Shown: in pieces, positions 1-60,527 of the stretch
Layout: the number at the start of each line of letters is the position of its first letter
How positions within the stretch are numbered: the first letter of the stretch is position 1
NCBI GenBank assembly: GCA_025351795.1
Contig: JANXVG010000059.1
Coordinates: 1 to 60,527, forward strand
Direction: 5' to 3'
DNA length: 60,527 bases
Source: Salinibacterium sp.
GTDB taxonomy: Bacteria > Actinomycetota > Actinomycetes > Actinomycetales > Microbacteriaceae
The notes under the pieces: generated by a model
The model's input: the letters and a program-made list of their open reading frames with translations, nothing else
What the model was told of the DNA's origin: nothing
Databases searched by the model: none
Position numbers and translations under genes: made by a program

Positions 1-531
1 CTGCATCTGCTCGCGCAGTTTGAGATCGAGAGCACCGAGCGGTTCATCCAGCAGCAGGGCTTTGGGCCGCACTACGGTCGCGCGAGCAAGGGCAACTCTC
101 TGGCGTTGGCCACCAGAGAGTTGAGCGGGTTTGCGGTCTCCAAACGTTCCGAGTCGCACGGACTCGAGCGCCTCGCGCGCACGCGCACGGCGCTCTTTTA
201 CGCCGATGCCGCGCACTCGAAGTCCGTATGCGACGTTATCGAGTACCGTCATGTGCGGGAAGAGCGCGTAGTCCTGAAACACCGTGTTGACGTCGCGGTC
301 AAATGGCGCCTTCGTCGTGACGTCCTGACCGAATAGTTCGACGGTTCCCGACGTGGGCGTCTCGAATCCGGCGATCAGACGCAGCACCGTCGTCTTGCCG
401 GAGCCAGACGGGCCGAGCATTGAGAAGAACTCCCCTTCTGCAATGTCGAGATCGAGCGCGTCTACCGCATTCACCGAGCCGAACGCCTTTGTCAGCCCCG
501 TCAATCGGATTGCCGGTATCGCAGTGGCCAC
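1..531 (-). CDS. PotA-like ABC transporter ATP-binding protein (partial)
   Basis: The gene runs off the left edge, so only the first 177 codons are visible. It is the ATPase of an import system of the spermidine/putrescine/iron/2-aminoethylphosphonate type; it hydrolyses ATP on the inner face of the membrane to drive uptake. Visible motifs are Walker A GPSGSGKT (residues 40-47), a Q-loop ([11 protein letters not shown]), the ABC signature [14 protein letters not shown] and Walker [13 protein letters not shown]. The start is a GTG preceded by GGAAAG; an upstream in-frame ATG is cut off by a TGA. It diverges from a GntR-type regulator, which may control it. The substrate cannot be read from the ATPase alone. 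Confidence 0.9.
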
Positions 532-629
532 AGAGCTTTCCAATCGTCTTGCACTAAATCATATGGAAATAGATGTCATGTGCAGCACACAAATGTTACG
601 GTCGTGTCACGAGCCAAGAGAAGAGGATC

Positions 630-1394
630 GTGCCACAGTCCATCCGACCGTCCACGACAGCGCGCGCTGCGGTGTTTGCACCTCTTGCGGGCGGCGGCAG
701 GGCCGAGCTTGTGCAGCAGCGGCTGACGGACGCCATTGAGCTCGGCCTGCTGACCGACGGAGAGCGACTCCCGAGCGAAACCGAGATGGCCAAGAAATTT
801 GGCGTCGCGACGGTCACCGCACGCGAAGCCCTCGAAGCGCTTCGCAGCCGCGGGCTCGTCGAGACCAAACGCGGTCGCGACGGCGGTAGCTTCGTGACAT
901 CGCACGGGTCGCGGGATACCGGCATCCACGAGCGAGTGCGCGGGCTCTCGCGCGTTGAGCTGCGAGACATGGCCGTGTACTACGCGGCGATCGCCGGAAG
1001 TTCTGCCGAGCTCGCGGCCGACCGCACCACCCCGGATGACGTCGACCATCTCGAGCGCGTCATTGCCGCAATCGACGGCTCGAGCGAAGCAGCCACGCGG
1101 CGCGGCGAAGGAACCTTCCGCCTCGAAGTCGCGGCGCTATCTCAGTCGGCTCGGCTCGTGCGTGAAGAACTGCGCCTGCAGGCCGAATTTGCTCCGCTGC
1201 TGTGGCTGTGCTTGCGCGAGCCAGAGTATCGTCTGCGCAGTAGGGCTGCGCACCACTCTGTCGTTGCCGCGATCGCCACGATGGACGGCGAGCGAGCACG
1301 TACCGTGACGCGAGAACATATCGGCGAGTCAATTGAATGGTTGCTCGACGCGAAAACCGACCTCGACGCGAAAGGACCGAACTATGCTCGCTGA
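630..1394 (+). CDS. GntR/FadR-family transcriptional regulator
   Basis: A DNA-binding regulator of about 254 residues. The N-terminal winged helix (LTDGERLPSETEMAKKFGV, then VTAREALEALRSRGLVETKRG) is typical of GntR. The C-terminal part has the helical look of an FCD-type effector domain, which in this family binds small acids. I chose the GTG at 630 because AAGAGG lies just upstream. An in-frame ATG at 573 would add 19 residues of unlikely sequence and push into the divergent promoter. The gene overlaps the next start by 11 bases, so the two are coupled. By position it may control the divergent ABC transporter; this is inference. Confidence 0.87.
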   Translation: MPQSIRPSTTARAAVFAPLAGGGRAELVQQRLTDAIELGLLTDGERLPSETEMAKKFGVATVTAREALEALRSRGLVETKRGRDGGSFVTSHGSRDTGIHERVRGLSRVELRDMAVYYAAIAGSSAELAADRTTPDDVDHLERVIAAIDGSSEAATRRGEGTFRLEVAALSQSARLVREELRLQAEFAPLLWLCLREPEYRLRSRAAHHSVVAAIATMDGERARTVTREHIGESIEWLLDAKTDLDAKGPNYAR

Positions 1395-2151
1395 CACCGT
1401 GACGGTCGACGGTTGCGTTCGCGCCGTAGATGACACGTTCACCACGATTTTCGCCCAGATCGACGAGTGGCGGGCACGAATAGAATTTCTGGTCTCCGCT
1501 CACCACGCGATCGTCGAGGCACCGCAGCTCGACGAACTTGTCGAGGCGCTGGTGCTTTCCGAACTCGAACGACCGGATGCACTCATCATCGGAGCCGGTT
1601 TCGTTGCTGCCCCGCGGTTTCTGACCGATACCGATTGGCACCTCGCCTGGTGGCTCGGCCACGCCAACACCTTCGGAATGGATAGCGTAGACCCCGCCGT
1701 TCGTCGCCTGCGTGCGACCGAAGATCCGTCGTCCGAGAATTTTCGCGACTACACGACCTTGGAGTGGTGGCGAGTGCCCGCCAGCACCGGGAGGCGGCAT
1801 ATCACCGGTCCATACGTCGACTACCTGTGCACCGACGACTACACCCTCACCCTCACGATTCCCGTCATGCACGGCCGAGCGATGATCGGGGTTGCGGGAG
1901 CCGACCTCTACGTCAACGACATTGAGCGCACACTACTGCCTCTGGTTGGCGCGCTCGGCACCACCGCGACAATCATCAACACGTCGGGCAGGGTCGTCGT
2001 CTCCACAGACGCACATCGACCGACCGGCAGCGTGTTGCGCGTCGAGGGGCTAAGTGAACGGCTCGCCTCAACATCCGGCGTGGTCGAACTCACGGATGGC
2101 AGGGTCGCCGCTGTGTGCGGTACTACGAGCCTCATCCTCGTTCTCGGTTAA
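1384..2151 (+). CDS. Cache-like sensor domain protein
   Basis: A soluble protein of about 255 residues with no signal peptide or membrane segment. The central part (GPYVDYLCTDDYTLTLTIPV, then a short strand and GVAGADLYVNDIER) resembles a cache/PDC ligand-binding fold, in which a GxxxDY-like segment and a following GVAGADL strand are typical. The start ATG lies inside the end of the GntR-type gene, so translation is coupled. Such proteins are known next to GntR regulators and polyamine/amino-acid ABC genes in Actinobacteria, which suggests ligand sensing or cofactor duty for the regulator. The ligand is unknown; the fold assignment is by motif only. Confidence 0.7.
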   Translation: MLADTVTVDGCVRAVDDTFTTIFAQIDEWRARIEFLVSAHHAIVEAPQLDELVEALVLSELERPDALIIGAGFVAAPRFLTDTDWHLAWWLGHANTFGMDSVDPAVRRLRATEDPSSENFRDYTTLEWWRVPASTGRRHITGPYVDYLCTDDYTLTLTIPVMHGRAMIGVAGADLYVNDIERTLLPLVGALGTTATIINTSGRVVVSTDAHRPTGSVLRVEGLSERLASTSGVVELTDGRVAAVCGTTSLILVLG

Positions 2152-2210
2152 GGACGCACGCTGCGCTCTCGAACGTCTGCTCAGCTAACGCCGGTAGGTC
2201 AGGCTGAGCG

Positions 2211-2717
2211 CTACAGACGCGCAATAAGCTTTCTGACCGTGCGGATGTTGCGCGCCGTGGTCTCTGGAGCGAACTGCTTCCAGAACGCCGGCGTGAGCGT
2301 CGAGTTCGAGACGCCGTTGGGGCAGTGCTGGTATATCGCATCCACGCCGACCTCGAGTTGCTCGGGTGCGAGCTCCACTGCCGCCGGGCGCACGATTCCG
2401 GATGCCGGTGGGCCGTCTGCGAAACTCACGATACGCCGCGAATCATCGCCCTCGAACGGCATCCGGTCTGCAATGCTGCGCAGGCGCTGTCCGTCAACAA
2501 CGACAATCCGGGTTGTCACACCGGTGTCGTTCTTCACGCGCGCAGCGAGACTCGCTGCATCCGGCTTGGTGGCAGCCGAAAACACCACATTTCCGCTATT
2601 GAGCACCGTGACCACATCAACGCAACCGGCGTCGATGAAGATCGCCGTAAGCGTTGCCATGGCAACTCTGGTCGTCGGCCCCACGTTGATTCCACGCAAC
2701 AGCGCGACATAACGCAC
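2211..2717 (-). CDS. DUF1697 domain-containing protein
   Basis: A protein of 168 residues that begins with the family hallmark RYVALLRGINVG and continues with the typical TVLNSGNVVFSA segment. The function of the family is not established. The start is a GTG four bases after the stop of the upstream glycosyltransferase gene, so the two are probably one transcript. The gene converges on the cache-like gene with a gap of about 60 bases that holds no clear terminator. Length is usual for the family, about 170-180 residues. Confidence 0.88.
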   Translation of the reverse strand: MRYVALLRGINVGPTTRVAMATLTAIFIDAGCVDVVTVLNSGNVVFSAATKPDAASLAARVKNDTGVTTRIVVVDGQRLRSIADRMPFEGDDSRRIVSFADGPPASGIVRPAAVELAPEQLEVGVDAIYQHCPNGVSNSTLTPAFWKQFAPETTARNIRTVRKLIARL

Positions 2718-2721
2718 GGAA

Positions 2722-3546
2722 TCAGTCCTCGGCGTTCGCGGCCTTGCGCAGTTCGTTCCTGCGCATGGCCTTGAGGGCCGGATACGCAGACATGAGAATT
2801 GCCATCGGGGCGCGCAGGGCGATGCTGCGGATCTTGTGCTTTTGATAGGTGCGCTCGAACCGCATGACGTAGTTGTAATACTCCCGCGGCGAATCATCAA
2901 TGCGCCTGGCAGACATCCCGGTCACCATATCGGAGGAGTACGCGACCTTCAACCCGCGTTCGTGAAGATGGATAGAGATGTCCACATCTTCGTGAAATTC
3001 ATCTTCGGTGTCGAGGCAGACCTCTGAGCGGATGGCGGCCCACACGGTGGCCCGAATCGCCATGTTGCTGCCGAATAGGAGGTGATAGTCCTGCGTGATC
3101 ACGATCATCGCGCGGCGAATCGCATCGTCAGCGATGGCACCGAATCGGCGCAACGGCATGTCGTAGTAGATGACCGGACCAGTGCAGGCGGCAACCTCTG
3201 GGTCTGCGAATGCCTTCTGCACCTCTGCAACCCAGGTCGGCTCGAGCACTGAGTCGGCGTCAATGCGACCGACAATTTCGCTCCGAGCGCTGTCCAGCCC
3301 AAAGTTGCGCGTGGGAATGAGGCCCTGCACCGCGTCTTGCACGAGGTAGATCAGGGGCGAGCCTGGGTGCGCAGCCTGCAGCCCAGCGACGATGGCGGCA
3401 GTGGCATCCGTCGATTTGTTGTCCACGACGATGATCTCGCTTGCAGGCACCGTCTGGTCAAGCGCCGCGAGAAGACAGGCGCGAATGGTGTCTTCTTCGT
3501 TCCACGCCGGGATGACGATGGAGACAGACAACCTCGGGTTCGGCAT
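2722..3546 (-). CDS. Family 2 glycosyltransferase
   Basis: A GT-A fold transferase of 274 residues that moves a sugar from a nucleotide donor. The nucleotide-binding start SIVIPAWNEEDTIRACL, the segment IIVVDNKSTD and the metal-binding DxD-type motif (GRIDADS) are all present. A later ED element (FHEDVDIS) fits the acceptor-side acid. The C-terminal 60 residues are basic with one hydrophobic stretch, which could touch the membrane. It is followed at once by the DUF1697 gene and diverges from the deacetylase gene. Acceptor and donor are not known; a cell-wall or lipid glycan is plausible. Confidence 0.88.
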   Translation of the reverse strand: MPNPRLSVSIVIPAWNEEDTIRACLLAALDQTVPASEIIVVDNKSTDATAAIVAGLQAAHPGSPLIYLVQDAVQGLIPTRNFGLDSARSEIVGRIDADSVLEPTWVAEVQKAFADPEVAACTGPVIYYDMPLRRFGAIADDAIRRAMIVITQDYHLLFGSNMAIRATVWAAIRSEVCLDTEDEFHEDVDISIHLHERGLKVAYSSDMVTGMSARRIDDSPREYYNYVMRFERTYQKHKIRSIALRAPMAILMSAYPALKAMRRNELRKAANAED

Positions 3547-3634
3547 GTCCCCAACCTACCCGAACGCGACTGGCCCTCGTTTGGGGGCCAGTCACGAGTT
3601 AGGTAGTTGGCCTCCGACTGACTACGTTTGGCCT

Positions 3635-4459
3635 GTGGATCGCCGCCTCTTTCTGGGCGCGCTCGCTGCCAGCGCCGTCATGGCCCTGACCGGCGGCGCG
3701 CTGATCGGTGACGGGTTCTACACACCACCGGTCATCGAGCCGAAATCGGAAGGTAGACCGCGGTTTCGGCCACGGCCCGATCCTCACGCAAGTCCAGTGC
3801 CCAAGCGATTCGGCGCGCCTCATCTGACGCGTGTACCGCTGCCGGGAGGGGGAAGCCTCTACGGACTCCCCGGTGACGGAAATCTGCTTTCTCTCACGGT
3901 CGACGATGGCAACGACTCCGAGGTGGTGGCCCTCTACGCGAAGTTCGCAGCAGACTCCGGAATGAGGCTGACCTTTTTCCTTAATGGAATTCGGCCATCG
4001 TGGACCGACAACGCGGCGCTGCTTCGGCCTCTCGTCGACAGCGGCCAAGTGCAACTCGGCAATCACACGTGGTCTCACCCGTCACTCACCTCGCTCTCCG
4101 ATACTGACATCGTCAGCCAGCTCACGAAGAACGACAATTTCATCAAGACGACCTATGGGGTCGAGGCGAAGCCGTACTACCGTCCGCCATTCGGTTATCA
4201 CAACGACCACACGGATGCCGTGGCAGCTGGCATCGGCTACACACAGCCCGTGATGTGGTACGGCTCACTCTCCGACTCCGGCGCGATTACCGACCAACAA
4301 ATGACCGGCTTCGTGAACAAGTGGCTGCTGCCACAACACATCGTGATAGGCCATGCAAACTTTGCGACGGTTACGCGACACTACGACGAGATCGTGCAGG
4401 TCATCCGTGACCGTGGGCTGCAGCCGATTACCCTCGACGACGTGTTCCTGCGCCGCTGA
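3635..4459 (+). CDS. Tat-exported polysaccharide deacetylase (NodB-type)
   Basis: A predicted extracellular carbohydrate esterase (CE4) of 274 residues. The N-terminus starts with DRRLFLGALAASAVMALTGG, a twin-arginine (Tat) signal with RR then FLGA and a hydrophobic stretch. The NodB motifs can be followed: motif 1 as SLTVDDGND (two Asp, though the usual TFDDGP is altered), motif 2 GNHTWSHPS with both metal His, motif 3 YYRPPFGYHN, and a final VIGHANF His. The start GTG lacks a good ribosome site. A start farther upstream would overlap the divergent glycosyltransferase start. It probably trims N-acetyl groups from peptidoglycan or a surface polymer. Confidence 0.88.
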   Translation: MDRRLFLGALAASAVMALTGGALIGDGFYTPPVIEPKSEGRPRFRPRPDPHASPVPKRFGAPHLTRVPLPGGGSLYGLPGDGNLLSLTVDDGNDSEVVALYAKFAADSGMRLTFFLNGIRPSWTDNAALLRPLVDSGQVQLGNHTWSHPSLTSLSDTDIVSQLTKNDNFIKTTYGVEAKPYYRPPFGYHNDHTDAVAAGIGYTQPVMWYGSLSDSGAITDQQMTGFVNKWLLPQHIVIGHANFATVTRHYDEIVQVIRDRGLQPITLDDVFLRR

Positions 4460-4728
4460 CCACCGTGCCCGGTTACGCTCAGAACTCGCTAATGGTCCCC
4501 TGAAGGCGCGCGGTCGGGTAGCACGATCGGAGTCTGTGCCCCAGAGCGCATACTCGTCGTCGGGGAATCCGGGCCAGCAGGTACCCGAGCTCCCAACCAT
4601 GATCGAGTCGGTGCATCTGGCCGGCATCGCGGTGATCTTCGACGTGGTTGACAGCCGCACAGCCGCGGCCACTCGCTCGTCAACACCACGAGTGACACGC
4701 AGGCAGCCCGGCCCCAGAAAAACCAAAG
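4460..4728. other. Intergenic stretch, no gene recognised
   Basis: This 269-base gap between two converging genes holds several open frames on both strands. None has a recognisable domain or a good ribosome site, and no strong hairpin with a T-run was seen. It could be a decayed gene, but no parent family could be named. Confidence 0.4.
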
Positions 4729-5565
4729 CTATTCGGGAATAGTCACAAAATCGATCAGCTGCTCAACGCTGCCGAGGAGCGCTGACTCAAGATCGGCAAA
4801 CGATTCCACGCGAGACAGGATGCGCTGCCACGCGTGCGCTATATCGGTCTGGTCGGCGTTCGGCCAGCCGAGCGCCTCGCAGACGCCGTGCTTCCACTCG
4901 ATTTCACGCGCTATCACGGGCCATTCCGCTAAGCCCAACCTCTGCGGTTTCACGGCTTGCCAGATATCCACGAACGGATGTCCGACGACGCGCACATGGG
5001 CACCGAACGGCCCGCGCGCTACCGCGTCGGCTATCCGACTCTCCTTGGAGCCGACTACCAGATGATCGACGAGTACCCCGACCCGTCGGTCACGCGCGGG
5101 ATGAAAGTCGCGCAACACCCCCTCGAGCAGATCAACCCCCTGAAGGTATTCCACCACGACCCCCTCGACGCGCAGGTCGGCGCCCCAGATTCGCTCAACG
5201 AGCTCAGCGTCGTGACGGCCTTCCACGAGGATGCGACTCGGCGAGGCAACACACGCGCGCGCATTGGCCACCGCGAATGACCCACTCGCTGTGCGCGCCG
5301 TTCCGCGCCGGGAGACCGGCGCAGTGAGTCGGATCCGTTCGCCATCGAGCAGCAGGTCTGCGTCACGTGGGAAGGTTCGCTTCGTGCCGCGGCGGTCCTC
5401 GAGTTCGACGAACGCACGATCGATGCGCACGATGGCACCGACGAACCCCGATGCAGCATCCTCGAGCACAAGGTCGATCTCCGCCGGGACTGGCGTCGGC
5501 GGTGTGATCGACTGGCGATGCCGAAACCCGGCGAGCACGTCGTTGCCGTATCGATCGTCGCTCAC
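4729..5565 (-). CDS. DUF3097 domain-containing protein
   Basis: A protein of 278 residues matching the actinobacterial DUF3097 family. It starts SDDRYGNDVLAG, has a strand-rich N-terminal part and a C-terminal half with ILVEGRHDAELVERIWG, GVVVEYLQG and RVGVLVDHLVVGSKE. This last part looks like a Toprim fold (glutamate in VEGRHD, later DHL). No function is established for the family; a nucleic-acid role is a guess from the Toprim-like pattern. I chose the GTG start over a TTG one codon upstream. It ends about 270 bases from the deacetylase gene and converges on it. Confidence 0.85.
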   Translation of the reverse strand: MSDDRYGNDVLAGFRHRQSITPPTPVPAEIDLVLEDAASGFVGAIVRIDRAFVELEDRRGTKRTFPRDADLLLDGERIRLTAPVSRRGTARTASGSFAVANARACVASPSRILVEGRHDAELVERIWGADLRVEGVVVEYLQGVDLLEGVLRDFHPARDRRVGVLVDHLVVGSKESRIADAVARGPFGAHVRVVGHPFVDIWQAVKPQRLGLAEWPVIAREIEWKHGVCEALGWPNADQTDIAHAWQRILSRVESFADLESALLGSVEQLIDFVTIPE

Positions 5566-5658
5566 CAATGCAGGCTAATCGCACGATCGATTTCCGTGCG
5601 AGACCTGCGAGCGTGTCTCCCGAGGTTTCGCCGACTTTCGTCGCTCACCTGCGCGCAG

Positions 5659-6504
5659 CTAGCTATTGGCGTGGGCGAGTATCCACGGGTAGGGGTCAAT
5701 CGTTTCGGCTCCGACGATGATGCCGAAATGTAAATGCGGGCCCGTGCTCTGCCCGGTGTCACCGACGAGTCCGAGTACCTGGCCTCGCGAAACTAGCTGA
5801 CCCACAGTGAGAATCATGGAGCCGAGTTGCATGTGCCCGTAGACACTCCTCACGGGTACACCGTCGATCACATGGTCGACGATTGCGTAGACACCAAGTT
5901 CGCCCGTCGGGTTTCCGATCTCGCTCACCACTCCATCGGCGATGGCGTGAATGGGGTATCCCGCGCCCGGCGTGAAGTCGATGCCGTGATGGAACGCGGT
6001 GCATCCAGCGCAGGAGCGGTGCCCATACCAATCGCTGATTGGGGTCGACGTCGGAACGGGCCACTGCACGACGGAGAAACTGCTCGTGGCGAAAGAATCA
6101 CGCACGATTGCTGGTGGGATCGCGATGGCAGGAGCAGTGAATGACTGCACGGGTACGACGGTCACCTGCCGTTCGACGATGTCGGCGGTCGCCGGCAGGG
6201 CGGGAATGCTCATCATTGCCATGCACGCGGCGATAGCTCCGATACCGAGTGTTCGGCGACTGTAGTTGAGAAAGCTGGCTGGCCTACCGAGGGATTCGGG
6301 GCACAGCTCGGACGTGGGAAGGTAAGCGGGCACAGGTGGTTCTCCGGGCTGACGCGCCATCCGGGCGCGCTGACGGATGTGGGCGAGGCACACGTCATCG
6401 GTCGGTTCGGGCCCGGCGATCTGCGGGGCAGATGGACTCGTGAGCTTCGGCCCTGGCGGTGTATTCGCACCAGTGAGACTCAGTCCATCGGATTGTTCTG
6501 TCAC
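5659..6504 (-). CDS. M23 family metallopeptidase
   Basis: A peptidoglycan endopeptidase of the LytM type, 281 residues. An N-terminal cytosolic stretch of about 75 residues is followed by a membrane/signal segment (LGIGAIAACMAMMSIPALPATA). The catalytic domain then carries HHGIDFTPGAG (zinc His and Asp) and GPHLHFGI (HxH). SVYGHMQ supplies the third conserved His. All key residues are present, so it should be active. The long region before the membrane segment is unusual for simple signal peptides and suggests a type II membrane anchor. Starts with GTG. Role: wall turnover or daughter cell separation, inferred from the family. Confidence 0.92.
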   Translation of the reverse strand: MTEQSDGLSLTGANTPPGPKLTSPSAPQIAGPEPTDDVCLAHIRQRARMARQPGEPPVPAYLPTSELCPESLGRPASFLNYSRRTLGIGAIAACMAMMSIPALPATADIVERQVTVVPVQSFTAPAIAIPPAIVRDSFATSSFSVVQWPVPTSTPISDWYGHRSCAGCTAFHHGIDFTPGAGYPIHAIADGVVSEIGNPTGELGVYAIVDHVIDGVPVRSVYGHMQLGSMILTVGQLVSRGQVLGLVGDTGQSTGPHLHFGIIVGAETIDPYPWILAHANS

Positions 6505-6568
6505 CCAAGGGTCGCCGATGATTCTGGGAGATTCATGTGCACGAATGCATCATGAGACCGAAGAGTTG

Positions 6569-7036
6569 TCAGCGTACGGAAACAGGATCTGTTGCGTGAG
6601 TCGTCGTGATGGCACGCCGACGCCGACGAAGCACCGGCCAAGTGATGAGTTCGGCGATCACCACGCCCACTGTCATACCGATGCCGTTGGAGAAAATATC
6701 GCGAGCATCTGCCGTGCGCTCGGGCAGCCACAGATATTGCGCCAGTTCAATCCAACACGAGCCGATGATGCCCAAAATGATCGCGGCCCACCACCTCGAT
6801 CGCCCGAGCAGAAGTACGAAGAAGACGCCGACTGGCACAAACATCAGAGCATTCGCGACAAACTCTACGCCGTTGAAGGTCACCCACGAGGTGGGATTCC
6901 ACCGCCCAAGCGCACGGTAGGTCCACCACAACCACGATGCCTGAGGGGCGTTGATCGACGGGGTTAGTGTGAGCCAGCCGACAACAGCGAGGTACGCGAC
7001 GGTGGTCGCACTGATGATCGGATGCTGCCGGAACAT
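6569..7036 (-). CDS. VanZ-like family membrane protein
   Basis: A small membrane protein of 155 residues with four hydrophobic segments: residues about 8-25, 55-75, 80-100 and 115-135. The middle holds the VanZ signature pattern: FVANALMFVPVGVFF, then a loop with WIELAQ and DARDIFSNGIGMTVG, close to the family consensus E-Q-N-x-G. VanZ proteins are linked to low-level teicoplanin resistance in enterococci, but most chromosomal homologues have no known role. It ends with a basic cytosolic tail. It lies upstream of the M23 gene in the same direction with a gap of 64 bases. Confidence 0.88.
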   Translation of the reverse strand: MFRQHPIISATTVAYLAVVGWLTLTPSINAPQASWLWWTYRALGRWNPTSWVTFNGVEFVANALMFVPVGVFFVLLLGRSRWWAAIILGIIGSCWIELAQYLWLPERTADARDIFSNGIGMTVGVVIAELITWPVLRRRRRAITTTHATDPVSVR

Positions 7037-7116
7037 CCTGTGATCCTGTCACCTCTGCCTCTGCGGTTCGTGAAAGAACCATGAGTGTCAGGTGTGAGCC
7101 GCGCGCGCCGGCCGCC

Positions 7117-7407
7117 CTACTCCTGGTACGGAGGCGCAAGCTCGAGGAATCTCTCGTTGACCTGTGCAGAATCGAACGGTCCGTCACCATCGACCGTGGT
7201 CGCCGGCTCATCGAACGCGATCACCCAGATGCGCCCGCCCACGGCAGCGCTGCCCCACACTGCGTTGATGGCGGAGCCACCCGAGCGCACGATGATGCCG
7301 GTCGGCTCACCGTCCCACGGCGACGAATCACCAGACGCCGAATCACCAGACGCCGTCGAACGTACCCACACCTGGGCGCCAACGCCAAATTCAGAGTCTG
7401 TAGTCAT
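7117..7407 (-). CDS. Small hypothetical protein (96 residues)
   Basis: No family recognised. The protein is acidic and beta-rich (GVGAQVWVR, TGIIVRSGG, GGRIWVIAFDEP), which would suit a small SH3-like barrel. Between residues 19 and 28 it carries a short in-frame duplication reading SGDSA then SGDS, coded by two exact 15-base units at 7324-7353. Starts with ATG. It is separated from the VanZ gene by about 80 bases and diverges from the next gene. Conservation of the two glycine-rich strands suggests a real gene. Confidence 0.65.
   Translation of the reverse strand: MTTDSEFGVGAQVWVRSTASGDSASGDSSPWDGEPTGIIVRSGGSAINAVWGSAAVGGRIWVIAFDEPATTVDGDGPFDSAQVNERFLELAPPYQE
7324..7353 (+). repeat. 15-bp tandem repeat, two exact units
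   Basis: Two exact copies of CGAATCACCAGACGC stand in tandem inside the 96-residue hypothetical gene. The unit length keeps the frame, so copy number could vary without breaking the protein. Confidence 0.85.
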
Positions 7408-7487
7408 CTCGCCGGTAGTTTATCGGCCGAGGGAATGGCGAAGCGCACTCGCACGGTTGCTACTCTCAGACCGACGACGGGAGTTTT

Positions 7488-8048
7488 ATGCCGCAGTTCG
7501 ACTGGCTGGCGTTACAGAAGCAAGCGCACAGAGAGTTTTCGCTCCGGCTCGACGCTGTGACCGACTGGGATGCTCCCACTCCCGACACCGATTGGAACGT
7601 GCACGACCTTGTGCGCCACGTCGTAGAGGAGCAGCAGTGGGTGCCTTACCTCCTTGCGGGCCGCAGCATCTCGCAGGCTAGGAGATCAATCGAGCGCCTG
7701 CGTGATGATCTGAAAGCCGAGTGGCAGCTCTACTCTTTTGCCGCGACCGAGGCATGGCGAGCCGCTAATGCGGACGTGCGGGTAAGCCTCTCGTATGACA
7801 CAGTTCCCGTTGCCGAATACTTGCGCGAGCAGGTCTGCGATGTAGCGATTCACTCGTGGGATCTCGCTCGTGCTGTCGGTGCAGATGAGGCGCTGCATCC
7901 GGATTTGGTTGCGGCAGTGTGGACCGTGTTCGAGCCGCAACGCGACGCACTCGTGGCGAGTGGGCTCTACGCGTCGCCGATCCCGTTTCCCGACGATGCA
8001 CCGCTGCAGTGGCAGTTGCTCGCCATCACCGGGCGCGACCCCAGTTAG
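7488..8048 (+). CDS. TIGR03086-type / mycothiol-dependent maleylpyruvate isomerase-like protein
   Basis: A DinB-fold protein of 186 residues. The N-terminal pattern TDWNVHDLVRHVVEEQQWVP has the first metal-binding His, and EYLREQVCDVAIHSWDLARAVG carries the later His-Asp block shared with maleylpyruvate isomerase and TIGR03086 proteins. The third His expected in full mycothiol S-transferases is not obvious. Members bind a divalent metal and many use mycothiol, the actinobacterial thiol; the substrate here is unknown. The gene converges on the VOC gene and the two stop codons overlap by 4 bases. Confidence 0.82.
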   Translation: MPQFDWLALQKQAHREFSLRLDAVTDWDAPTPDTDWNVHDLVRHVVEEQQWVPYLLAGRSISQARRSIERLRDDLKAEWQLYSFAATEAWRAANADVRVSLSYDTVPVAEYLREQVCDVAIHSWDLARAVGADEALHPDLVAAVWTVFEPQRDALVASGLYASPIPFPDDAPLQWQLLAITGRDPS

Positions 8049-8428
8049 TTGCTCAGTGCAGACAGCACGTTGCCAGCGGGATCCGTGAACCAGACAATGT
8101 CGGGCCCCCGGTTGATGGCCTTGCCATGTGCGATCCCGCGCTCGTCGGTGAATCCGCCGTCGTAGATCTTTGTCACCACTCCGGCAGCATTCAGTGCGTC
8201 GACAGTCTCATCGATGTTGTCCACCGGGAAGTTGAGAACGGTGAACGTCGCAGGAACATGGTCGGGCTTGGCGTACACAAAGACGACGACGCCGCCCGCG
8301 ATGTGTAGATCGAGAGCGCCCATCGCATTCTCCCGGGCGTCAAGGCCGAGTGTTTCGCCATAAAACCTCTTTGCTGCGGCGATGTCGTTGACAGAGAAAC
8401 CGCTGAAAGCGTGAGCGTTTGCGAACAT
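8045..8428 (-). CDS. VOC family protein (glyoxalase/bleomycin-resistance fold)
   Basis: A single VOC domain of 127 residues made of two beta-alpha-beta-beta-beta halves. The first half has FSVNDIAAAKRFYGETLGL, the second NFPVDNIDETVDALNAAGV and ends with GPDIVWFTDPAGNVLS, the usual VOC finish. Proteins of this size act as dimers in metal-dependent isomerisation, dioxygenation or drug binding; nothing here points to one substrate. The 3' end overlaps the stop of the converging DinB-like gene. Confidence 0.9.
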   Translation of the reverse strand: MFANAHAFSGFSVNDIAAAKRFYGETLGLDARENAMGALDLHIAGGVVVFVYAKPDHVPATFTVLNFPVDNIDETVDALNAAGVVTKIYDGGFTDERGIAHGKAINRGPDIVWFTDPAGNVLSALSN

Positions 8429-8689
8429 ATTTCTCTCCAGAGGCGTTGTTTGGGTACGCCGTCTACGATTTCACTTCCGCGACGGTACGTCCAGACCGAC
8501 CCGTGACCAGGCCAAGCACTGGTGATGCGCTGGCGGCTTCGCGAGAGAACTACCGCCACCGAGACCTGCGCCAAGCGCTCCTCATGGCCGTACTCGAGAT
8601 GATGATACGTGCACTCTCAGCGCACCCGGATTCCGTCGCGGCCAGTCGGGCGAGTAGGGTACAACGAACTGGCACCCACGAAGGAGATC

Positions 8690-9184
8690 GTGCGAGCGCT
8701 CACCGAGGATGACATTCGCACCGGGTTCGTCAACGCGACGGATAACGAGGCGCAACGCATCCCACTCCCCGGCCTGCACGAAGTCATCTGGCGAGACCGC
8801 GAATTTCTGGGCTGGCGAGACGCCCGCGCCGCGCATCGCGGCTACCTTGCATATTGGCGCGGCGATGAGGCGGTGGTTATCGCGCTGCGCGAGTGCGAGG
8901 TGCCCCTAGCGCGCGGTGTCGGGGGTATGTGTTCCCTGTGCCATACGCCGCAGCCCGGCTACCAAGTGTCGTTGTTCACCGCGGCGCGCGCGGGAGAAGC
9001 CGGCCGCGACGGAAACACGGTCGGCATGTACATGTGCGCCGACCTTGCGTGCTCGATCATCATTCGTATAGTTTCCCCGCCATCAGACGTGCAACCAGAC
9101 CCATCACTGGTTGTCGCGCGACGTGCAGATGGGCTGCAGAAACGAGTGGAGTCATTCATCGATAGCGTTCTCAAGAACGCCTGA
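8690..9184 (+). CDS. FBP domain-containing protein (treble-clef zinc-finger)
   Basis: A protein of 164 residues of the actinobacterial FBP family, named after a C-terminal domain similar to elongation-factor-G binding protein. It begins RALTEDDIRTGFVN and has the zinc site MCSLCHTP with a second pair in MYMCADLACS. By the homology of this domain to FusB-type proteins, a ribosome or EF-G contact is plausible but not shown. I chose the GTG at 690 of this kilobase because AAGGAG precedes it and family members start here; an ATG 81 bases upstream gives a poorer N-terminus. The 261 bases before it hold nothing recognised. Confidence 0.87.
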   Translation: MRALTEDDIRTGFVNATDNEAQRIPLPGLHEVIWRDREFLGWRDARAAHRGYLAYWRGDEAVVIALRECEVPLARGVGGMCSLCHTPQPGYQVSLFTAARAGEAGRDGNTVGMYMCADLACSIIIRIVSPPSDVQPDPSLVVARRADGLQKRVESFIDSVLKNA

Positions 9185-9193
9185 ACACGCGGT

Positions 9194-9685
9194 CTACGGC
9201 TGCGACGCCGCCGCAATCCGTTCGACCTCACGCACGATATGGGGAAGCACACGCCTCATGTACCGCGCCCAGAACACATTCACGATCGCGCCGACGATGA
9301 GACCAGCGCCAGCCCGGGGGTGAAAGGTGTAGGTCCAGCGGATGCGGGTACCCCCGTCAATCTCGGAAAATTGCCACTCAGCGCTGGCACCACTGACGAG
9401 CGTGCCGAATATGTTCTGGAAGTCGCTCAGCTCGTAGCCGAAGAAGGTCGGCGTGGTGACGTCGGTGATCTGTTCGATGACACTGCCGCCATCAGAGAGC
9501 ATGAGCTGCCTCGTGAAGCCGATGGTGTTCCACGGCCCCGTCTGGTTTCGCACCCCGGTGACCGCCGGTAGCGGGCCAAATCGCGGGTAGACCGTGGTGG
9601 GGTCAATCGTGTTAGCGATTCGATAGGTGTCTGCGATCGTCAATGCGGCTACCGCATCCGTTGTCGCACCGCGTGGTTTGGGCAT
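9194..9685 (-). CDS. SRPBCC family protein
   Basis: A protein of 163 residues with the helix-grip (START/polyketide cyclase) pattern: an N-terminal strand and DTYRIANTIDPTTVYPRFGPLPAV, a central strand block, then SAEWQFSEIDGGTRIRWTY and a long C-terminal helix. The family binds hydrophobic ligands in a deep pocket; the ligand here is not known. It ends 9 bases from the stop of the FBP gene, with which it converges, and lies 53 bases downstream of the MgtE-N gene in the same direction, so it could be the last gene of that transcript. Confidence 0.82.
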   Translation of the reverse strand: MPKPRGATTDAVAALTIADTYRIANTIDPTTVYPRFGPLPAVTGVRNQTGPWNTIGFTRQLMLSDGGSVIEQITDVTTPTFFGYELSDFQNIFGTLVSGASAEWQFSEIDGGTRIRWTYTFHPRAGAGLIVGAIVNVFWARYMRRVLPHIVREVERIAAASQP

Positions 9686-9738
9686 GTGGTGCCTCCTTAT
9701 GCAAAGTTCGGAGCGGTGGCTGGTATCGGTGAGCAGCC

Positions 9739-11022
9739 CTACTCCGAGCTATCGCCTTGAAATGTCGTGTGGTGGTGGCGTTCGCGGCGTCTCCAGTCAT
9801 CAGGAATCGCGGCTTCGAGAGCATCATCGACGGTGATAACGCCAAGGATGTGCCCGCCATCGTCGAGGATGGGGAGACTCAGCAGGTTGTAGTCGGCCAT
9901 CAGATTTGTGACATCGATGATGTCGTCGCGGGGGTCAGCGTGGACGGGTTCGAGATCGGAGATGTCCCTCAAGAGCGCGTCAGGGTCGGCTTGGATGGCG
10001 CGAACCACACTGAGCGTGCCGATAAGTCGATGTTCGGCATCCACGCTGTAGATCGTGGTGAGGGCTTCGGGCTGTTGTGACGTTGCCTCACGCACAATGT
10101 GGAGGGCATCCCGAACCGTTGATTGCTCATCGACGGCAAGATATTCAACCCCCATGAGACCGCCAGCGCTGGCGTCTTGATATCGCATGAGCCGTAACAC
10201 GTCGACGCGTTTCATCTCTGGGAGTGCATCGACGACCGGTCGTCTTCGATCCTGTGGGAGGTCAAGGATCGCGTCGACAGCGTCATCGGTGCGCATTCTG
10301 CTGAGGACAGCGGCGATCTCGTCGGTATTGCGCGTCTTCAGAACCTGGGTTTGATGGTTGTCTTCGAGTTCTTCGAATACGTCAGCTTCGAGATCGGGGT
10401 GATTGTGCAGGTGATCGAGAAGGTCATCGCGCTCACGGGTTGACGCACTTTCTATGAGGTCAGCGATTTGCGCCGCGTGTAAGCCGCGCAGTCGACCGAA
10501 CCCTGATCGCACACGCACCGAGGCTTCGTGGCCGATGAGCGCCTCAAATGACTTCCAGTCTCGAACGGTGTGCTGTTCGTCGTGCACCCTGGGAAACCAT
10601 CTGCGTTTATGGATGTCTAACCCTGTCGCGACCCACCCATCTGCGTGGTGGGCAATAACCACATCGTATGCTCGCACCAGGGCTGCCCGGTCGACATCGA
10701 TAAGCCGGTGCCCCAGCACTGCCTCTTTGAGCAATACCTCGCCATCGCGGCGTTCGAAGGGGCGCACGTCGACCCGGGCTGTGCTGAGGCTGATGCGGTC
10801 GGCGTCAATAGTTGTGACGTCCGATATGGGCACGAACACGGTGTTCGGGCCTACCCGCATCACGAGACCGGTGAGCTGTGGGTAGGTATTGGGATGAAGG
10901 CGAACAATCACGTCGCCGAGCGACCCGATCGTTTTGCCTTTCACATCAACCACGGCATCGCGAAGCATCGCCGAGAGGTAGAGCGGAGGCATATTGGGGT
11001 CGGTTGAGGTGGTATCGCTCAT
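9739..11022 (-). CDS. PRC-barrel / MgtE N-terminal / CBS protein without membrane domain
   Basis: A soluble protein of 427 residues. Domain order: a PRC-barrel-like region (about 12-80, with GKTIGSLGDVIVRLHP), a second similar stretch (about 95-150), the superhelical MgtE intracellular N domain (about 180-285, with LRGLHAAQIADLIESA and MRTDDAVDAILDLPQDRR), then a CBS pair (about 290-410, VEYLAVDEQSTVRDAL and LLSLPILDDGGHILGVIT). In true MgtE these parts sense Mg2+ and gate the channel, but here no transmembrane domain follows. It lies 64 bases behind the NRAMP gene in the same transcript, with GAAAGGT before its ATG. I infer a Mg2+-sensing regulator of that transporter. Confidence 0.88.
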   Translation of the reverse strand: MSDTTSTDPNMPPLYLSAMLRDAVVDVKGKTIGSLGDVIVRLHPNTYPQLTGLVMRVGPNTVFVPISDVTTIDADRISLSTARVDVRPFERRDGEVLLKEAVLGHRLIDVDRAALVRAYDVVIAHHADGWVATGLDIHKRRWFPRVHDEQHTVRDWKSFEALIGHEASVRVRSGFGRLRGLHAAQIADLIESASTRERDDLLDHLHNHPDLEADVFEELEDNHQTQVLKTRNTDEIAAVLSRMRTDDAVDAILDLPQDRRRPVVDALPEMKRVDVLRLMRYQDASAGGLMGVEYLAVDEQSTVRDALHIVREATSQQPEALTTIYSVDAEHRLIGTLSVVRAIQADPDALLRDISDLEPVHADPRDDIIDVTNLMADYNLLSLPILDDGGHILGVITVDDALEAAIPDDWRRRERHHHTTFQGDSSE

Positions 11023-11086
11023 CGTAGGTACCTTTCGCGGGCTGAATCAATTGTGCACCGAAGCGGGAACAACGGCTCAAAGACTT

Positions 11087-12733
11087 TCAGTGGGCGGTTG
11101 CGAGTTGCGCGACCCGCACGATTACCATGATCATCGCCGATAAGAGGTAGACGCGCAGTACCGTAAGCCCCAGTCGTCTCCCGGTGGAGAGCTTGGGGGC
11201 GCTCAACAGTGCGATCGGCGGCATTCGCCATGTGGGTCGTTCACTTCGATCGACTGAATCTTCGGTCGAAATGGCCGGTCGGCGCCATCGATACAGCCCG
11301 AAGACCACGCCCGAGATAAGCGCAATTGCTGCGCCGCCGATGAGAATACCGACGATCGCGGCGGAGTTAAGCGACGGGAACAGCACGCTCGCGGTCAGCA
11401 CGATCGAGAGGATCACAAGGACGGCGACGACTGCCGAGGTGAAGATGTTCAACCAGCGCCCGTTGACCCACGGTCCGAGTACCGCTTTATCGTTGCAGAG
11501 CAGGAGCAGGAATACCGTGGCTGAAGGAAGAAGCACACCGGCGAGTACTTGAACTCCGACGGTGATGAGCCCCAGTGGACTTCCGGGAATGATGACGACG
11601 ACAGCGGAGATAATGAGAATTCCGGCAAATACTGAGTAGAACCCTTTGGCCTCCGAAACTTTCCTGTGCAGCGAATGCTTCAGACCGAGAACGTCGCCGA
11701 GCGCATACGACGTCGAGAGGCCAACCGCGGCTGCTCCGATGATAGAAGCATCAATCAGGGCAAGAGCAAAGAGTATTCCGGCAATCTTGCCGACATACGT
11801 GCCGAGCCCGGTTGCGATGCCGCCAGCATCGGTGAAGTTTCCGAATCCCGGGGTACCCGAAAACGCGGCCGCGGTGAGAGACATGAGTGCCGCTGCACCC
11901 ACGACAACAATCAGGATGCCGATCCAGAGATCTACCTTCTCGTAGTTCATGAAGCGCGGTGTGATTCGCTTGTCAATGACATAGGACTGTTGGAAGAACA
12001 GTTGCCACGGCGCGACCGTCGTTCCCACGATGCCGATAATCAGCAGTATTACGGTCGACAGTTCCGCGCCGGGTGGAAATGCTGGGATCAGAAGTCCGCG
12101 AGCGATTTGCCCGAGCGGCGGGTGAACAATTATGAACAAGGGCACCAATATCAATGATCCTGCGATCAGAATCATGCACAGGCGCTCGAATCGACGGAAC
12201 GACCCGGTGCTCACCGCACCGATGACGAATAGCGCCGAGACGATAACGCCCGGAACCTGCGGAATTCCCAGATAGCTCAAACCGAGGCTGATACCAATGA
12301 ACTCGGTCACGATCGTGAGAGCGTTTAAGATGAACAAGTCGATGACGCTGAAGGCACCCCAGAACTTTCCGAAGCGTTCGAGAATGAGGCGAGCGTGCCC
12401 GACCCCGGCGACAGCGCCGAGACGCAATACCATTTCCTGGTTGACGTAGAGCACTGGCACGAGCAACAACAGAGTCCATAACAGCGATGTGCCGTAGTTC
12501 TGACCAGCCTCAGTGTAGGTTCCGAACGCCCCGGCATCGTTGTCACCCACCATGACAATCAGCCCAGGGCCAACGATCGCTATCAGGGTTCGAAACTTCG
12601 CAGAAAGCTTTCTACGCGGCGCGTCATCACCGAGTTGGATAGTGCCAAAGGCGCCCTCAATGTTGCCCACGTGAGCCGCGTCCAGCGAAGCGGACTTTCT
12701 GGTCTCGGACGGGATATTGGTTGGTGAGGTCAT
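11087..12733 (-). CDS. NRAMP-family divalent metal transporter, probably Mg2+ type
   Basis: A membrane protein of 548 residues with about eleven hydrophobic segments and an N-terminal cytosolic tail of 45 residues. It aligns to NRAMP around TM1 (GPGLIVMVGDNDAGAF) and TM6 (TTVAPWQLFFQQ). The metal site is changed: the usual DPGN is DAGA (66-69) and the usual MPH is APW (241-243), so the sulfur ligand for transition metals is lost. Loss of that Met is known from NRAMP-related Mg2+ transporters. ATG at 12733 follows GGGGAGGA. An M-box riboswitch and leader peptide lie upstream, and an MgtE-like sensor gene downstream. All this argues for Mg2+ rather than Mn2+/Fe2+; that step is inference. Confidence 0.9.
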   Translation of the reverse strand: MTSPTNIPSETRKSASLDAAHVGNIEGAFGTIQLGDDAPRRKLSAKFRTLIAIVGPGLIVMVGDNDAGAFGTYTEAGQNYGTSLLWTLLLLVPVLYVNQEMVLRLGAVAGVGHARLILERFGKFWGAFSVIDLFILNALTIVTEFIGISLGLSYLGIPQVPGVIVSALFVIGAVSTGSFRRFERLCMILIAGSLILVPLFIIVHPPLGQIARGLLIPAFPPGAELSTVILLIIGIVGTTVAPWQLFFQQSYVIDKRITPRFMNYEKVDLWIGILIVVVGAAALMSLTAAAFSGTPGFGNFTDAGGIATGLGTYVGKIAGILFALALIDASIIGAAAVGLSTSYALGDVLGLKHSLHRKVSEAKGFYSVFAGILIISAVVVIIPGSPLGLITVGVQVLAGVLLPSATVFLLLLCNDKAVLGPWVNGRWLNIFTSAVVAVLVILSIVLTASVLFPSLNSAAIVGILIGGAAIALISGVVFGLYRWRRPAISTEDSVDRSERPTWRMPPIALLSAPKLSTGRRLGLTVLRVYLLSAMIMVIVRVAQLATAH

Positions 12734-12745
12734 GAGATGGCTTCC

Positions 12746-12763
12746 TCCCCTCAAGCGCGGGGA
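12746..12763 (-). promoter_or_regulatory. Hairpin overlapping the transporter ribosome site
   Basis: A short stem (TCCCC pairing with GGGGA, 8-base loop) sits just upstream of the transporter ATG and includes the first half of its GGGGAGGA ribosome site. It could limit initiation unless opened by upstream translation. Short stem, so tentative. Confidence 0.35.
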
Positions 12764-12876
12764 TAACGATGGGTAGGGAACATAAACGACCGTCATCGAA
12801 GAACAGTCGTGGAGTGGTTGCGCCATCAGCACGCCGTACCGCGCGACCCTACCTCCGCCAAGTGAACTGAGGGTGA

Positions 12877-12927
12877 CTAGGGCGCGACGCGAGGCGCGCG
12901 AGGCGCGGGTATATGGCCGTCGCTCAT
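12877..12927 (-). CDS. Proline-rich 16-residue leader peptide of the NRAMP operon
   Basis: An open frame of 16 codons lies between the M-box riboswitch and the transporter gene. It reads MSDGHIPAPRAPRVAP and ends in TAG, with an exact GGGAGG ribosome site six bases upstream of its ATG. Four of sixteen codons are proline, three of them within six codons. In enterobacteria the proline-rich MgtL leader of mgtA slows ribosomes when Mg2+ or charged proline tRNA is low and so changes Rho access; the same logic is proposed here by analogy. The ribosome site lies partly in a hairpin (12930-12949). Too short for database family assignment; conservation must be shown. Confidence 0.6.
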   Translation of the reverse strand: MSDGHIPAPRAPRVAP

Positions 12928-12929
12928 CG

Positions 12930-12949
12930 ACTACCTCCCGCAGGTTAGT
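12930..12949 (-). promoter_or_regulatory. Hairpin sequestering the leader-peptide ribosome site
   Basis: A 7-bp stem with one bulged A (ACTAACCT pairing with AGGTAGT, loop GCGGG) hides half of the GGGAGG site of the leader peptide. It could link riboswitch folding to leader translation. Seen by eye; no folding energy was calculated. Confidence 0.5.
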
Positions 12950-12963
12950 GGAGCCACGAGAGC

Positions 12964-12982
12964 TCCGACCCCAGTGGTCGGA
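12964..12982 (-). promoter_or_regulatory. Stem-loop between riboswitch and leader peptide
   Basis: A perfect 7-bp stem (TCCGACC pairing with GGTCGGA, 5-base loop) directly follows the riboswitch. It has no T-run, so it is not a classic terminator; it may be part of the expression platform. Confidence 0.5.
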
Positions 12983-12993
12983 CGCTGCCTCTC

Positions 12994-13153
12994 CTCGTAA
13001 GACCTTTGGCACTTCGCGGCGTCAACCCGACGATATATAGTCGGGAGCCAATCGGGGTAACCCCTTGTGCCGGGGGAACCTGTCCTGACCCGGGGCGTCT
13101 CTCGACGTTGGGGGTCGCTGGCATATTTCCGCGAAGGAGCCTCAGCTAACGAG
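12994..13153 (-). promoter_or_regulatory. M-box (ykoK) Mg2+ riboswitch
   Basis: The leader RNA of the NRAMP operon carries the conserved blocks of the M-box aptamer in the right order: GTTAGCTGAGGCTCCT near the 5' end, CCAGCGACCC, then GAGAGACGCC, GGTCAGGACAGG, and GTGCCAAAGGTCTTACG at the 3' end. The closing stem P1 is formed by CTCGT (5') and ACGAG (3'). Size is about 160 bases, usual for the class. M-box RNAs compact when several Mg2+ ions bind and then switch off Mg2+ uptake genes. No terminator with a T-run follows, so control may act through Rho or translation of the leader peptide. Recognition is by memory of the consensus, not by a covariance search. Confidence 0.85.
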
Positions 13154-13170
13154 CGACACCTTGCAAACTA

Positions 13171-13200
13171 AATATAGGCATCCCGTCAATAAAATGCCAA
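13171..13200 (-). promoter_or_regulatory. Sigma-70-type promoter for the riboswitch operon
   Basis: On the minus strand TTGGCA (-35, 13195-13200) and TATATT (-10, 13171-13176) are separated by 18 bases. Transcription would start about 10 bases before the P1 stem of the riboswitch. The match and its position make this the likely operon promoter. Confidence 0.65.
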
Positions 13201-13382
13201 CCCGGAATCTTCTCTAGCGGTGTCTCGTGCATGTGTGCGAGTGCGCTCAAAACCTGAGCGGCGATCACGGACTGGTGGAGTCAGCCGATCGTTCCCCACA
13301 CCGACACGTGACACACAGCTGCGCCACTCGAATCGCCCCCGCAGGTGACCCCGCGAATCGAGCAGAGAGGCCCTGGTGGTGC

Positions 13383-14015
13383 CTATAGTCCGAGGACTTT
13401 TTTAGCACTAACCCAGTCGGAGGCGATCGCATCCTGCGCCGCAACAAGGCTGATCGTGCCGGAACACACTGCTGCACGTAGTTGTGCTTCTATCGCGTCC
13501 TTGGGGTTGTTGAAACTCGTCGCATCGGTTCTGTTGGGTTCTGGCCAGAGGTTTGAGGCACTGTTTGCGCCCCCAAGTTCCAATGGGACGAGATGGTCAA
13601 GCTCAATTGTTCTCGCGTACGGTTCGTTGTAGGCGGCAAGAACCTGAACCTTGAAAGCATTCGTATTGGATGCTGGCGGACGAACTGTCTTCGTGTACCC
13701 GGACATGCAAATGGTGCTCGCCAGATCTGCTTGTGTCACAGCGGGGTCTACAGCCCCCGGTGTGCACAGCGGGTCAGGAAGAATATCCCCCGAAACCGCC
13801 GATTGGGTTACAACGTGGCATTCGCCGGGAGCGAAAGTTTCGTCAATGTCGACGATGCCCGGCGAGTGAACCTGGCGGATTCCTATGCCTGCTGGCACGG
13901 GCGTTGGTGTCGCGACAACGGCGAGGGTGGCTTCCCCCATGGAGCTCACTGTGGTGCATCCCGTGAGCACGGCGGTCAGAACGGCCATCGTCACTGTGAG
14001 TAAAAGTTTGGTCAT
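13383..14015 (-). CDS. Lipoprotein with HNH-like (DUF1524-type) nuclease domain
   Basis: A protein of about 210 residues. The start region is a signal peptide ending in a lipobox (AVLTGC), so it should be lipid-anchored outside the cell. The C-terminal domain has the pattern TIELDHLVPLELGGANSASNLWPEP followed by a conserved Asn and NNPKDAIE, which matches the His-metal finger of HNH-type secreted nucleases. The catalytic DH pair is present. Role could be nutrient scavenging from DNA or defence against incoming DNA; not known. I chose the third ATG, which follows GAGG at a good distance; an ATG 21 bases upstream is possible. Confidence 0.75.
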   Translation of the reverse strand: MTKLLLTVTMAVLTAVLTGCTTVSSMGEATLAVVATPTPVPAGIGIRQVHSPGIVDIDETFAPGECHVVTQSAVSGDILPDPLCTPGAVDPAVTQADLASTICMSGYTKTVRPPASNTNAFKVQVLAAYNEPYARTIELDHLVPLELGGANSASNLWPEPNRTDATSFNNPKDAIEAQLRAAVCSGTISLVAAQDAIASDWVSAKKVLGL

Positions 14016-14100
14016 ATTTTGCATCCTCACGGCCATCCTTGTGAGAAATAGCGGTCGGCCTCGCTATCGAGGCAAAGACAATTGAGTCTGGAAGGAACAA

Positions 14101-14135
14101 CGAAAGGCCCCGCGAGTCACTCGCCGGGCCTTTCG
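14101..14135 (-). terminator. Intrinsic terminator of the APC permease gene
   Basis: A 10-bp perfect inverted repeat (CGAAAGGCCC and GGGCCTTTCG) with a 15-base loop lies 17 bases after the permease stop codon. On the minus strand it is followed by TTGTTCC, a modest T-rich stretch. Good stem, weak tail. Confidence 0.75.
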
Positions 14136-14152
14136 CCGTACTCCGCTGCGTG

Positions 14153-15865
14153 CTACTTCTCGGGTTTTCCCGTCACCTCTTCGCCGGTGACCGCATCGAG
14201 CACCGATTGACCCGGTGGCAGGTTGGAGAGGTCGGGAGCGATCAGCTCAGGCATTCGGCCGGAGTCGGGCAGTCCGAAGGTCGCCACTCGCCCGAGCCCA
14301 GGGGCGAGCACGAGGTCATCCGATCGCCGCACTAGCGTTTTGCCGCGGAAGAAGTCGGGCTTGATCGCCCAGTAGATGCCCATGAGCACCGCGCCAACCA
14401 GCAGTCCGCCAATACCCACGACCGCCACGGCTCCGATACCAAAGACGGTGACGTTGTTATCGCCATCTTTGAGCCAGTCGGGAGCAGCAAACTGGGTGAG
14501 CCCGTATACGAAAACACCGAGCAGCATCACGCCGCCGGCAAGCGGAAACAGCCCGCGCATGATGAAGTGTCGGAACGACGACGTGAGTGTCTTGCGGTAG
14601 AACCAGACACACGCGAACCCAGTGAGGCCGTAATAGAACGCGATCATCAGCCCAATAGAACCGATTACCGCCGTAAGCAACGTCGGGCTGATCAGCGTGA
14701 ATATGACATAGAACGCCGCAGAGACAATCCCCATGCCGATGGTCGACCATGTGGGAGTGAGGAACTTCGGGTGGATGCGAGCGAATTTCTCCGGAATAGC
14801 CTTGTACACGGCCATCGAGAGCGCGGTGCGCGCGGTCGGCAGAATCGTGGTTTGCGTCGATGCGGATGCCGACGTAAGAATTGAGATCGTCAACAGTGCA
14901 ATGAGGATGTGGCCAATGAGGCTCGTCCCGAACAACGCAGGGCCGATTGCCGTGAACACGTTGGAGGAGTTAGTGCCGTTAGCTAGACCGATGCCCTGAT
15001 CGCCGACGCCTGCGAACGCAACGGCAGCGGTCGACACGAGCGCGTAGGTGATGAGCAACAGCACGGTGCTGATGATCGCAGCGCGGCCTGGCGTCTTGGC
15101 TGGATCTTTCGTCTCTTCGTTGACCGAGACCGCGGTGTCCCAGCCCCAGTAGATGAAGATGGCGGTGAGCATCGCCGGGGCGATGACTTTGCCAAAGTCC
15201 AACGTGAACGGGTTGAACCAGTCAAGCTGGGGCACGAGCGAGTACGACTCAGCGCTGCCGGTGTAGACACGGATGAGCGCAAACGCCGCGAAGAAGATGA
15301 GCACGAGCACTTCGATGCTGAGGAGAACGTACTGCAGTCGGGCCGAAATCTCGATGCCGCGGTAGCAGATGTACGTCATCAGTGCGATCCACGCGAGTCC
15401 GGCGACCGTCGACCAAAAAACGTTGCCCGAAAGTTCGGCCGCGCCAGCAACGCCGATGTTGCCGAGGAGTCCGAACGTGGTCGACCCGGCTATTTGGGCC
15501 AAATTCGCCATGACAATGACATCGGCGACGATGATTCCCCAACCGCCCATCCAGCCGGTTATCGGTCCGAACGCCCTCGACGCCCAAGTAAAGGTCGTGC
15601 CGCAGTCTGGCTCCGCCTTGTTGAGCTCTTGGTAGGCGACGGCAATGAGAAACATCGGCACGAAGGCGAGAAGCACGATACCAGGGGCTTTGACGCCAGC
15701 TACGGCCGTTCCGCCGATGACGATTAAGCCGAGGCTGGCAGCAAGGCTGTATGCGGGAGCGGTAGAGGCCATCCCCACCACGACGCTCGAGACGAGCCCG
15801 AGAGCCCCACCTTTGAGCCCCTTCCCGTCGACCTGGCCCTGGCCAGTTGATTGCGTGACAGTCAT
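14153..15865 (-). CDS. APC-family amino acid/polyamine permease
   Basis: A transporter of 570 residues with about 12 to 14 hydrophobic segments. TM1 has the APC pattern GLVSSVVVGMASTAPAYSLA, and the TM6 region YWGWDTAVSVNEETKDPAKTPGRAA is the consensus of amino-acid permeases (E-E-x-x-x-P-x-x-x-x-P-R). The cytosolic C-terminus is about 70 residues long and charged. It moves amino acids or amines in symport or exchange; the substrate cannot be read. The second of two close ATGs was chosen because AAGGAG lies 8 bases before it. The gene stands alone, with a terminator behind it. Confidence 0.9.
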   Translation of the reverse strand: MTVTQSTGQGQVDGKGLKGGALGLVSSVVVGMASTAPAYSLAASLGLIVIGGTAVAGVKAPGIVLLAFVPMFLIAVAYQELNKAEPDCGTTFTWASRAFGPITGWMGGWGIIVADVIVMANLAQIAGSTTFGLLGNIGVAGAAELSGNVFWSTVAGLAWIALMTYICYRGIEISARLQYVLLSIEVLVLIFFAAFALIRVYTGSAESYSLVPQLDWFNPFTLDFGKVIAPAMLTAIFIYWGWDTAVSVNEETKDPAKTPGRAAIISTVLLLITYALVSTAAVAFAGVGDQGIGLANGTNSSNVFTAIGPALFGTSLIGHILIALLTISILTSASASTQTTILPTARTALSMAVYKAIPEKFARIHPKFLTPTWSTIGMGIVSAAFYVIFTLISPTLLTAVIGSIGLMIAFYYGLTGFACVWFYRKTLTSSFRHFIMRGLFPLAGGVMLLGVFVYGLTQFAAPDWLKDGDNNVTVFGIGAVAVVGIGGLLVGAVLMGIYWAIKPDFFRGKTLVRRSDDLVLAPGLGRVATFGLPDSGRMPELIAPDLSNLPPGQSVLDAVTGEEVTGKPEK

Positions 15866-16078
15866 GGGCATCGCTCCTTGCACAAGGGCCGTCGTATCGG
15901 CGGCAGGCGGGGTGGGCAACCGATTCGCGCAACGATGAGCGAGCCAGTGGAAATACACTAAACCCCCGAAGGCATCTGCGATATGGCTTACGCACACCGA
16001 TTTCGACATTTTTAGCTGATTTTGTCGACTGAACGCGTACTTTTGGCCCACAGTTTCGAGAAGCGACCGGTTCTGAAA
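15866..16078. other. Upstream region of the APC permease
   Basis: This gap of about 210 bases holds the permease control region. A palindrome TCGACA-N14-TGTCGA lies at 16003-16028 within an AT-rich stretch and could be an operator. No riboswitch pattern was recognised and no good promoter pair could be fixed. Confidence 0.35.
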
Positions 16079-16165
16079 GTGAACACACGACAGCTCGACA
16101 GCATCTTCGTCGCACTTGCTGATCGTGCGAGGCGTGCAATTCTGCAGCGTCGGCCCCTCCGGTGA
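16079..16165 (+). pseudogene. Truncated ArsR-type regulator fragment
   Basis: A frame of 28 codons begins with GTG and reads RQLDSIFVALADRARRAILQR before stopping after RPLR. This matches the conserved start of ArsR-family regulators (QLDxxFxALADPTRRAILxRL), but the rest of the winged helix is missing and the protein would be too short to fold. It is best read as the remnant of a lost arsR gene. It lies between the permease gene and the DUF427 gene, in the direction of the latter. Confidence 0.6.
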
Positions 16166-16225
16166 GTAAGGTGGGGAGTGAGGGGTGGCCGCCGAGCTCG
16201 TCACCTTATTTCAGTAGGGAGTGTC

Positions 16226-16720
16226 GTGAAACCTCCAGCAGTGCGACCCGCACCGGGGCAAGAGTCGGTGTGGGACTATCCGCGTCCACCGCGGGTCGAG
16301 GCAACGACCGAGCGCGTAATCATCCGCTTCGGGGGTGAAACGATTCTCGATTCGACGGATGCTGTGCGGGTTCTTGAGACGAGCCATCCGCCCGTATATT
16401 ACCTGCCACGATCTGCCTTCCGCTCTGGCATGCTCGTGCCGGCGACAGGTAGTAGCGTGTGCGAGTTCAAGGGCACAGCGAAATATTTATCCGTTCGAGT
16501 CGGTGGCGCGGTCGCCGAGAGCTCGGCCTGGTACTACCCGACGCCGAGCCGTGGTTTCGAAGAACTTGCCGAGCGAGTGGCCGTCTACCCGGCAGCGATG
16601 GACTCTATCGAGGTCGGTGGCGAAACCGTGCGGCCCCAGTCCGGTGACTTTTACGGCGGGTGGATCACGAGTCGTGTGGTTGGCCCGTTCAAGGGTGAGC
16701 CCGGTACCACCGGCTGGTAG
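16226..16720 (+). CDS. DUF427 domain-containing protein
   Basis: A protein of 164 residues. The core holds the family patterns RVIIRFGGETILDSTDAVRVLETSHPPVYYLP, split here only for naming, and the later AWYYPTP and RVAVYPAAMDSIEV, which belong to the small mainly-beta DUF427 fold. The function is not established. The start GTG follows TAGGGAG. It is preceded by the ArsR remnant, which may once have been its regulator, and followed by PspC on the opposite strand. Confidence 0.88.
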   Translation: MKPPAVRPAPGQESVWDYPRPPRVEATTERVIIRFGGETILDSTDAVRVLETSHPPVYYLPRSAFRSGMLVPATGSSVCEFKGTAKYLSVRVGGAVAESSAWYYPTPSRGFEELAERVAVYPAAMDSIEVGGETVRPQSGDFYGGWITSRVVGPFKGEPGTTGW

Positions 16721-16837
16721 TAACGATCTGCCGGCCTACCGCAGCTGCCAGAACTCGACCATCTCGGCACCGCGGAAGCCGGCGATCGAAGACGGTACTA
16801 CCGACGACAGGCAGCGGATGGTGTTCTGCCCCGGGTT

Positions 16838-17038
16838 CTAGGAAGCGGAGCTCGTCGCGTTCGAATCCTGCGGGATGACCAGCCAGAGCACGAGGTAGAC
16901 GAGTACCTGCGGCCCTGGCAGCACAATACTGAGCACGCTGAGCAACCGCACAATGGTGACATCCCAGCCGAATCGACGGGCAATGCCCGCGCACACTCCC
17001 GCGATGACGCGGCCGGATCGAGGTCTCGTGAGTTTCAT
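16838..17038 (-). CDS. PspC domain-containing membrane protein
   Basis: A small protein of 66 residues covering one PspC domain. It starts KLTRPRSGRVIAGVCAGIARRFG, has the conserved W-D motif and a single membrane helix (LSIVLPGPQVLVYLVLWLVIP). PspC-type proteins respond to envelope stress; in Actinobacteria many short stand-alone copies exist with unknown partners. Length is normal for the short type. It converges on the DUF427 gene with a gap of about 115 bases that holds nothing recognised. Confidence 0.92.
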   Translation of the reverse strand: MKLTRPRSGRVIAGVCAGIARRFGWDVTIVRLLSVLSIVLPGPQVLVYLVLWLVIPQDSNATSSAS

Positions 17039-17140
17039 GGGTCCAGCTTCACATGAGCCAGCATCCGCAGCAATCGGCGAAACCCCGAACGCACCCAGAC
17101 GTCAGCTCGGCTCGGGGCTGCATACCGTATTGTTTCGCGC

Positions 17141-18193
17141 ATGCCCGCACACCCGCCCTCGACCGACAATGGCTTTGTTCTGGCGCCCCCTGATGGGCTG
17201 TACACACCCGCTCAACTCTACGAGGGCTTCGACCCCGGCGAGCCGACCTCGCTCGCTCGCACGGTCGACTTTCGCACCTATCTTGCGACGCGGACTCAAG
17301 GCCAGCGCGTCGCCACATCGCCCGGGGTGGCTGCGGCCCGGGCCCTTCACGATTCGGCGATCACCCAAGCGCTCGCTGCGCGAGTGCGCGACACAAAGCC
17401 GGTCGCCATCATGGGTGGCCACCTTGAGCCACGTGGCAGCGTGTTCTACAACCTCGTCGCCACGATCGCGTGGTCACTCTCGAGAAGCGGCTACCTGATT
17501 CTCACGGGTGGTGGCCCTGGCGCTATGGAGGCTGCCCACCTCGGGGCGAGGTTTGCTGGGCGGTGCGCCGAGGAACTAACTGCGGGTCTTACGCGCATCG
17601 CCCGAGATGAGGCGACACGGGTCTTCCCATTCGCCAACGAAGACGAAATCATCGTCGGAGGAGGCTTCGAGCCCTCGGCCATGGTGCGGCTTCACGCCTG
17701 GATCGCACCGGCGATGGAAATCGCCGCTGAGACAGCACACGCCCCTGGTCGTTCGATCGGCATCCCGACCTGGTTGTATGGGCACGAGCCGTCCACGCCG
17801 TTGGCAACCGAACTCGCGAAGTATTTCGAGAACTCGATTCGCGAGGATGGATTGCTTGCTCTCGCCGTCAACGGAGTGGTGTTCGCCCCTGGTGGCGCGG
17901 GCACCCTACAGGAGATCTTTCAGGATGCCGCACAAAACTTCTACGTGCCGAACAACGAGGGGCCTAGCCCGATGGTGTTCCTCGATGTCGATGGCTTCTG
18001 GACCCAGCAGTACCCGGTAGCGTCGGTGCTGCAAAAACTCTTCGGCGTTGACTATGACGCAATCGTTCAGATGGTGGCCACAGCCGACGACGCAGTGGCC
18101 GCCATCGATTCTCGGGCGAAGGCGATCGCGCAGTGGTCAGACCGCGCGATGGACCGCAAACTCACCAAACGGCGGTCGGCCGCCGCTCGGTGA
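17141..18193 (+). CDS. LOG-family Rossmann-fold protein
   Basis: A protein of 350 residues with the nucleotide-binding pattern of the LOG/lysine-decarboxylase-like family. It has AIMGGH followed by LILTGGGPGAMEAAHLGA and later VVFAPGGAGTLQEIFQDA, the PGGxGTxxE signature. Shorter family members release cytokinin-type bases from nucleotide monophosphates. This one is about 150 residues longer than those phosphoribohydrolases, so the reaction cannot be assumed. Both glycine-rich loops and the Glu are intact, so nucleotide binding is likely. Starts with ATG; no partner genes are apparent. Confidence 0.83.
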   Translation: MPAHPPSTDNGFVLAPPDGLYTPAQLYEGFDPGEPTSLARTVDFRTYLATRTQGQRVATSPGVAAARALHDSAITQALAARVRDTKPVAIMGGHLEPRGSVFYNLVATIAWSLSRSGYLILTGGGPGAMEAAHLGARFAGRCAEELTAGLTRIARDEATRVFPFANEDEIIVGGGFEPSAMVRLHAWIAPAMEIAAETAHAPGRSIGIPTWLYGHEPSTPLATELAKYFENSIREDGLLALAVNGVVFAPGGAGTLQEIFQDAAQNFYVPNNEGPSPMVFLDVDGFWTQQYPVASVLQKLFGVDYDAIVQMVATADDAVAAIDSRAKAIAQWSDRAMDRKLTKRRSAAAR

Positions 18194-18277
18194 ACAACTG
18201 CGGGTGAGCGTCCCGGTCAAAGGGCGTATAGTCTCGAATCACCGAAGCCGACCGTGCTTCCGAGGGAGGGATGCCCT

Positions 18278-18391
18278 ATGGCAGACAAGTCACCGAAGAA
18301 GAACAGCACCAAGACTGCTGCTTCGAAGTCGCTCAAGGAAAAGCGCGCGGACAAGACCGCGAAGAAGAACACCAAGAGCTCAAGCGCATAG
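18278..18391 (+). CDS. Tiny lysine-rich basic protein (37 residues)
   Basis: A short frame of 37 codons begins ADKSPKKNSTKTAASKS after the Met and continues in the same Lys-Ala-Ser-Thr style. It is strongly basic and probably unstructured. An exact GGGAGGG ribosome site stands 7 to 8 bases before the ATG, and a strong terminator follows 21 bases after the stop, so it is a real single-gene unit. Similar tiny basic proteins are seen in related actinobacteria without a known role. DNA or RNA binding is a guess from charge. Confidence 0.75.
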   Translation: MADKSPKKNSTKTAASKSLKEKRADKTAKKNTKSSSA

Positions 18392-18412
18392 CGGTTGAGG
18401 TAGCAAACTTCG

Positions 18413-18443
18413 GGAGCCGGGCGATATCGCCCGGCTCCTTTTT
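18413..18443 (+). terminator. Strong intrinsic terminator
   Basis: A 26-base perfect palindrome (GGAGCCGGGCGAT and its complement) is followed directly by five T. It ends the transcript of the 37-residue protein gene. Confidence 0.93.
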
Positions 18444-18487
18444 ACCGATCAGGGCGAGGACGGCGTGTCTGGCCCGCCCAAGACCGT

Positions 18488-19039
18488 CTAGCCCTTCGAA
18501 ACGCTGATGCTCACCGGGGTCGGGTTGGCAAAGAGGTCGAGTACTGGGCAGTGAGCGTCGACTGCTTCGCGGAGTTCCTGGTAGCGCTCCTCGGTCTCCG
18601 GACCGCTGAGGGTGATCGCGAGACGTACGCCCGTGAAGCCCGCACGAACGCTCTCCTTGATGCCAAAAAGCTTGCGAGCGTCGAGGTCCCCCTCGGCCGA
18701 AATAGCGATGTCATCGACCTGGATGCCAAGCGCCTGCGCGTACAGGCGGTAGACGACCACCTGGCACGAGATGAGCGCCCCCAGAGCGAACTCGACGGGG
18801 CTGGCCGCGATGTCGTCGCCAGCCAGCGCGGCAGGCTCATCCACGAAGAACCTGTGCTTGCCTGCGGTGATTGCGCTCGCGACCGAACCTTCGGCCGATC
18901 CGCGAACACGGTAGGTGAGGTGCGCGGCGCCGGTGTCTGCGGCGATGCGATCGCCCCATGCTGCCCCCGCAGCCGTGAGTCGGTCGGCGCGCTCAGCGGC
19001 CGTAGTAGACGGAACACTAACGGTGTCGAGAAGAGTCAT
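18488..19039 (-). CDS. OsmC family protein
   Basis: A peroxide-type reductase of 183 residues. The two redox Cys are at 92 (ISCQVVVY) and 164 (DAHCPVLD), as in OsmC/Ohr-like proteins that reduce organic peroxides with thiol cofactors. The segment DIAASPVEFALGALISC is typical of the YhfA-like branch. Cytosolic. The start ATG has only a weak ribosome site; two upstream in-frame starts exist but would add sequence not seen in the family. It converges on the lysine-rich gene and diverges from the serine hydrolase gene. Confidence 0.9.
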   Translation of the reverse strand: MTLLDTVSVPSTTAAERADRLTAAGAAWGDRIAADTGAAHLTYRVRGSAEGSVASAITAGKHRFFVDEPAALAGDDIAASPVEFALGALISCQVVVYRLYAQALGIQVDDIAISAEGDLDARKLFGIKESVRAGFTGVRLAITLSGPETEERYQELREAVDAHCPVLDLFANPTPVSISVSKG

Positions 19040-19177
19040 GCCGCGACAATAGAGCGGATGCGGTGGCACGTGCTCGTTCATTACGTCACACTTCGACACC
19101 CAGCGTAACCTTCGGCCTCTGAGGCGCACGGAATAGTATCGACAGCGACTATCCCGCCGCAGAAGCCAGGAGCCTTA

Positions 19178-20626
19178 GTGACCCGCACCTCCACCCTTCC
19201 CCGCAGCACGCCAGAAGCTGAGGGGGTGCCGTCAGCCGCGATCGACGACTTCGTGCGCGCGGCCGAACACAGGCTTGATTCACTGCACAGCCTGATGCTG
19301 GTGCGCCACGGCAAGGTCGTGGCCGAGGGGTGGTGGGAGCCGTACGGGGCGCAGCATCCGCACCTCCTATTTTCGGTGAGTAAGAGTTTCACCTCGATAG
19401 CGGTGGGGCTCGCGATCGCCGATGGGCTGCTGAGCCTCGACGATACGGTCGTCGCACTGCTGCCGGATGACCTGCCGCTCGTCGTGAGTGACACTCTCGC
19501 ACTGATGCGCGTGCGAGATCTGCTCACCATGACGACCGGTCATGCAGTTGACAGTGTTGACCTCGCCGACCTCAATGAGTCAAGCGATTGGGCAAAGGTA
19601 ATCTTGGCCCAGCCGGTGGAATTCGAGCCCGGTACCCAGTTCACCTACAACAGCGGCGCGACCTACCTGCTCGCTGCGATCCTTCATCGGCTCACCGGCG
19701 TGCGTCTACTCGACTACCTCACGCCACGCCTGCTGGCTCCCCTCGGCATTGTTGGCGCAACTTGGCAACAGAGCCCGCAAGGCATCGACATCGGCGGTTG
19801 GGGCCTGAGCCTGACCACAGAAGACATCGCGACGTTCGGCCAACTTCTGCTGCAGCGTGGGGAGTGGAACGGCACACGACTCGTGCCCTCGGAGTGGGTC
19901 GACACGGCCACGTCGTTACAAGTGGGCAACGACGGTCGCAACGAAAACCCCGACTGGGAGCAGGGCTACGGCTTCCAGTTCTGGCGATGCCGCCACAACG
20001 CATACCGCGCCGATGGAGCGTTCGGCCAATTTGTGATCGTCTTCCCCGACCACGATGCGGTGCTCGCGATCACCTCGGGAGTTGAGAACTCTCAGCCCAT
20101 TCTCGACCTCGTGTGGCAGCACCTTCTGCCGGCGCTCGGTTCGACCGCCCTGCCGGAATCTGGCTCTTGGGCGCTCGGGACTCTCGCGCTGCAGACGCCC
20201 GCGGGGTCAGCGTTGACAGGGTCAACAGCTCCGGATGTCGCGGTGAAGGTCGCTGGCATCCGCTACGGGTTGCCCGCCAATGCCGCCGGGCTCACGGCCG
20301 TGGCACTCTCCGAGGGCACCCTCAGTCTCTGGATAGCGGATTCCCGTCACGACCTCCCGCTCGGCCACGGCACGTGGGCTCAGGGCATTACGGCACCGCT
20401 TGGCGCCGAAGTGACAGCCTTCGCCGGCGCGACCGTGCGTGTCGCAACCGCTGCCGCCTGGACGAGCGAGTCAGCGTTCGAGGCTCGACTCAGCTATTAC
20501 GAGACGCCGTACATGGCTACGATAGTGCTCGACTTTGCGGAAAACAGCGTCACGGTAGATGTGCGTCAACACGTGTCATTCGCGACAACTCACCTTATGC
20601 ACGTGGTCGGCCGCCCCACCTCGTAA
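19178..20626 (+). CDS. Serine hydrolase (beta-lactamase class C-like)
   Basis: A protein of 482 residues. The N-terminal domain has the class C/DD-peptidase fold: SxxK as SVSK (Ser66, Lys69), the second motif YNSG (Tyr157), and GYGFQFW with later DGAFGQF in place of the KTG-like strand. The last 150 residues form a separate domain of strands with no named family. There is no signal peptide, so it should be cytosolic, which speaks for esterase or amidase activity rather than antibiotic resistance. The GTG start is followed by a threonine-rich stretch. No operon partners. Confidence 0.87.
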   Translation: MTRTSTLPRSTPEAEGVPSAAIDDFVRAAEHRLDSLHSLMLVRHGKVVAEGWWEPYGAQHPHLLFSVSKSFTSIAVGLAIADGLLSLDDTVVALLPDDLPLVVSDTLALMRVRDLLTMTTGHAVDSVDLADLNESSDWAKVILAQPVEFEPGTQFTYNSGATYLLAAILHRLTGVRLLDYLTPRLLAPLGIVGATWQQSPQGIDIGGWGLSLTTEDIATFGQLLLQRGEWNGTRLVPSEWVDTATSLQVGNDGRNENPDWEQGYGFQFWRCRHNAYRADGAFGQFVIVFPDHDAVLAITSGVENSQPILDLVWQHLLPALGSTALPESGSWALGTLALQTPAGSALTGSTAPDVAVKVAGIRYGLPANAAGLTAVALSEGTLSLWIADSRHDLPLGHGTWAQGITAPLGAEVTAFAGATVRVATAAAWTSESAFEARLSYYETPYMATIVLDFAENSVTVDVRQHVSFATTHLMHVVGRPTS

Positions 20627-20639
20627 CTACGTCCAGCAG

Positions 20640-20972
20640 CTAGGAGATGTCGATGCGCGTGCCAACACCGAATTCTTCGGCGTCCGAGTCTGTTACGACG
20701 GCGTAGACACCGAACGGCACGGTCGGCAGCTCGGCGATCTTGCGTGCCGCTGCGAGAAGTTCGCTCTCACTCGCTCCCGCGATCGAGAACACGAAGCTGT
20801 CGTTCCACTCTTCGCCGTCGTCGTACATCTCGAGTTCGCCATCCGCTTCGTCCCGCAGGATGGCGTCCATCACGTCATCGATCCAGGGAAATGGGTCTTC
20901 GCCGGCCGGCACGTTGAGCACCGGCGTGAGCGGTACGTGAATCTCGACAATGAGCTGCGTTGTTTCATTCAC
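20640..20972 (-). CDS. Hypothetical acidic protein (110 residues)
   Basis: No family recognised. The protein is very acidic (DEADGELEMYDDGEEWND in the middle) and has an alpha-beta pattern: strand TQLIVEIHVPL, helix WIDDVMDAIL, strand SFVFSIAG, helix LLAAARKIAE, strand GVYAVV. This order resembles a small ferredoxin-like fold. The start ATG follows AGGAGA at a proper distance. It converges on the serine hydrolase gene. Similar short proteins occur in related actinobacteria; no role can be given. Confidence 0.65.
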   Translation of the reverse strand: MNETTQLIVEIHVPLTPVLNVPAGEDPFPWIDDVMDAILRDEADGELEMYDDGEEWNDSFVFSIAGASESELLAAARKIAELPTVPFGVYAVVTDSDAEEFGVGTRIDIS

Positions 20973-21370
20973 GAGATTCTCCTTCAGGCCGATGCATCAC
21001 ACATTAAGCCATCAGGTCGCAGTGCTGGGTGTACAAAAAGCGACCGGATGCTGAACATATTGTGATCGGCGACCCTAGTGCAGCGCACGAGTGGAGGCTA
21101 CGCACTGAAACTCTCGGTTGCCCACGATAGCGCGCAGAACCACGTTCGGGGAGCCCGGTGTTATTGACGGCGAACTCGCACCCAGCATCACGGCCAGGCC
21201 TCGCGACACCGCTGCACGGCCGGGCTGCACGGCACCGTGGCGTTCTCAAGGATTCCGCCGCAGCTCATGGTGCGAGCGTCGCGCGGTATGTCCCGAGTGC
21301 TACCTGGCCGACGGAAACTTCCGTGCAGCCCATCCGCACCCGAAGCGGATGGGCTGCACGAGTCTGTTGA
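20973..21370. other. Intergenic stretch with terminator only
   Basis: About 400 bases between two minus-strand genes. Apart from the hairpin at its right end I see no gene, tRNA or repeat; the longer open frames have no recognisable product or ribosome site. Confidence 0.45.
21323..21359 (-). terminator. Putative terminator behind the sigma-factor operon
   Basis: A perfect 14 to 15-bp stem (GTGCAGCCCATCCG and its complement, 8-base loop) lies 12 bases after the stop of the membrane partner gene. It lacks a clear T-run but the stem is very strong. Confidence 0.65.
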
Positions 21371-22096
21371 CTACTTATTGTCGTCGGTATGCGTACCGCT
21401 CTTGATCTTGACGTCGGTGCCGATTTCGACGCCTCCATTGGTAGCGCCCACCTTGGTGTCGGTCTCCACGCTGCTATCTGGTGCGTCGATCTTGCCAGCG
21501 TCCTCGCCGATCTCCTTCGCCTCTTCGGAAATTTCCTTACCCAGTTCGTTTTCAGATTTCGACTTGTCGGACTTATCTGACGAATGGGTTGGATCGTCGC
21601 TCGGCGTAGCCGTCGGAGTCCCCGTCGGGCTGCTGGTGGGCTCGGCGGTCCCGGTCGGGTCTGCCGTGGAAGTTACCGCAGTATCGAAGCTGATTGGTGC
21701 CAGCGGGGGAAGCACACCCGCGGCGCCAGCCCCTGCCACGGCAGCGGCTGTCACAGCCAGACCCAGCACGATCTTGACGGCGATACCTAAACCTGCGAAC
21801 CATGCGAACATAGACTTCACTCTCCTAATAGGCGACGCACCACCGACAACAGCCGGTTCGTACGCCTCGACCGTGCCGACGTCCGACAACGGTGCTATCA
21901 ACGACGAGATCCCGGTTGCTCGCGAAAGGTCCAGACGTAACGCCAACTCGGCCGAAGGCTGAGGCAACGTCGTGAAGGCAGCAGCGCGAAACTTCGATAC
22001 CGATTCAGCCAGCGGTGCCAGATCAGATCGCGCGGCGGACGCGCGACCTTTCAGCAGCGCAAAGGCGTCGCGGTCGGAAATACGGTGCTTTCTCAT
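21371..22096 (-). CDS. Putative single-pass membrane partner of the sigma factor
   Basis: A protein of 241 residues with no named family. The first 90 residues are cytosolic, one membrane helix follows (about 96-130, FAWFAGLGIAVKIVLGLAV onward), and the outer part is rich in Thr, Ser, Pro, Asp and Lys and looks disordered. Its ATG comes one base after the stop of the sigma-factor gene, so the two are coupled. This order and topology fit an anti-sigma-type regulator, but no HXXXCXXC zinc motif is present in the cytosolic part, so the class would be unusual. Function is inferred from position. Confidence 0.7.
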   Translation of the reverse strand: MRKHRISDRDAFALLKGRASAARSDLAPLAESVSKFRAAAFTTLPQPSAELALRLDLSRATGISSLIAPLSDVGTVEAYEPAVVGGASPIRRVKSMFAWFAGLGIAVKIVLGLAVTAAAVAGAGAAGVLPPLAPISFDTAVTSTADPTGTAEPTSSPTGTPTATPSDDPTHSSDKSDKSKSENELGKEISEEAKEIGEDAGKIDAPDSSVETDTKVGATNGGVEIGTDVKIKSGTHTDDNK

Positions 22097-22097
22097 C

Positions 22098-22694
22098 TCA
22101 CTCCTCGCTATCGACGGGACGGCCTGTAGGGGTACGGCTCGGCTGAATCTTTTTTCGCAGACTCTCGAGCGCTCGGCGCTGCAGTGCTTTCACGGCCCCT
22201 GGCCGCTTGCTCACGATGCTGGCGATCTGTTCCACTGTGAGATCGGCAATGATACGCAAGACCATCACATTGCGCTGATCCTCGGGTAGGCCATCAAACA
22301 GCGCAAGTGCAGCTGCCTCGCCCAGGCGATCGAACGCCTCATCCTCGGCGCTCGGGCTGTATCGCGGATCGTGGTCTGCTGTCCACTCCACCGAGTCGCC
22401 ACGTCGGGAACGGCGGCGCAACTCATCGACGAGGCGCCGATAGGCGATCGAAAATATGAACGAACGAAATTCCGACTCCCCGCCCGCGAACTTCGGCAGC
22501 TGATCGAATACCGCGAGGAACACCTCACTCGTCAGATCCTCCGGTTCACGAGACCCTCTGGCCTTCAGAAATGCGGCTACCGCGGGCGCATACTCGACCC
22601 AGAGAATCGTGCATGCCCACGCGGCCCCGGCCTGCGCTGCCGAGAGCGTCCCCTCGAAGTTCTGGGCGCCTGGGGCGCCACCTCTCACTGCCAC
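22098..22694 (-). CDS. RNA polymerase sigma-70 family (ECF-like) factor
   Basis: A sigma factor of about 198 residues. Region 2 is seen as DLTSEVFLAVFDQLPKF and the following FRSFIFSIAYRRLVDELRR. Region 4 is seen as LPEDQRNVMVLRIIADLTVEQIA and the recognition helix KRPGAVKALQRRALESLR. No region 1 or 3 is present, so it belongs to the extracytoplasmic group. It directs RNA polymerase to a small regulon. I chose a GTG start that has TACGAT six bases before it, which would allow a leaderless transcript; the exact start is uncertain. A membrane partner gene follows. Confidence 0.88.
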   Translation of the reverse strand: MAVRGGAPGAQNFEGTLSAAQAGAAWACTILWVEYAPAVAAFLKARGSREPEDLTSEVFLAVFDQLPKFAGGESEFRSFIFSIAYRRLVDELRRRSRRGDSVEWTADHDPRYSPSAEDEAFDRLGEAAALALFDGLPEDQRNVMVLRIIADLTVEQIASIVSKRPGAVKALQRRALESLRKKIQPSRTPTGRPVDSEE

Positions 22695-22903
22695 GTGGTG
22701 ATCGTACCCGAGCGCAGTACCGGCTAGGTGCCCCCGCAGACGACACGTAAGAGTTATGAAGACGCCGTGAAGATGTCGCCTCGACTCGCGGCGACCGTGC
22801 CGGGTGGTTGCACCCCCCGAACGCGGAGTTACACTCATCTCCGTTCGCTGCGACACTGAGAAGCACCGGCAGCCGGGCCGGATCGTCAGGCACGGGGGTC
22901 GCC

Positions 22904-24979
22904 ATGGCTGTAGCTGGGGCATCCGCTCAACTGGAATCGCAACGACAGTTGGCGATCGCCGACGAGCACGAGCGCGCTGCTGTCGAAGCTCGCAGCACTG
23001 CGGCCCGATACGGCATTGCTGCCGTCACCGAGAAGAGTGTCGCCCGACGTCTCTCACCACTCGGCGCGGTGGGATATCACTTGCTGCACGACCGCGGGTG
23101 GCCTGGTAGCCGACGGGCCCAAGTCGATCTAGTTATCGTAGGCCCGGCTGGGCTGTTCATCGTCGACACCAAGGCCTGGAAAGACGTGGAGATCGCCGCC
23201 GGCCATATCTTCCGAGGTCAAGAAGATGTGACTGAGCAACTCGAGACTCTGGCCGATCTCGCCGACTCCACCGAGGCGGTGATGGCGGAGATAGGGCTCG
23301 CCGCTGGTGAGATACACGCGGTCGTCGTTCTGGCGGGACGCAAAGGAATAAAAACCTTCGTGGGCACGGTCGCGGTTGTCGGCGAACTGGATGTTGCTGC
23401 CTATATTGCGGCTCGTGGTCAACGCCTCACCCCCAACCAAGTCAACGCGGTTCTTGGCGTAGCGCTCACATACTTCCCCGTGCTGGGCGCTCCTGCGCCC
23501 ATAGAAATCAGCATCCCCGAGCCGGTACTGCCGAACGAGAAGGTACCAGTCGAGCTCACCGCTCACGAACTCGCTACCGATGATGAGGTCGCCGAGGCCA
23601 TTCTGGCCGGCATTCTCGCGGCCCCCATTGAAGACTGGATGTCATTCCTGCATCCCGACCAGGCCAAACTCGTACGGCGTAGTTTCGCCGGACCGTCTCG
23701 CATCCGCGGTACCGCTGGTACCGGCAAGACAGTGGTCGGGCTGCACCGCGCGGCGTATCTCGCCCGATCGCGTCCTGGTCGCGTTCTGGTAACCACCTAC
23801 GTGAAGTCGCTGCCTGCAGTGTTATCAAGCTTGATGCTCCGCATGGCGCCCGACGTCAGTGACCGAGTTGATTTCGTCAGTGCGCACGCATTTGCGGTGC
23901 GGCTATTGAGGGAGCGCGGCATCCGTTTCGCTCTCGACATCAGGAAAGCGGATGTCGCATTCGCGACCGTGTGGCGCGAGGTGGGCCTGCCCGGCCCGCT
24001 TGGCAGAATCGACCCGAATCAAGGGTATTGGCGAGACGAGATCGACTACGTGATCAAGGGCCGCGGCATCACGAGCTTCGAACCGTATGCAGATCTCGCC
24101 CGCACCGGTCGGCGGCAGCAGTTGCGCATCGAGCAGAGGCGCGCGATGTGGGAGCTGTACGTTTCCTACCAAGATCGACTTCGAGCGGCCGGTATCAACG
24201 ACTTTAGCGACGCGATCACACTTGCAGAGGCGTCTCTGCGTGTGAAGCCGCTCAACACCTACAGCGCCGTGATTGTGGATGAGGCCCAGGACCTGTCGTG
24301 CTCGATGATCCGCATGTTGCATCAGCTCGTCGGCAATAAAACCGACGGCCTGACCCTCATCGGTGACGGTCGTCAGACGATTTATCCCGGAGGCTTCACG
24401 CTAGCCGAGGCTGGCATCTCACTGGCCGGCCGCGGCGTGGTCATGAGCACGAACTACCGCAACACCGCCGAGATACTCGAGTTCGCTTCGACCATGGTTG
24501 CGGAACTTGACGTCACCGATCTCGAAGGGATCGCGGATGCTGCACCCGTAGTTACCCGTACCGGAATGGCTCCCGTCGTGACGTCGTTCTCCTCCCGCCG
24601 CGCCCACGACGCTTCGCTGGTTGCGCGCATCGGTGAGGTCACGCGCGAGGTTGGCACCGAATTGGCCGATGTCGCCGTGCTCGCGCTCGATCGCTACGCT
24701 ATCGCGCCTGTTCTGCTGGCACTCAGCTCTGCGGGCATCCCCACCGTCGACTTGGATACCTACGACGGCACCCCGGTCGCCGCTGTGAAAGTGGGCACTA
24801 TCAAGCGCGCAAAAGGACTCGAATTTAAGCAAGTGCTCTTAGCGGGAGTTCGAGCCGCGCTACTCGACGGGCAGACGCCGACCGAGGCAGCATCTCTCGA
24901 GCGCCACGAGTTACTCAGGCGCGAATTGTACGTGGGAATGACTCGAGCGCGAGACGGGCTCTGGGTCGGCGTGGTTTAG
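22904..24979 (+). CDS. NERD-domain nuclease fused to UvrD/Rep-type helicase
   Basis: A fusion protein of 691 residues. The N-terminal part (about 40-150) is a NERD domain, a restriction-like nuclease fold with Asp75, Asp88 and Lys90 in QVDLVIVGPAGLFIVDTKAW. The rest is a superfamily 1 helicase: Walker A GTAGTGKT (269-276), Walker B VIVDEAQDLS, motif IV-like STNYRNT and motif VI YVGMTRARDGLWV. The arrangement suggests DNA unwinding with end processing, in repair or defence against foreign DNA. The ATG follows GGGGGT; a longer frame upstream lacks domain sequence. It diverges from the sigma factor and stands alone. Confidence 0.9.
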   Translation: MAVAGASAQLESQRQLAIADEHERAAVEARSTAARYGIAAVTEKSVARRLSPLGAVGYHLLHDRGWPGSRRAQVDLVIVGPAGLFIVDTKAWKDVEIAAGHIFRGQEDVTEQLETLADLADSTEAVMAEIGLAAGEIHAVVVLAGRKGIKTFVGTVAVVGELDVAAYIAARGQRLTPNQVNAVLGVALTYFPVLGAPAPIEISIPEPVLPNEKVPVELTAHELATDDEVAEAILAGILAAPIEDWMSFLHPDQAKLVRRSFAGPSRIRGTAGTGKTVVGLHRAAYLARSRPGRVLVTTYVKSLPAVLSSLMLRMAPDVSDRVDFVSAHAFAVRLLRERGIRFALDIRKADVAFATVWREVGLPGPLGRIDPNQGYWRDEIDYVIKGRGITSFEPYADLARTGRRQQLRIEQRRAMWELYVSYQDRLRAAGINDFSDAITLAEASLRVKPLNTYSAVIVDEAQDLSCSMIRMLHQLVGNKTDGLTLIGDGRQTIYPGGFTLAEAGISLAGRGVVMSTNYRNTAEILEFASTMVAELDVTDLEGIADAAPVVTRTGMAPVVTSFSSRRAHDASLVARIGEVTREVGTELADVAVLALDRYAIAPVLLALSSAGIPTVDLDTYDGTPVAAVKVGTIKRAKGLEFKQVLLAGVRAALLDGQTPTEAASLERHELLRRELYVGMTRARDGLWVGVV

Positions 24980-25809
24980 TCAGCATGGAACGTCCGCGGT
25001 CGGTCGGCATGTGCGAACCACGTTACGAATCACCCCAAACTCACACCGGTCGCAGACTCGAGTCGAGCGCGTCGTCGGCGCCATCGACAACGCTGGGTCG
25101 TGGATGTTCGCTGGGATGAAAGCGCAGACCGAACCGGCCACGCGACCGTGTAATTGCGGCGCATCCCGATGACCGTTGCCAACTTCCCGACCCGCGCGAT
25201 CGTCATTTGAGCATCGTTGCGATTTCCTCTCACTGGCGATTGCGTCGTTGGGAATCTCGCCGCGGTCCACTATCACCGCCGCTTCGCTGCACCGCCGCTT
25301 CGAGGCGAGCTGTGCGCGCACCACGTGCTCACTCAGCGGTTGGGACTCAACGCCCGGCGCGTGCACCCGCACGAACTCAAAATATTGCTCCAGCACTGTA
25401 GCGAAGGTCGTCCTCATGCTCGAGATCACCGGGCGGCCGGGCTTTGTCGACGTCTCTCACGCAGACGACACACCTCATCGCCGCCATGGCTGACCACAGG
25501 GCCGTCGGGATGTCGAAAAGGGCTTTGGGGCGCGCACCGCCATACACACGTGCATTCTTCTTGTGCGCGGCAGGGCCACGTGGCGTGCGCCGCGCACCGC
25601 GTGGCGCGGCATCCCGAACATCGTTGGCAGTGTTCGGCATTTCACTAGGAGCGAGCACGCGGCGACCAGGTTGCGTCATCGGGGCGGGGCATCGAGGGGC
25701 GGGGCGGGCTCACGGGCGGCGCAACCCGACAGCACACGAGCCAGCGCGACCATCACGGACGTCGGCCCAACTCGTTCGCGCGCGTCGGATCCTCTCCTCC
25801 CCAGTTGAC

Positions 25810-25818
25810 TTATCCACA
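25810..25818 (+). promoter_or_regulatory. Perfect DnaA-box-like site
   Basis: TTATCCACA matches the consensus DnaA box exactly. Only one copy was seen, 51 bases before the DUF222-HNH start, so it is not an origin. It could be a DnaA-controlled promoter element or chance. Confidence 0.4.
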
Positions 25819-25846
25819 GATTTCGTTTTCGCCTTCACAGCTATGT

Positions 25847-25865
25847 TCTATTTTGAGAGAATAGA
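25847..25865 (+). promoter_or_regulatory. Palindrome directly before the DUF222-HNH start
   Basis: TCTATT and AATAGA form a perfect 6-bp inverted repeat with a 7-base centre (TTGAGAG), ending 3 bases before the ATG. The position suggests an operator or an RNA hairpin that covers the GAGAG ribosome site. Confidence 0.45.
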
Positions 25866-25868
25866 CAC

Positions 25869-27305
25869 ATGCCACTCATCGAAGACACATTCACCAGTTC
25901 GCTCGCCGCGATCTGTGTGGCCGCGTCTGCGGTGCCCACGTCCGTCGCGGTTGTGCGGGGCCTGGGCGATGATGACCTGCTCGCCGCGCAGCGTACGCTC
26001 GCCGATGCGCGACGAGCACTCGACGCGTCCGCTTCGGTGATCGCGGGCGAGATCGCCTTCCGCTCCCGGCGCGAGCTCGGCTACGACGGGCTGGCCCAGC
26101 GCGAGGGCTATCGCACGCCCGAGAAACTCGTGCAGCACACCACGGGGTCCACCGCTCGGGATGCCTCAACTCTCGTGCACATCGGCTCCCTCGTGCACCT
26201 CGCCGACCCCACAATCCCCGCGCAGCCGTCGACCGAGCCGTGGTTGCTCGCGGTGGGAACGGCCGTGGCATGCGGCGGTCTCGGCCTTGAGTCTGCACAA
26301 GCGATCCGTTCTGGTCTGGGCTCGCGAAGTGAGTCCGTCACCCTCGAGCAGCTCAGCATTGCGGTGCAACAGTTACTCGCACTCGCCCCCACAGTCGACG
26401 CCGATCACCTGTTCGCGCGCGCCCGCGCCATCCGCGACGGCCTCAATCTGGCCGGTGTCGCCCTGCGCGAGCAGCAATTATACGAAGAGCGATCGATTCG
26501 CCGCGTGCGTCGCCCCAACGGACTCAGCCGCTACATCGTCGACCCCGATATCGAGTCGGGTGCGTTCTGGGATGACGTCTACGACAAGCTCACCGCACCT
26601 CGTCGCGGCGGGGTCAGTTTCGTCAACAAGGCCGATCGTGCCTGGGCGGATGCGGTAGCCAGCGACGAGCGAACCCTCGATCAGTACGTGCATGACAGCG
26701 TCACCGACCTCCTCCGCATAGCGATCGGCACCAATACCCCCGCGAGCCGCGGAATCATCGGCTCCCGCCAGCCGGCAGTGCGCGTTCTCGTCACAGCGGA
26801 TGCCCTCGCCAACCGTTCAGGCGTCGGCCGCGTCGAGGGGTCCGACCTCCCCGTCACCATAGCCACGGTCGAGCGGCTCATCTGCCGGGCGGGCACAGTG
26901 CCGATCGCCTTCGACGACGACGGACAAGCCGTCAACGTGGGCCGCGAACACCGACTCTTCACGTACCGACAACGCATCGCTCTCGCTGCTCGCGACGGTG
27001 GATGCCTGTTCGGTGAGTGTGATCGGCCGCCCGAATGGTGCGAAGCCCACCACATCGAACACTGGAAACGCGACCACGGAAAAACGAACCTTTCCGAAGG
27101 AGTTTTGCTCTGCCGACATCATCACTTGCTCGTGCACAACAACCATTGGGAGATTCAGCGCCGTTCACCGAGCGCCGACTACGCAGGCTACTGGCTGATC
27201 CCGCCCGCCGCAGTCGACCCTGAGCGGATGCCGCGGCTCATGCCCACCAAAAGCCGAGCCCTGCGCGACCTCCTCGCACACAACCTCCGTGGGAAGAACA
27301 CCTAG
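25869..27305 (+). CDS. DUF222 and HNH endonuclease domain protein (13E12-like)
   Basis: A protein of 478 residues of the group that is often present in several copies in Actinobacteria. The N-terminal two thirds are a DUF222-type helical region. The C-terminal domain is an HNH nuclease: FGECDRPPEWCEAHHIEHW with the metal Cys pair, the catalytic His block, and LLCRHHHLLVHNNHWEI. All HNH residues are present. Members resemble the mycobacterial 13E12 repeat proteins and may be mobile or part of a DNA-damage response; no role is proven. The palindrome before the ATG may serve in control. Confidence 0.9.
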   Translation: MPLIEDTFTSSLAAICVAASAVPTSVAVVRGLGDDDLLAAQRTLADARRALDASASVIAGEIAFRSRRELGYDGLAQREGYRTPEKLVQHTTGSTARDASTLVHIGSLVHLADPTIPAQPSTEPWLLAVGTAVACGGLGLESAQAIRSGLGSRSESVTLEQLSIAVQQLLALAPTVDADHLFARARAIRDGLNLAGVALREQQLYEERSIRRVRRPNGLSRYIVDPDIESGAFWDDVYDKLTAPRRGGVSFVNKADRAWADAVASDERTLDQYVHDSVTDLLRIAIGTNTPASRGIIGSRQPAVRVLVTADALANRSGVGRVEGSDLPVTIATVERLICRAGTVPIAFDDDGQAVNVGREHRLFTYRQRIALAARDGGCLFGECDRPPEWCEAHHIEHWKRDHGKTNLSEGVLLCRHHHLLVHNNHWEIQRRSPSADYAGYWLIPPAAVDPERMPRLMPTKSRALRDLLAHNLRGKNT

Positions 27306-27412
27306 CGCTCACTTTCTAAGCTCGGCCTCATCAGCCGACCGGCTGCAGCCTACGACGCGACCTGTGGCGGCCTGCACGCGAGCGACCAGCGCACCGTCGT
27401 TACCTGAACCCG

Positions 27413-28957
27413 TTACGCGTTTGCTCGCTCCAGCACTAGTTCGCGCACGCGCGCGGCGTCTGCGCTGCCGCCGAGCGCCTTCATCACCGCGCCGATCACC
27501 GCGCCGGCAGCCTGCAATTTTCCCTCGCGAATCTTCTCCAGCACATCGGGTTGCGACGCCAGAGCCTCATCAATCGCGGCGATCAGGGCGGTGTCGTCCG
27601 ATACAACCGCCAAGCCGCGCGACTCAACTACTTCCGCCGGGGAACCCTCGCCAGCGATAACACCCTCGAGAACCTGGCGAGCCAATCGATCGGTGAGCGA
27701 GCCCAGCTCAACCAGCAGCGCAAGCTCGGCCACGTACTTCGGCGACACCAGAGACGACGGATCAACCGACGACGCATTCGCGAGCCGCGCTATCTCGCCC
27801 GTCCACCACTTGCGTGCCTGTGCGGGCGAAGCACCCGCCGCCACGGTCTCCTCGATCTCGACCAGTAGGCCAGCGTTCACGACATCCTGAAACTCGAGGT
27901 CACTGAAACCCCAGGCATTCTTCAATCGGCGACGACGCACAGCCGGTGCCTCCGGTAACGCAGCGCGCAGCGACTCGATCAACTCAAGCGACGGCTCGAC
28001 CGGCAGTAGATCGGGCTCAGGAAAGTATCGATAGTCGTCGGCATCACTCTTCGGTCGACCGGCGGATGTCACTCCGGTGTCTTCGTGCCAGTGGCGGGTC
28101 TCCTGAATGATCGTGCCACCGTCATAGAGGATCGCGGCCTGACGCTGGATCTCGTAGCGGATCGCACGCTCGGCGCTTCGGAGCGAGTTCACGTTCTTCG
28201 TCTCGGTGCGCGTTCCCAGCGGAAGGGGAGCGCCCGACGCGCGAGCGAACGCCACATCGGCGCGAGAACGAAGCGAAATGTTCGCGTCACAACGCAGGTT
28301 GCCACGCTCCATCTTCGCCTCGGAAATCCCCAGCGACACCACGATGTCGCGGATTGCCGACACGTAGGCTTTAGCAAGCTCGGGCGCGTCGGCCTCGGCT
28401 CCAATGATCATCTTCGTGACAATTTCGACCAACGGGACACCCGCACGGTTGTAGTCCACGAGTGAGTACTCGGCACCCTGGATGCGACCGGTAGCGCCGC
28501 CGATGTGCGTGAGCTTGCCGGCATCCTCTTCCATGTGAGCGCGCTCGATCTCGATCTGGAAGGTCTTACCCGAAGCGAGTTCGACTTCGACCATTCCCTC
28601 GAACGCGATCGGTTCATCGAACTGAGAGATCTGGTAGTTCTTAGCGAGGTCGGGGTAAAAGTAGTTCTTGCGCGCGAAACGGGATGATGGCGCAATCGAG
28701 CATCCCAGCGCGAGACCCAGTGAGATCGAGTACGAGATCGCCTGCTCGTTCACGACGGGCAGCGAACCCGGCAGGCCGAGGTCGACTGGGGTGATGGTGG
28801 TGTTCGGCTCGTGTGGCACGTTACCGCGCGCGGCCGGGTTGGGGGCGTCCGAAAACATCTTCGTCTGCGTGTTGAGTTCGACGTGCACTTCGAAACCGAG
28901 CACCGGCTCGAACAGTTCAATGGCCGCGTCGTAATCCATGATTTTTGCCGTGGCCAT
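27413..28957 (-). CDS. gatB: Aspartyl/glutamyl-tRNA amidotransferase subunit B
   Basis: The tRNA-binding kinase subunit of GatCAB, 514 residues, which phosphorylates the Glu or Asp side chain on misacylated tRNA so that GatA can amidate it. The catalytic cradle starts FEPVLGFEVHVELNTQTKMFSDA, has the metal His/Glu pair and ARKNYFYPDLAKNYQISQ. The C-terminal helical and tail domains end in KALGGSADAARVRELV, which reads the tRNA elbow. Length is normal. Its ATG shares one base with the gatA stop codon. Confidence 0.97.
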   Translation of the reverse strand: MATAKIMDYDAAIELFEPVLGFEVHVELNTQTKMFSDAPNPAARGNVPHEPNTTITPVDLGLPGSLPVVNEQAISYSISLGLALGCSIAPSSRFARKNYFYPDLAKNYQISQFDEPIAFEGMVEVELASGKTFQIEIERAHMEEDAGKLTHIGGATGRIQGAEYSLVDYNRAGVPLVEIVTKMIIGAEADAPELAKAYVSAIRDIVVSLGISEAKMERGNLRCDANISLRSRADVAFARASGAPLPLGTRTETKNVNSLRSAERAIRYEIQRQAAILYDGGTIIQETRHWHEDTGVTSAGRPKSDADDYRYFPEPDLLPVEPSLELIESLRAALPEAPAVRRRRLKNAWGFSDLEFQDVVNAGLLVEIEETVAAGASPAQARKWWTGEIARLANASSVDPSSLVSPKYVAELALLVELGSLTDRLARQVLEGVIAGEGSPAEVVESRGLAVVSDDTALIAAIDEALASQPDVLEKIREGKLQAAGAVIGAVMKALGGSADAARVRELVLERANA

Positions 28958-30480
28958 CAGATCGCCACCTTCAGCTCGGGTGCCTGGCTCAGCAAGGTGT
29001 GGCCCCAGGCATCTTCGAGCAGTCGCTCGAGGGTCGCGCCGAGAGTGTAGAGACGGGCATCCGCGCGGGCCGGCGCCATGATCTGAAACCCGACCGGTAA
29101 ACCATCCTCCGGTGCGAGCCCGATGGGTAAGCTCATCGCCGGCACGCCAGCGAGGTTAGCAGGAATGGTGGTCACGTCATTGAGGTACATGGCGAGCGGG
29201 TCGGCGATCTTCTCGCCAAACCTGAACGCCGTGGTGGGAGCAGCGGGTGAAACGAGCACATCGACGATGTCGAAAGCGGCAGCGAAGTCGCGCTGAATGA
29301 GCGTGCGCACCTTCTGCGCACTGCCGTAGTAGGCGTCGTAGTAGCCTGCCGAGAGCGCATAAGTTCCGAGGATGATGCGACGTTTCACCTCGGGACCGAA
29401 GCCAGCCTCGCGGGTCGCGGCCATCACATCCTCCACGGTGCCACCGCCGGGCGGGTTCACGCGCAGCCCGAACCGCACCGAGTCAAACTTGGCCAGATTG
29501 CTGGATGCCTCGGCCGGCAAAATCACGTAGTACGCGGCGATCGAATACTCAAAGTGGGGCGCACTGACCTCCACGATCTCGGCTCCGTAGGCGGTCAGCA
29601 CCTCAAGAGCCTCGTGGAACCGCTGAGACACCCCCGGCTGGAACCCAGGGCTGTCGAGTTCTTTAACGACGCCGATGCGCAGGCCCTTGAGCGATTCCGC
29701 GCGGGCGCCAACATGGGCCGCTTCGGCAAATGACGGCCACTCATCACGTAGTGACGTGGAGTCACGGGGGTCATGGCCCCCGATCACGTCATGCAAGAGA
29801 GCAACGTCGAGTACGGTGCGAGCTACCGGGCCCACTTGGTCGAGCGAGCTCGCGAGCGCAATCGCCCCGTACCTCGAGACCCCGCCGTAGGTGGGCTTGA
29901 CGCCGACGCTTCCCGTGACGGCGGCGGGTTGGCGGATCGAGCCGCCGGTGTCAGAACCGAGTGCGAGCGGCGCTTCGAATGATGAAACAGCCGCGGCGGA
30001 CCCGCCACCAGAACCGCCTGGGATGCGTGAGAAGTCCCACGGGTTCTTCGTCGGCCCATACGCGGAGTGCTCAGTTGACGAGCCCATGGCGAATTCGTCC
30101 ATGTTGGTTTTGCCGAGCGGAATGAGGCCAGCTCGTCTGACCAGAGCGACCGGCGTCGCGTCGTAGGGAGGAATCCACCCCTCAAGTATTTTCGACCCGG
30201 CAGTGGAGGGCATGTCGATCGTGCAGAGCACATCTTTGATCGCAATCGGCATGCCGGCAAGCGGGCCGAGGGCGGCACCCGCCCGTCGCGACGCGTCGAC
30301 GCGCGCCGCAGTGTCGAGTGCGTTCGCCGAAACGTGCAGGAACGCGTGCAGGTCGCCGTCGACAGCGGCGATGCGGTCGAGATGGGCCTGAGTGACTTCG
30401 ACCGATGAGATGTCGCCCGACGAGAGCTTGGCGGACAAGGCGGAAGCGGAGAGGCGGATCAAGCTGCCCGAACTGTTCAT
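28957..30480 (-). CDS. gatA: Aspartyl/glutamyl-tRNA amidotransferase subunit A
   Basis: The amidase subunit of 507 residues, which frees ammonia from glutamine. The amidase signature is complete: Lys in [13 protein letters not shown], the Ser-rich loop [14 protein letters not shown] and the nucleophile Ser in [14 protein letters not shown]. Length is normal. The gene begins in a TGATG overlap with the stop of gatC; a GTG directly before would add one residue. In Actinobacteria, which often lack AsnRS or GlnRS, GatCAB makes Asn- and/or Gln-tRNA. Confidence 0.97.
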
Positions 30481-30779
30481 CACTGTTCTTCCCCCAAAAT
30501 CGCGCTGACTTTGAAACGGCTACCGTCGTGCTCGGGCGCACCCGCGAGCGCTTGCTCGGTGGTGAGGGTCGGGCCGGGAACATCCGCTCTGAAGACGTTG
30601 ACGAGCGGGATGGGATGGCTCGTTGCCGGCACATCCGGGGTGGCGACTTCGGACACCTTGGCGACGCTCTGCACGATCAGGCCGAGTTCGCCCGCGAGGG
30701 TCTCGATCTCCTCGGGCGTCAGCGCAATGCGCGCGAGGTCGGCGAGGTGTGCGACAACGTCGGTCGTGATTTCGGACAT
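30480..30779 (-). CDS. gatC: Aspartyl/glutamyl-tRNA amidotransferase subunit C
   Basis: The small subunit of 99 residues, which wraps around GatA and stabilises its contact with GatB. The typical start [21 protein letters not shown] is followed by the proline-rich stretch with [10 protein letters not shown]. It is the first gene of gatCAB and overlaps gatA. The 150 bases upstream hold the likely promoter but I could not fix its boxes. Confidence 0.95.
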
Positions 30780-30934
30780 GAAACTCCTACCCGTGGCTGG
30801 CTACGGTCTCGTCGTGGCAACCCTGCAATTCTATGGGCACCGACGGCGGCCGCTCTTCAGACGGCGGTGCAGCGCGGCCGCAGGAGCCAGCGGCAGCGCA
30901 GCCGCGAGTGCGCGGCACTCCTACTCTAGAAACA

Positions 30935-31423
30935 TCACCCGGCGGGCCGACATTCGCTCTCGCCTTGCAGCGTCATCGCTTGCGGAGACACTCGAAACAG
31001 CAGCAACTCGCGCGCCGCGTTCGTGCCTGTGAGCTGGGTGGCTCCGCCTACCTCGGCGGACTCGATCGAGTAGCCGAGCGCCGACCACCGTACCCTGACA
31101 GCAGCGAGGGCGAACTCGACGCGTACCGGAGGCGTGCCGATGCGCAAAGCGGGATACAGAATGCCGTCGACCCAGAGCGGAATCACGCACCCTCGCGACG
31201 TTGGATCGTCCTGGTTCTGCCAGGTGCCGCCGACCGCCTGCTCGGTGGATCCGATTACGGCATACAGCGCATCACGGGCCGCCTGTGCGGAGAGTGCACT
31301 GCCGTTGCTAAGCGCGCAGCCCTGCAAAGTCGCGACCCCGGCCACTGCGATGACGATCGCCACCCTGCGAAAGACAGCATGAGCGTCGACACGCGCGCGA
31401 GTGAGCACACCTCGGCGCACCAT
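30935..31423 (-). CDS. Hypothetical lipoprotein (162 residues)
   Basis: No family recognised. The start has a basic region and a hydrophobic stretch that ends in a lipobox (ATLQGC), so the mature protein should be lipid-anchored outside. The remaining 125 residues are beta-rich and contain a single further Cys (SRGCVIPL) and another near the C-terminus (ESECRP), which could form a disulfide. It lies 15 bases behind the DUF1023-type hydrolase gene in the same direction, and the two may be exported together. The next gene downstream is gatC. Confidence 0.75.
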   Translation of the reverse strand: MVRRGVLTRARVDAHAVFRRVAIVIAVAGVATLQGCALSNGSALSAQAARDALYAVIGSTEQAVGGTWQNQDDPTSRGCVIPLWVDGILYPALRIGTPPVRVEFALAAVRVRWSALGYSIESAEVGGATQLTGTNAARELLLFRVSPQAMTLQGESECRPAG

Positions 31424-31438
31424 TGCACGGTCCTGCTT

Positions 31439-33097
31439 TCACTTCGATCTTGCGAATGCTTTCTGTTCACCCTGACTGCTGTTGCTCACAAACTGGCCCT
31501 TGTTGATGCCAATCAGCGCCATGTTGCGCATCGATTCGGTACCAGCCCCGAAATACTCGTTGTGACCGGTCGATCCAAGCAATAGTTCGTGGGTGATGAT
31601 GTCGAGACCGCCACTCACCCCCATCGGCTTGGCCCCATAACTCGTCGATCCGGGGTCGCTGCCGAAGAATGAACTATTCGGCACCGGATCCCAACTCGCT
31701 TCGCCCACGTACACATTGCCAGTGCGAACGTGCAGCTGGTTGACAGATTGCGCGGAACTACCCGGGGACCCAACCAACGCGAGCGCATCCACCTGAAAGT
31801 TGTATTCGGTAAGCGCCATGAGCGCGGCGGTCGATCCGTAGGAATGGGCGAGAAGAGAAACGTACGGCTCATTTCCGCCGCGCATGGCTTGCAGTCCCTC
31901 AACGGCGTGCGCGATGAGATCGCGGCCGAGGTAGGCCTTCTCGGGGCCACCGACGTCGGTGAGGTTGGGGGTGTCATAGCCGAGCCAAGCCACGGTTGCG
32001 ATCGTGGCTTTTCCATCGGCTGATCCCTCGGTGGCAAATAATTTGAGCCAGCTGACCTGGTCGTCGTAGAGGCGCGCCGCGGCATCCGTCCAGTCACCCA
32101 TTTGGCCATCAACCGTGAAGAACATTCCCGGAATCAGGTAGCTCACGTAGTCCGCCGTACGCAGGTCGCCGAGCACGATCGCGGCCTTGCCTTGGCCCGT
32201 GACATCAAGGGTGAGGAGGGTGCGCTGCGGCTTGGCGTTACTCGGCCCCAGCGCGGCGTGCACTCCTTCGAGCATGTGCAGGTGGCGGCGAGCATCTTCA
32301 GCGACCACTCGACCATCGCTGTTGATGATCGCGTTAAGCCCGTCGATCGTGTCTTGCAAGTAGGTGCGATTTGCGACGTTGCGCATCGTGTACGGAACAC
32401 CTTCGAGGTTACCGACCAACTGCGGGGCACTCTTCAGTAACGATTCTTGAGCAGCCGGCTGCATGAGTCCCCACCACACCGTGACGAGTCGTGGCATCGG
32501 CGGCGATTGCATGATCTGAGTAACGATCGTGGGGTGATTCGCGATGAACGACGGAATCAGGTCGGAAGGAAGCGCAGCCAGCTCCTGCAACAGCGGTGCA
32601 CCAGAAAGCGTCGCTGCCGTGCTCACGTCGCCCGTACCACTCGCGGACAGAGGGCCGATCACTGGGCCGATGAACCCCGAGTTGAAGCGGGCCACGCCCA
32701 CCGTCGCGGAGCCGAAGCCAGCGACGTCGGAGGCCACGACATCGATGGCAGTGAAGTCGATCGCCGTGAGGTCGATGGTAGTGAGGCTGACGATAGTGAT
32801 CGGGTCAGAGCCGATGATCCCCGCGATGCCATTGACCGAGTCGAGGACACCCGCACGCCGCGTGTCGAGCGTCGACACGGAGATCGACTGCACGCTGATT
32901 TCCGACATACTGAACGCCTCGGCCACCGATCCCAGTGCCACCGAGGTTGTCAGAACAGCTGTGACGTCAAACAGCAATTCGGGTTTATCCCCTCGTTTGC
33001 AGCTGTCTCGTTTCGCCTTTCCCAATTCGAGACGACTGCGCACCTCATAGTACGCGAAGTTCATCCCCGAATAGGGGCCGAAATGTGATCGAAACAT
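31439..33097 (-). CDS. DUF1023-type alpha/beta hydrolase
   Basis: A protein of about 552 residues. The second half is an alpha/beta hydrolase of the DUF1023 family: YLIPGMFFTVDGQM, then the nucleophile Ser in LLAHSYGSTAALMA and a later His in GLDIITHELLLGSTGHNEYF. The first 190 residues are low-complexity (repeated ID-T and VG patterns) after a possible membrane or signal segment (LLFDVTAVLTTSVALGS). The product is probably exported or surface-bound; the substrate is unknown. The start is uncertain: ATGs at 33097 and 33064 both lack a good ribosome site and a later TTG is possible. A lipoprotein gene follows closely. Confidence 0.82.
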   Translation of the reverse strand: MFRSHFGPYSGMNFAYYEVRSRLELGKAKRDSCKRGDKPELLFDVTAVLTTSVALGSVAEAFSMSEISVQSISVSTLDTRRAGVLDSVNGIAGIIGSDPITIVSLTTIDLTAIDFTAIDVVASDVAGFGSATVGVARFNSGFIGPVIGPLSASGTGDVSTAATLSGAPLLQELAALPSDLIPSFIANHPTIVTQIMQSPPMPRLVTVWWGLMQPAAQESLLKSAPQLVGNLEGVPYTMRNVANRTYLQDTIDGLNAIINSDGRVVAEDARRHLHMLEGVHAALGPSNAKPQRTLLTLDVTGQGKAAIVLGDLRTADYVSYLIPGMFFTVDGQMGDWTDAAARLYDDQVSWLKLFATEGSADGKATIATVAWLGYDTPNLTDVGGPEKAYLGRDLIAHAVEGLQAMRGGNEPYVSLLAHSYGSTAALMALTEYNFQVDALALVGSPGSSAQSVNQLHVRTGNVYVGEASWDPVPNSSFFGSDPGSTSYGAKPMGVSGGLDIITHELLLGSTGHNEYFGAGTESMRNMALIGINKGQFVSNSSQGEQKAFARSK

Positions 33098-33190
33098 GCC
33101 TGGGATTCCGGGGGGAACGCGGTTTCCGCTATGAGCGGTCTCGTAGCCAGCTGGATATTCGCTGGTGAATTCCGGTGGTTGGCAGAGCTT

Positions 33191-36666
<3,476 letters not shown>

Positions 36667-36720
36667 GAACTCAATTCTACGGACGTCGCTACTGGGAATG
36701 GCTGTCAGGGTCTTCTCGAC

Positions 36721-36768
36721 GGCGCTCAGTCGGGTCACGGCGCTCAGTAGGGTCACGGCGCTCGTCAA
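36721..36768 (+). repeat. 18-bp tandem repeat, about 2.5 units
   Basis: GGCGCTCAGTCGGGTCAC at 36721 is followed at once by GGCGCTCAGTAGGGTCAC (one change) and a third partial unit. It lies between mnmA and the cysteine desulfurase, in the probable control region of mnmA. Confidence 0.75.
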
Positions 36769-36881
36769 CTCCGTGAGAGCGGCCCGGTTGGATGGCGCGG
36801 TCGCCGACATAGCGGTAACCCCATGCCGGGATCAGTTTTCGGCAGTGTGTCTCCCGTCGCCAGCATCGTGGCGGCGGCGAA

Positions 36882-36965
36882 TGCCAAATGAAGGAGAATC
36901 CGCTACGACGGTGCCCACTCACGCGACATGGCGCGGCAGTACGGCAGATTCTCCTTCATTTGGCA
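36882..36965. repeat. Palindromic repeat, copy A (84 bp)
   Basis: A perfect 19-bp inverted repeat (TGCCAAATGAAGGAGAATC and its complement) encloses 46 bases. The second copy is at 58508-58593. Both have the same spacing of the conserved arms (78 bases from the ATG of the left arm to the right end) but diverged centres. The element stands between the cysteine desulfurase and mnmA and is not part of a gene. It may be a miniature mobile or REP-like element; no transposase is present. Confidence 0.8.
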
Positions 36966-36995
36966 GCACAACCACAGCTGCCACGCAATCGGCGG

Positions 36996-38321
36996 TCAGC
37001 GCCCGAGACTCGTCAGCCGATCGGCGAGCCCAGCCCGCGTCGCTTGAGCGACTACCGCGGGCAGCGCCGCGACGAGTGCATCGACGTCGACGTCGGTCGT
37101 GTCGTGGCCGAGGGTGAAACGCACGGCGCCACGCGCATCCGCCTCGGGCACACCCATCGCAAGTAAGACGTGCGACGCCTCGGGCACACCAGCTTGGCAC
37201 GCACTGCCGGTAGAGACCGAGAAGCCCACGACATCGAGCAGGAAGAGAAGTGAATCACCCTCGCATCCCGGAAAGGTGAAGTGCACATTGCCCGGCAATC
37301 GACCGGCCGCGTCGGGGTCTCCGCGATAGACCGCCGTCGGCGCCGCAGCTCGGATGCCGCAGACCAGTCGATCGCGCAACGTGGCGAGGCGCGCCGAGCG
37401 CTCCACGAGCGCAGCACGCCCTGCTGGCACGGAGGAAGCCGGATGGCCCGCAGCGGACGGCGGTGCTGCGCGCTCTCCCCCCGACGACGAGCCGGTCGGC
37501 CCGCCGGCAGCGGTCGGAGACTCGGGGATGCCCGTGGTCCCGGCGCTGGGGGTCGGAGACTCCCCCATGCCGGTGGCCTCAGCGGCCGCGGCAGCGAACG
37601 CCACTGCACCGGCCGCATCCTGCGTACCAGAGCGCGCGCGCTGCTGGTTGCCCCCGTGGATGAGCGGGGTGACGATGGCGCTCCGTGCGATGAGCAATGC
37701 GCCAACCCCCACCGGTCCGCCGATCTTGTGGGCAGAAACGCTGAGTGCGGCGAGCCCCGAAGCGTCAAAGTCGATGGGAAGGTAGCCGTAGGCGGCGATT
37801 GCGTCTGCGTGCACCGGAACCCCGTGCGCTGCCGCCAGCGCCACGATCTCGTCGATCGGTTGGATCGTGCCCACCTCGTTATTCGCCCAGAGACACGTGA
37901 CGAGGGCAACATCGGGGCCAAGTGCGGCGGCGAGTGCCGCGAGTGAGATTCGGCCGAGTGCGTCTACCGGTATCCACTCGACGACCGCACCCTCGTCGGC
38001 GGCGAGCCACTCGACCGCATCGATGGTGGCGTGGTGCTCGGCACGAGCGACGAGAATCCGTGGGCGCTTGCGTGCCCAGTACAACCCCTTCACGGCGAGA
38101 TTCACGGCCTCGGTACCGCTGCCGGTGAAGACCACCTCCACGGAGTCTGCACCGAGTGATGCAGCGACCTGCTCACGGGCCTCTTCGAGCATCCGCTTCG
38201 CGTTCTGGCCCTGACTGTGGATCGACGATGGGTTACCCACGACCGCCAGTGCTGAGCTGTAGGCGGTGATCACCGAGGGCGACATCGGACTTGTCGCGGC
38301 GTGATCGAGGTAGATCGCCAT
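36996..38321 (-). CDS. Cysteine desulfurase, NifS/IscS type
   Basis: A PLP enzyme of about 441 residues that takes sulfur from cysteine for Fe-S or thiolation pathways. It starts AIYLDHAATSPMS, has the PLP Lys in VSAHKIGGPVGV, and the catalytic Cys in STGSACQAGVPEASHVLLAMG. It is about 50 residues longer than usual because of a Gly-Ser-Pro-Ala stretch near residues 235-290 that contains a 13-residue near-repeat. GGGAGG before the ATG decides the start; a GTG two codons earlier lies in the ribosome site. It is the likely sulfur source for the downstream mnmA product. It diverges from glgX. Confidence 0.94.
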   Translation of the reverse strand: MAIYLDHAATSPMSPSVITAYSSALAVVGNPSSIHSQGQNAKRMLEEAREQVAASLGADSVEVVFTGSGTEAVNLAVKGLYWARKRPRILVARAEHHATIDAVEWLAADEGAVVEWIPVDALGRISLAALAAALGPDVALVTCLWANNEVGTIQPIDEIVALAAAHGVPVHADAIAAYGYLPIDFDASGLAALSVSAHKIGGPVGVGALLIARSAIVTPLIHGGNQQRARSGTQDAAGAVAFAAAAAEATGMGESPTPSAGTTGIPESPTAAGGPTGSSSGGERAAPPSAAGHPASSVPAGRAALVERSARLATLRDRLVCGIRAAAPTAVYRGDPDAAGRLPGNVHFTFPGCEGDSLLFLLDVVGFSVSTGSACQAGVPEASHVLLAMGVPEADARGAVRFTLGHDTTDVDVDALVAALPAVVAQATRAGLADRLTSLGR

Positions 38322-38382
38322 GCGCACCTCCCTGACTCAGCGTGTAACACAGTCGACTCACTCATTCATTACTCTAGAACCC

Positions 38383-40434
38383 GTGCCTGTAGCGGATTCT
38401 TTGAGCGACCTCGGCGTACGAATCACCTCGCGCGGTGGTGAGTTGCGCGTCTGGTCGGCGAACGCTACCACCGTGGACTTGTGCCTGTTCGATGACAACG
38501 ACGCGACCTGGCTGGTGAAGTCGATCCCTATGGTGCACGACACCAACGGCGTGTGGTTGGCGAGATCCAGGCTGCTGCGCGCGGGAACGCGTTACGGGGT
38601 GCGGGTCACTGGCACGACTGCCCCGACTAACGCGTTCGACCCGGCGCTCACCCTCATCGACCCGTACGCCAGGGGACTCGCAAGAACCGCATCTGGCGAG
38701 TGGAGAAGTTACGTGCAGGAGACCGACTCCTTCGACTGGGCTGACTCACAGAAGCCCGCAATCGCCCTCGATCACACGGTGATCTACGAAGCTCACGTGA
38801 AGGGGCTCTCCAAACTCAACCCACACCTGCCGGACGAGCTGCGGGGCACCTACGCTGGTCTTGCGCACGAGTCGACTATCGCGTACCTGAAAGAACTCGG
38901 CGTCACCGCGATCCAGCTGCTTCCGGTGCATCAGTTTGTCAGCGAGCAGCGCCTGATCAAGCAGGGACTCACCAACTACTGGGGCTACAACACGCTCAAC
39001 TTTTTCACACCGCACGCCGCCTACGCGTCGAAGAGCGCGCAGTTTGGCGGTACCGGTGCCGTGCTCCGAGAGTTTAAGGGCATGGTCAAGCTTCTGCACG
39101 AGGCCGGTCTCGAGGTGATCCTTGACGTCGTCTACAACCACACAGCAGAGGAAGGTATCGGCGGCCCGACTACCTCGCTTCGCGGAATCGATAACGCGTC
39201 GTACTACCGCCAGACGCCGGATGGCACCTACATCGACGCCACCGGATGCGGCAATACGGTGAATTTTTCGTTGCCAGCGGCGCAACGACTGGTGCTCGAC
39301 TCATTGCGCTACTGGGCGAACGAGGTACAGGTAGACGGATTCCGGTTTGACCTGGCAACGGCCCTCGGGCGCGATGAGAATGCACAATTCGAGACGGGGC
39401 ATCCACTGCTCGAGGCGATCATTAGCGACCAGCAGCTCGCAGGGGTCAAGATGATCGCCGAGCCGTGGGACGTCGGCATGGGCGGTTGGCAGGTCGGCAA
39501 CTTTCCGGACGGCTGGTCGGAATGGAACGACGGCTACCGCGACCGGATGCGCGACTTCTGGCTCAGTGACATCGGGGCAGCGCGCGCGAACGGCAACGCG
39601 CCCAACGGAATCGGTTCTTTGGCGCGGCGGCTAGCGGGGTCAGCGCACGTGTTCTCGCAAGAACGCGGGCCGCTGGCATCCGTCAACTTCATCACGGCGC
39701 ACGACGGATTCACGATGGCCGATCTCACCGCCTACAACGAGAAACACAACCTCGGCAACGGCGAAAACAATCGGGATGGCACCGACAATAACCACTCGTT
39801 CAACTACGGGGCGGAAGGCCCAACCGACACCCCCGTCATTCTCGAGGCGCGCGCGAAGGCGATTCGAAACCTGCTCGGAACCCTGCTGCTCTCGGCCGGA
39901 ATTCCCATGCTTACTGCCGGAGATGAGTTCGGGCGCACCCAGCGCGGCAACAACAACGCGTACTGTCACGACAGCGAACTGACGTGGCTGCAGTGGGAGG
40001 GCCGCCCGCTGTGGCAGAATGAGCTCCTCGTGGTGAGTGAGCAGCTGCTGCGCCTGCGTCGTGAGAACCCCGCGCTGCGCCCCTCTCGATATGGAATCTT
40101 CGGCGAGACCACACCATCCGCTACCCAGATGGACTGGTATAACAAAGAGGGCGTCGTGATGAGCTTGACCGACTGGGATTCCCCCGAGGAACGCACCCTG
40201 CAGTACCTCGCGGCGTCGACGCCAGAGTTTGAGGCGTTCAATCGCATCCTGCTCATCGTGCACGGTCTCGAAGACGATGTCACCGTCATTCTCCCTTCCC
40301 ACGATGGGGTCGCTGGCTATTCGCTGCTCTGGGATTCTTCACTCGATGAACTCATCGATCCCATCGTCGACTACCTACCCGGCTCACCGCTCACCGTCGC
40401 TGGGGCCTCGATGCAGCTCTTTCGGGCCCACTGA
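38383..40434 (+). CDS. glgX: Glycogen debranching protein
   Basis: An isoamylase-type enzyme of 683 residues that cuts alpha-1,6 branches from limit dextrin. An N-terminal CBM48-like beta domain (RITSRGGELRVWSANAT) is followed by a GH13 barrel with VIYEAHVKGLSK, VILDVVYNHTAEE, the nucleophile Asp in VDGFRFDLATALG, the acid Glu in MIAEPWDVG and the third acid in NFITAHDGFT. I chose a GTG start because an ATG-type start upstream would overlap the divergent desulfurase start. TACTCT about 7 bases before it could be a -10 box for a leaderless message. It starts the glucan block that continues with glgP, glgE and glgB. Confidence 0.94.
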   Translation: MPVADSLSDLGVRITSRGGELRVWSANATTVDLCLFDDNDATWLVKSIPMVHDTNGVWLARSRLLRAGTRYGVRVTGTTAPTNAFDPALTLIDPYARGLARTASGEWRSYVQETDSFDWADSQKPAIALDHTVIYEAHVKGLSKLNPHLPDELRGTYAGLAHESTIAYLKELGVTAIQLLPVHQFVSEQRLIKQGLTNYWGYNTLNFFTPHAAYASKSAQFGGTGAVLREFKGMVKLLHEAGLEVILDVVYNHTAEEGIGGPTTSLRGIDNASYYRQTPDGTYIDATGCGNTVNFSLPAAQRLVLDSLRYWANEVQVDGFRFDLATALGRDENAQFETGHPLLEAIISDQQLAGVKMIAEPWDVGMGGWQVGNFPDGWSEWNDGYRDRMRDFWLSDIGAARANGNAPNGIGSLARRLAGSAHVFSQERGPLASVNFITAHDGFTMADLTAYNEKHNLGNGENNRDGTDNNHSFNYGAEGPTDTPVILEARAKAIRNLLGTLLLSAGIPMLTAGDEFGRTQRGNNNAYCHDSELTWLQWEGRPLWQNELLVVSEQLLRLRRENPALRPSRYGIFGETTPSATQMDWYNKEGVVMSLTDWDSPEERTLQYLAASTPEFEAFNRILLIVHGLEDDVTVILPSHDGVAGYSLLWDSSLDELIDPIVDYLPGSPLTVAGASMQLFRAH

Positions 40435-40453
40435 CCGCGGCGCAGGTAAACAG

Positions 40454-40936
40454 ATGGCATCCATCGGCACTCCAGCAACCTTCGCGCTCGCCGCCGCCGG
40501 CATCGCGTTCACCCCACACAGCTACGACCACGATCCGACCGCTTCGGGATATGGCATCGAGGCCGCCACGGCCCTCGGGCTCGACCCGCAGCGCGTTTTC
40601 AAGACCTTACTCGTCGACGTCGACGACTGGCTCGTGGTGGCGATCGTGCCGGTGACTGGAACGCTCAACCTGAAGGCGCTCGCACTCGCCACCGGCGGCA
40701 AAAAGGCGGCGATGGCGGATCCAGCGGTTGCCCAACGCAAGACCGGCTATGTCGTCGGCGGCATCAGTCCGATCGGCCAGAAGAGCCAGTACCCGACCGT
40801 GCTCGATGAGAGCGCCGAGTTGTTCGACACGATTCTCGTGAGCGGTGGACGTCGTGGATTCGACGTAGAACTCGCGCCGACCGACCTGCTCGCGTTGACG
40901 AAGGGAATAGTCGCCGCAGTAGCGCGCCTAGCGTGA
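40454..40936 (+). CDS. ybaK: YbaK/EbsC-type aminoacyl-tRNA deacylase
   Basis: A small hydrolase of 160 residues that removes Cys from tRNA-Pro and so corrects prolyl-tRNA synthetase errors. Typical features are the HSYDHDPTASGYGIEAA start, the catalytic Lys/Gly block RVFKTLLVDVDD, and the C-terminal GYVVGGISPIGQKSQYPTVLDES. All are intact. It follows glgX by 19 bases in the same direction and is probably transcribed with it, though the functions are unrelated. It converges on glgP with a gap of 6 bases. Confidence 0.92.
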   Translation: MASIGTPATFALAAAGIAFTPHSYDHDPTASGYGIEAATALGLDPQRVFKTLLVDVDDWLVVAIVPVTGTLNLKALALATGGKKAAMADPAVAQRKTGYVVGGISPIGQKSQYPTVLDESAELFDTILVSGGRRGFDVELAPTDLLALTKGIVAAVARLA

Positions 40937-40942
40937 GCCGCG

Positions 40943-43498
40943 TTACTCGGCGACGGCGATCAGGCCGAGTTCGGCAGCGGAGGCAAGCAGCGGATTCTTG
41001 GGAACCACCCTCACGTTGTAGCCGAAGCTGCCCGCCTTACCGAGGGCCACCGTTGCCCCGAAGGTCGGAGCGCCGTCTGCGTCATTCGCAACAAGGTCAA
41101 GCGTGGCGCACTGCGGATCATCGAGTTCGTCGCTGTCACGCGCGCGACCGTAGATAATCTCGACGGCGACATCGTCGGGCGAGAGTCCGTCAATCTCGAC
41201 CTGCGCCCGTACGTGAAGGTCGTCACCGACCTGTGGCACCGCATCGACTCCGCCCGATTCAACATGAGTGACGTGCACTTTCGGCCAGGCGTCGATCACG
41301 CGGGCCTTCCACGCGGCGAGCTCACGCGCCGGCTGATACGACTTCGCACTGATCGTGCGTTCGGCGGCAGCTGCCGGCATGTAGAGGCGCTCAACATTTT
41401 CGCGCACCATTCGATCGGCAGACAGCGACGGCGACAGGGTAGCGAGCGTGTGACGAATCGACTGCACCCAGCGCGTGGGCACGCCCTCAGAATTGCGATC
41501 GTAGTAGCGGGGCGCGATCTGGTGCTCGATAAGGTCGTAGAGGCTGTCGGCCTCGAGCGTGTCACGCTCGGCGGCGTCACCTGCCGAGTCAGCACTGGGA
41601 ATCGCCCAGCCGTTCTCTTCGTCATAGAACTCGGCCCACCATCCGTCGAGAATCGAAAGGTTGAGCGAGCCATTCAACGACGCCTTCATCCCGGATGTGC
41701 CGCACGCTTCGAGCGGGCGCAGCGGGTTATTGAGCCAGACATCCGTTCCCGGATAAAGCAACTGCGCCATGGCGATGTCGTAATTGGGGAGGAACACAAT
41801 GCGCTTGCGCACATCCGGTTCAGCAGAAAACTCGACCAACTCTTGGATGAGGCGTTTACCTTCGTCGTCGGCGGGATGCGACTTGCCCGCGATCACGATC
41901 TGGATGGGTCGTTCTGGATGTAGCAGAAGCGCGCGCAGCCGCTCCGGGTCGTGCAGCATCAGGGTGAGGCGCTTGTAGGTGGGCACACGACGCGCAAACC
42001 CGATGGTGAGCACGTTCGGGTCGAGCAGCTCTGCGAACCAGGTGGGGTCGCCCACGCCGGGATTCTGTTCAGCCCACGCCGCACTCACGCGACGACGAGC
42101 ATCTGCAACGAGCTGCTGGCGCATGCGGCCGCGCACGTTCCAGAGGTCCCCATCGCTGACTCGATCGCTGCGCCAGTCGACGGCCGTCGTGTCAGAGTTT
42201 CCACATTTTTCGGCGGCAAGATCAGACAGCATGCGGTCGGTCCAGGTGGGGGCATGCACACCGTTGGTGACCGATGTAATCGGCACATCTGACGGGTCGA
42301 AGCCGGGCCAGAGTGCACCAAACATGCCCCGCGAGACCTCGCCATGTAGTTTCGACACCCCGTTAGCACGCTGCGCGAGACGCAGACCCATCACGGCCAT
42401 GTTGAAGGTATCTGGCGTACCGCCCGCATAGTTCTCTGCACCGAGCGCGAGCACATCGAGCAATTGCACGCCCGGCAGCAGGTCGGTTGAGAAGTACCGG
42501 GAAATGAGCGCAGCTTCGAACCGGTCGATGCCGGCTGGCACTGGGGTGTGGGTGGTGAAGACGGTTCCTGCGCGCACGACTTGAAGCGCCTCGGCGAACG
42601 ACAACCCGTCACCGATGAGGTCGCTGATGCGCTCGAGGCCGAGAAAACCGGCGTGACCCTCATTGGTATGGAACACCTCGGGTGCTGCCGTGCCCGTGAG
42701 CTCCGAAAAAATCTTGATGGCGCGCACTCCGCCAATTCCGAGCAGCAACTCCTGCAGAAGGCGGTGCTCGCCGCCGCCGCCGTACAGTCGATCGGTGACT
42801 GACCGCAAGTCGTCGTCATTCTCAGGGATGTCGGTATCGAGCAACAGGAGTGGCACGCGCCCCACGGCGAGCTTCCACACCCGGGCGTAGAGTGCCCTAC
42901 CGTCGGGAAGTGACAGGGCCACTTGGGCGGCCGTGCCATCCGGATACCGCAGTACCGTGAGCGGGAGGCCATCCGGGTCAAGCACCGGATAAGTTTCCTG
43001 CTGCCAGCCCTCGCGCGAGATGGCTTGGCGGAAGTAGCCGGCGCGGTAGAACAGGCCAACACCGATGATCGGAACGCCGAGGTCGGAGGCGCTCTTCAGA
43101 TGGTCGCCAGCCAGAATCCCGAGTCCACCGGAGTACTGCGGCAGCGCGGCAGCGATGCCGAACTCCGGCGAGAAATAGGCAATCGATTTCGGGGCATCCC
43201 GCAGCGATTGGTACCAGCGCGGCTCGGTCAGGTAGGCGTGGAGGTCATCGCGCAACTGGTCGGCACGCCGAACGAATGACTCGTTCGCGGCGAGTTCCGC
43301 CAGGCGTTTCGGCTCGACAACGCCGAGGAGACCGATGGGATCGTGGCCGATCGAATCCCACAGCGTCGGGTCAATCGACTCGAACAGCTGACGAGTCGGC
43401 TGGTGCCACGACCACCGAAGGTTGGTTGATAGTTCATCGAGCGCGGCAAGCGCTTGCGGAAGAACCGTGCGAACCGTAAACCTGCGTATTGCCCTCAC
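40943..43498 (-). CDS. glgP: Alpha-glucan phosphorylase
   Basis: A GT35 phosphorylase of 851 residues that releases glucose-1-phosphate from glycogen or maltodextrins. The N-terminal domain DUF3417 start LAALDELSTNLRWSWHQPTR marks the actinobacterial type. The PLP Lys lies in EACGTSGMKASLNG, the phosphate site in YKRLTLM and the donor loop in GYNVR-like strands. It begins with GTG after GAAAGG. It diverges from glgE with a control region of about 175 bases. With glgX it forms the breakdown arm of the block. Confidence 0.95.
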   Translation of the reverse strand: MRAIRRFTVRTVLPQALAALDELSTNLRWSWHQPTRQLFESIDPTLWDSIGHDPIGLLGVVEPKRLAELAANESFVRRADQLRDDLHAYLTEPRWYQSLRDAPKSIAYFSPEFGIAAALPQYSGGLGILAGDHLKSASDLGVPIIGVGLFYRAGYFRQAISREGWQQETYPVLDPDGLPLTVLRYPDGTAAQVALSLPDGRALYARVWKLAVGRVPLLLLDTDIPENDDDLRSVTDRLYGGGGEHRLLQELLLGIGGVRAIKIFSELTGTAAPEVFHTNEGHAGFLGLERISDLIGDGLSFAEALQVVRAGTVFTTHTPVPAGIDRFEAALISRYFSTDLLPGVQLLDVLALGAENYAGGTPDTFNMAVMGLRLAQRANGVSKLHGEVSRGMFGALWPGFDPSDVPITSVTNGVHAPTWTDRMLSDLAAEKCGNSDTTAVDWRSDRVSDGDLWNVRGRMRQQLVADARRRVSAAWAEQNPGVGDPTWFAELLDPNVLTIGFARRVPTYKRLTLMLHDPERLRALLLHPERPIQIVIAGKSHPADDEGKRLIQELVEFSAEPDVRKRIVFLPNYDIAMAQLLYPGTDVWLNNPLRPLEACGTSGMKASLNGSLNLSILDGWWAEFYDEENGWAIPSADSAGDAAERDTLEADSLYDLIEHQIAPRYYDRNSEGVPTRWVQSIRHTLATLSPSLSADRMVRENVERLYMPAAAAERTISAKSYQPARELAAWKARVIDAWPKVHVTHVESGGVDAVPQVGDDLHVRAQVEIDGLSPDDVAVEIIYGRARDSDELDDPQCATLDLVANDADGAPTFGATVALGKAGSFGYNVRVVPKNPLLASAAELGLIAVAE

Positions 43499-43674
43499 AC
43501 GACACCTTTCGATGCACCTCAATCGATGCAATGCGTTCGCGGGTCGCAATCCACGCGGCAGACCCACGCGTTAGCCTAAGCCAGAGTGGTTGCGTTGCCG
43601 TACGTGCCCGATGTCAGCCCCGCGATTGCTCGAGGCCGTGCGTGCGAATGCGAAACGATAAGAGGTACGGTCGA

Positions 43675-45681
43675 GTGGTGGCAGATGCAATGGCGACTCC
43701 CGAGTTCGAACCACGCATGGGGCGCATTCCGATCCGGTTTCCCCAGCCGCGGCAACCCGAGAATCTCTGGCCGCCAAAGGCTTTCGCTGGCGAAGTGGTG
43801 CCCATTAGGGCCATCGTGTTCCGCGAAGGTCACGACCAGCTCGGCGTGCAGGCTGTGGTTACCAACCCGTCCGGTGTGGTAACCGTACTGCCGATGACCC
43901 TAGTCGACGCCGGCACCGACCAGTGGCGCACGGAGCTGTTGCTTGATTCGCCTGGCAACTGGGGCTATCTAATCCGCGCGTTCGGCGATGACTGGGCGAC
44001 GTGGCTACAGATGGCGAAAATCAAGATTCCTACCGCCATCGACGGTGAACTCGTGTTCGCAATGGGTGCGGCACTCATGCGCCGCGCCGGGTCGCTCACG
44101 GTGTTCGCAGAGGCCGCCAAGGCTCTCGCAGACAAAGGGCTCTCTCCGGCGGCTCGCATGCGGATCGCAGCGGATACCCGGCTCACGGCAGCGATCGCCG
44201 CTCACCCCGTGATGAGCCTCATCACCGAATCCGCCCCGCAGCCCATCCGTGTCGAACGATCACGCGCTGGACTCGGCGCCTGGTACGAGTTCTTCCCGCG
44301 AAGCGAAGGCGCGAAGCTCGCCAAAGACGGGGCGTGGTCGAGCGGCACTTTCCGCACGGCAGCCAAGCGGCTGCCCGCTGTGTCTGCAATGGGGTTCGAT
44401 GTGGTGTACCTGCCCCCGATCCACCCGATCGGATACAGCTTCCGTAAAGGGCCCAATAACACGCTGGGTGCCCGCGAGAGCGACCCGGGCTCACCATGGG
44501 CCATCGGCTCGGCGGACGGTGGCCATGACGCGATCCATCCCGACCTCGGCACGATCACCGACTTTAAGTACTTCTTGGCTCAGGCGGCAAAGAATGGCCT
44601 CGAGGTCGCGATCGATCTGGCGCTGCAGACATCCCCCGACCATCCATGGGTGACGACGCACCCCGAGTGGTTCACCGCGCTGCCCGACGGGTCGATCGCC
44701 TATGCCGAGAACCCACCGAAGAAGTATCAGGACATTTTTCCGATCAACTTTGATCGTGATCCGATTGGGCTGCGCAACGAGATACTTCGCATCGTCGAGT
44801 ATTGGATCGGCGTCGGTGTGACCATCTTTCGGGTCGACAATCCGCACACCAAACCGCTGCAGTTCTGGGAATGGCTTTTGCACGAGGTCAATACGAAGCA
44901 TCCCGAGATAGTTTTTCTCGCTGAGGCATTTACTCGCCCGCCGATGTTGCACTCGCTCGCGCAGGTCGGCTTTCAGCAGTCGTACACCTACTTCACCTGG
45001 CGCAACACGAAACTCGAGCTCGAGGAGTTCTTGCACGGGCTGTCGAAAGAGACCGACGACTTTCTGCGACCGAACCTATTCGTGAACACGCCAGACATTC
45101 TCACCGAGTACCTCCAGTTTGGCGGGGTGCCCGCCTACAAGATCCGCGCGGCCATCGCCGCGACTGGCTCGCCGACGTGGGGAGTCTACGCGGGCTACGA
45201 GCTGTACGAAGACGTGGCGCGGCCCGGCAGCGAAGAGAACATCGACAACGAAAAATACGAGTACAAACAACGCGACTTTGCCGCAGCGATGAAGGCCGGA
45301 AAATCGCTCGCGCCGTACCTTACGAAGCTCAACCAGATCCGCGCGGCACACCCTGCGCTGCGTCAGTTGCGCAACCTCGACGTGCACTGGAGCGACGACG
45401 ACTCGATTCTCGTGTATTCGAAGTACCTCGCAGGAACCTTCACCCCAGATGGCGCAACCGACGCGATTATCGTCGTCGCCAACATAGATCCGCACTCCGT
45501 GCGAGAGACAACAGTTCACCTTGACGTGACCCGTTTCGGCATTCCGTTCGGAGCCGGGTTCACCGTCACAGACCTCATCACCGGCGCGATGTTTCTCTGG
45601 GGCGCAGACAACTACGTGCGCCTCGACGCGTTTACCGAACCGGTGCATATCCTGCAGGTCGAATACCCGAGAGGCGTCTAG
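43675..45681 (+). CDS. glgE: Maltose-1-phosphate maltosyltransferase
   Basis: A GH13_3 transferase of 668 residues that adds maltosyl units from maltose-1-phosphate to growing alpha-1,4-glucan. It has the GlgE N-domain, the helical insert ([18 protein letters not shown]), then the barrel with [10 protein letters not shown], the marker [19 protein letters not shown], the nucleophile Asp in [11 protein letters not shown] and the Glu in [12 protein letters not shown] chose the first of two adjacent GTG codons, 9 bases after AAGAGG; an ATG 15 bases later is possible. Its stop overlaps the glgB start by one base. No TreS/Pep2 gene is in the window, so the maltose-1-phosphate source lies elsewhere. 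Confidence 0.94.
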
Positions 45682-47933
45682 TGGCAACCCAGAAAGACGC
45701 CAACCCGGCTGCGACGACGCCGACGGTCAGTTCGGCTGCCGCAGCGGCTACGTCTGCGGCTGTGTCGACCAGCGTGACTCTGCCTGACCTGCACCCCGGG
45801 CTCGTCGCGTCGATCGTGAGCGGCACACACCCTCAACCGCACGAGACGCTCGGGCAGCATCCGCTCGGCGACGGCTATCTGATTCGTGCCGTGCGACCAC
45901 TCGCTGCGAGCGTCACGGCGATTCGGCCTAACGGAATCCGGGTGCCACTCAGTCATCTGGCCGACGGCCTCTGGCAGGGCATTGCTGTCGGCCCCGGAAA
46001 GTCGTACACACTCGAGACAACCTATGACAATGGTTTGAGTTGGACGGCGGATGACCCCTACCGCTTCGTGCCCTCGGTCGGCGAAGTAGACCTGTACCTG
46101 TGGGGCGAGGGGCGCCACGAACAGCTCTGGCACGTGCTCGGCGCACACTTTCGCCCGCACGAAGACGTGGTCGGTACCAGCTTCTCGGTCTGGGCACCCC
46201 ACGCCAAAGCAGTGCGCGTGATCGGCGACTTCAACGCGTGGAGCGGGCTGGGGCACGCGATGCGCCGCCTCGACGACACCGGCGTGTGGGAGATCTTCGT
46301 GCCCGGTCTCACACCAGACAACGCCTACAAGTTCGAACTCATGACGCAGGCCGGAGAGTGGGTGAAACGCGCTGACCCGATGGCGCGCTACACCGAGGTT
46401 CCGCCGGCCACGGCATCGCGCGTCGGTCACAGCCTGCACGAGTGGCATGACAGCGGATGGCTCGCTGCACGAGCCTCTCGTGACCCGCACAATTCCCCTA
46501 TGAGCGTGTACGAACTGCACTTCGGCTCGTGGCGCCCTGGGCTCTCGTACCGGGACGCCGCCGACCAACTGATCGACTACGTGCTGCAGTTGGGATTCAC
46601 GCACGTCGAATTCATGCCGCTCGCCGAGCATCCGTTCGGGGGATCGTGGGGCTATCAGGTGACCGGCTATTTCGCGCCGACGAGCCGGTTTGGGCACCCA
46701 GACGACCTCAAGTACCTCATCGACAGGCTGCACCAGGCCGGCATTGGCGTGCTCATGGACTGGGTACCCGGTCACTTTCCGAAAGACGAGTGGGCCCTCG
46801 CCAAGTTCGATGGCCAGCCGCTCTACGAACACAGCGACCCCCGCCGCGGCGAGCAAATGGATTGGGGCACGCTGATCTTCGATTTCGGCCAGTCGCAAGT
46901 GCGCAACTTTCTTGTAGCTAACGCGCTGTACTGGCTCGAAGAGTTTCACATCGATGGACTGCGGGTCGACGCCGTCGCGAGCATGCTCTACCTCGATTAC
47001 TCGCGCAAAGACGGTGAGTGGCTACCCAATAAGTACGGTGGACGCGAAAACCTCGAGGCAATCAGCTTTGTGCAGGAAGTCAACGCGACCGCCTACAAAC
47101 GCAACCCCGGCATCGTGATGATCGCCGAGGAGTCGACCTCCTGGCCCGGAGTTACCCGGCCGACCGCGACATCCGGTCTGGGTTTCGGCATCAAGTGGAA
47201 TATGGGGTGGATGAACGACTCCCTGCAGTACATGGAGCACGACCCGATGTACCGCTCTTACCACCACAACACGATGACCTTCTCACTTGTCTACGCGTTC
47301 AGTGAGAGCTTTTTGCTGCCGATCAGCCACGACGAGGTCGTGCACGGCAAGGGTTCGCTGCTGCACAAGATGCCGGGAGACCAGTGGCAAAAGCTGGCAA
47401 ATGTGCGCGCCTACCTCTCGTTCATGTGGGCGCATCCGGGCAAGCAACTGCTCTTTATGGGCAGCGAGTTCGGCCAGCCATCAGAGTGGAGCGAAGAGCG
47501 TGGGCTCGACTGGTGGATTCTCGATCAGCCCGTGCACCAAGGGTTGCAGTCACTCGTCTCTTCGCTGAATCGCGTCTACTCCGCCACACCCGCGCTGTGG
47601 GAACAAGACAACGACTCCGCTGGTTTCGAGTGGCTTGACGGTGGCAACTCGGCACAGAATGTGCTCGCCTTCGTGCGCTGGTCGCGCTCGGGTTCACCGC
47701 TCGTGGGTATTTTCAACTTCAGCGGTAACCCGGTAGGTCCGTACCATATCGGCTTGCCATTCGCCGGCACGTGGGATGAAGTCATCAATACGGATGCCGC
47801 GGAGTTCGGCGGGTCGGGCGTCGGCAACTACGGCTCCGTGGTCGCCGCCAACGAACCGCACCAGGGGCGCCAAGCATCCGCGCAGCTCACGCTTCCACCA
47901 CTAGCCGGACTGTGGTTGGCGCCGCGGGTGTAG
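45681..47933 (+). CDS. glgB: 1,4-alpha-glucan branching enzyme
   Basis: A GH13_9 enzyme of 750 residues that makes the alpha-1,6 branches of glycogen. An Ala-Thr-rich start of about 30 residues is followed by two CBM48 domains ([20 protein letters not shown]) and the barrel: VELPH-like loop as [28 protein letters not shown], nucleophile Asp in [11 protein letters not shown], Glu in MIAEEST, and [15 protein letters not shown]. Translation starts with GTG that shares a base with the glgE stop. GlgE and GlgB act in turn to build branched glucan. Confidence 0.96.
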
Positions 47934-47936
47934 TGC

Positions 47937-48860
47937 TCAGTACAACAACCCGGTTAGCCGACGCCGCGCCGAGACGACGCGCGCCTCTTCTGGCCCGCCG
48001 ATCTCGAAGTAGTCGAGCAGCCGCGTACGCACGGCATCTTTGCCCTGCTGGTCGAGCGTGACAAATAGGTCAAGTAGTCGACCGAACGCCTCATCGAACT
48101 GACCACCAGATACCTCGAGGTCGGCCACGGCAAGGTGGGCAGTGATCGAGCCAGGGTTGGCGGCGGCCGTGGCACGCAGATCGGCAGGCACTGTGCCGTC
48201 GAGACGCTGCAGCAACGAAACCTGGGCGAGACCAGCGACTGCGAGATGGTCACGTGGATTCTGCGCGATCGCGAGCGTGTATTCGGCAACTGCGGCTGCG
48301 AAATCTCCTGAAGCAATCGCGTCATACGCTTCCTGGTGATGAGGTGCGAGCGGCTCTTCCACCGGCTCGGCAGGTGCATCGGCGGTGACCTCGGCGGATG
48401 CTGGCAGCACGCCGGTCACCCCACTCTGGTTCGCGGCCTGAAGCACTTGGTCAAACACTGCTCGAATCTCCGCTTCGGGCGGGAGCCCGGCGAATAGCTG
48501 CAGCGGACGACCCCCGATGATCGCGGCGATCGTCGGTACCTGCTGCACCTGAAACGCCTGCGCGAGCTGCGGGTTGGTCTCGCCGTCGACCTGCGCGAGA
48601 GCAAGCCGCCCCCCGTAGCTCGTGACGAGCGCCGCGAGGGATGCGGCGATCGCTGCGCCGTAGAACTCGACGATAACCGGCACGGAGTTCGAGAGTTCGA
48701 GCACCTCGGTGAAGGTGGCATCCGTCGCTTCGCGCACGACTGAACCGCTCGGCGCGGGCGCGCCAGCGGTCGTCGCGCCGACCGTCGCCGGCGGGCGTAC
48801 GAGAGACGAGAGATCAACGGCTCCGCGTAGATTCGCGCCGCCTGCCTGGGCGTTGGTCAT
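47937..48860 (-). CDS. YbbN-like thioredoxin-fold / TPR protein
   Basis: A protein of 307 residues: a thioredoxin-like domain (about 40-150) followed by TPR-type helices (HQEAYDAIASGDFAAAVAEY onward). The strand SVPVIVEFYG is followed by AAIAAS where active thioredoxins carry CxxC, so redox catalysis is lost. The cis-Pro loop VQQVPTIAAIIGG is kept. This architecture is that of YbbN/CnoX, a chlorine- or heat-linked holdase that hands clients to chaperones. Its start overlaps the stop of the upstream membrane protein gene by four bases (ATGA). It converges on glgB with 3 bases between. Confidence 0.85.
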   Translation of the reverse strand: MTNAQAGGANLRGAVDLSSLVRPPATVGATTAGAPAPSGSVVREATDATFTEVLELSNSVPVIVEFYGAAIAASLAALVTSYGGRLALAQVDGETNPQLAQAFQVQQVPTIAAIIGGRPLQLFAGLPPEAEIRAVFDQVLQAANQSGVTGVLPASAEVTADAPAEPVEEPLAPHHQEAYDAIASGDFAAAVAEYTLAIAQNPRDHLAVAGLAQVSLLQRLDGTVPADLRATAAANPGSITAHLAVADLEVSGGQFDEAFGRLLDLFVTLDQQGKDAVRTRLLDYFEIGGPEEARVVSARRRLTGLLY

Positions 48861-50608
48861 GGTAGCTCCGATGCGGCAACGAGGCCCTGACTATAGCCGA
48901 GGAGCACGATCTTGCCGCCGCCGCTCGCTGAGGGCACAAAGAATAGTAACTGGTCGCCGTAGACGGCTTGGATGCCCTTCACACTCACTCCGACGCTCGA
49001 TAGGGCCTTGACTGCACCCGTCGGGTTGATCGCCGCGCCGGTCTCTACCGGCTTCACGATGGTGGTCTCGTTCAGGTTCACAGCAACCAGCGCTCCCGAG
49101 TCGTTCGTGGCGAGTACGATCGTGCGCCCGGAGCCGGGAGCCGTCGAATAAGAAATGGCCGCTGTCGTAGACAGCTGCGACTTCACGACGTTCTTCGCAT
49201 CGAGTCCAATGGCCGCGCGAAGGCTGTCGCTCGTCAGATCAAACTTGGCAAACGACGTGCTGTCTTTGTCTGTGAGCAAAATGTCGCCGTACGCCGCAGC
49301 AATGTCTTTTGGCGCCATCGTGAACAGGGACACAGCCGGGTCAAGCCGAGCTGCACCAACCGTTGCTGGGGCGACGTCGGGAAGCACTGCCTTAGGTTCG
49401 AGTGTGACGGCGTAGTTGACCTTGTACTGCGAGCGCGGATCTTCCTGCACAAGGAACAAACCGACGGGGGCGACCTTGTCATCTTTGTCGTCCTTCACGA
49501 CGACAAACACGGTGCGCGGCCACGAGTTCGTTTGCTGCGGCAGCGTGAGCTGCACGGTGCCGGTGGGGATCGGCGGCACGGCCGCAATCGTTGCGTCCGC
49601 GCCACGAATTGTGTAGTTAGCTGTGCGTAATTGCACAGCAGGACCTTCAAAGCGCGTCGCAATGAGTTTGGCGTCGCGATTGCCGTCTGCCTTGATAGCG
49701 ACCGCAGCAATATCGACGACGATTCGCTCGATTTGGGGCACGGTGACCGCGGGAGAGTCGAGCTTCTTCGCAGTCTCTGTCGTGCCCGAGGGGGTCGGCA
49801 CAGTGACTTGTGACGACTGCCCGACGGCGCTGCACCCCCCGAGGGCGAGCGTGCCGATCAGAATCACTGGCACTACCGCGATAAACGCGCCACGGTGTGA
49901 ACGACGTCCACCCGTGGGCTCGATAGCTTTCCGCTTAACTCGGCTACTGGCGGCAACCCCGCGTTGGCGCGGCACCTTCGGCATCTTCGGTGGCTTGCGA
50001 CGCGGGCCGCGTGTGCGCCGCATGTGCGCAAGTGCCCACAACAACACCCCGAGGCCGGCAACCAGCACAAGAGCACCACCGATGATGAGGGTGCTCGCCC
50101 ACGGCGTCGAGTTATCGATCGGCCACGAAATACTGACGGTGCCTGGCGCTGGCTGCTTACCGTCAGAAATGATCAGGAGGGAGACATCATCTGGCACGAG
50201 CACCGTGATGGTCAGCTGCTTATCTTTGGCGAACTCCTCCAGCCAGAGATCTGAGCCCGCCGGATTTGGCACTTCCATCTTCTTACCCGTGACGACAGCA
50301 CTGGTCAGGTCGCCGGTTTTCGCGCTATACGTGAGCTTGGTTCGCGTGGTGTCGCCGATCCAGGCCGCGACGTCGTCGGTGCGACCATAGGCAGCGAAGA
50401 TTGGGCCAGAACTCGTGATCGTGATCGATTGACTTCCCCGGAATGCGTTGAGCGTCTTGCCGTCGATGACGGAGACCGAGGCAGCTGTCGTCGTCGAAAT
50501 AGACGCAACCATCTCGTTGGGCTCAGCGAGGAAGGTGCGCTGGGCAACGCCGTAGCCGATCATGAAAATGGCCACGACAAAACTCACTATTGCGATAACA
50601 AACCGCAC
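48857..50608 (-). CDS. Large hypothetical membrane protein (583 residues)
   Basis: No family recognised. The layout is: an N-terminal membrane helix (residues 1-22), a domain of about 140 residues outside, a second helix (about 172-195), a strongly basic cytosolic loop (RRTRGPRRKPPKMPKVPRQR), a third hydrophobic stretch ending in ALGGC that looks like a lipobox in mid-protein, and a C-terminal beta-rich domain of about 300 residues. The last part has propeller-like repeats. It could be two fused genes (a membrane protein and a lipoprotein). It is coupled to the YbbN-like gene, so a role in envelope quality control is possible. Confidence 0.75.
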   Translation of the reverse strand: MRFVIAIVSFVVAIFMIGYGVAQRTFLAEPNEMVASISTTTAASVSVIDGKTLNAFRGSQSITITSSGPIFAAYGRTDDVAAWIGDTTRTKLTYSAKTGDLTSAVVTGKKMEVPNPAGSDLWLEEFAKDKQLTITVLVPDDVSLLIISDGKQPAPGTVSISWPIDNSTPWASTLIIGGALVLVAGLGVLLWALAHMRRTRGPRRKPPKMPKVPRQRGVAASSRVKRKAIEPTGGRRSHRGAFIAVVPVILIGTLALGGCSAVGQSSQVTVPTPSGTTETAKKLDSPAVTVPQIERIVVDIAAVAIKADGNRDAKLIATRFEGPAVQLRTANYTIRGADATIAAVPPIPTGTVQLTLPQQTNSWPRTVFVVVKDDKDDKVAPVGLFLVQEDPRSQYKVNYAVTLEPKAVLPDVAPATVGAARLDPAVSLFTMAPKDIAAAYGDILLTDKDSTSFAKFDLTSDSLRAAIGLDAKNVVKSQLSTTAAISYSTAPGSGRTIVLATNDSGALVAVNLNETTIVKPVETGAAINPTGAVKALSSVGVSVKGIQAVYGDQLLFFVPSASGGGKIVLLGYSQGLVAASELP

Positions 50609-50884
50609 GAACTACTCCTTTCGAGCTACCCGGCAAACCAACTGGCCCGCTCCCTCAACCGCTAACGGTGCTCGTACTAGGGACAAGACGAGGGTTTCCC
50701 GGATAAATCCCGGCATGGCAGCATCAAAGACGTTCAAGAATAGCCGACGGTGTCGAACGCGACCTAACCCTGCATCTGTGAAGTTTCTGGGAATTAGTCG
50801 AGAGTGATCGCGGGAAGTGCGAACACAACGCTTCAGTCGCCCCCACTAAACTCAGAGCGTTCGGCTCATCGACAAGGAGAAATC

Positions 50885-52705
50885 GTGGCTGCTGACGACT
50901 CAGATTTCGGCACGGAACTTCGCGGTTATAAGAAGGACGACGTCGATCGTGCCGTGCAAGACCTGCGCCGAGAACTCATCAAAGCGAACAGCGATAAGGC
51001 GGATGCCGCAAAAGAGGTCAAGCGTCTCGTCGCCGTCGTCGACGACCTCCAGGCCGAGCTCGACGAAACCGGTACACCCACGTACAGCGGGCTTGGAACC
51101 AAGCTCGAGAACACACTGCGTGTGGCCGAAGAACAGTCCACTCGACTGATCAGCCAAGCAGACATTGATGCCGAGAAGATGCGCAGTGCGGTGCAGTTGG
51201 AGATCCAGAAGCTGAAAACCGAGTCGGCCGATGCTGCACAGAAGATTATCGCCGAATCCAATCGTCGCGCAGATGCCGCCCTTGCCGCGGCGCATCAGGA
51301 GGTCGATGACCTCCTCTCCCGCTCGCACGCCGAAGCTGAGAATCTCGTGCAGGATGCACTCCGTGAAGCAGCGGCAGTGCGTGGAGCCGTCGCGACGGAA
51401 GCAGCCGAGGCGCGGACCACCGCGAAACGCGAAGCTGCAGCCGTGCGCGCAGAGGCCGAACGCGAAGCTGCCGAGCTCAAGGTGGTCGCAACCAGAGACA
51501 CCACTGATGCCCGCGAGGCCGCCGCGCAACTCTCCCGCGACACCGAACTCGGCCGTGCTGACTTTGTCAATGAGAACGAGTCACAGCGCGCCACCCTCGC
51601 GCGTGACCTCGAACAGGGCAGAACCGATCTGGCTCGCGAACTGGGATCCACCCGCGCCTCACTGCTGGCTGAGACCACGCAGGCACGCGATGCGCTCGCT
51701 CTCGAGATCAGAACCGCCCGCGAGAAGCTCGAGAACGACACCACGGCCACGCGAGAAGCGCTCGAGAATGAGCTCAAGGCGGGCCGTGATGCCCTCGCGC
51801 ACGAAGATTCGACCATCCGGGCGGATGCCGAACGCGAGATCGCGACGGCGAGGGCCGAACTCGATTCCCACCTCACGATATCGCGTGCGGAGCTTGACCA
51901 TGAGCTCACCACACGCCGTGCCGCCCTGGACGCAGAGATCGCCGACGCGCGCGAAAAGCTCGCGGCAGACACGGCGGAAGCCAATTCGGCGCTGTCTGCC
52001 GAAACAGCGAAGGCACACACCGCGCTCACAACAGGAACGAAGGCCGCTAAGGCAGCGCTCAAAGCCGAGACGGAACAGGCTCGCGCGTCGCAGAAAGCCG
52101 AGGTCGATGAGGCCCATGCGAAGCTCGCCAACGAGACCGAGCAACAGACGACCGACCTGATGCGCGACATCGAGCGCCAGCGAGCCGAGCTCGCGACGGA
52201 GACAGAGACCACCCGCGCGCGCCTAGCCCACACTCGAGACGAGTCGCAGACCACGCTGCAGCGCGATGCCGATCAGGCCAGGGCCGATCTCGACGTCGAA
52301 TTGAAGGCACGGCGCGACGAGGCTGAGAAGGAGTTCTTGGCCAAACATCAAGAGGCAGCAAGCCAGACGCAGAAGTACCTCGATGAAGCACAAGTGCAAC
52401 TTGCCGAGGCGATCAAGCGAGCGAACCAGAAACGCTCAGAGGCGGACGCGCTCGACTCCGGGTCCAAGGCAGATGCGAAGGCCGCTCGTGAGGCAGCAGA
52501 CGCCCACGCAGAGCACGTCACGAGTGGCGCCGCCGCTCGCGCGAAGGCCTTGCTCGATGACGCAGAGCGCACCGCGACCCAACTCGTATCCGAGGCCGAG
52601 GAGCGACTCGCAAAGATTAGGATTGAACGCGAGTCCGTTGCTGGCTACCTTGAAAATCTGCGCGGTGTTCTCCAGCGGGCAGAACAAGTCACCAGCGAAC
52701 ATTAG
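50885..52705 (+). CDS. Long coiled-coil protein with DivIVA-like N-terminus
   Basis: A protein of 606 residues. The start TELRGYKKDDVDRAVQDLRREL resembles the membrane-binding DivIVA motif (GYxxxDVD). Almost all the rest is an Ala-Glu-Arg-rich coiled coil with periods such as TRAxLxxE and ARxxLxxE repeated many times, from about residue 35 to 590. No Trp or Cys motif or enzyme domain is seen. It could be a scaffold of the pole or the wall-synthesis machine, similar in style to Wag31 and the Scy/FilP filaments. The GTG follows AAGGAGA. An AI-2E-type transporter gene follows 27 bases later. Confidence 0.82.
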   Translation: MAADDSDFGTELRGYKKDDVDRAVQDLRRELIKANSDKADAAKEVKRLVAVVDDLQAELDETGTPTYSGLGTKLENTLRVAEEQSTRLISQADIDAEKMRSAVQLEIQKLKTESADAAQKIIAESNRRADAALAAAHQEVDDLLSRSHAEAENLVQDALREAAAVRGAVATEAAEARTTAKREAAAVRAEAEREAAELKVVATRDTTDAREAAAQLSRDTELGRADFVNENESQRATLARDLEQGRTDLARELGSTRASLLAETTQARDALALEIRTAREKLENDTTATREALENELKAGRDALAHEDSTIRADAEREIATARAELDSHLTISRAELDHELTTRRAALDAEIADAREKLAADTAEANSALSAETAKAHTALTTGTKAAKAALKAETEQARASQKAEVDEAHAKLANETEQQTTDLMRDIERQRAELATETETTRARLAHTRDESQTTLQRDADQARADLDVELKARRDEAEKEFLAKHQEAASQTQKYLDEAQVQLAEAIKRANQKRSEADALDSGSKADAKAAREAADAHAEHVTSGAAARAKALLDDAERTATQLVSEAEERLAKIRIERESVAGYLENLRGVLQRAEQVTSEH

Positions 52706-52732
52706 CCAGCCCCCATTTCCGGAGGAACAGCC

Positions 52733-53794
52733 GTGAAGATCCAAAACCCTTTTCGAATCGGCTTCATGGGTGGCGTCGGAGTGCTCGTCGCCGTTGCGCT
52801 CGGTGCTACGGTCGGGTCGCTCGCGATCATCCTCACCTATGTCGGAGCAGCGCTGTTTCTGGCTCTGGGGCTCGATCCGCTAGTGAGCTGGCTTGAGCGC
52901 CACAAGTTTCCCCGCCCACTGGCGGTAGCCACCGTCATCGTGGCGGTGCTGGCGGTCTTCGCGGGGCTCATCCTCGCAATCATCCCTGTCATCAATGAGC
53001 AAGTGCAAACCGCGATAAAGACGGTGCCGGGGCTCATCAACGGGTTCAACGACGGATCGATCAAACACAACCTGGAGCAGGCGCTGCCGTGGCTCAACGT
53101 GTCGAGCATCGTCAAGGGAATCCAAGACTGGTTCGCGACCCTCGACTTCACCACCATCGGTAACGGTGTCTTCACCGTGGGCGTCGGAATCGCGACCGGC
53201 ATCACCGGTGCCGTCATCGTGCTCATTCTCACCATTTATTTCGTCTCCAGCCTGTCGAGCATCAAGCGCAGCATCTACCTGGTTGTGCCAGCGTCGAGGC
53301 GCGAAAACTTTATCCTCCTCGCCGAGGAGGTCAGCGTCTCGGTCGGTCGCTACGTGATCGGTCAGGGGTCGCTCGCGCTCGTAAACGGAATCCTGTCCTT
53401 CATCTACCTCACGCTCGCATTGCCACTTTTCGGCATTCCGATCAAATACTCCGCGCTTCTCGCATTCATCGCATTTCTGGGTTCACTCATTCCGCTCGTC
53501 GGCACAATTTCTGGCTCCGTTATCATCACGCTGCTCGTATTCGTCTTCAATGGGTCGCCCGCCGTGATCTTCGTGGGCATCTACTACCTGATCTACATGC
53601 AACTTGAGGCGTACGTGCTTAACCCGCGCATCATGAGCCAAGCGGTGAAGGTGCCGGGCGCGATCGTCGTGATCGCTGCTCTCGCTGGCGGCACGCTGCT
53701 GGGCATTCTCGGAGCGCTCATTGCCATTCCGGTCGCTGCGGCGATTCTGCTCATCTTCCGGCAGGTCGTGGTCCCCCGGCAGAACGAGCTCTAG
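52733..53794 (+). CDS. AI-2E family transporter
   Basis: A membrane protein of 353 residues with seven or eight hydrophobic segments and the family pattern: an N-terminal pair, a polar loop of about 70 residues (NGFNDGSIKHNLEQALP), then ILTIYFVSSL and the motif LPLFGIPIKYSALLAFIAFLGSLIPLVGT, and a final YVLNPRIMSQAVKV. The family includes exporters of autoinducer-2 and Na+/H+ antiporters; nothing here decides between them. GTG start after GGAGGAA. Its TAG stop shares the palindrome CTAG with the stop of the converging hydrolase gene. Confidence 0.92.
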   Translation: MKIQNPFRIGFMGGVGVLVAVALGATVGSLAIILTYVGAALFLALGLDPLVSWLERHKFPRPLAVATVIVAVLAVFAGLILAIIPVINEQVQTAIKTVPGLINGFNDGSIKHNLEQALPWLNVSSIVKGIQDWFATLDFTTIGNGVFTVGVGIATGITGAVIVLILTIYFVSSLSSIKRSIYLVVPASRRENFILLAEEVSVSVGRYVIGQGSLALVNGILSFIYLTLALPLFGIPIKYSALLAFIAFLGSLIPLVGTISGSVIITLLVFVFNGSPAVIFVGIYYLIYMQLEAYVLNPRIMSQAVKVPGAIVVIAALAGGTLLGILGALIAIPVAAAILLIFRQVVVPRQNEL

Positions 53795-54501
53795 AACTCG
53801 CTCGGCAACGGTAACGCCCCGGGGTTCAGCCGTGCCACAATCTCGGTGAGCACGCGAGAAGTCTGCGCCTCACCCACCCAGAGATGTTTGCCACCGGCCA
53901 CAGCGACGAGCTCCACTTCTGGAACGATGGCGAAACGAGTCGCCGCCTCAGCCGGGCGAAGGTAGTCGTCAAGCTCGGGGACAATCGCGACCAGCCGCTT
54001 TCCGCTGCCTGCCCAGGCTGCGAGATCGGCGTCCGTTGCTCGGCGCAACGGTGGCGAGAGCAGAATCGCCCCATCGATCGGATACCGCAGCCCGTAGCTA
54101 AGCGCTACTTCGGTGCCGAACGACCACCCAACGATCCATGGGTGAGGAAGTCGGCGCTGCAGCACCAGGTCCATCGCGGCCGCGAGGTCGTACTGCTCAT
54201 CGATCCCGTCACCAAACGTACCCTCCGACGTACCGTGCGGTGAATGCACGCCACGAAAGTTGAAACGCAGCACAGCGATATCGGCGAGCGCGGGCAGCCG
54301 CGCTGCTGCCTTGCGGATGATGTGCGAATCCATGAATCCACCACCGGTGGGTAGCGGGTGCAGTGCCACGATTGTTGCGACCGGAGCTGTCTCGAGGGGC
54401 AGAGACAACTCTCCAACGAGGGTGAGGCCATCGCTCGTGTGGAGAGCTACGGTCTCGCGACGGGCCGGAAGTTCGACGCCACCGCGGATTTCGATAGTCA
54501 C
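53791..54501 (-). CDS. Alpha/beta hydrolase (dienelactone hydrolase-like)
   Basis: A hydrolase of 236 residues. Signs of the fold are ATIVALHPLPTGGGFMDSHI, FNFRGVHSPHGTSEG, the nucleophile elbow IVGWSFGTEVAL (GWSFG), the acid Asp in PELDDYLRP and the His in GGKHLWVGE. This arrangement is that of small hydrolases of peptide-like or ester bonds. GTG start that overlaps the stop of the upstream zinc-ribbon gene (GTGA), so the two are translated together. The substrate is not known. Confidence 0.86.
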   Translation of the reverse strand: MTIEIRGGVELPARRETVALHTSDGLTLVGELSLPLETAPVATIVALHPLPTGGGFMDSHIIRKAAARLPALADIAVLRFNFRGVHSPHGTSEGTFGDGIDEQYDLAAAMDLVLQRRLPHPWIVGWSFGTEVALSYGLRYPIDGAILLSPPLRRATDADLAAWAGSGKRLVAIVPELDDYLRPAEAATRFAIVPEVELVAVAGGKHLWVGEAQTSRVLTEIVARLNPGALPLPSEF

Positions 54502-54800
54502 GATTTTACCTTCCAACAGTGGGCGTGCCAATGCCGGCGAGCCGCGAGGTCATCCGTTTCACCCATGATGCCGTCTGCCCGCCACGCGACCACGTGCGCA
54601 ACACCCGGCATGATCTCGAGCGCACAACCAGGACAGGTGTATGACTTGGTGGCTGATACTGCTGCGAGGGGCTGCACATTCCACAACCCATCGCGCCTTG
54701 CCTCGGTTCGTCGCCTACCGATCAGGGAATGTGCGACGTCAGACTGCTCGCTATCCAGCCCCTGCGCGCGTTGTCGACGGGGGCGATTAGAGCGAGGCAT
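54498..54800 (-). CDS. Small zinc-ribbon-like protein
   Basis: A protein of 100 residues that is conserved in Actinobacteria, where it is often named ATP/GTP-binding without proof. The first 45 residues are basic; the second half has YTCPGCALEI, then VVAWRADG and HWHAHCW, which together give a four-ligand (Cys, Cys, His/Cys) zinc site. It is cytosolic and probably binds nucleic acid or the coupled hydrolase. It overlaps the hydrolase gene by four bases. Confidence 0.8.
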   Translation of the reverse strand: MPRSNRPRRQRAQGLDSEQSDVAHSLIGRRRTEARRDGLWNVQPLAAVSATKSYTCPGCALEIMPGVAHVVAWRADGIMGETDDLAARRHWHAHCWKVKS

Positions 54801-54887
54801 GCCTTCATTTTACGTACCGCCCTCACCTTCGACCTGCTCGAACAACGGTGCGCTAGGTCGATCGCGAATTCTGGATAGTCTGCGCGG

Positions 54888-55514
54888 CTAGTACCAGCCA
54901 GCGGCTTCGGAGTGCGCCCATGCCCCGCATGGAGTAGCGTACCGGCCTTCAATATAACCGAGCCCCCAGCTGATCTGCGTCGCCGGGTTGGTAGCCCAGT
55001 CCGCGCCAGCCGATGCCATTTTGTTGCCGGGAAGAGCCTGCGGGATGCCGTATGCCCCGCTTGATGGGTTACTCGCGTAAAGATTCCAGTGCGATTCACG
55101 ATCCCACAGCGACACAAGGCAGCTGTATTGGTCTGGACCCATTCCGCGAGCCTGAAGCATGGTGTACGCGATGGCCTGTGCGGTTCCCGGATCCGGAACG
55201 CCAGCCGCTGGCGCCGACGAGGTCACAGCGATCGTGATTCTGGACGTGCTGAATGCGTCGCGTGTCGCCGAGTTTGTGTATGTCCCCATCGTGGCGAGCG
55301 ACTGCAGATCAGGAGCGCCATGGCCCGGGGCTACAACAGCTGCGGTCGCTGACGGCGTATATGGCGAACTGAGCGACACCAGAACAAAGGCCATTGTCGT
55401 GAGCGTCGCGAACAGCGGCAACGACCACGAACGACGAATGTGGCGCCCTGAAAGATCTCCGCTCGCGGTCTTCACCTGCGCTCGGAGAATCCCCGTCCTC
55501 GAATATCTAGTCAC
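54888..55514 (-). CDS. Secreted lytic transglycosylase-like protein
   Basis: A protein of 208 residues. A basic start and a membrane segment (LPLFATLTTMAFVLVSLSSP) mark secretion or anchoring. The C-terminal domain is a goose-lysozyme/transglycosylase-like fold with the catalytic Glu in SLWDRESHWNLYASNPSSGAYG, followed by ATNPATQISWGLGYIEGRY, as in actinobacterial transglycosylase-like proteins. It would cut glycan strands of peptidoglycan. Upstream lies a gap of about 45 bases to the DivIVA-domain gene. Confidence 0.88.
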   Translation of the reverse strand: MTRYSRTGILRAQVKTASGDLSGRHIRRSWSLPLFATLTTMAFVLVSLSSPYTPSATAAVVAPGHGAPDLQSLATMGTYTNSATRDAFSTSRITIAVTSSAPAAGVPDPGTAQAIAYTMLQARGMGPDQYSCLVSLWDRESHWNLYASNPSSGAYGIPQALPGNKMASAGADWATNPATQISWGLGYIEGRYATPCGAWAHSEAAGWY

Positions 55515-55560
55515 AGAGAGATTATTTTAGCCTATGAGGCTGGAAAGAGTCGGGCAGCGG

Positions 55561-56112
55561 TCAGCGCACAGCGAGCATGACACTGATCACGCTGTCGAGA
55601 AGCAGGTCAACTTGGCCCTCTGCGTAGCCGCGTCGAGTGCTGCGGAACGCGGTCGTGCGTACCTGATCAACACTCATCGGCTTGCCGTGCTGAAAATAGT
55701 TGACAAGTCGCAGAGCAAACTCATCCACCTCTTTAGGGTCGTACCCCGACGTCAGCACGCCGGTGCGGGTAAACTTCTGGCCGCCGGGGCGGTCAAGCCG
55801 GTCGAGAATCACCTGCGCGGTAGATCTCGCCTGAGAATACCAGGCCGCATCTCCCACCTCGGCAAACGCGCGATCGCGTTCACGAGTCGCGAACGCGTCT
55901 TCGAGGCGCTCAAGCGCTGCATCCACGTGCGTCGACGAGTAGCCGCCCTTCTGAATCGAGAAGGCCGTGCGCCTGATCGATTCGGCGCTCACAACTGCCG
56001 CGTCGGTGCGCTGGGCAGAGTAAGCGGCGCGGGCATCTTCGAGGAAGTCTTCGACTTCGTCGACGTTGTAACCGATTCGCGAGGCGCGCATGCGCGGGAA
56101 AGTAGAAGCCAC
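55561..56112 (-). CDS. DivIVA domain-containing protein
   Basis: A protein of 183 residues with two DivIVA-type motifs: FPRMRASRIGYNVDEVEDFLEDA at the start and LTSGYDPKEVDEFALRLVN in the middle, plus two FSIQKGGYSSTHVDAALERL-like repeats. The family helps place proteins at curved membranes. It follows cdsA by 14 bases in the same direction, so it belongs to the frr-cdsA transcript, and its product may link lipid or wall growth to cell shape. The GTG start gives the usual family N-terminus; a longer frame runs back into cdsA. Confidence 0.87.
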   Translation of the reverse strand: MASTFPRMRASRIGYNVDEVEDFLEDARAAYSAQRTDAAVVSAESIRRTAFSIQKGGYSSTHVDAALERLEDAFATRERDRAFAEVGDAAWYSQARSTAQVILDRLDRPGGQKFTRTGVLTSGYDPKEVDEFALRLVNYFQHGKPMSVDQVRTTAFRSTRRGYAEGQVDLLLDSVISVMLAVR

Positions 56113-56126
56113 GAGGATAGTCTGCC

Positions 56127-57002
56127 CTACGTAAATATGAGAAAGAGCGCATAGGCGACGACTGAGGAGGGAAGCATCGAATCGAGGCGGTCGAGGAAGC
56201 CACCGTGGCCAGGAAGCCACCCGCTAATGTCTTTGATTCCAAGATCCCGTTTGATGAGCGATTCGGCGAGATCACCCATCGTTGCGCTGAGCACCATTGT
56301 GACGCCGAGAATCACGCCGACCCACCACGGTTCGTGAATCATGAAGATCGCTACCAGAACGCCGGCGAGCACAGCAGCTGCTACAGAGCCAGCAAAGCCT
56401 TCCCAGGTCTTTTTCGGGCTGATGACCGGCGCCATCGGGTGCTTACCGAAAAGGAGGCCGGATGCGTATGCCCCGGTATCAACGCAGATCACCACAATCA
56501 AGAACCCGAGCGTCCACCACTGCCCACCGTTCTGCGCTGTCAATAGCACGGTGAAACTGGCGAGGAACACCACGTACCCCAGGACGAACAGTCCGGCCGC
56601 GATGTCTTTCACGAAATTGGCAACCGTCGTGCGGTGGCTCGGGCGAATCAGCTCAACGAGGCGCCAAATAGATACCAGGACGAAACCCCCGAGAGCAACT
56701 AACCAGTGCCCGGGCGCGAGCCAATAGAACGACGCTGGGATGATCGCGACGGCGGCGATGATTGTGGGAATGCGCGGTACATCCCGGCCCGCGTGCCGCA
56801 GCGCGGTCGCGAGCTCGAATGCGGTGAAGGCAATGAGCGGCACGGCGAATATCATGAAAATCGCCTTGACGAAAATCAGGCTGAATAGCAACCCGAAACC
56901 GAGAATCAGGCCAACGGTGAGCGCAGCAGCGAGGGGTCGCCCAGAGCGCGCGTTGATCTTGTCGTTCGTCGCGCGAACCTGTGTCTCAAAGTCGGATGCC
57001 AT
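56127..57002 (-). CDS. cdsA: Phosphatidate cytidylyltransferase
   Basis: A membrane enzyme of 291 residues that makes CDP-diacylglycerol from phosphatidate and CTP, the branch point of phospholipid synthesis. It has about eight membrane segments and the CdsA signature SPKKTWEGFAGSVAAAV with TMGDLAESLIKRDLGIKDISGWLPGHGG, including the DRLDS end. The start ATG comes directly after the frr stop. Normal length and intact motifs. Confidence 0.95.
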   Translation of the reverse strand: MASDFETQVRATNDKINARSGRPLAAALTVGLILGFGLLFSLIFVKAIFMIFAVPLIAFTAFELATALRHAGRDVPRIPTIIAAVAIIPASFYWLAPGHWLVALGGFVLVSIWRLVELIRPSHRTTVANFVKDIAAGLFVLGYVVFLASFTVLLTAQNGGQWWTLGFLIVVICVDTGAYASGLLFGKHPMAPVISPKKTWEGFAGSVAAAVLAGVLVAIFMIHEPWWVGVILGVTMVLSATMGDLAESLIKRDLGIKDISGWLPGHGGFLDRLDSMLPSSVVAYALFLIFT

Positions 57003-57554
57003 CTAGACCTCGAGCAACTCGGCTTCCTTGCGCTTGAGAGCATCGTCGATGGCGTCGACGTGGGTTTTGGTGGTGGCTTCAAGGTCTTTTTCCGCGCGAG
57101 CAATTTCGTCTTCGCCAACCTCTTTGAGCGCATCGAGGTCATCTTTCGCCTTGCGGCGAATGTTGCGAATCGCGACGCGCGCCTGCTCAGCCTTGTCGCG
57201 CACGATTTTCACGAACTCTTTGCGGCGATCTTCGGTGAGCTCGGGAAGCGTGGCACGAATGACGTTGCCGTCGTTACCCACACTCGCCCCGAGGTTCGAT
57301 GCCCCGACGATGGCCCTCTCGATGTCTTTGAGCGCATTCTTGTCGTATGGGGTGATGAGTAGTGTACGGGCCTCTTGGTTGACCATGGATGCCAATTGCG
57401 CGAGGGGAGTGGGCGTTCCGTAATAGTCGACAAGCACTTTCTGAAACAGTGCAGGGTTGGCACGGCCGGTGCGTACGGTGCCGAAGTCGTCTTTCGCGAC
57501 CTCAAACGCCTTACCCATCTTCTCTTTGGCTTCGGCCAAAACGTCGCTAATCAC
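57003..57554 (-). CDS. frr: Ribosome recycling factor
   Basis: The factor of 183 residues that, with EF-G, splits post-termination ribosomes. Typical segments are [24 protein letters not shown], the hinge with [14 protein letters not shown] and the end helix [23 protein letters not shown]. The start is a GTG after AAGGAGTTG. It is followed without gap by cdsA. Between frr and pyrH lie 141 bases in which I see nothing. Confidence 0.97.
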
Positions 57555-57695
57555 TGCAACTCCTTCAGGTCTCAGTTGAGTTTAGTGGCGCAGCAGAGTT
57601 GCGACGGCCGTCTCGTCTCAACGGCCAAGGGTCAGGTAGCACACGACGACCGAACCGTTGTTCAGCGGAAGGCCGCGAGCTGCGGTGGCGCGGCA

Positions 57696-58409
57696 TCAGT
57701 TTGAGACGACGGTGCCGATGTGGTCGCCGCGAATGGCTTTAGTAAGATTGCCAGCCGGCTCCATACCGAAGACGACCATGGGCATCCCGTTGTCCATGCA
57801 CAAGCTAAATGCTGTCGAGTCGACAACCTTGAGGCCCTGGACGAGGGCGTCCTGGTAGGTGACCTGATCGAGCTTTTCGGCCAAGTCGTTGGTGCGGGGA
57901 TCAGAGTCATACACACCGTCGACGCCATTCTTAGCGACAAGTACCACATCCGCGCTGATTTCGAGCGCACGTTGGGCCGCCACGGTATCCGTCGAGAAGT
58001 ACGGGAGACCGGCGCCCGCACCAAAGATCACAACGCGACCCTTCTCGAGATGGCGCTCTGCCCGTCGCGGAATGTAGGGCTCTGCCACCTGGGTCATCGA
58101 GATCGCGGACTGCACACGGGTCGCCGCGCCGGCCTGCTCAAGGAAGTCCTGCAGTGCTAGCGCGTTCATCACGGTGCCGAGCATGCCCATGTAGTCGGCT
58201 CGGCCACGCTCCATGCCACGCTGGCTGAGCTCTGCACCCCGAAAAAAGTTTCCGCCACCGACGACGATCGCGATTTCTACGTCCGCGGATGCCGCGGCAA
58301 TCTCCTTCGCGAGCGCGCTGACCACATCGGGGTTGATGCCGAGCGAGCCCCCGCCGAACGCCTCACCGGAAAGCTTGAGGAGGACCCGTCTTTTGTGTGC
58401 TTCGGTCAT
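57696..58409 (-). CDS. pyrH: Uridylate kinase
   Basis: A kinase of 237 residues that turns UMP into UDP with ATP and is feedback-controlled by UTP. It has the start [14 protein letters not shown], the GGGNFFRG phosphate loop, [17 protein letters not shown], and [19 protein letters not shown]. The ATG follows GGGAGG. It lies in the conserved order tsf-pyrH-frr; the gap to tsf holds a palindromic repeat and a terminator, so pyrH may have its own promoter. Confidence 0.97.
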
Positions 58410-58507
58410 GGTTGATCCTCCCGGTTGGCTCGCTCTAGGGTAGCCGGGCTGCGGCCCCGCCGTGCGCGATTCGAGGCCCCCGCCCACCGTGGCGAGCTCC
58501 CCCCGGC

Positions 58508-58593
58508 GTGCCGAATGAAGGAGATCTGGATGTGCTGGACCCGCGATTCGCACGAAGCGGCGGCATCCACTTCACATCTCCTTCATTTGGCAC
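58508..58593. repeat. Palindromic repeat, copy B (86 bp)
   Basis: Arms GTGCCGAATGAAGGAGAT and ATCTCCTTCATTTGGCAC pair in 17 of 18 bases, with an inner TGGATG/CATCCA pair that lengthens the stem. It shares the arms and the exact spacing with copy A at 36882-36965 but differs in the centre. It lies in the gap between tsf and pyrH. Confidence 0.8.
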
Positions 58594-58643
58594 AATCCAC
58601 GCGCAGGGCCGACGGGCCTGTCGAGACTCACGGGCGGCACAGC

Positions 58644-58675
58644 AAGAGGGCCGGTGGCGAACCCCCGACCCTCTT
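58644..58675 (-). terminator. Putative terminator behind tsf
   Basis: A stem AAGAGGG/CCCTCTT with further inner GC pairs starts 12 bases after the tsf stop codon. The T-tail on the minus strand is weak, so termination is likely but not certain. Confidence 0.6.
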
Positions 58676-58686
58676 CGCGATGTGTG

Positions 58687-59514
58687 TTACGCGCCGACCT
58701 TGAAGCGGGCGAAGCCCGTCACCGTCAGGCCAGCATCAACGAGCACCCTGGCGACAGCGAGCTTGTTGTCTTTTGCGTAGTCCTGATCGAGCAGTGCGAC
58801 TTGCTTGAAGAACGCGGTAACGCGGCCCTCGACGATCTTCTGCAGGGAGGCCTCGGGTTTGCCTTCGCCGCGGCTAATCTCTTCGACGATGCGACGCTCG
58901 TTCTCGACCGTGTCGGCGGGAACTTCGTCGCGGTGAAGATACTGCGGGTCGGCGAACGAGATGTGCTGCGCGATGCTACGAGCCGTCTCAGCGTCATCAC
59001 CCGTGTACGCGACGACAACGCCGACCTGCGGTGGCAGATCTTTCGAGGTGCGGTGCAGGTAGACCGAGAACTTGTCGCCGTCCAGTCGCACCATACGACG
59101 CAACTCAATCTTCTCACCGAGAACTGCTGCCTGATCGGAGATGACCGACTCGACGGTGCCGGAGCCGACCTTGGTCGCGAGGGCGGCATCCACCGTCTCC
59201 GCACCAGAGTCGGCGAGGGCCTGCAGCACAGTGTTGCCGAGCGCAATGAACTTCTCGCTCTTGGCGACGAAGTCGGTCTCGCAAGCGAGCTCGATCATCG
59301 TGGTTGCTGTTGCGCTCTCAACAGCGGCGATGAGGCCTTCGCTCGTGGAGCGATCTGAGCGCTTCGCATTGCTCTTGGCACCCTTGAGGCGCAGGATTTC
59401 CGTTGCCTTTTCGAGGTCACCGCCAGCTTCGACGAGTGCGTTCTTGCTGTCGACCATGCCAGTGCCGAGGCGCTCGCGCAGAGTCTTGAGGTCTTCGAGA
59501 CTGAAATCTGCCAT
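58687..59514 (-). CDS. tsf: Elongation factor Ts
   Basis: The nucleotide exchange factor for EF-Tu, 275 residues. The N-terminal UBA-like part (LEDLKTLRERLGTGMVDSKNAL) is followed by the core with the conserved CETDFVAKSEKF, the TDFV motif that disrupts the Mg2+ site of EF-Tu. The ATG lies 9 bases after the rpsB stop. Normal length; paired with rpsB as in most bacteria. Confidence 0.97.
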   Translation of the reverse strand: MADFSLEDLKTLRERLGTGMVDSKNALVEAGGDLEKATEILRLKGAKSNAKRSDRSTSEGLIAAVESATATTMIELACETDFVAKSEKFIALGNTVLQALADSGAETVDAALATKVGSGTVESVISDQAAVLGEKIELRRMVRLDGDKFSVYLHRTSKDLPPQVGVVVAYTGDDAETARSIAQHISFADPQYLHRDEVPADTVENERRIVEEISRGEGKPEASLQKIVEGRVTAFFKQVALLDQDYAKDNKLAVARVLVDAGLTVTGFARFKVGA

Positions 59515-59523
59515 CGTGAATCC

Positions 59524-60527
59524 TTACTTGGTGGCGTCAGCGTTGGCGGCTGGCTTCTTGGGGGCTGCGGCGGCGGTCGGTTTTGCGGCTGGCGCTTTTT
59601 CGGCGGGCTTCTTCTCTTCGTCGCTGGCTCCGGACTCGATGTCAGCCTCGAGCTCGGCGTCAGTCTCCTGGTGGTGAACCGGAACGATGGTCTCGTCTGC
59701 AGCAGCTTCGTGCTCGGCGACTACGGCATCCGCGTCGTTCTCTGCGGTGGGTGTTTCTGCCGCGATAACCTCGGCGATAGCCGCGATGTCTGGCGTAGTC
59801 GACTCGACGAGACCGTCAGCGGCCTCGACCTTCTCGGCCGCGGTCTGCGGCGTCTCTGATGCGGCGAGAAGTTCTGCTTCCCACGCTGCGAGCGGCTCAA
59901 CCTCGCCACCCTCTTCGGGCTTCTGGTGACGCTGGATAAGGCCCTCGGCAGCAGCATCCGCAATGATGCGGGTCAGCAGTCCGACCGACCGGATGGCATC
60001 GTCATTGCCAGGGATCGGGTACTGCACGTCGTCGGGGTCGCAGTTGGTATCGAGGATCGCGATGACCGGGATACCCAGCTTGTGCGCCTCGTCGATCGCA
60101 AGGTGCTCTTTCTTGGTGTCGACGATCCAGACCGCAGATGGGGTCTTCGTGAGGTTGCGGATGCCACCAAGGCTCTTCTGGAGCTTGATGAGTTCGCGAC
60201 GCTGGATGAGCAATTCTTTCTTCGTGTAGCCACGGGTGGTGTCGTCGAAGTCGACCTCTTCGAGCTCTTTCATGCGAGCGAGTCGCTTGGAAACCGTCTG
60301 GAAGTTGGTCAGGAGGCCACCGAGCCAACGCTGGTTGACGTACGGCTGTCCGACGCGCTGAGCCTGTTCAGCAATAGCACCCTGTGCTTGCTTCTTGGTT
60401 CCCACGAAAAGAATCGTGCCGCCATGAGCGACCGTCTCTTTGACGTAGTCGTAGGTCGCATCGATGTGCTTGAGCGACTGCTGGAGGTCGATGATGTGGC
60501 TGCCCGAACGCTCGGTCAGAATAAAGC
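59524..60527 (-). CDS. rpsB: 30S ribosomal protein S2 (5' end missing)
   Basis: The gene runs off the right edge; 334 codons including the stop are visible. The protein sits on the back of the small subunit. The visible part begins [18 protein letters not shown] and includes [13 protein letters not shown] and [25 protein letters not shown]. After the normal end of the S2 fold (about LIQRHQ) the frame continues for some 115 residues rich in Ala, Glu and Pro, with a final Lys-Ala-Pro stretch. Such tails are known in related actinobacteria; a role is not established. Confidence 0.96.

Follow-up and report, generated by a model that had tools for sequence, protein, structure and literature searches.

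In the sections of D'Halluin 2026 (PMC12810186) considered here, the M-box leader of M. tuberculosis is described as subject to Rho-dependent termination with the main site 5' of uORF2. This uORF is strongly expressed according to reporters in M. smegmatis, and an SD1/anti-SD/SD2 exchange in the leader is backed by mutants. The uORF2/Rv1805A peptide is regarded by the authors as mycobacteria-specific and a PE/PPE role was suggested for it. In E. coli, ribosomes drop off at low Mg2+ at the EPDP motif of MgtL (PMC11282234, excerpt), and impeded translation of MgtQ, an 8-codon ORF before Salmonella mgtB, raises a Mg2+ transporter (PMC8092293, excerpt). Most M-boxes control an intrinsic terminator, and M-box-controlled NrmT is found mostly in Clostridia and Deltaproteobacteria, according to the part of Shin 2014 (PMC4072509) consulted, in which neither "leader peptide" nor "actinobacteri-" occurs. 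On the basis of these parts of both sources, an M-box with NRAMP (PMC4072509) and an M-box with a uORF and Rho in mycobacteria (PMC12810186) are already known.

The locus studied here lies in a window (the whole analyzed stretch, 60,527 nucleotides from Salinibacterium sp.). Its short uORF is located behind an M-box and has a strong second ribosome site like M. tuberculosis uORF2, with which it also shares a conserved N-terminus and a proline at position 7 (MSDGHIP in the window), as compared via the presumed-mycobacterial f22 loci. Unlike uORF2, the window uORF and many of its relatives occur outside mycobacteria, before NRAMP and other genes, and the codon-level core described below is not mentioned for uORF2 in the considered sections of PMC12810186. 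With MgtL of enterobacterial mgtA it has in common its place in the leader of a Mg2+ transporter operon and the presence of acidic and proline residues near its start. However, an M-box is present here and none is described in the excerpt on the MgtL system (PMC11282234), and the window uORF family has one shared proline and no proline run. MgtQ is likewise a very short ORF with early Asp/Glu, but it is intergenic and acts on the ribosome site of the next gene (PMC8092293, excerpt), whereas 143 nt separate the end of the window uORF from NRAMP. As in the NrmT loci outlined in the consulted part of PMC4072509, the M-box precedes an NRAMP-related gene, which often has an MgtE-N-like partner.

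The M-box of the window is the sole RF00380 match in its genome (Table 1). None of five listed genomes of the same genus gave an M-box in the RF00380 search, so that its distribution within the genus is patchy. The spacing between aptamer and uORF is 56 nt. The NRAMP gene has its own ribosome site and a frame different from that of the uORF, and in the protein encoded 3' of it no Pfam match to the MgtE membrane domain was obtained. A CCCC/GGGG inverted repeat precedes the NRAMP ribosome site (12762-12741, minus strand), and similar CCCGC/GCGGG repeats ending at the ribosome site were seen by eye in L011 and L015.

Table 1. Features of the M-box leader and the following genes in the window.
Feature	Position	Strand	Basis
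Promoter-like site TTGGCA-18-TATATT, directly 5' of aptamer	13171..13200	-	Consensus match only; 10/12 consensus positions, 0.1 expected (shuffles)
M-box magnesium riboswitch aptamer (RF00380)	12984..13160	-	119.1 bits (gathering cutoff 44), full length 1-169, E 4.7e-26
uORF ribosome site GGGAGG, ending 6 nt 5' of uORF ATG	12934..12939	-	Read in sequence; equivalent site in relatives
16-codon uORF MSDGHIPAPRAPRVAP, M-box uORF family member (ATG 12927-12925, TAG 12879-12877)	12877..12927	-	Sequence and related uORFs
uORF core codons CAT ATA CCC (His5, Ile6, Pro7)	12907..12915	-	Two A/U-ending codons, then shared proline
Weak terminator-like hairpin between uORF and NRAMP	12786..12810	-	Consensus match only: 9 pairs, 4 G-C
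NRAMP ribosome site region	12741..12750	-	Read in sequence
NRAMP-family transporter gene (ATG 12733)	11087..12733	-	PF01566, E 1.7e-79
MgtE N-domain + CBS protein, 3' of NRAMP	9739..11022	-	PF03448 E 4.5e-18, PF00571 E 1.9e-9

The first-pass annotation had placed a proline-rich 16-codon frame between M-box and NRAMP gene, with its ribosome site in a hairpin and no visible terminator, and had likened it to MgtL. The frame could be read directly and its ribosome site is near-perfect. Four prolines are indeed present in the translation (codons 7, 9, 12, and 16), but this is not proline-rich beyond chance, with at least four proline codons in 12% of dinucleotide shuffles of codons 2-16 (p 0.12). 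In the minimum-energy fold of 110 nt the ribosome site is paired with uORF codons 4-5 and 7-8, but the leader fold is no better than that of shuffles (z -0.52 for 110 nt, z -1.48 for 281 nt). Pairing between the start region and the uORF tail was not above chance in the window (z +0.43). No terminator was found between riboswitch and uORF, whereas a weak terminator-like hairpin precedes NRAMP; inspection of L011 and L013 by eye showed no counterpart of it in these relatives.

Most relatives with an M-box have also retained the frame, its ribosome site and start and an early proline, with variation in the wobble base of the proline codon, a check that had been proposed with the annotation; the proline run is not kept. 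The N-termini read MSDGHIP in the window, MSDGHSP in Sinomonas, MSDGHEP in L013, MSPSHSP in Subtercola, MSESHSP in L012 and MNDSHRP in L015. Over the first seven codons, 18/21 bases are equal between the window and Sinomonas, and likewise 18/21 between the window and L013. Subtercola (L011) belongs, like the window, to the Microbacteriaceae, and Subtercola vilae combines M-box and uORF with an NRAMP-like gene. In the six closest uORFs, which are from Micrococcales (L001, L011, L012, L013, L015 and Sinomonas L110; downstream genes by eye except in the window), only Pro7 is common to all (6/6), with Pro9 in 2/6, Pro12 in 2/6 and Pro16 in 1/6, and Pro7 is the only proline of the Sinomonas uORF. 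An MgtL-like proline run is not supported by this comparison. The likeness to MgtL extends to early acidic residues and one early proline, but not to several conserved proline codons, and the proposed proline logic is partly supported. It is the existence of relatives, and not the proline content, that puts the window uORF far beyond chance.

For a wider survey, RF00380 was searched in samples drawn at the level of family, order, class and phylum and additionally in two other families, and M-box matches were obtained in 16/299, 10/297, 26/394, 22/296, 25/100, and 44/156 genomes of the six overlapping sets. In total 107 loci were read, with L016 and L107, which are below the Rfam cutoff, left out of the counts; L113-L122 are outside the counts and a partial match (G1242:C307) gave no locus. 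By hand reading, a related uORF was identified in 75 of the 87 M-box loci of the class, window included, and in 5/18 loci of other classes, while 12/87 and 13/18 loci, respectively, were read as having no related uORF. Among the class loci without it are L017, L018, and L019. At L106 the uORF stretch appears absent. L055 and L088 keep a uORF-like sequence with the usual start codon lost and are possible decayed or non-AUG uORFs. In L021-L026 of family f4, which have no uORF, the main ORF begins roughly where the uORF lies in other leaders; the main gene of L021 is an ABC-type permease (Pfam). These loci suggest that M-box leaders can do without the uORF. L020, also of family f4, has one.

In the f76 loci L058, L060, and L062, which belong to another class, a terminator-like hairpin with a T-run was seen by eye between aptamer and uORF, and uORFs beginning MDSEPGS, MESDPGH, and MESDPGS are present despite this hairpin. 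This fits a uORF that is more than the riboswitch's own expression platform. Divergent M-box pairs about 226-244 bases apart were observed at L131/L140 (G1295:C12) and L132/L142 (G1330:C50), and each of these M-boxes has its own uORF, of different types within the pairs.

Because the uORF reading, starts and anchors had been set by eye or by hand, a blind rule was applied and further loci were included. The rule required a GGAGG-type site plus a start codon and, no later than codon 17, the succession of a Gly or AGY codon, one with an A/U ending, and AGT. It matched 41 of the 87 class loci compared with 0.08 expected from shuffles, and matched neither control stretches upstream and downstream (0/84 and 0/85) nor loci outside the class (0/18). 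The codon pair of the window uORF, CAT ATA in place of the commonest CAT AGT, makes it fail this strict rule. Of 59 further loci, which all belong to family f22 and in part come from genomes used before, 20 were matched (0.04 expected); after removal of L124, L137, L175, L178, and L181, which were seen in pattern searches, 17/54 remained.

Searching 296 class genomes with the pattern GGAGGTG-gap-TGAGY...SAYAGTCC resulted in 11 matches, all of them (11/11) behind M-boxes and beginning 72-94 nt 3' of one, and the reversed control pattern gave no match in the same genomes. A shorter pattern without the ribosome site gave 12 matches in 156 genomes, 12/12 behind M-boxes. The two patterns have 9 sites in common and 14 distinct sites in total, all directly behind M-boxes, and no match away from M-boxes was found in the two genome samples. 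Both patterns are strict and missed many uORFs, that of the window included. With a third pattern, run on a named genome collection, matches were obtained in Frankia sp. CIT1, Speluncibacter jeojiensis, Sinomonas sp. ASV486, Subtercola vilae and Nocardia donostiensis, and an M-box lies just 5' in 4/5, the exception being Nocardia donostiensis. In the latter (L112, about 5436-5467, minus strand) the family uORF MSSGHSPHPHRFRFSAT with a ribosome site was observed, and no M-box was found in the surrounding 1001 bases at E up to 10. A similar M-box-free copy is reported for mycobacteria in the considered sections of PMC12810186 (Rv0115A).

Residue preferences were compared between 80 uORFs and 59 main ORFs, with starts and core anchors of the uORFs set by hand; for L105 at least, the anchor is displaced by one or two codons. 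A proline occurs in codons 2-8 of 64/80 uORFs compared with 26/59 main ORFs and an acidic residue in 62/80 compared with 29/59, whereas hydrophobic residues (Ala counted) fill 0.35 of these 7 codons in uORFs and 2.61 of 7 in main ORFs. Two close acidic residues were found in 22/80 uORFs; acidic residues are missing from codons 2-8 of the four f36 (Frankia-type) uORFs. The 46 rule-picked uORFs of the 59 further loci carry a proline in codons 2-8 in 44/46 cases, an acidic residue in 42/46 and two close acidic residues in 22/46, and include MDDPPSRY and MDEPPSRY types. The window uORF carries Asp3 and Pro7. The uORFs are 15 to 106 codons long (72 distinct uORFs) and 11 codons in Sinomonas; their tails are mostly unconserved, except that several f35 uORFs end in GTR.

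At two hand-anchored core codons of the 72 distinct uORFs, codon usage deviates strongly from background. The Ser codon is AGT in 43/44 cases (background 0.12), a count that the hand-set anchors may inflate; codon p-values treat related sequences as independent. At the same codons His is CAT in 21/26 (background 0.30), Asp is GAT in 12/16 (0.27) and Arg is CGA in 11/12 (0.10). The proline codon after the core pair is roughly at background (CCG 19, CCC 7, others 2; n=28). The two core codons end in A/U in 54/69 and 64/69 distinct uORFs (background 0.177). A/U endings are also raised three codons before the core (44/69) and less so at c+3 (31/69), with some later positions mildly raised, and are at background level at c-2 and c+2. 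Outside the core, too, AGT is enriched (70 AGT vs. 46 AGC), with counts of 10 vs. 23 after it. An unanchored AGY count over codons 4-10 of the 46 further uORFs is in agreement, with 58 AGT and 6 AGC. The first core codon is codon 5 in most uORFs and one of codons 6-14 in others. The conserved features are proline and acidic residues early in the frame and a pair of codons ending in A/U, not a four-proline run.

RNA structure was analyzed over the same stretch. In family f35 a GGGCC-loop-GGCCC hairpin over the core is better than shuffles in 13/29 loci (p<0.05), and in some members the stem is kept while residues change. Elsewhere a core hairpin was above shuffles in f98 (2/2), f76 (1/3), f4 (1/2) and f22 (1/21), and in none of the loci of f1 (0/15), f36 (0/4), f38 (0/3) and f6 (0/1); in the window it is not (z -0.73, p 0.21). 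A common core hairpin, clear in f35 but not in f1, f22, f36 and f38, was rejected as a general explanation. A shared hairpin fails to explain the third-base bias. This bias is read as a sign of selection that acts on residues and, in addition, on either the codons or a locally unpaired stretch. Besides the core hairpin, f35 loci such as L089, L100, and L101 may form a helix that joins the sequence 5' of the ribosome site to the end of the uORF.

Pairing of the start region with the 3' half of the uORF beats shuffles in 19/80 loci, with 4 expected, and pairing with the upstream linker was at chance level (5/80 above chance). A predicted switch helix between the linker and the 3' strand of P1 was above chance in 9/80 loci; the window (z +1.42) is not among them, and such tests have little power where linkers are short and GC-rich. 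Consensus folds of A1 (18 rows) and A2 (17 rows) contained 3 and 5 pairs, of which 0 had both sides changed; a column scan of A1 and A2 gave candidate helices with some double changes, which were treated as weak. C-over-G skew gave no sign of a Rho site in leader or gap in 50 loci with a rule-found main ORF and a gap >40 nt, which did not differ from main ORFs.

The genes behind the uORF were assigned by Pfam for the window and 15 other uORF loci, using as input the first long ORF or a chosen short one of each locus. Seven gene families follow the uORF: NRAMP (window, L060, L081), MgtE (L010, L074, L097), MgtC (L007), CorA (L041), P-type ATPase (L002, L028), ABC-type permease (L006, L020, L049) and PPE (L038); the short ORFs of L029 and L030 gave no Pfam match. 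Since seven gene families lie behind the same uORF, the uORF belongs to the M-box leader and not to one protein, and a role of Rv1805A specific to PE20/PPE31 is argued against by this distribution. Family f22, with the PPE gene behind L038, presumably represents mycobacteria and relatives, and f36 presumably Frankia; the uORF is common to f36 and L108.

A strong ribosome site, a start codon and an early core (acidic or Ser residues, a proline and a pair of A/U-ending codons) occur as a conserved unit behind M-boxes, in front of unrelated genes. The window ORF is best explained as a cis-acting leader ORF of an actinobacterial M-box uORF family that is gated by the M-box and hard to translate, a reading that is given about an even chance of being correct. 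The M-box would gate access to the uORF ribosome site, which for the window is suggested by homology and is not confirmed by the pairing analyses above; for the M. tuberculosis leader, M-box gating is supported by reporter mutants in the considered sections of PMC12810186. At low Mg2+, ribosomes would start on the uORF and slow or drop off over the hard-to-translate core, and their position on the leader would form a second, translation-based input on whether RNA polymerase reaches the transporter gene. For the window this would mean that low Mg2+ turns on NRAMP together with its MgtE-N partner. Against this stands that in M. tuberculosis the main termination site is 5' of the uORF, a position that the authors take to suggest that termination is independent of uORF translation (PMC12810186).

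The main rival of a hard-to-translate leader ORF is a passive gate, in which the uORF just offers the M-box a ribosome site to hide, translation keeps Rho off and the peptide is irrelevant; the conserved codons would then keep the start region weakly structured. This account is possible and is held tentatively. It is close to the published mycobacterial model and is in line with the mostly unconserved tails, with the f4 loci in which the main gene takes about the place of the uORF, and with A/U endings at the core codons and three codons earlier. However, the distance from core to start is not fixed, A/U endings at c-2 and c+2 do not exceed background, and an open start region has no need of the bias toward proline and acidic and away from hydrophobic residues. 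An RNA element, kept for folding of a core hairpin or for pairing of the ribosome site with the uORF 3' half, would account for the f35 hairpin with its stem kept in some members despite residue changes and for the excess of start region pairings. It is nevertheless improbable, as the hairpin is not seen in f1, f36, f38, and f6 and only once among 21 f22 loci, the A1 and A2 folds are without any pair changed on both sides, and the window is above chance for neither structure.

A functional small protein that acts on the transporter, a role put forward for Rv1805A with PE20/PPE31, is the hypothesis of the discoverers in the considered sections of PMC12810186 and agrees with the conserved N-terminal residues. 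It is considered very improbable, since a length of 11 to 106 codons with mostly unconserved tails and the same N-terminus before unrelated transporters without PE/PPE speak against it. That the frame is a chance ORF in a GC-rich leader is scarcely conceivable: the proline count of the window is ordinary for its composition and the strict rule failed there, but the first seven codons match those of Sinomonas and L013 closely at the same place behind M-boxes, and the blind-rule counts in the class and the further loci as well as both pattern searches disfavor chance.

Beyond the M-box-gated, hard-to-translate leader ORF, it was considered that riboswitch and leader peptide, both Mg2+ sensors, are stacked in one leader across actinobacteria with the core as translation-speed sensor. 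Besides an acidic residue and a proline, this core would have as its sensing part two A/U-ending codons, for instance CAU-AGU or CGA-AGU, for which frequent decoding by wobble is proposed. This is thought rather unlikely; the core would then be a convergent counterpart of MgtL that lies behind an M-box and is blind to the downstream gene.

Among the open-access papers listed, no description of an M-box uORF outside mycobacteria was recognized, and within the open-access literature the class-wide uORF family and its codon signature appear to be new. The mycobacterial uORF would thereby become a general part of actinobacterial M-box leaders, and a rule would emerge by which two codons of a tiny ORF keep third bases that oppose the strong codon bias of GC-rich genomes. 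If it is true that the core senses Mg2+ via translation, these leaders would constitute a two-layer Mg2+ switch with both sensors on one RNA.
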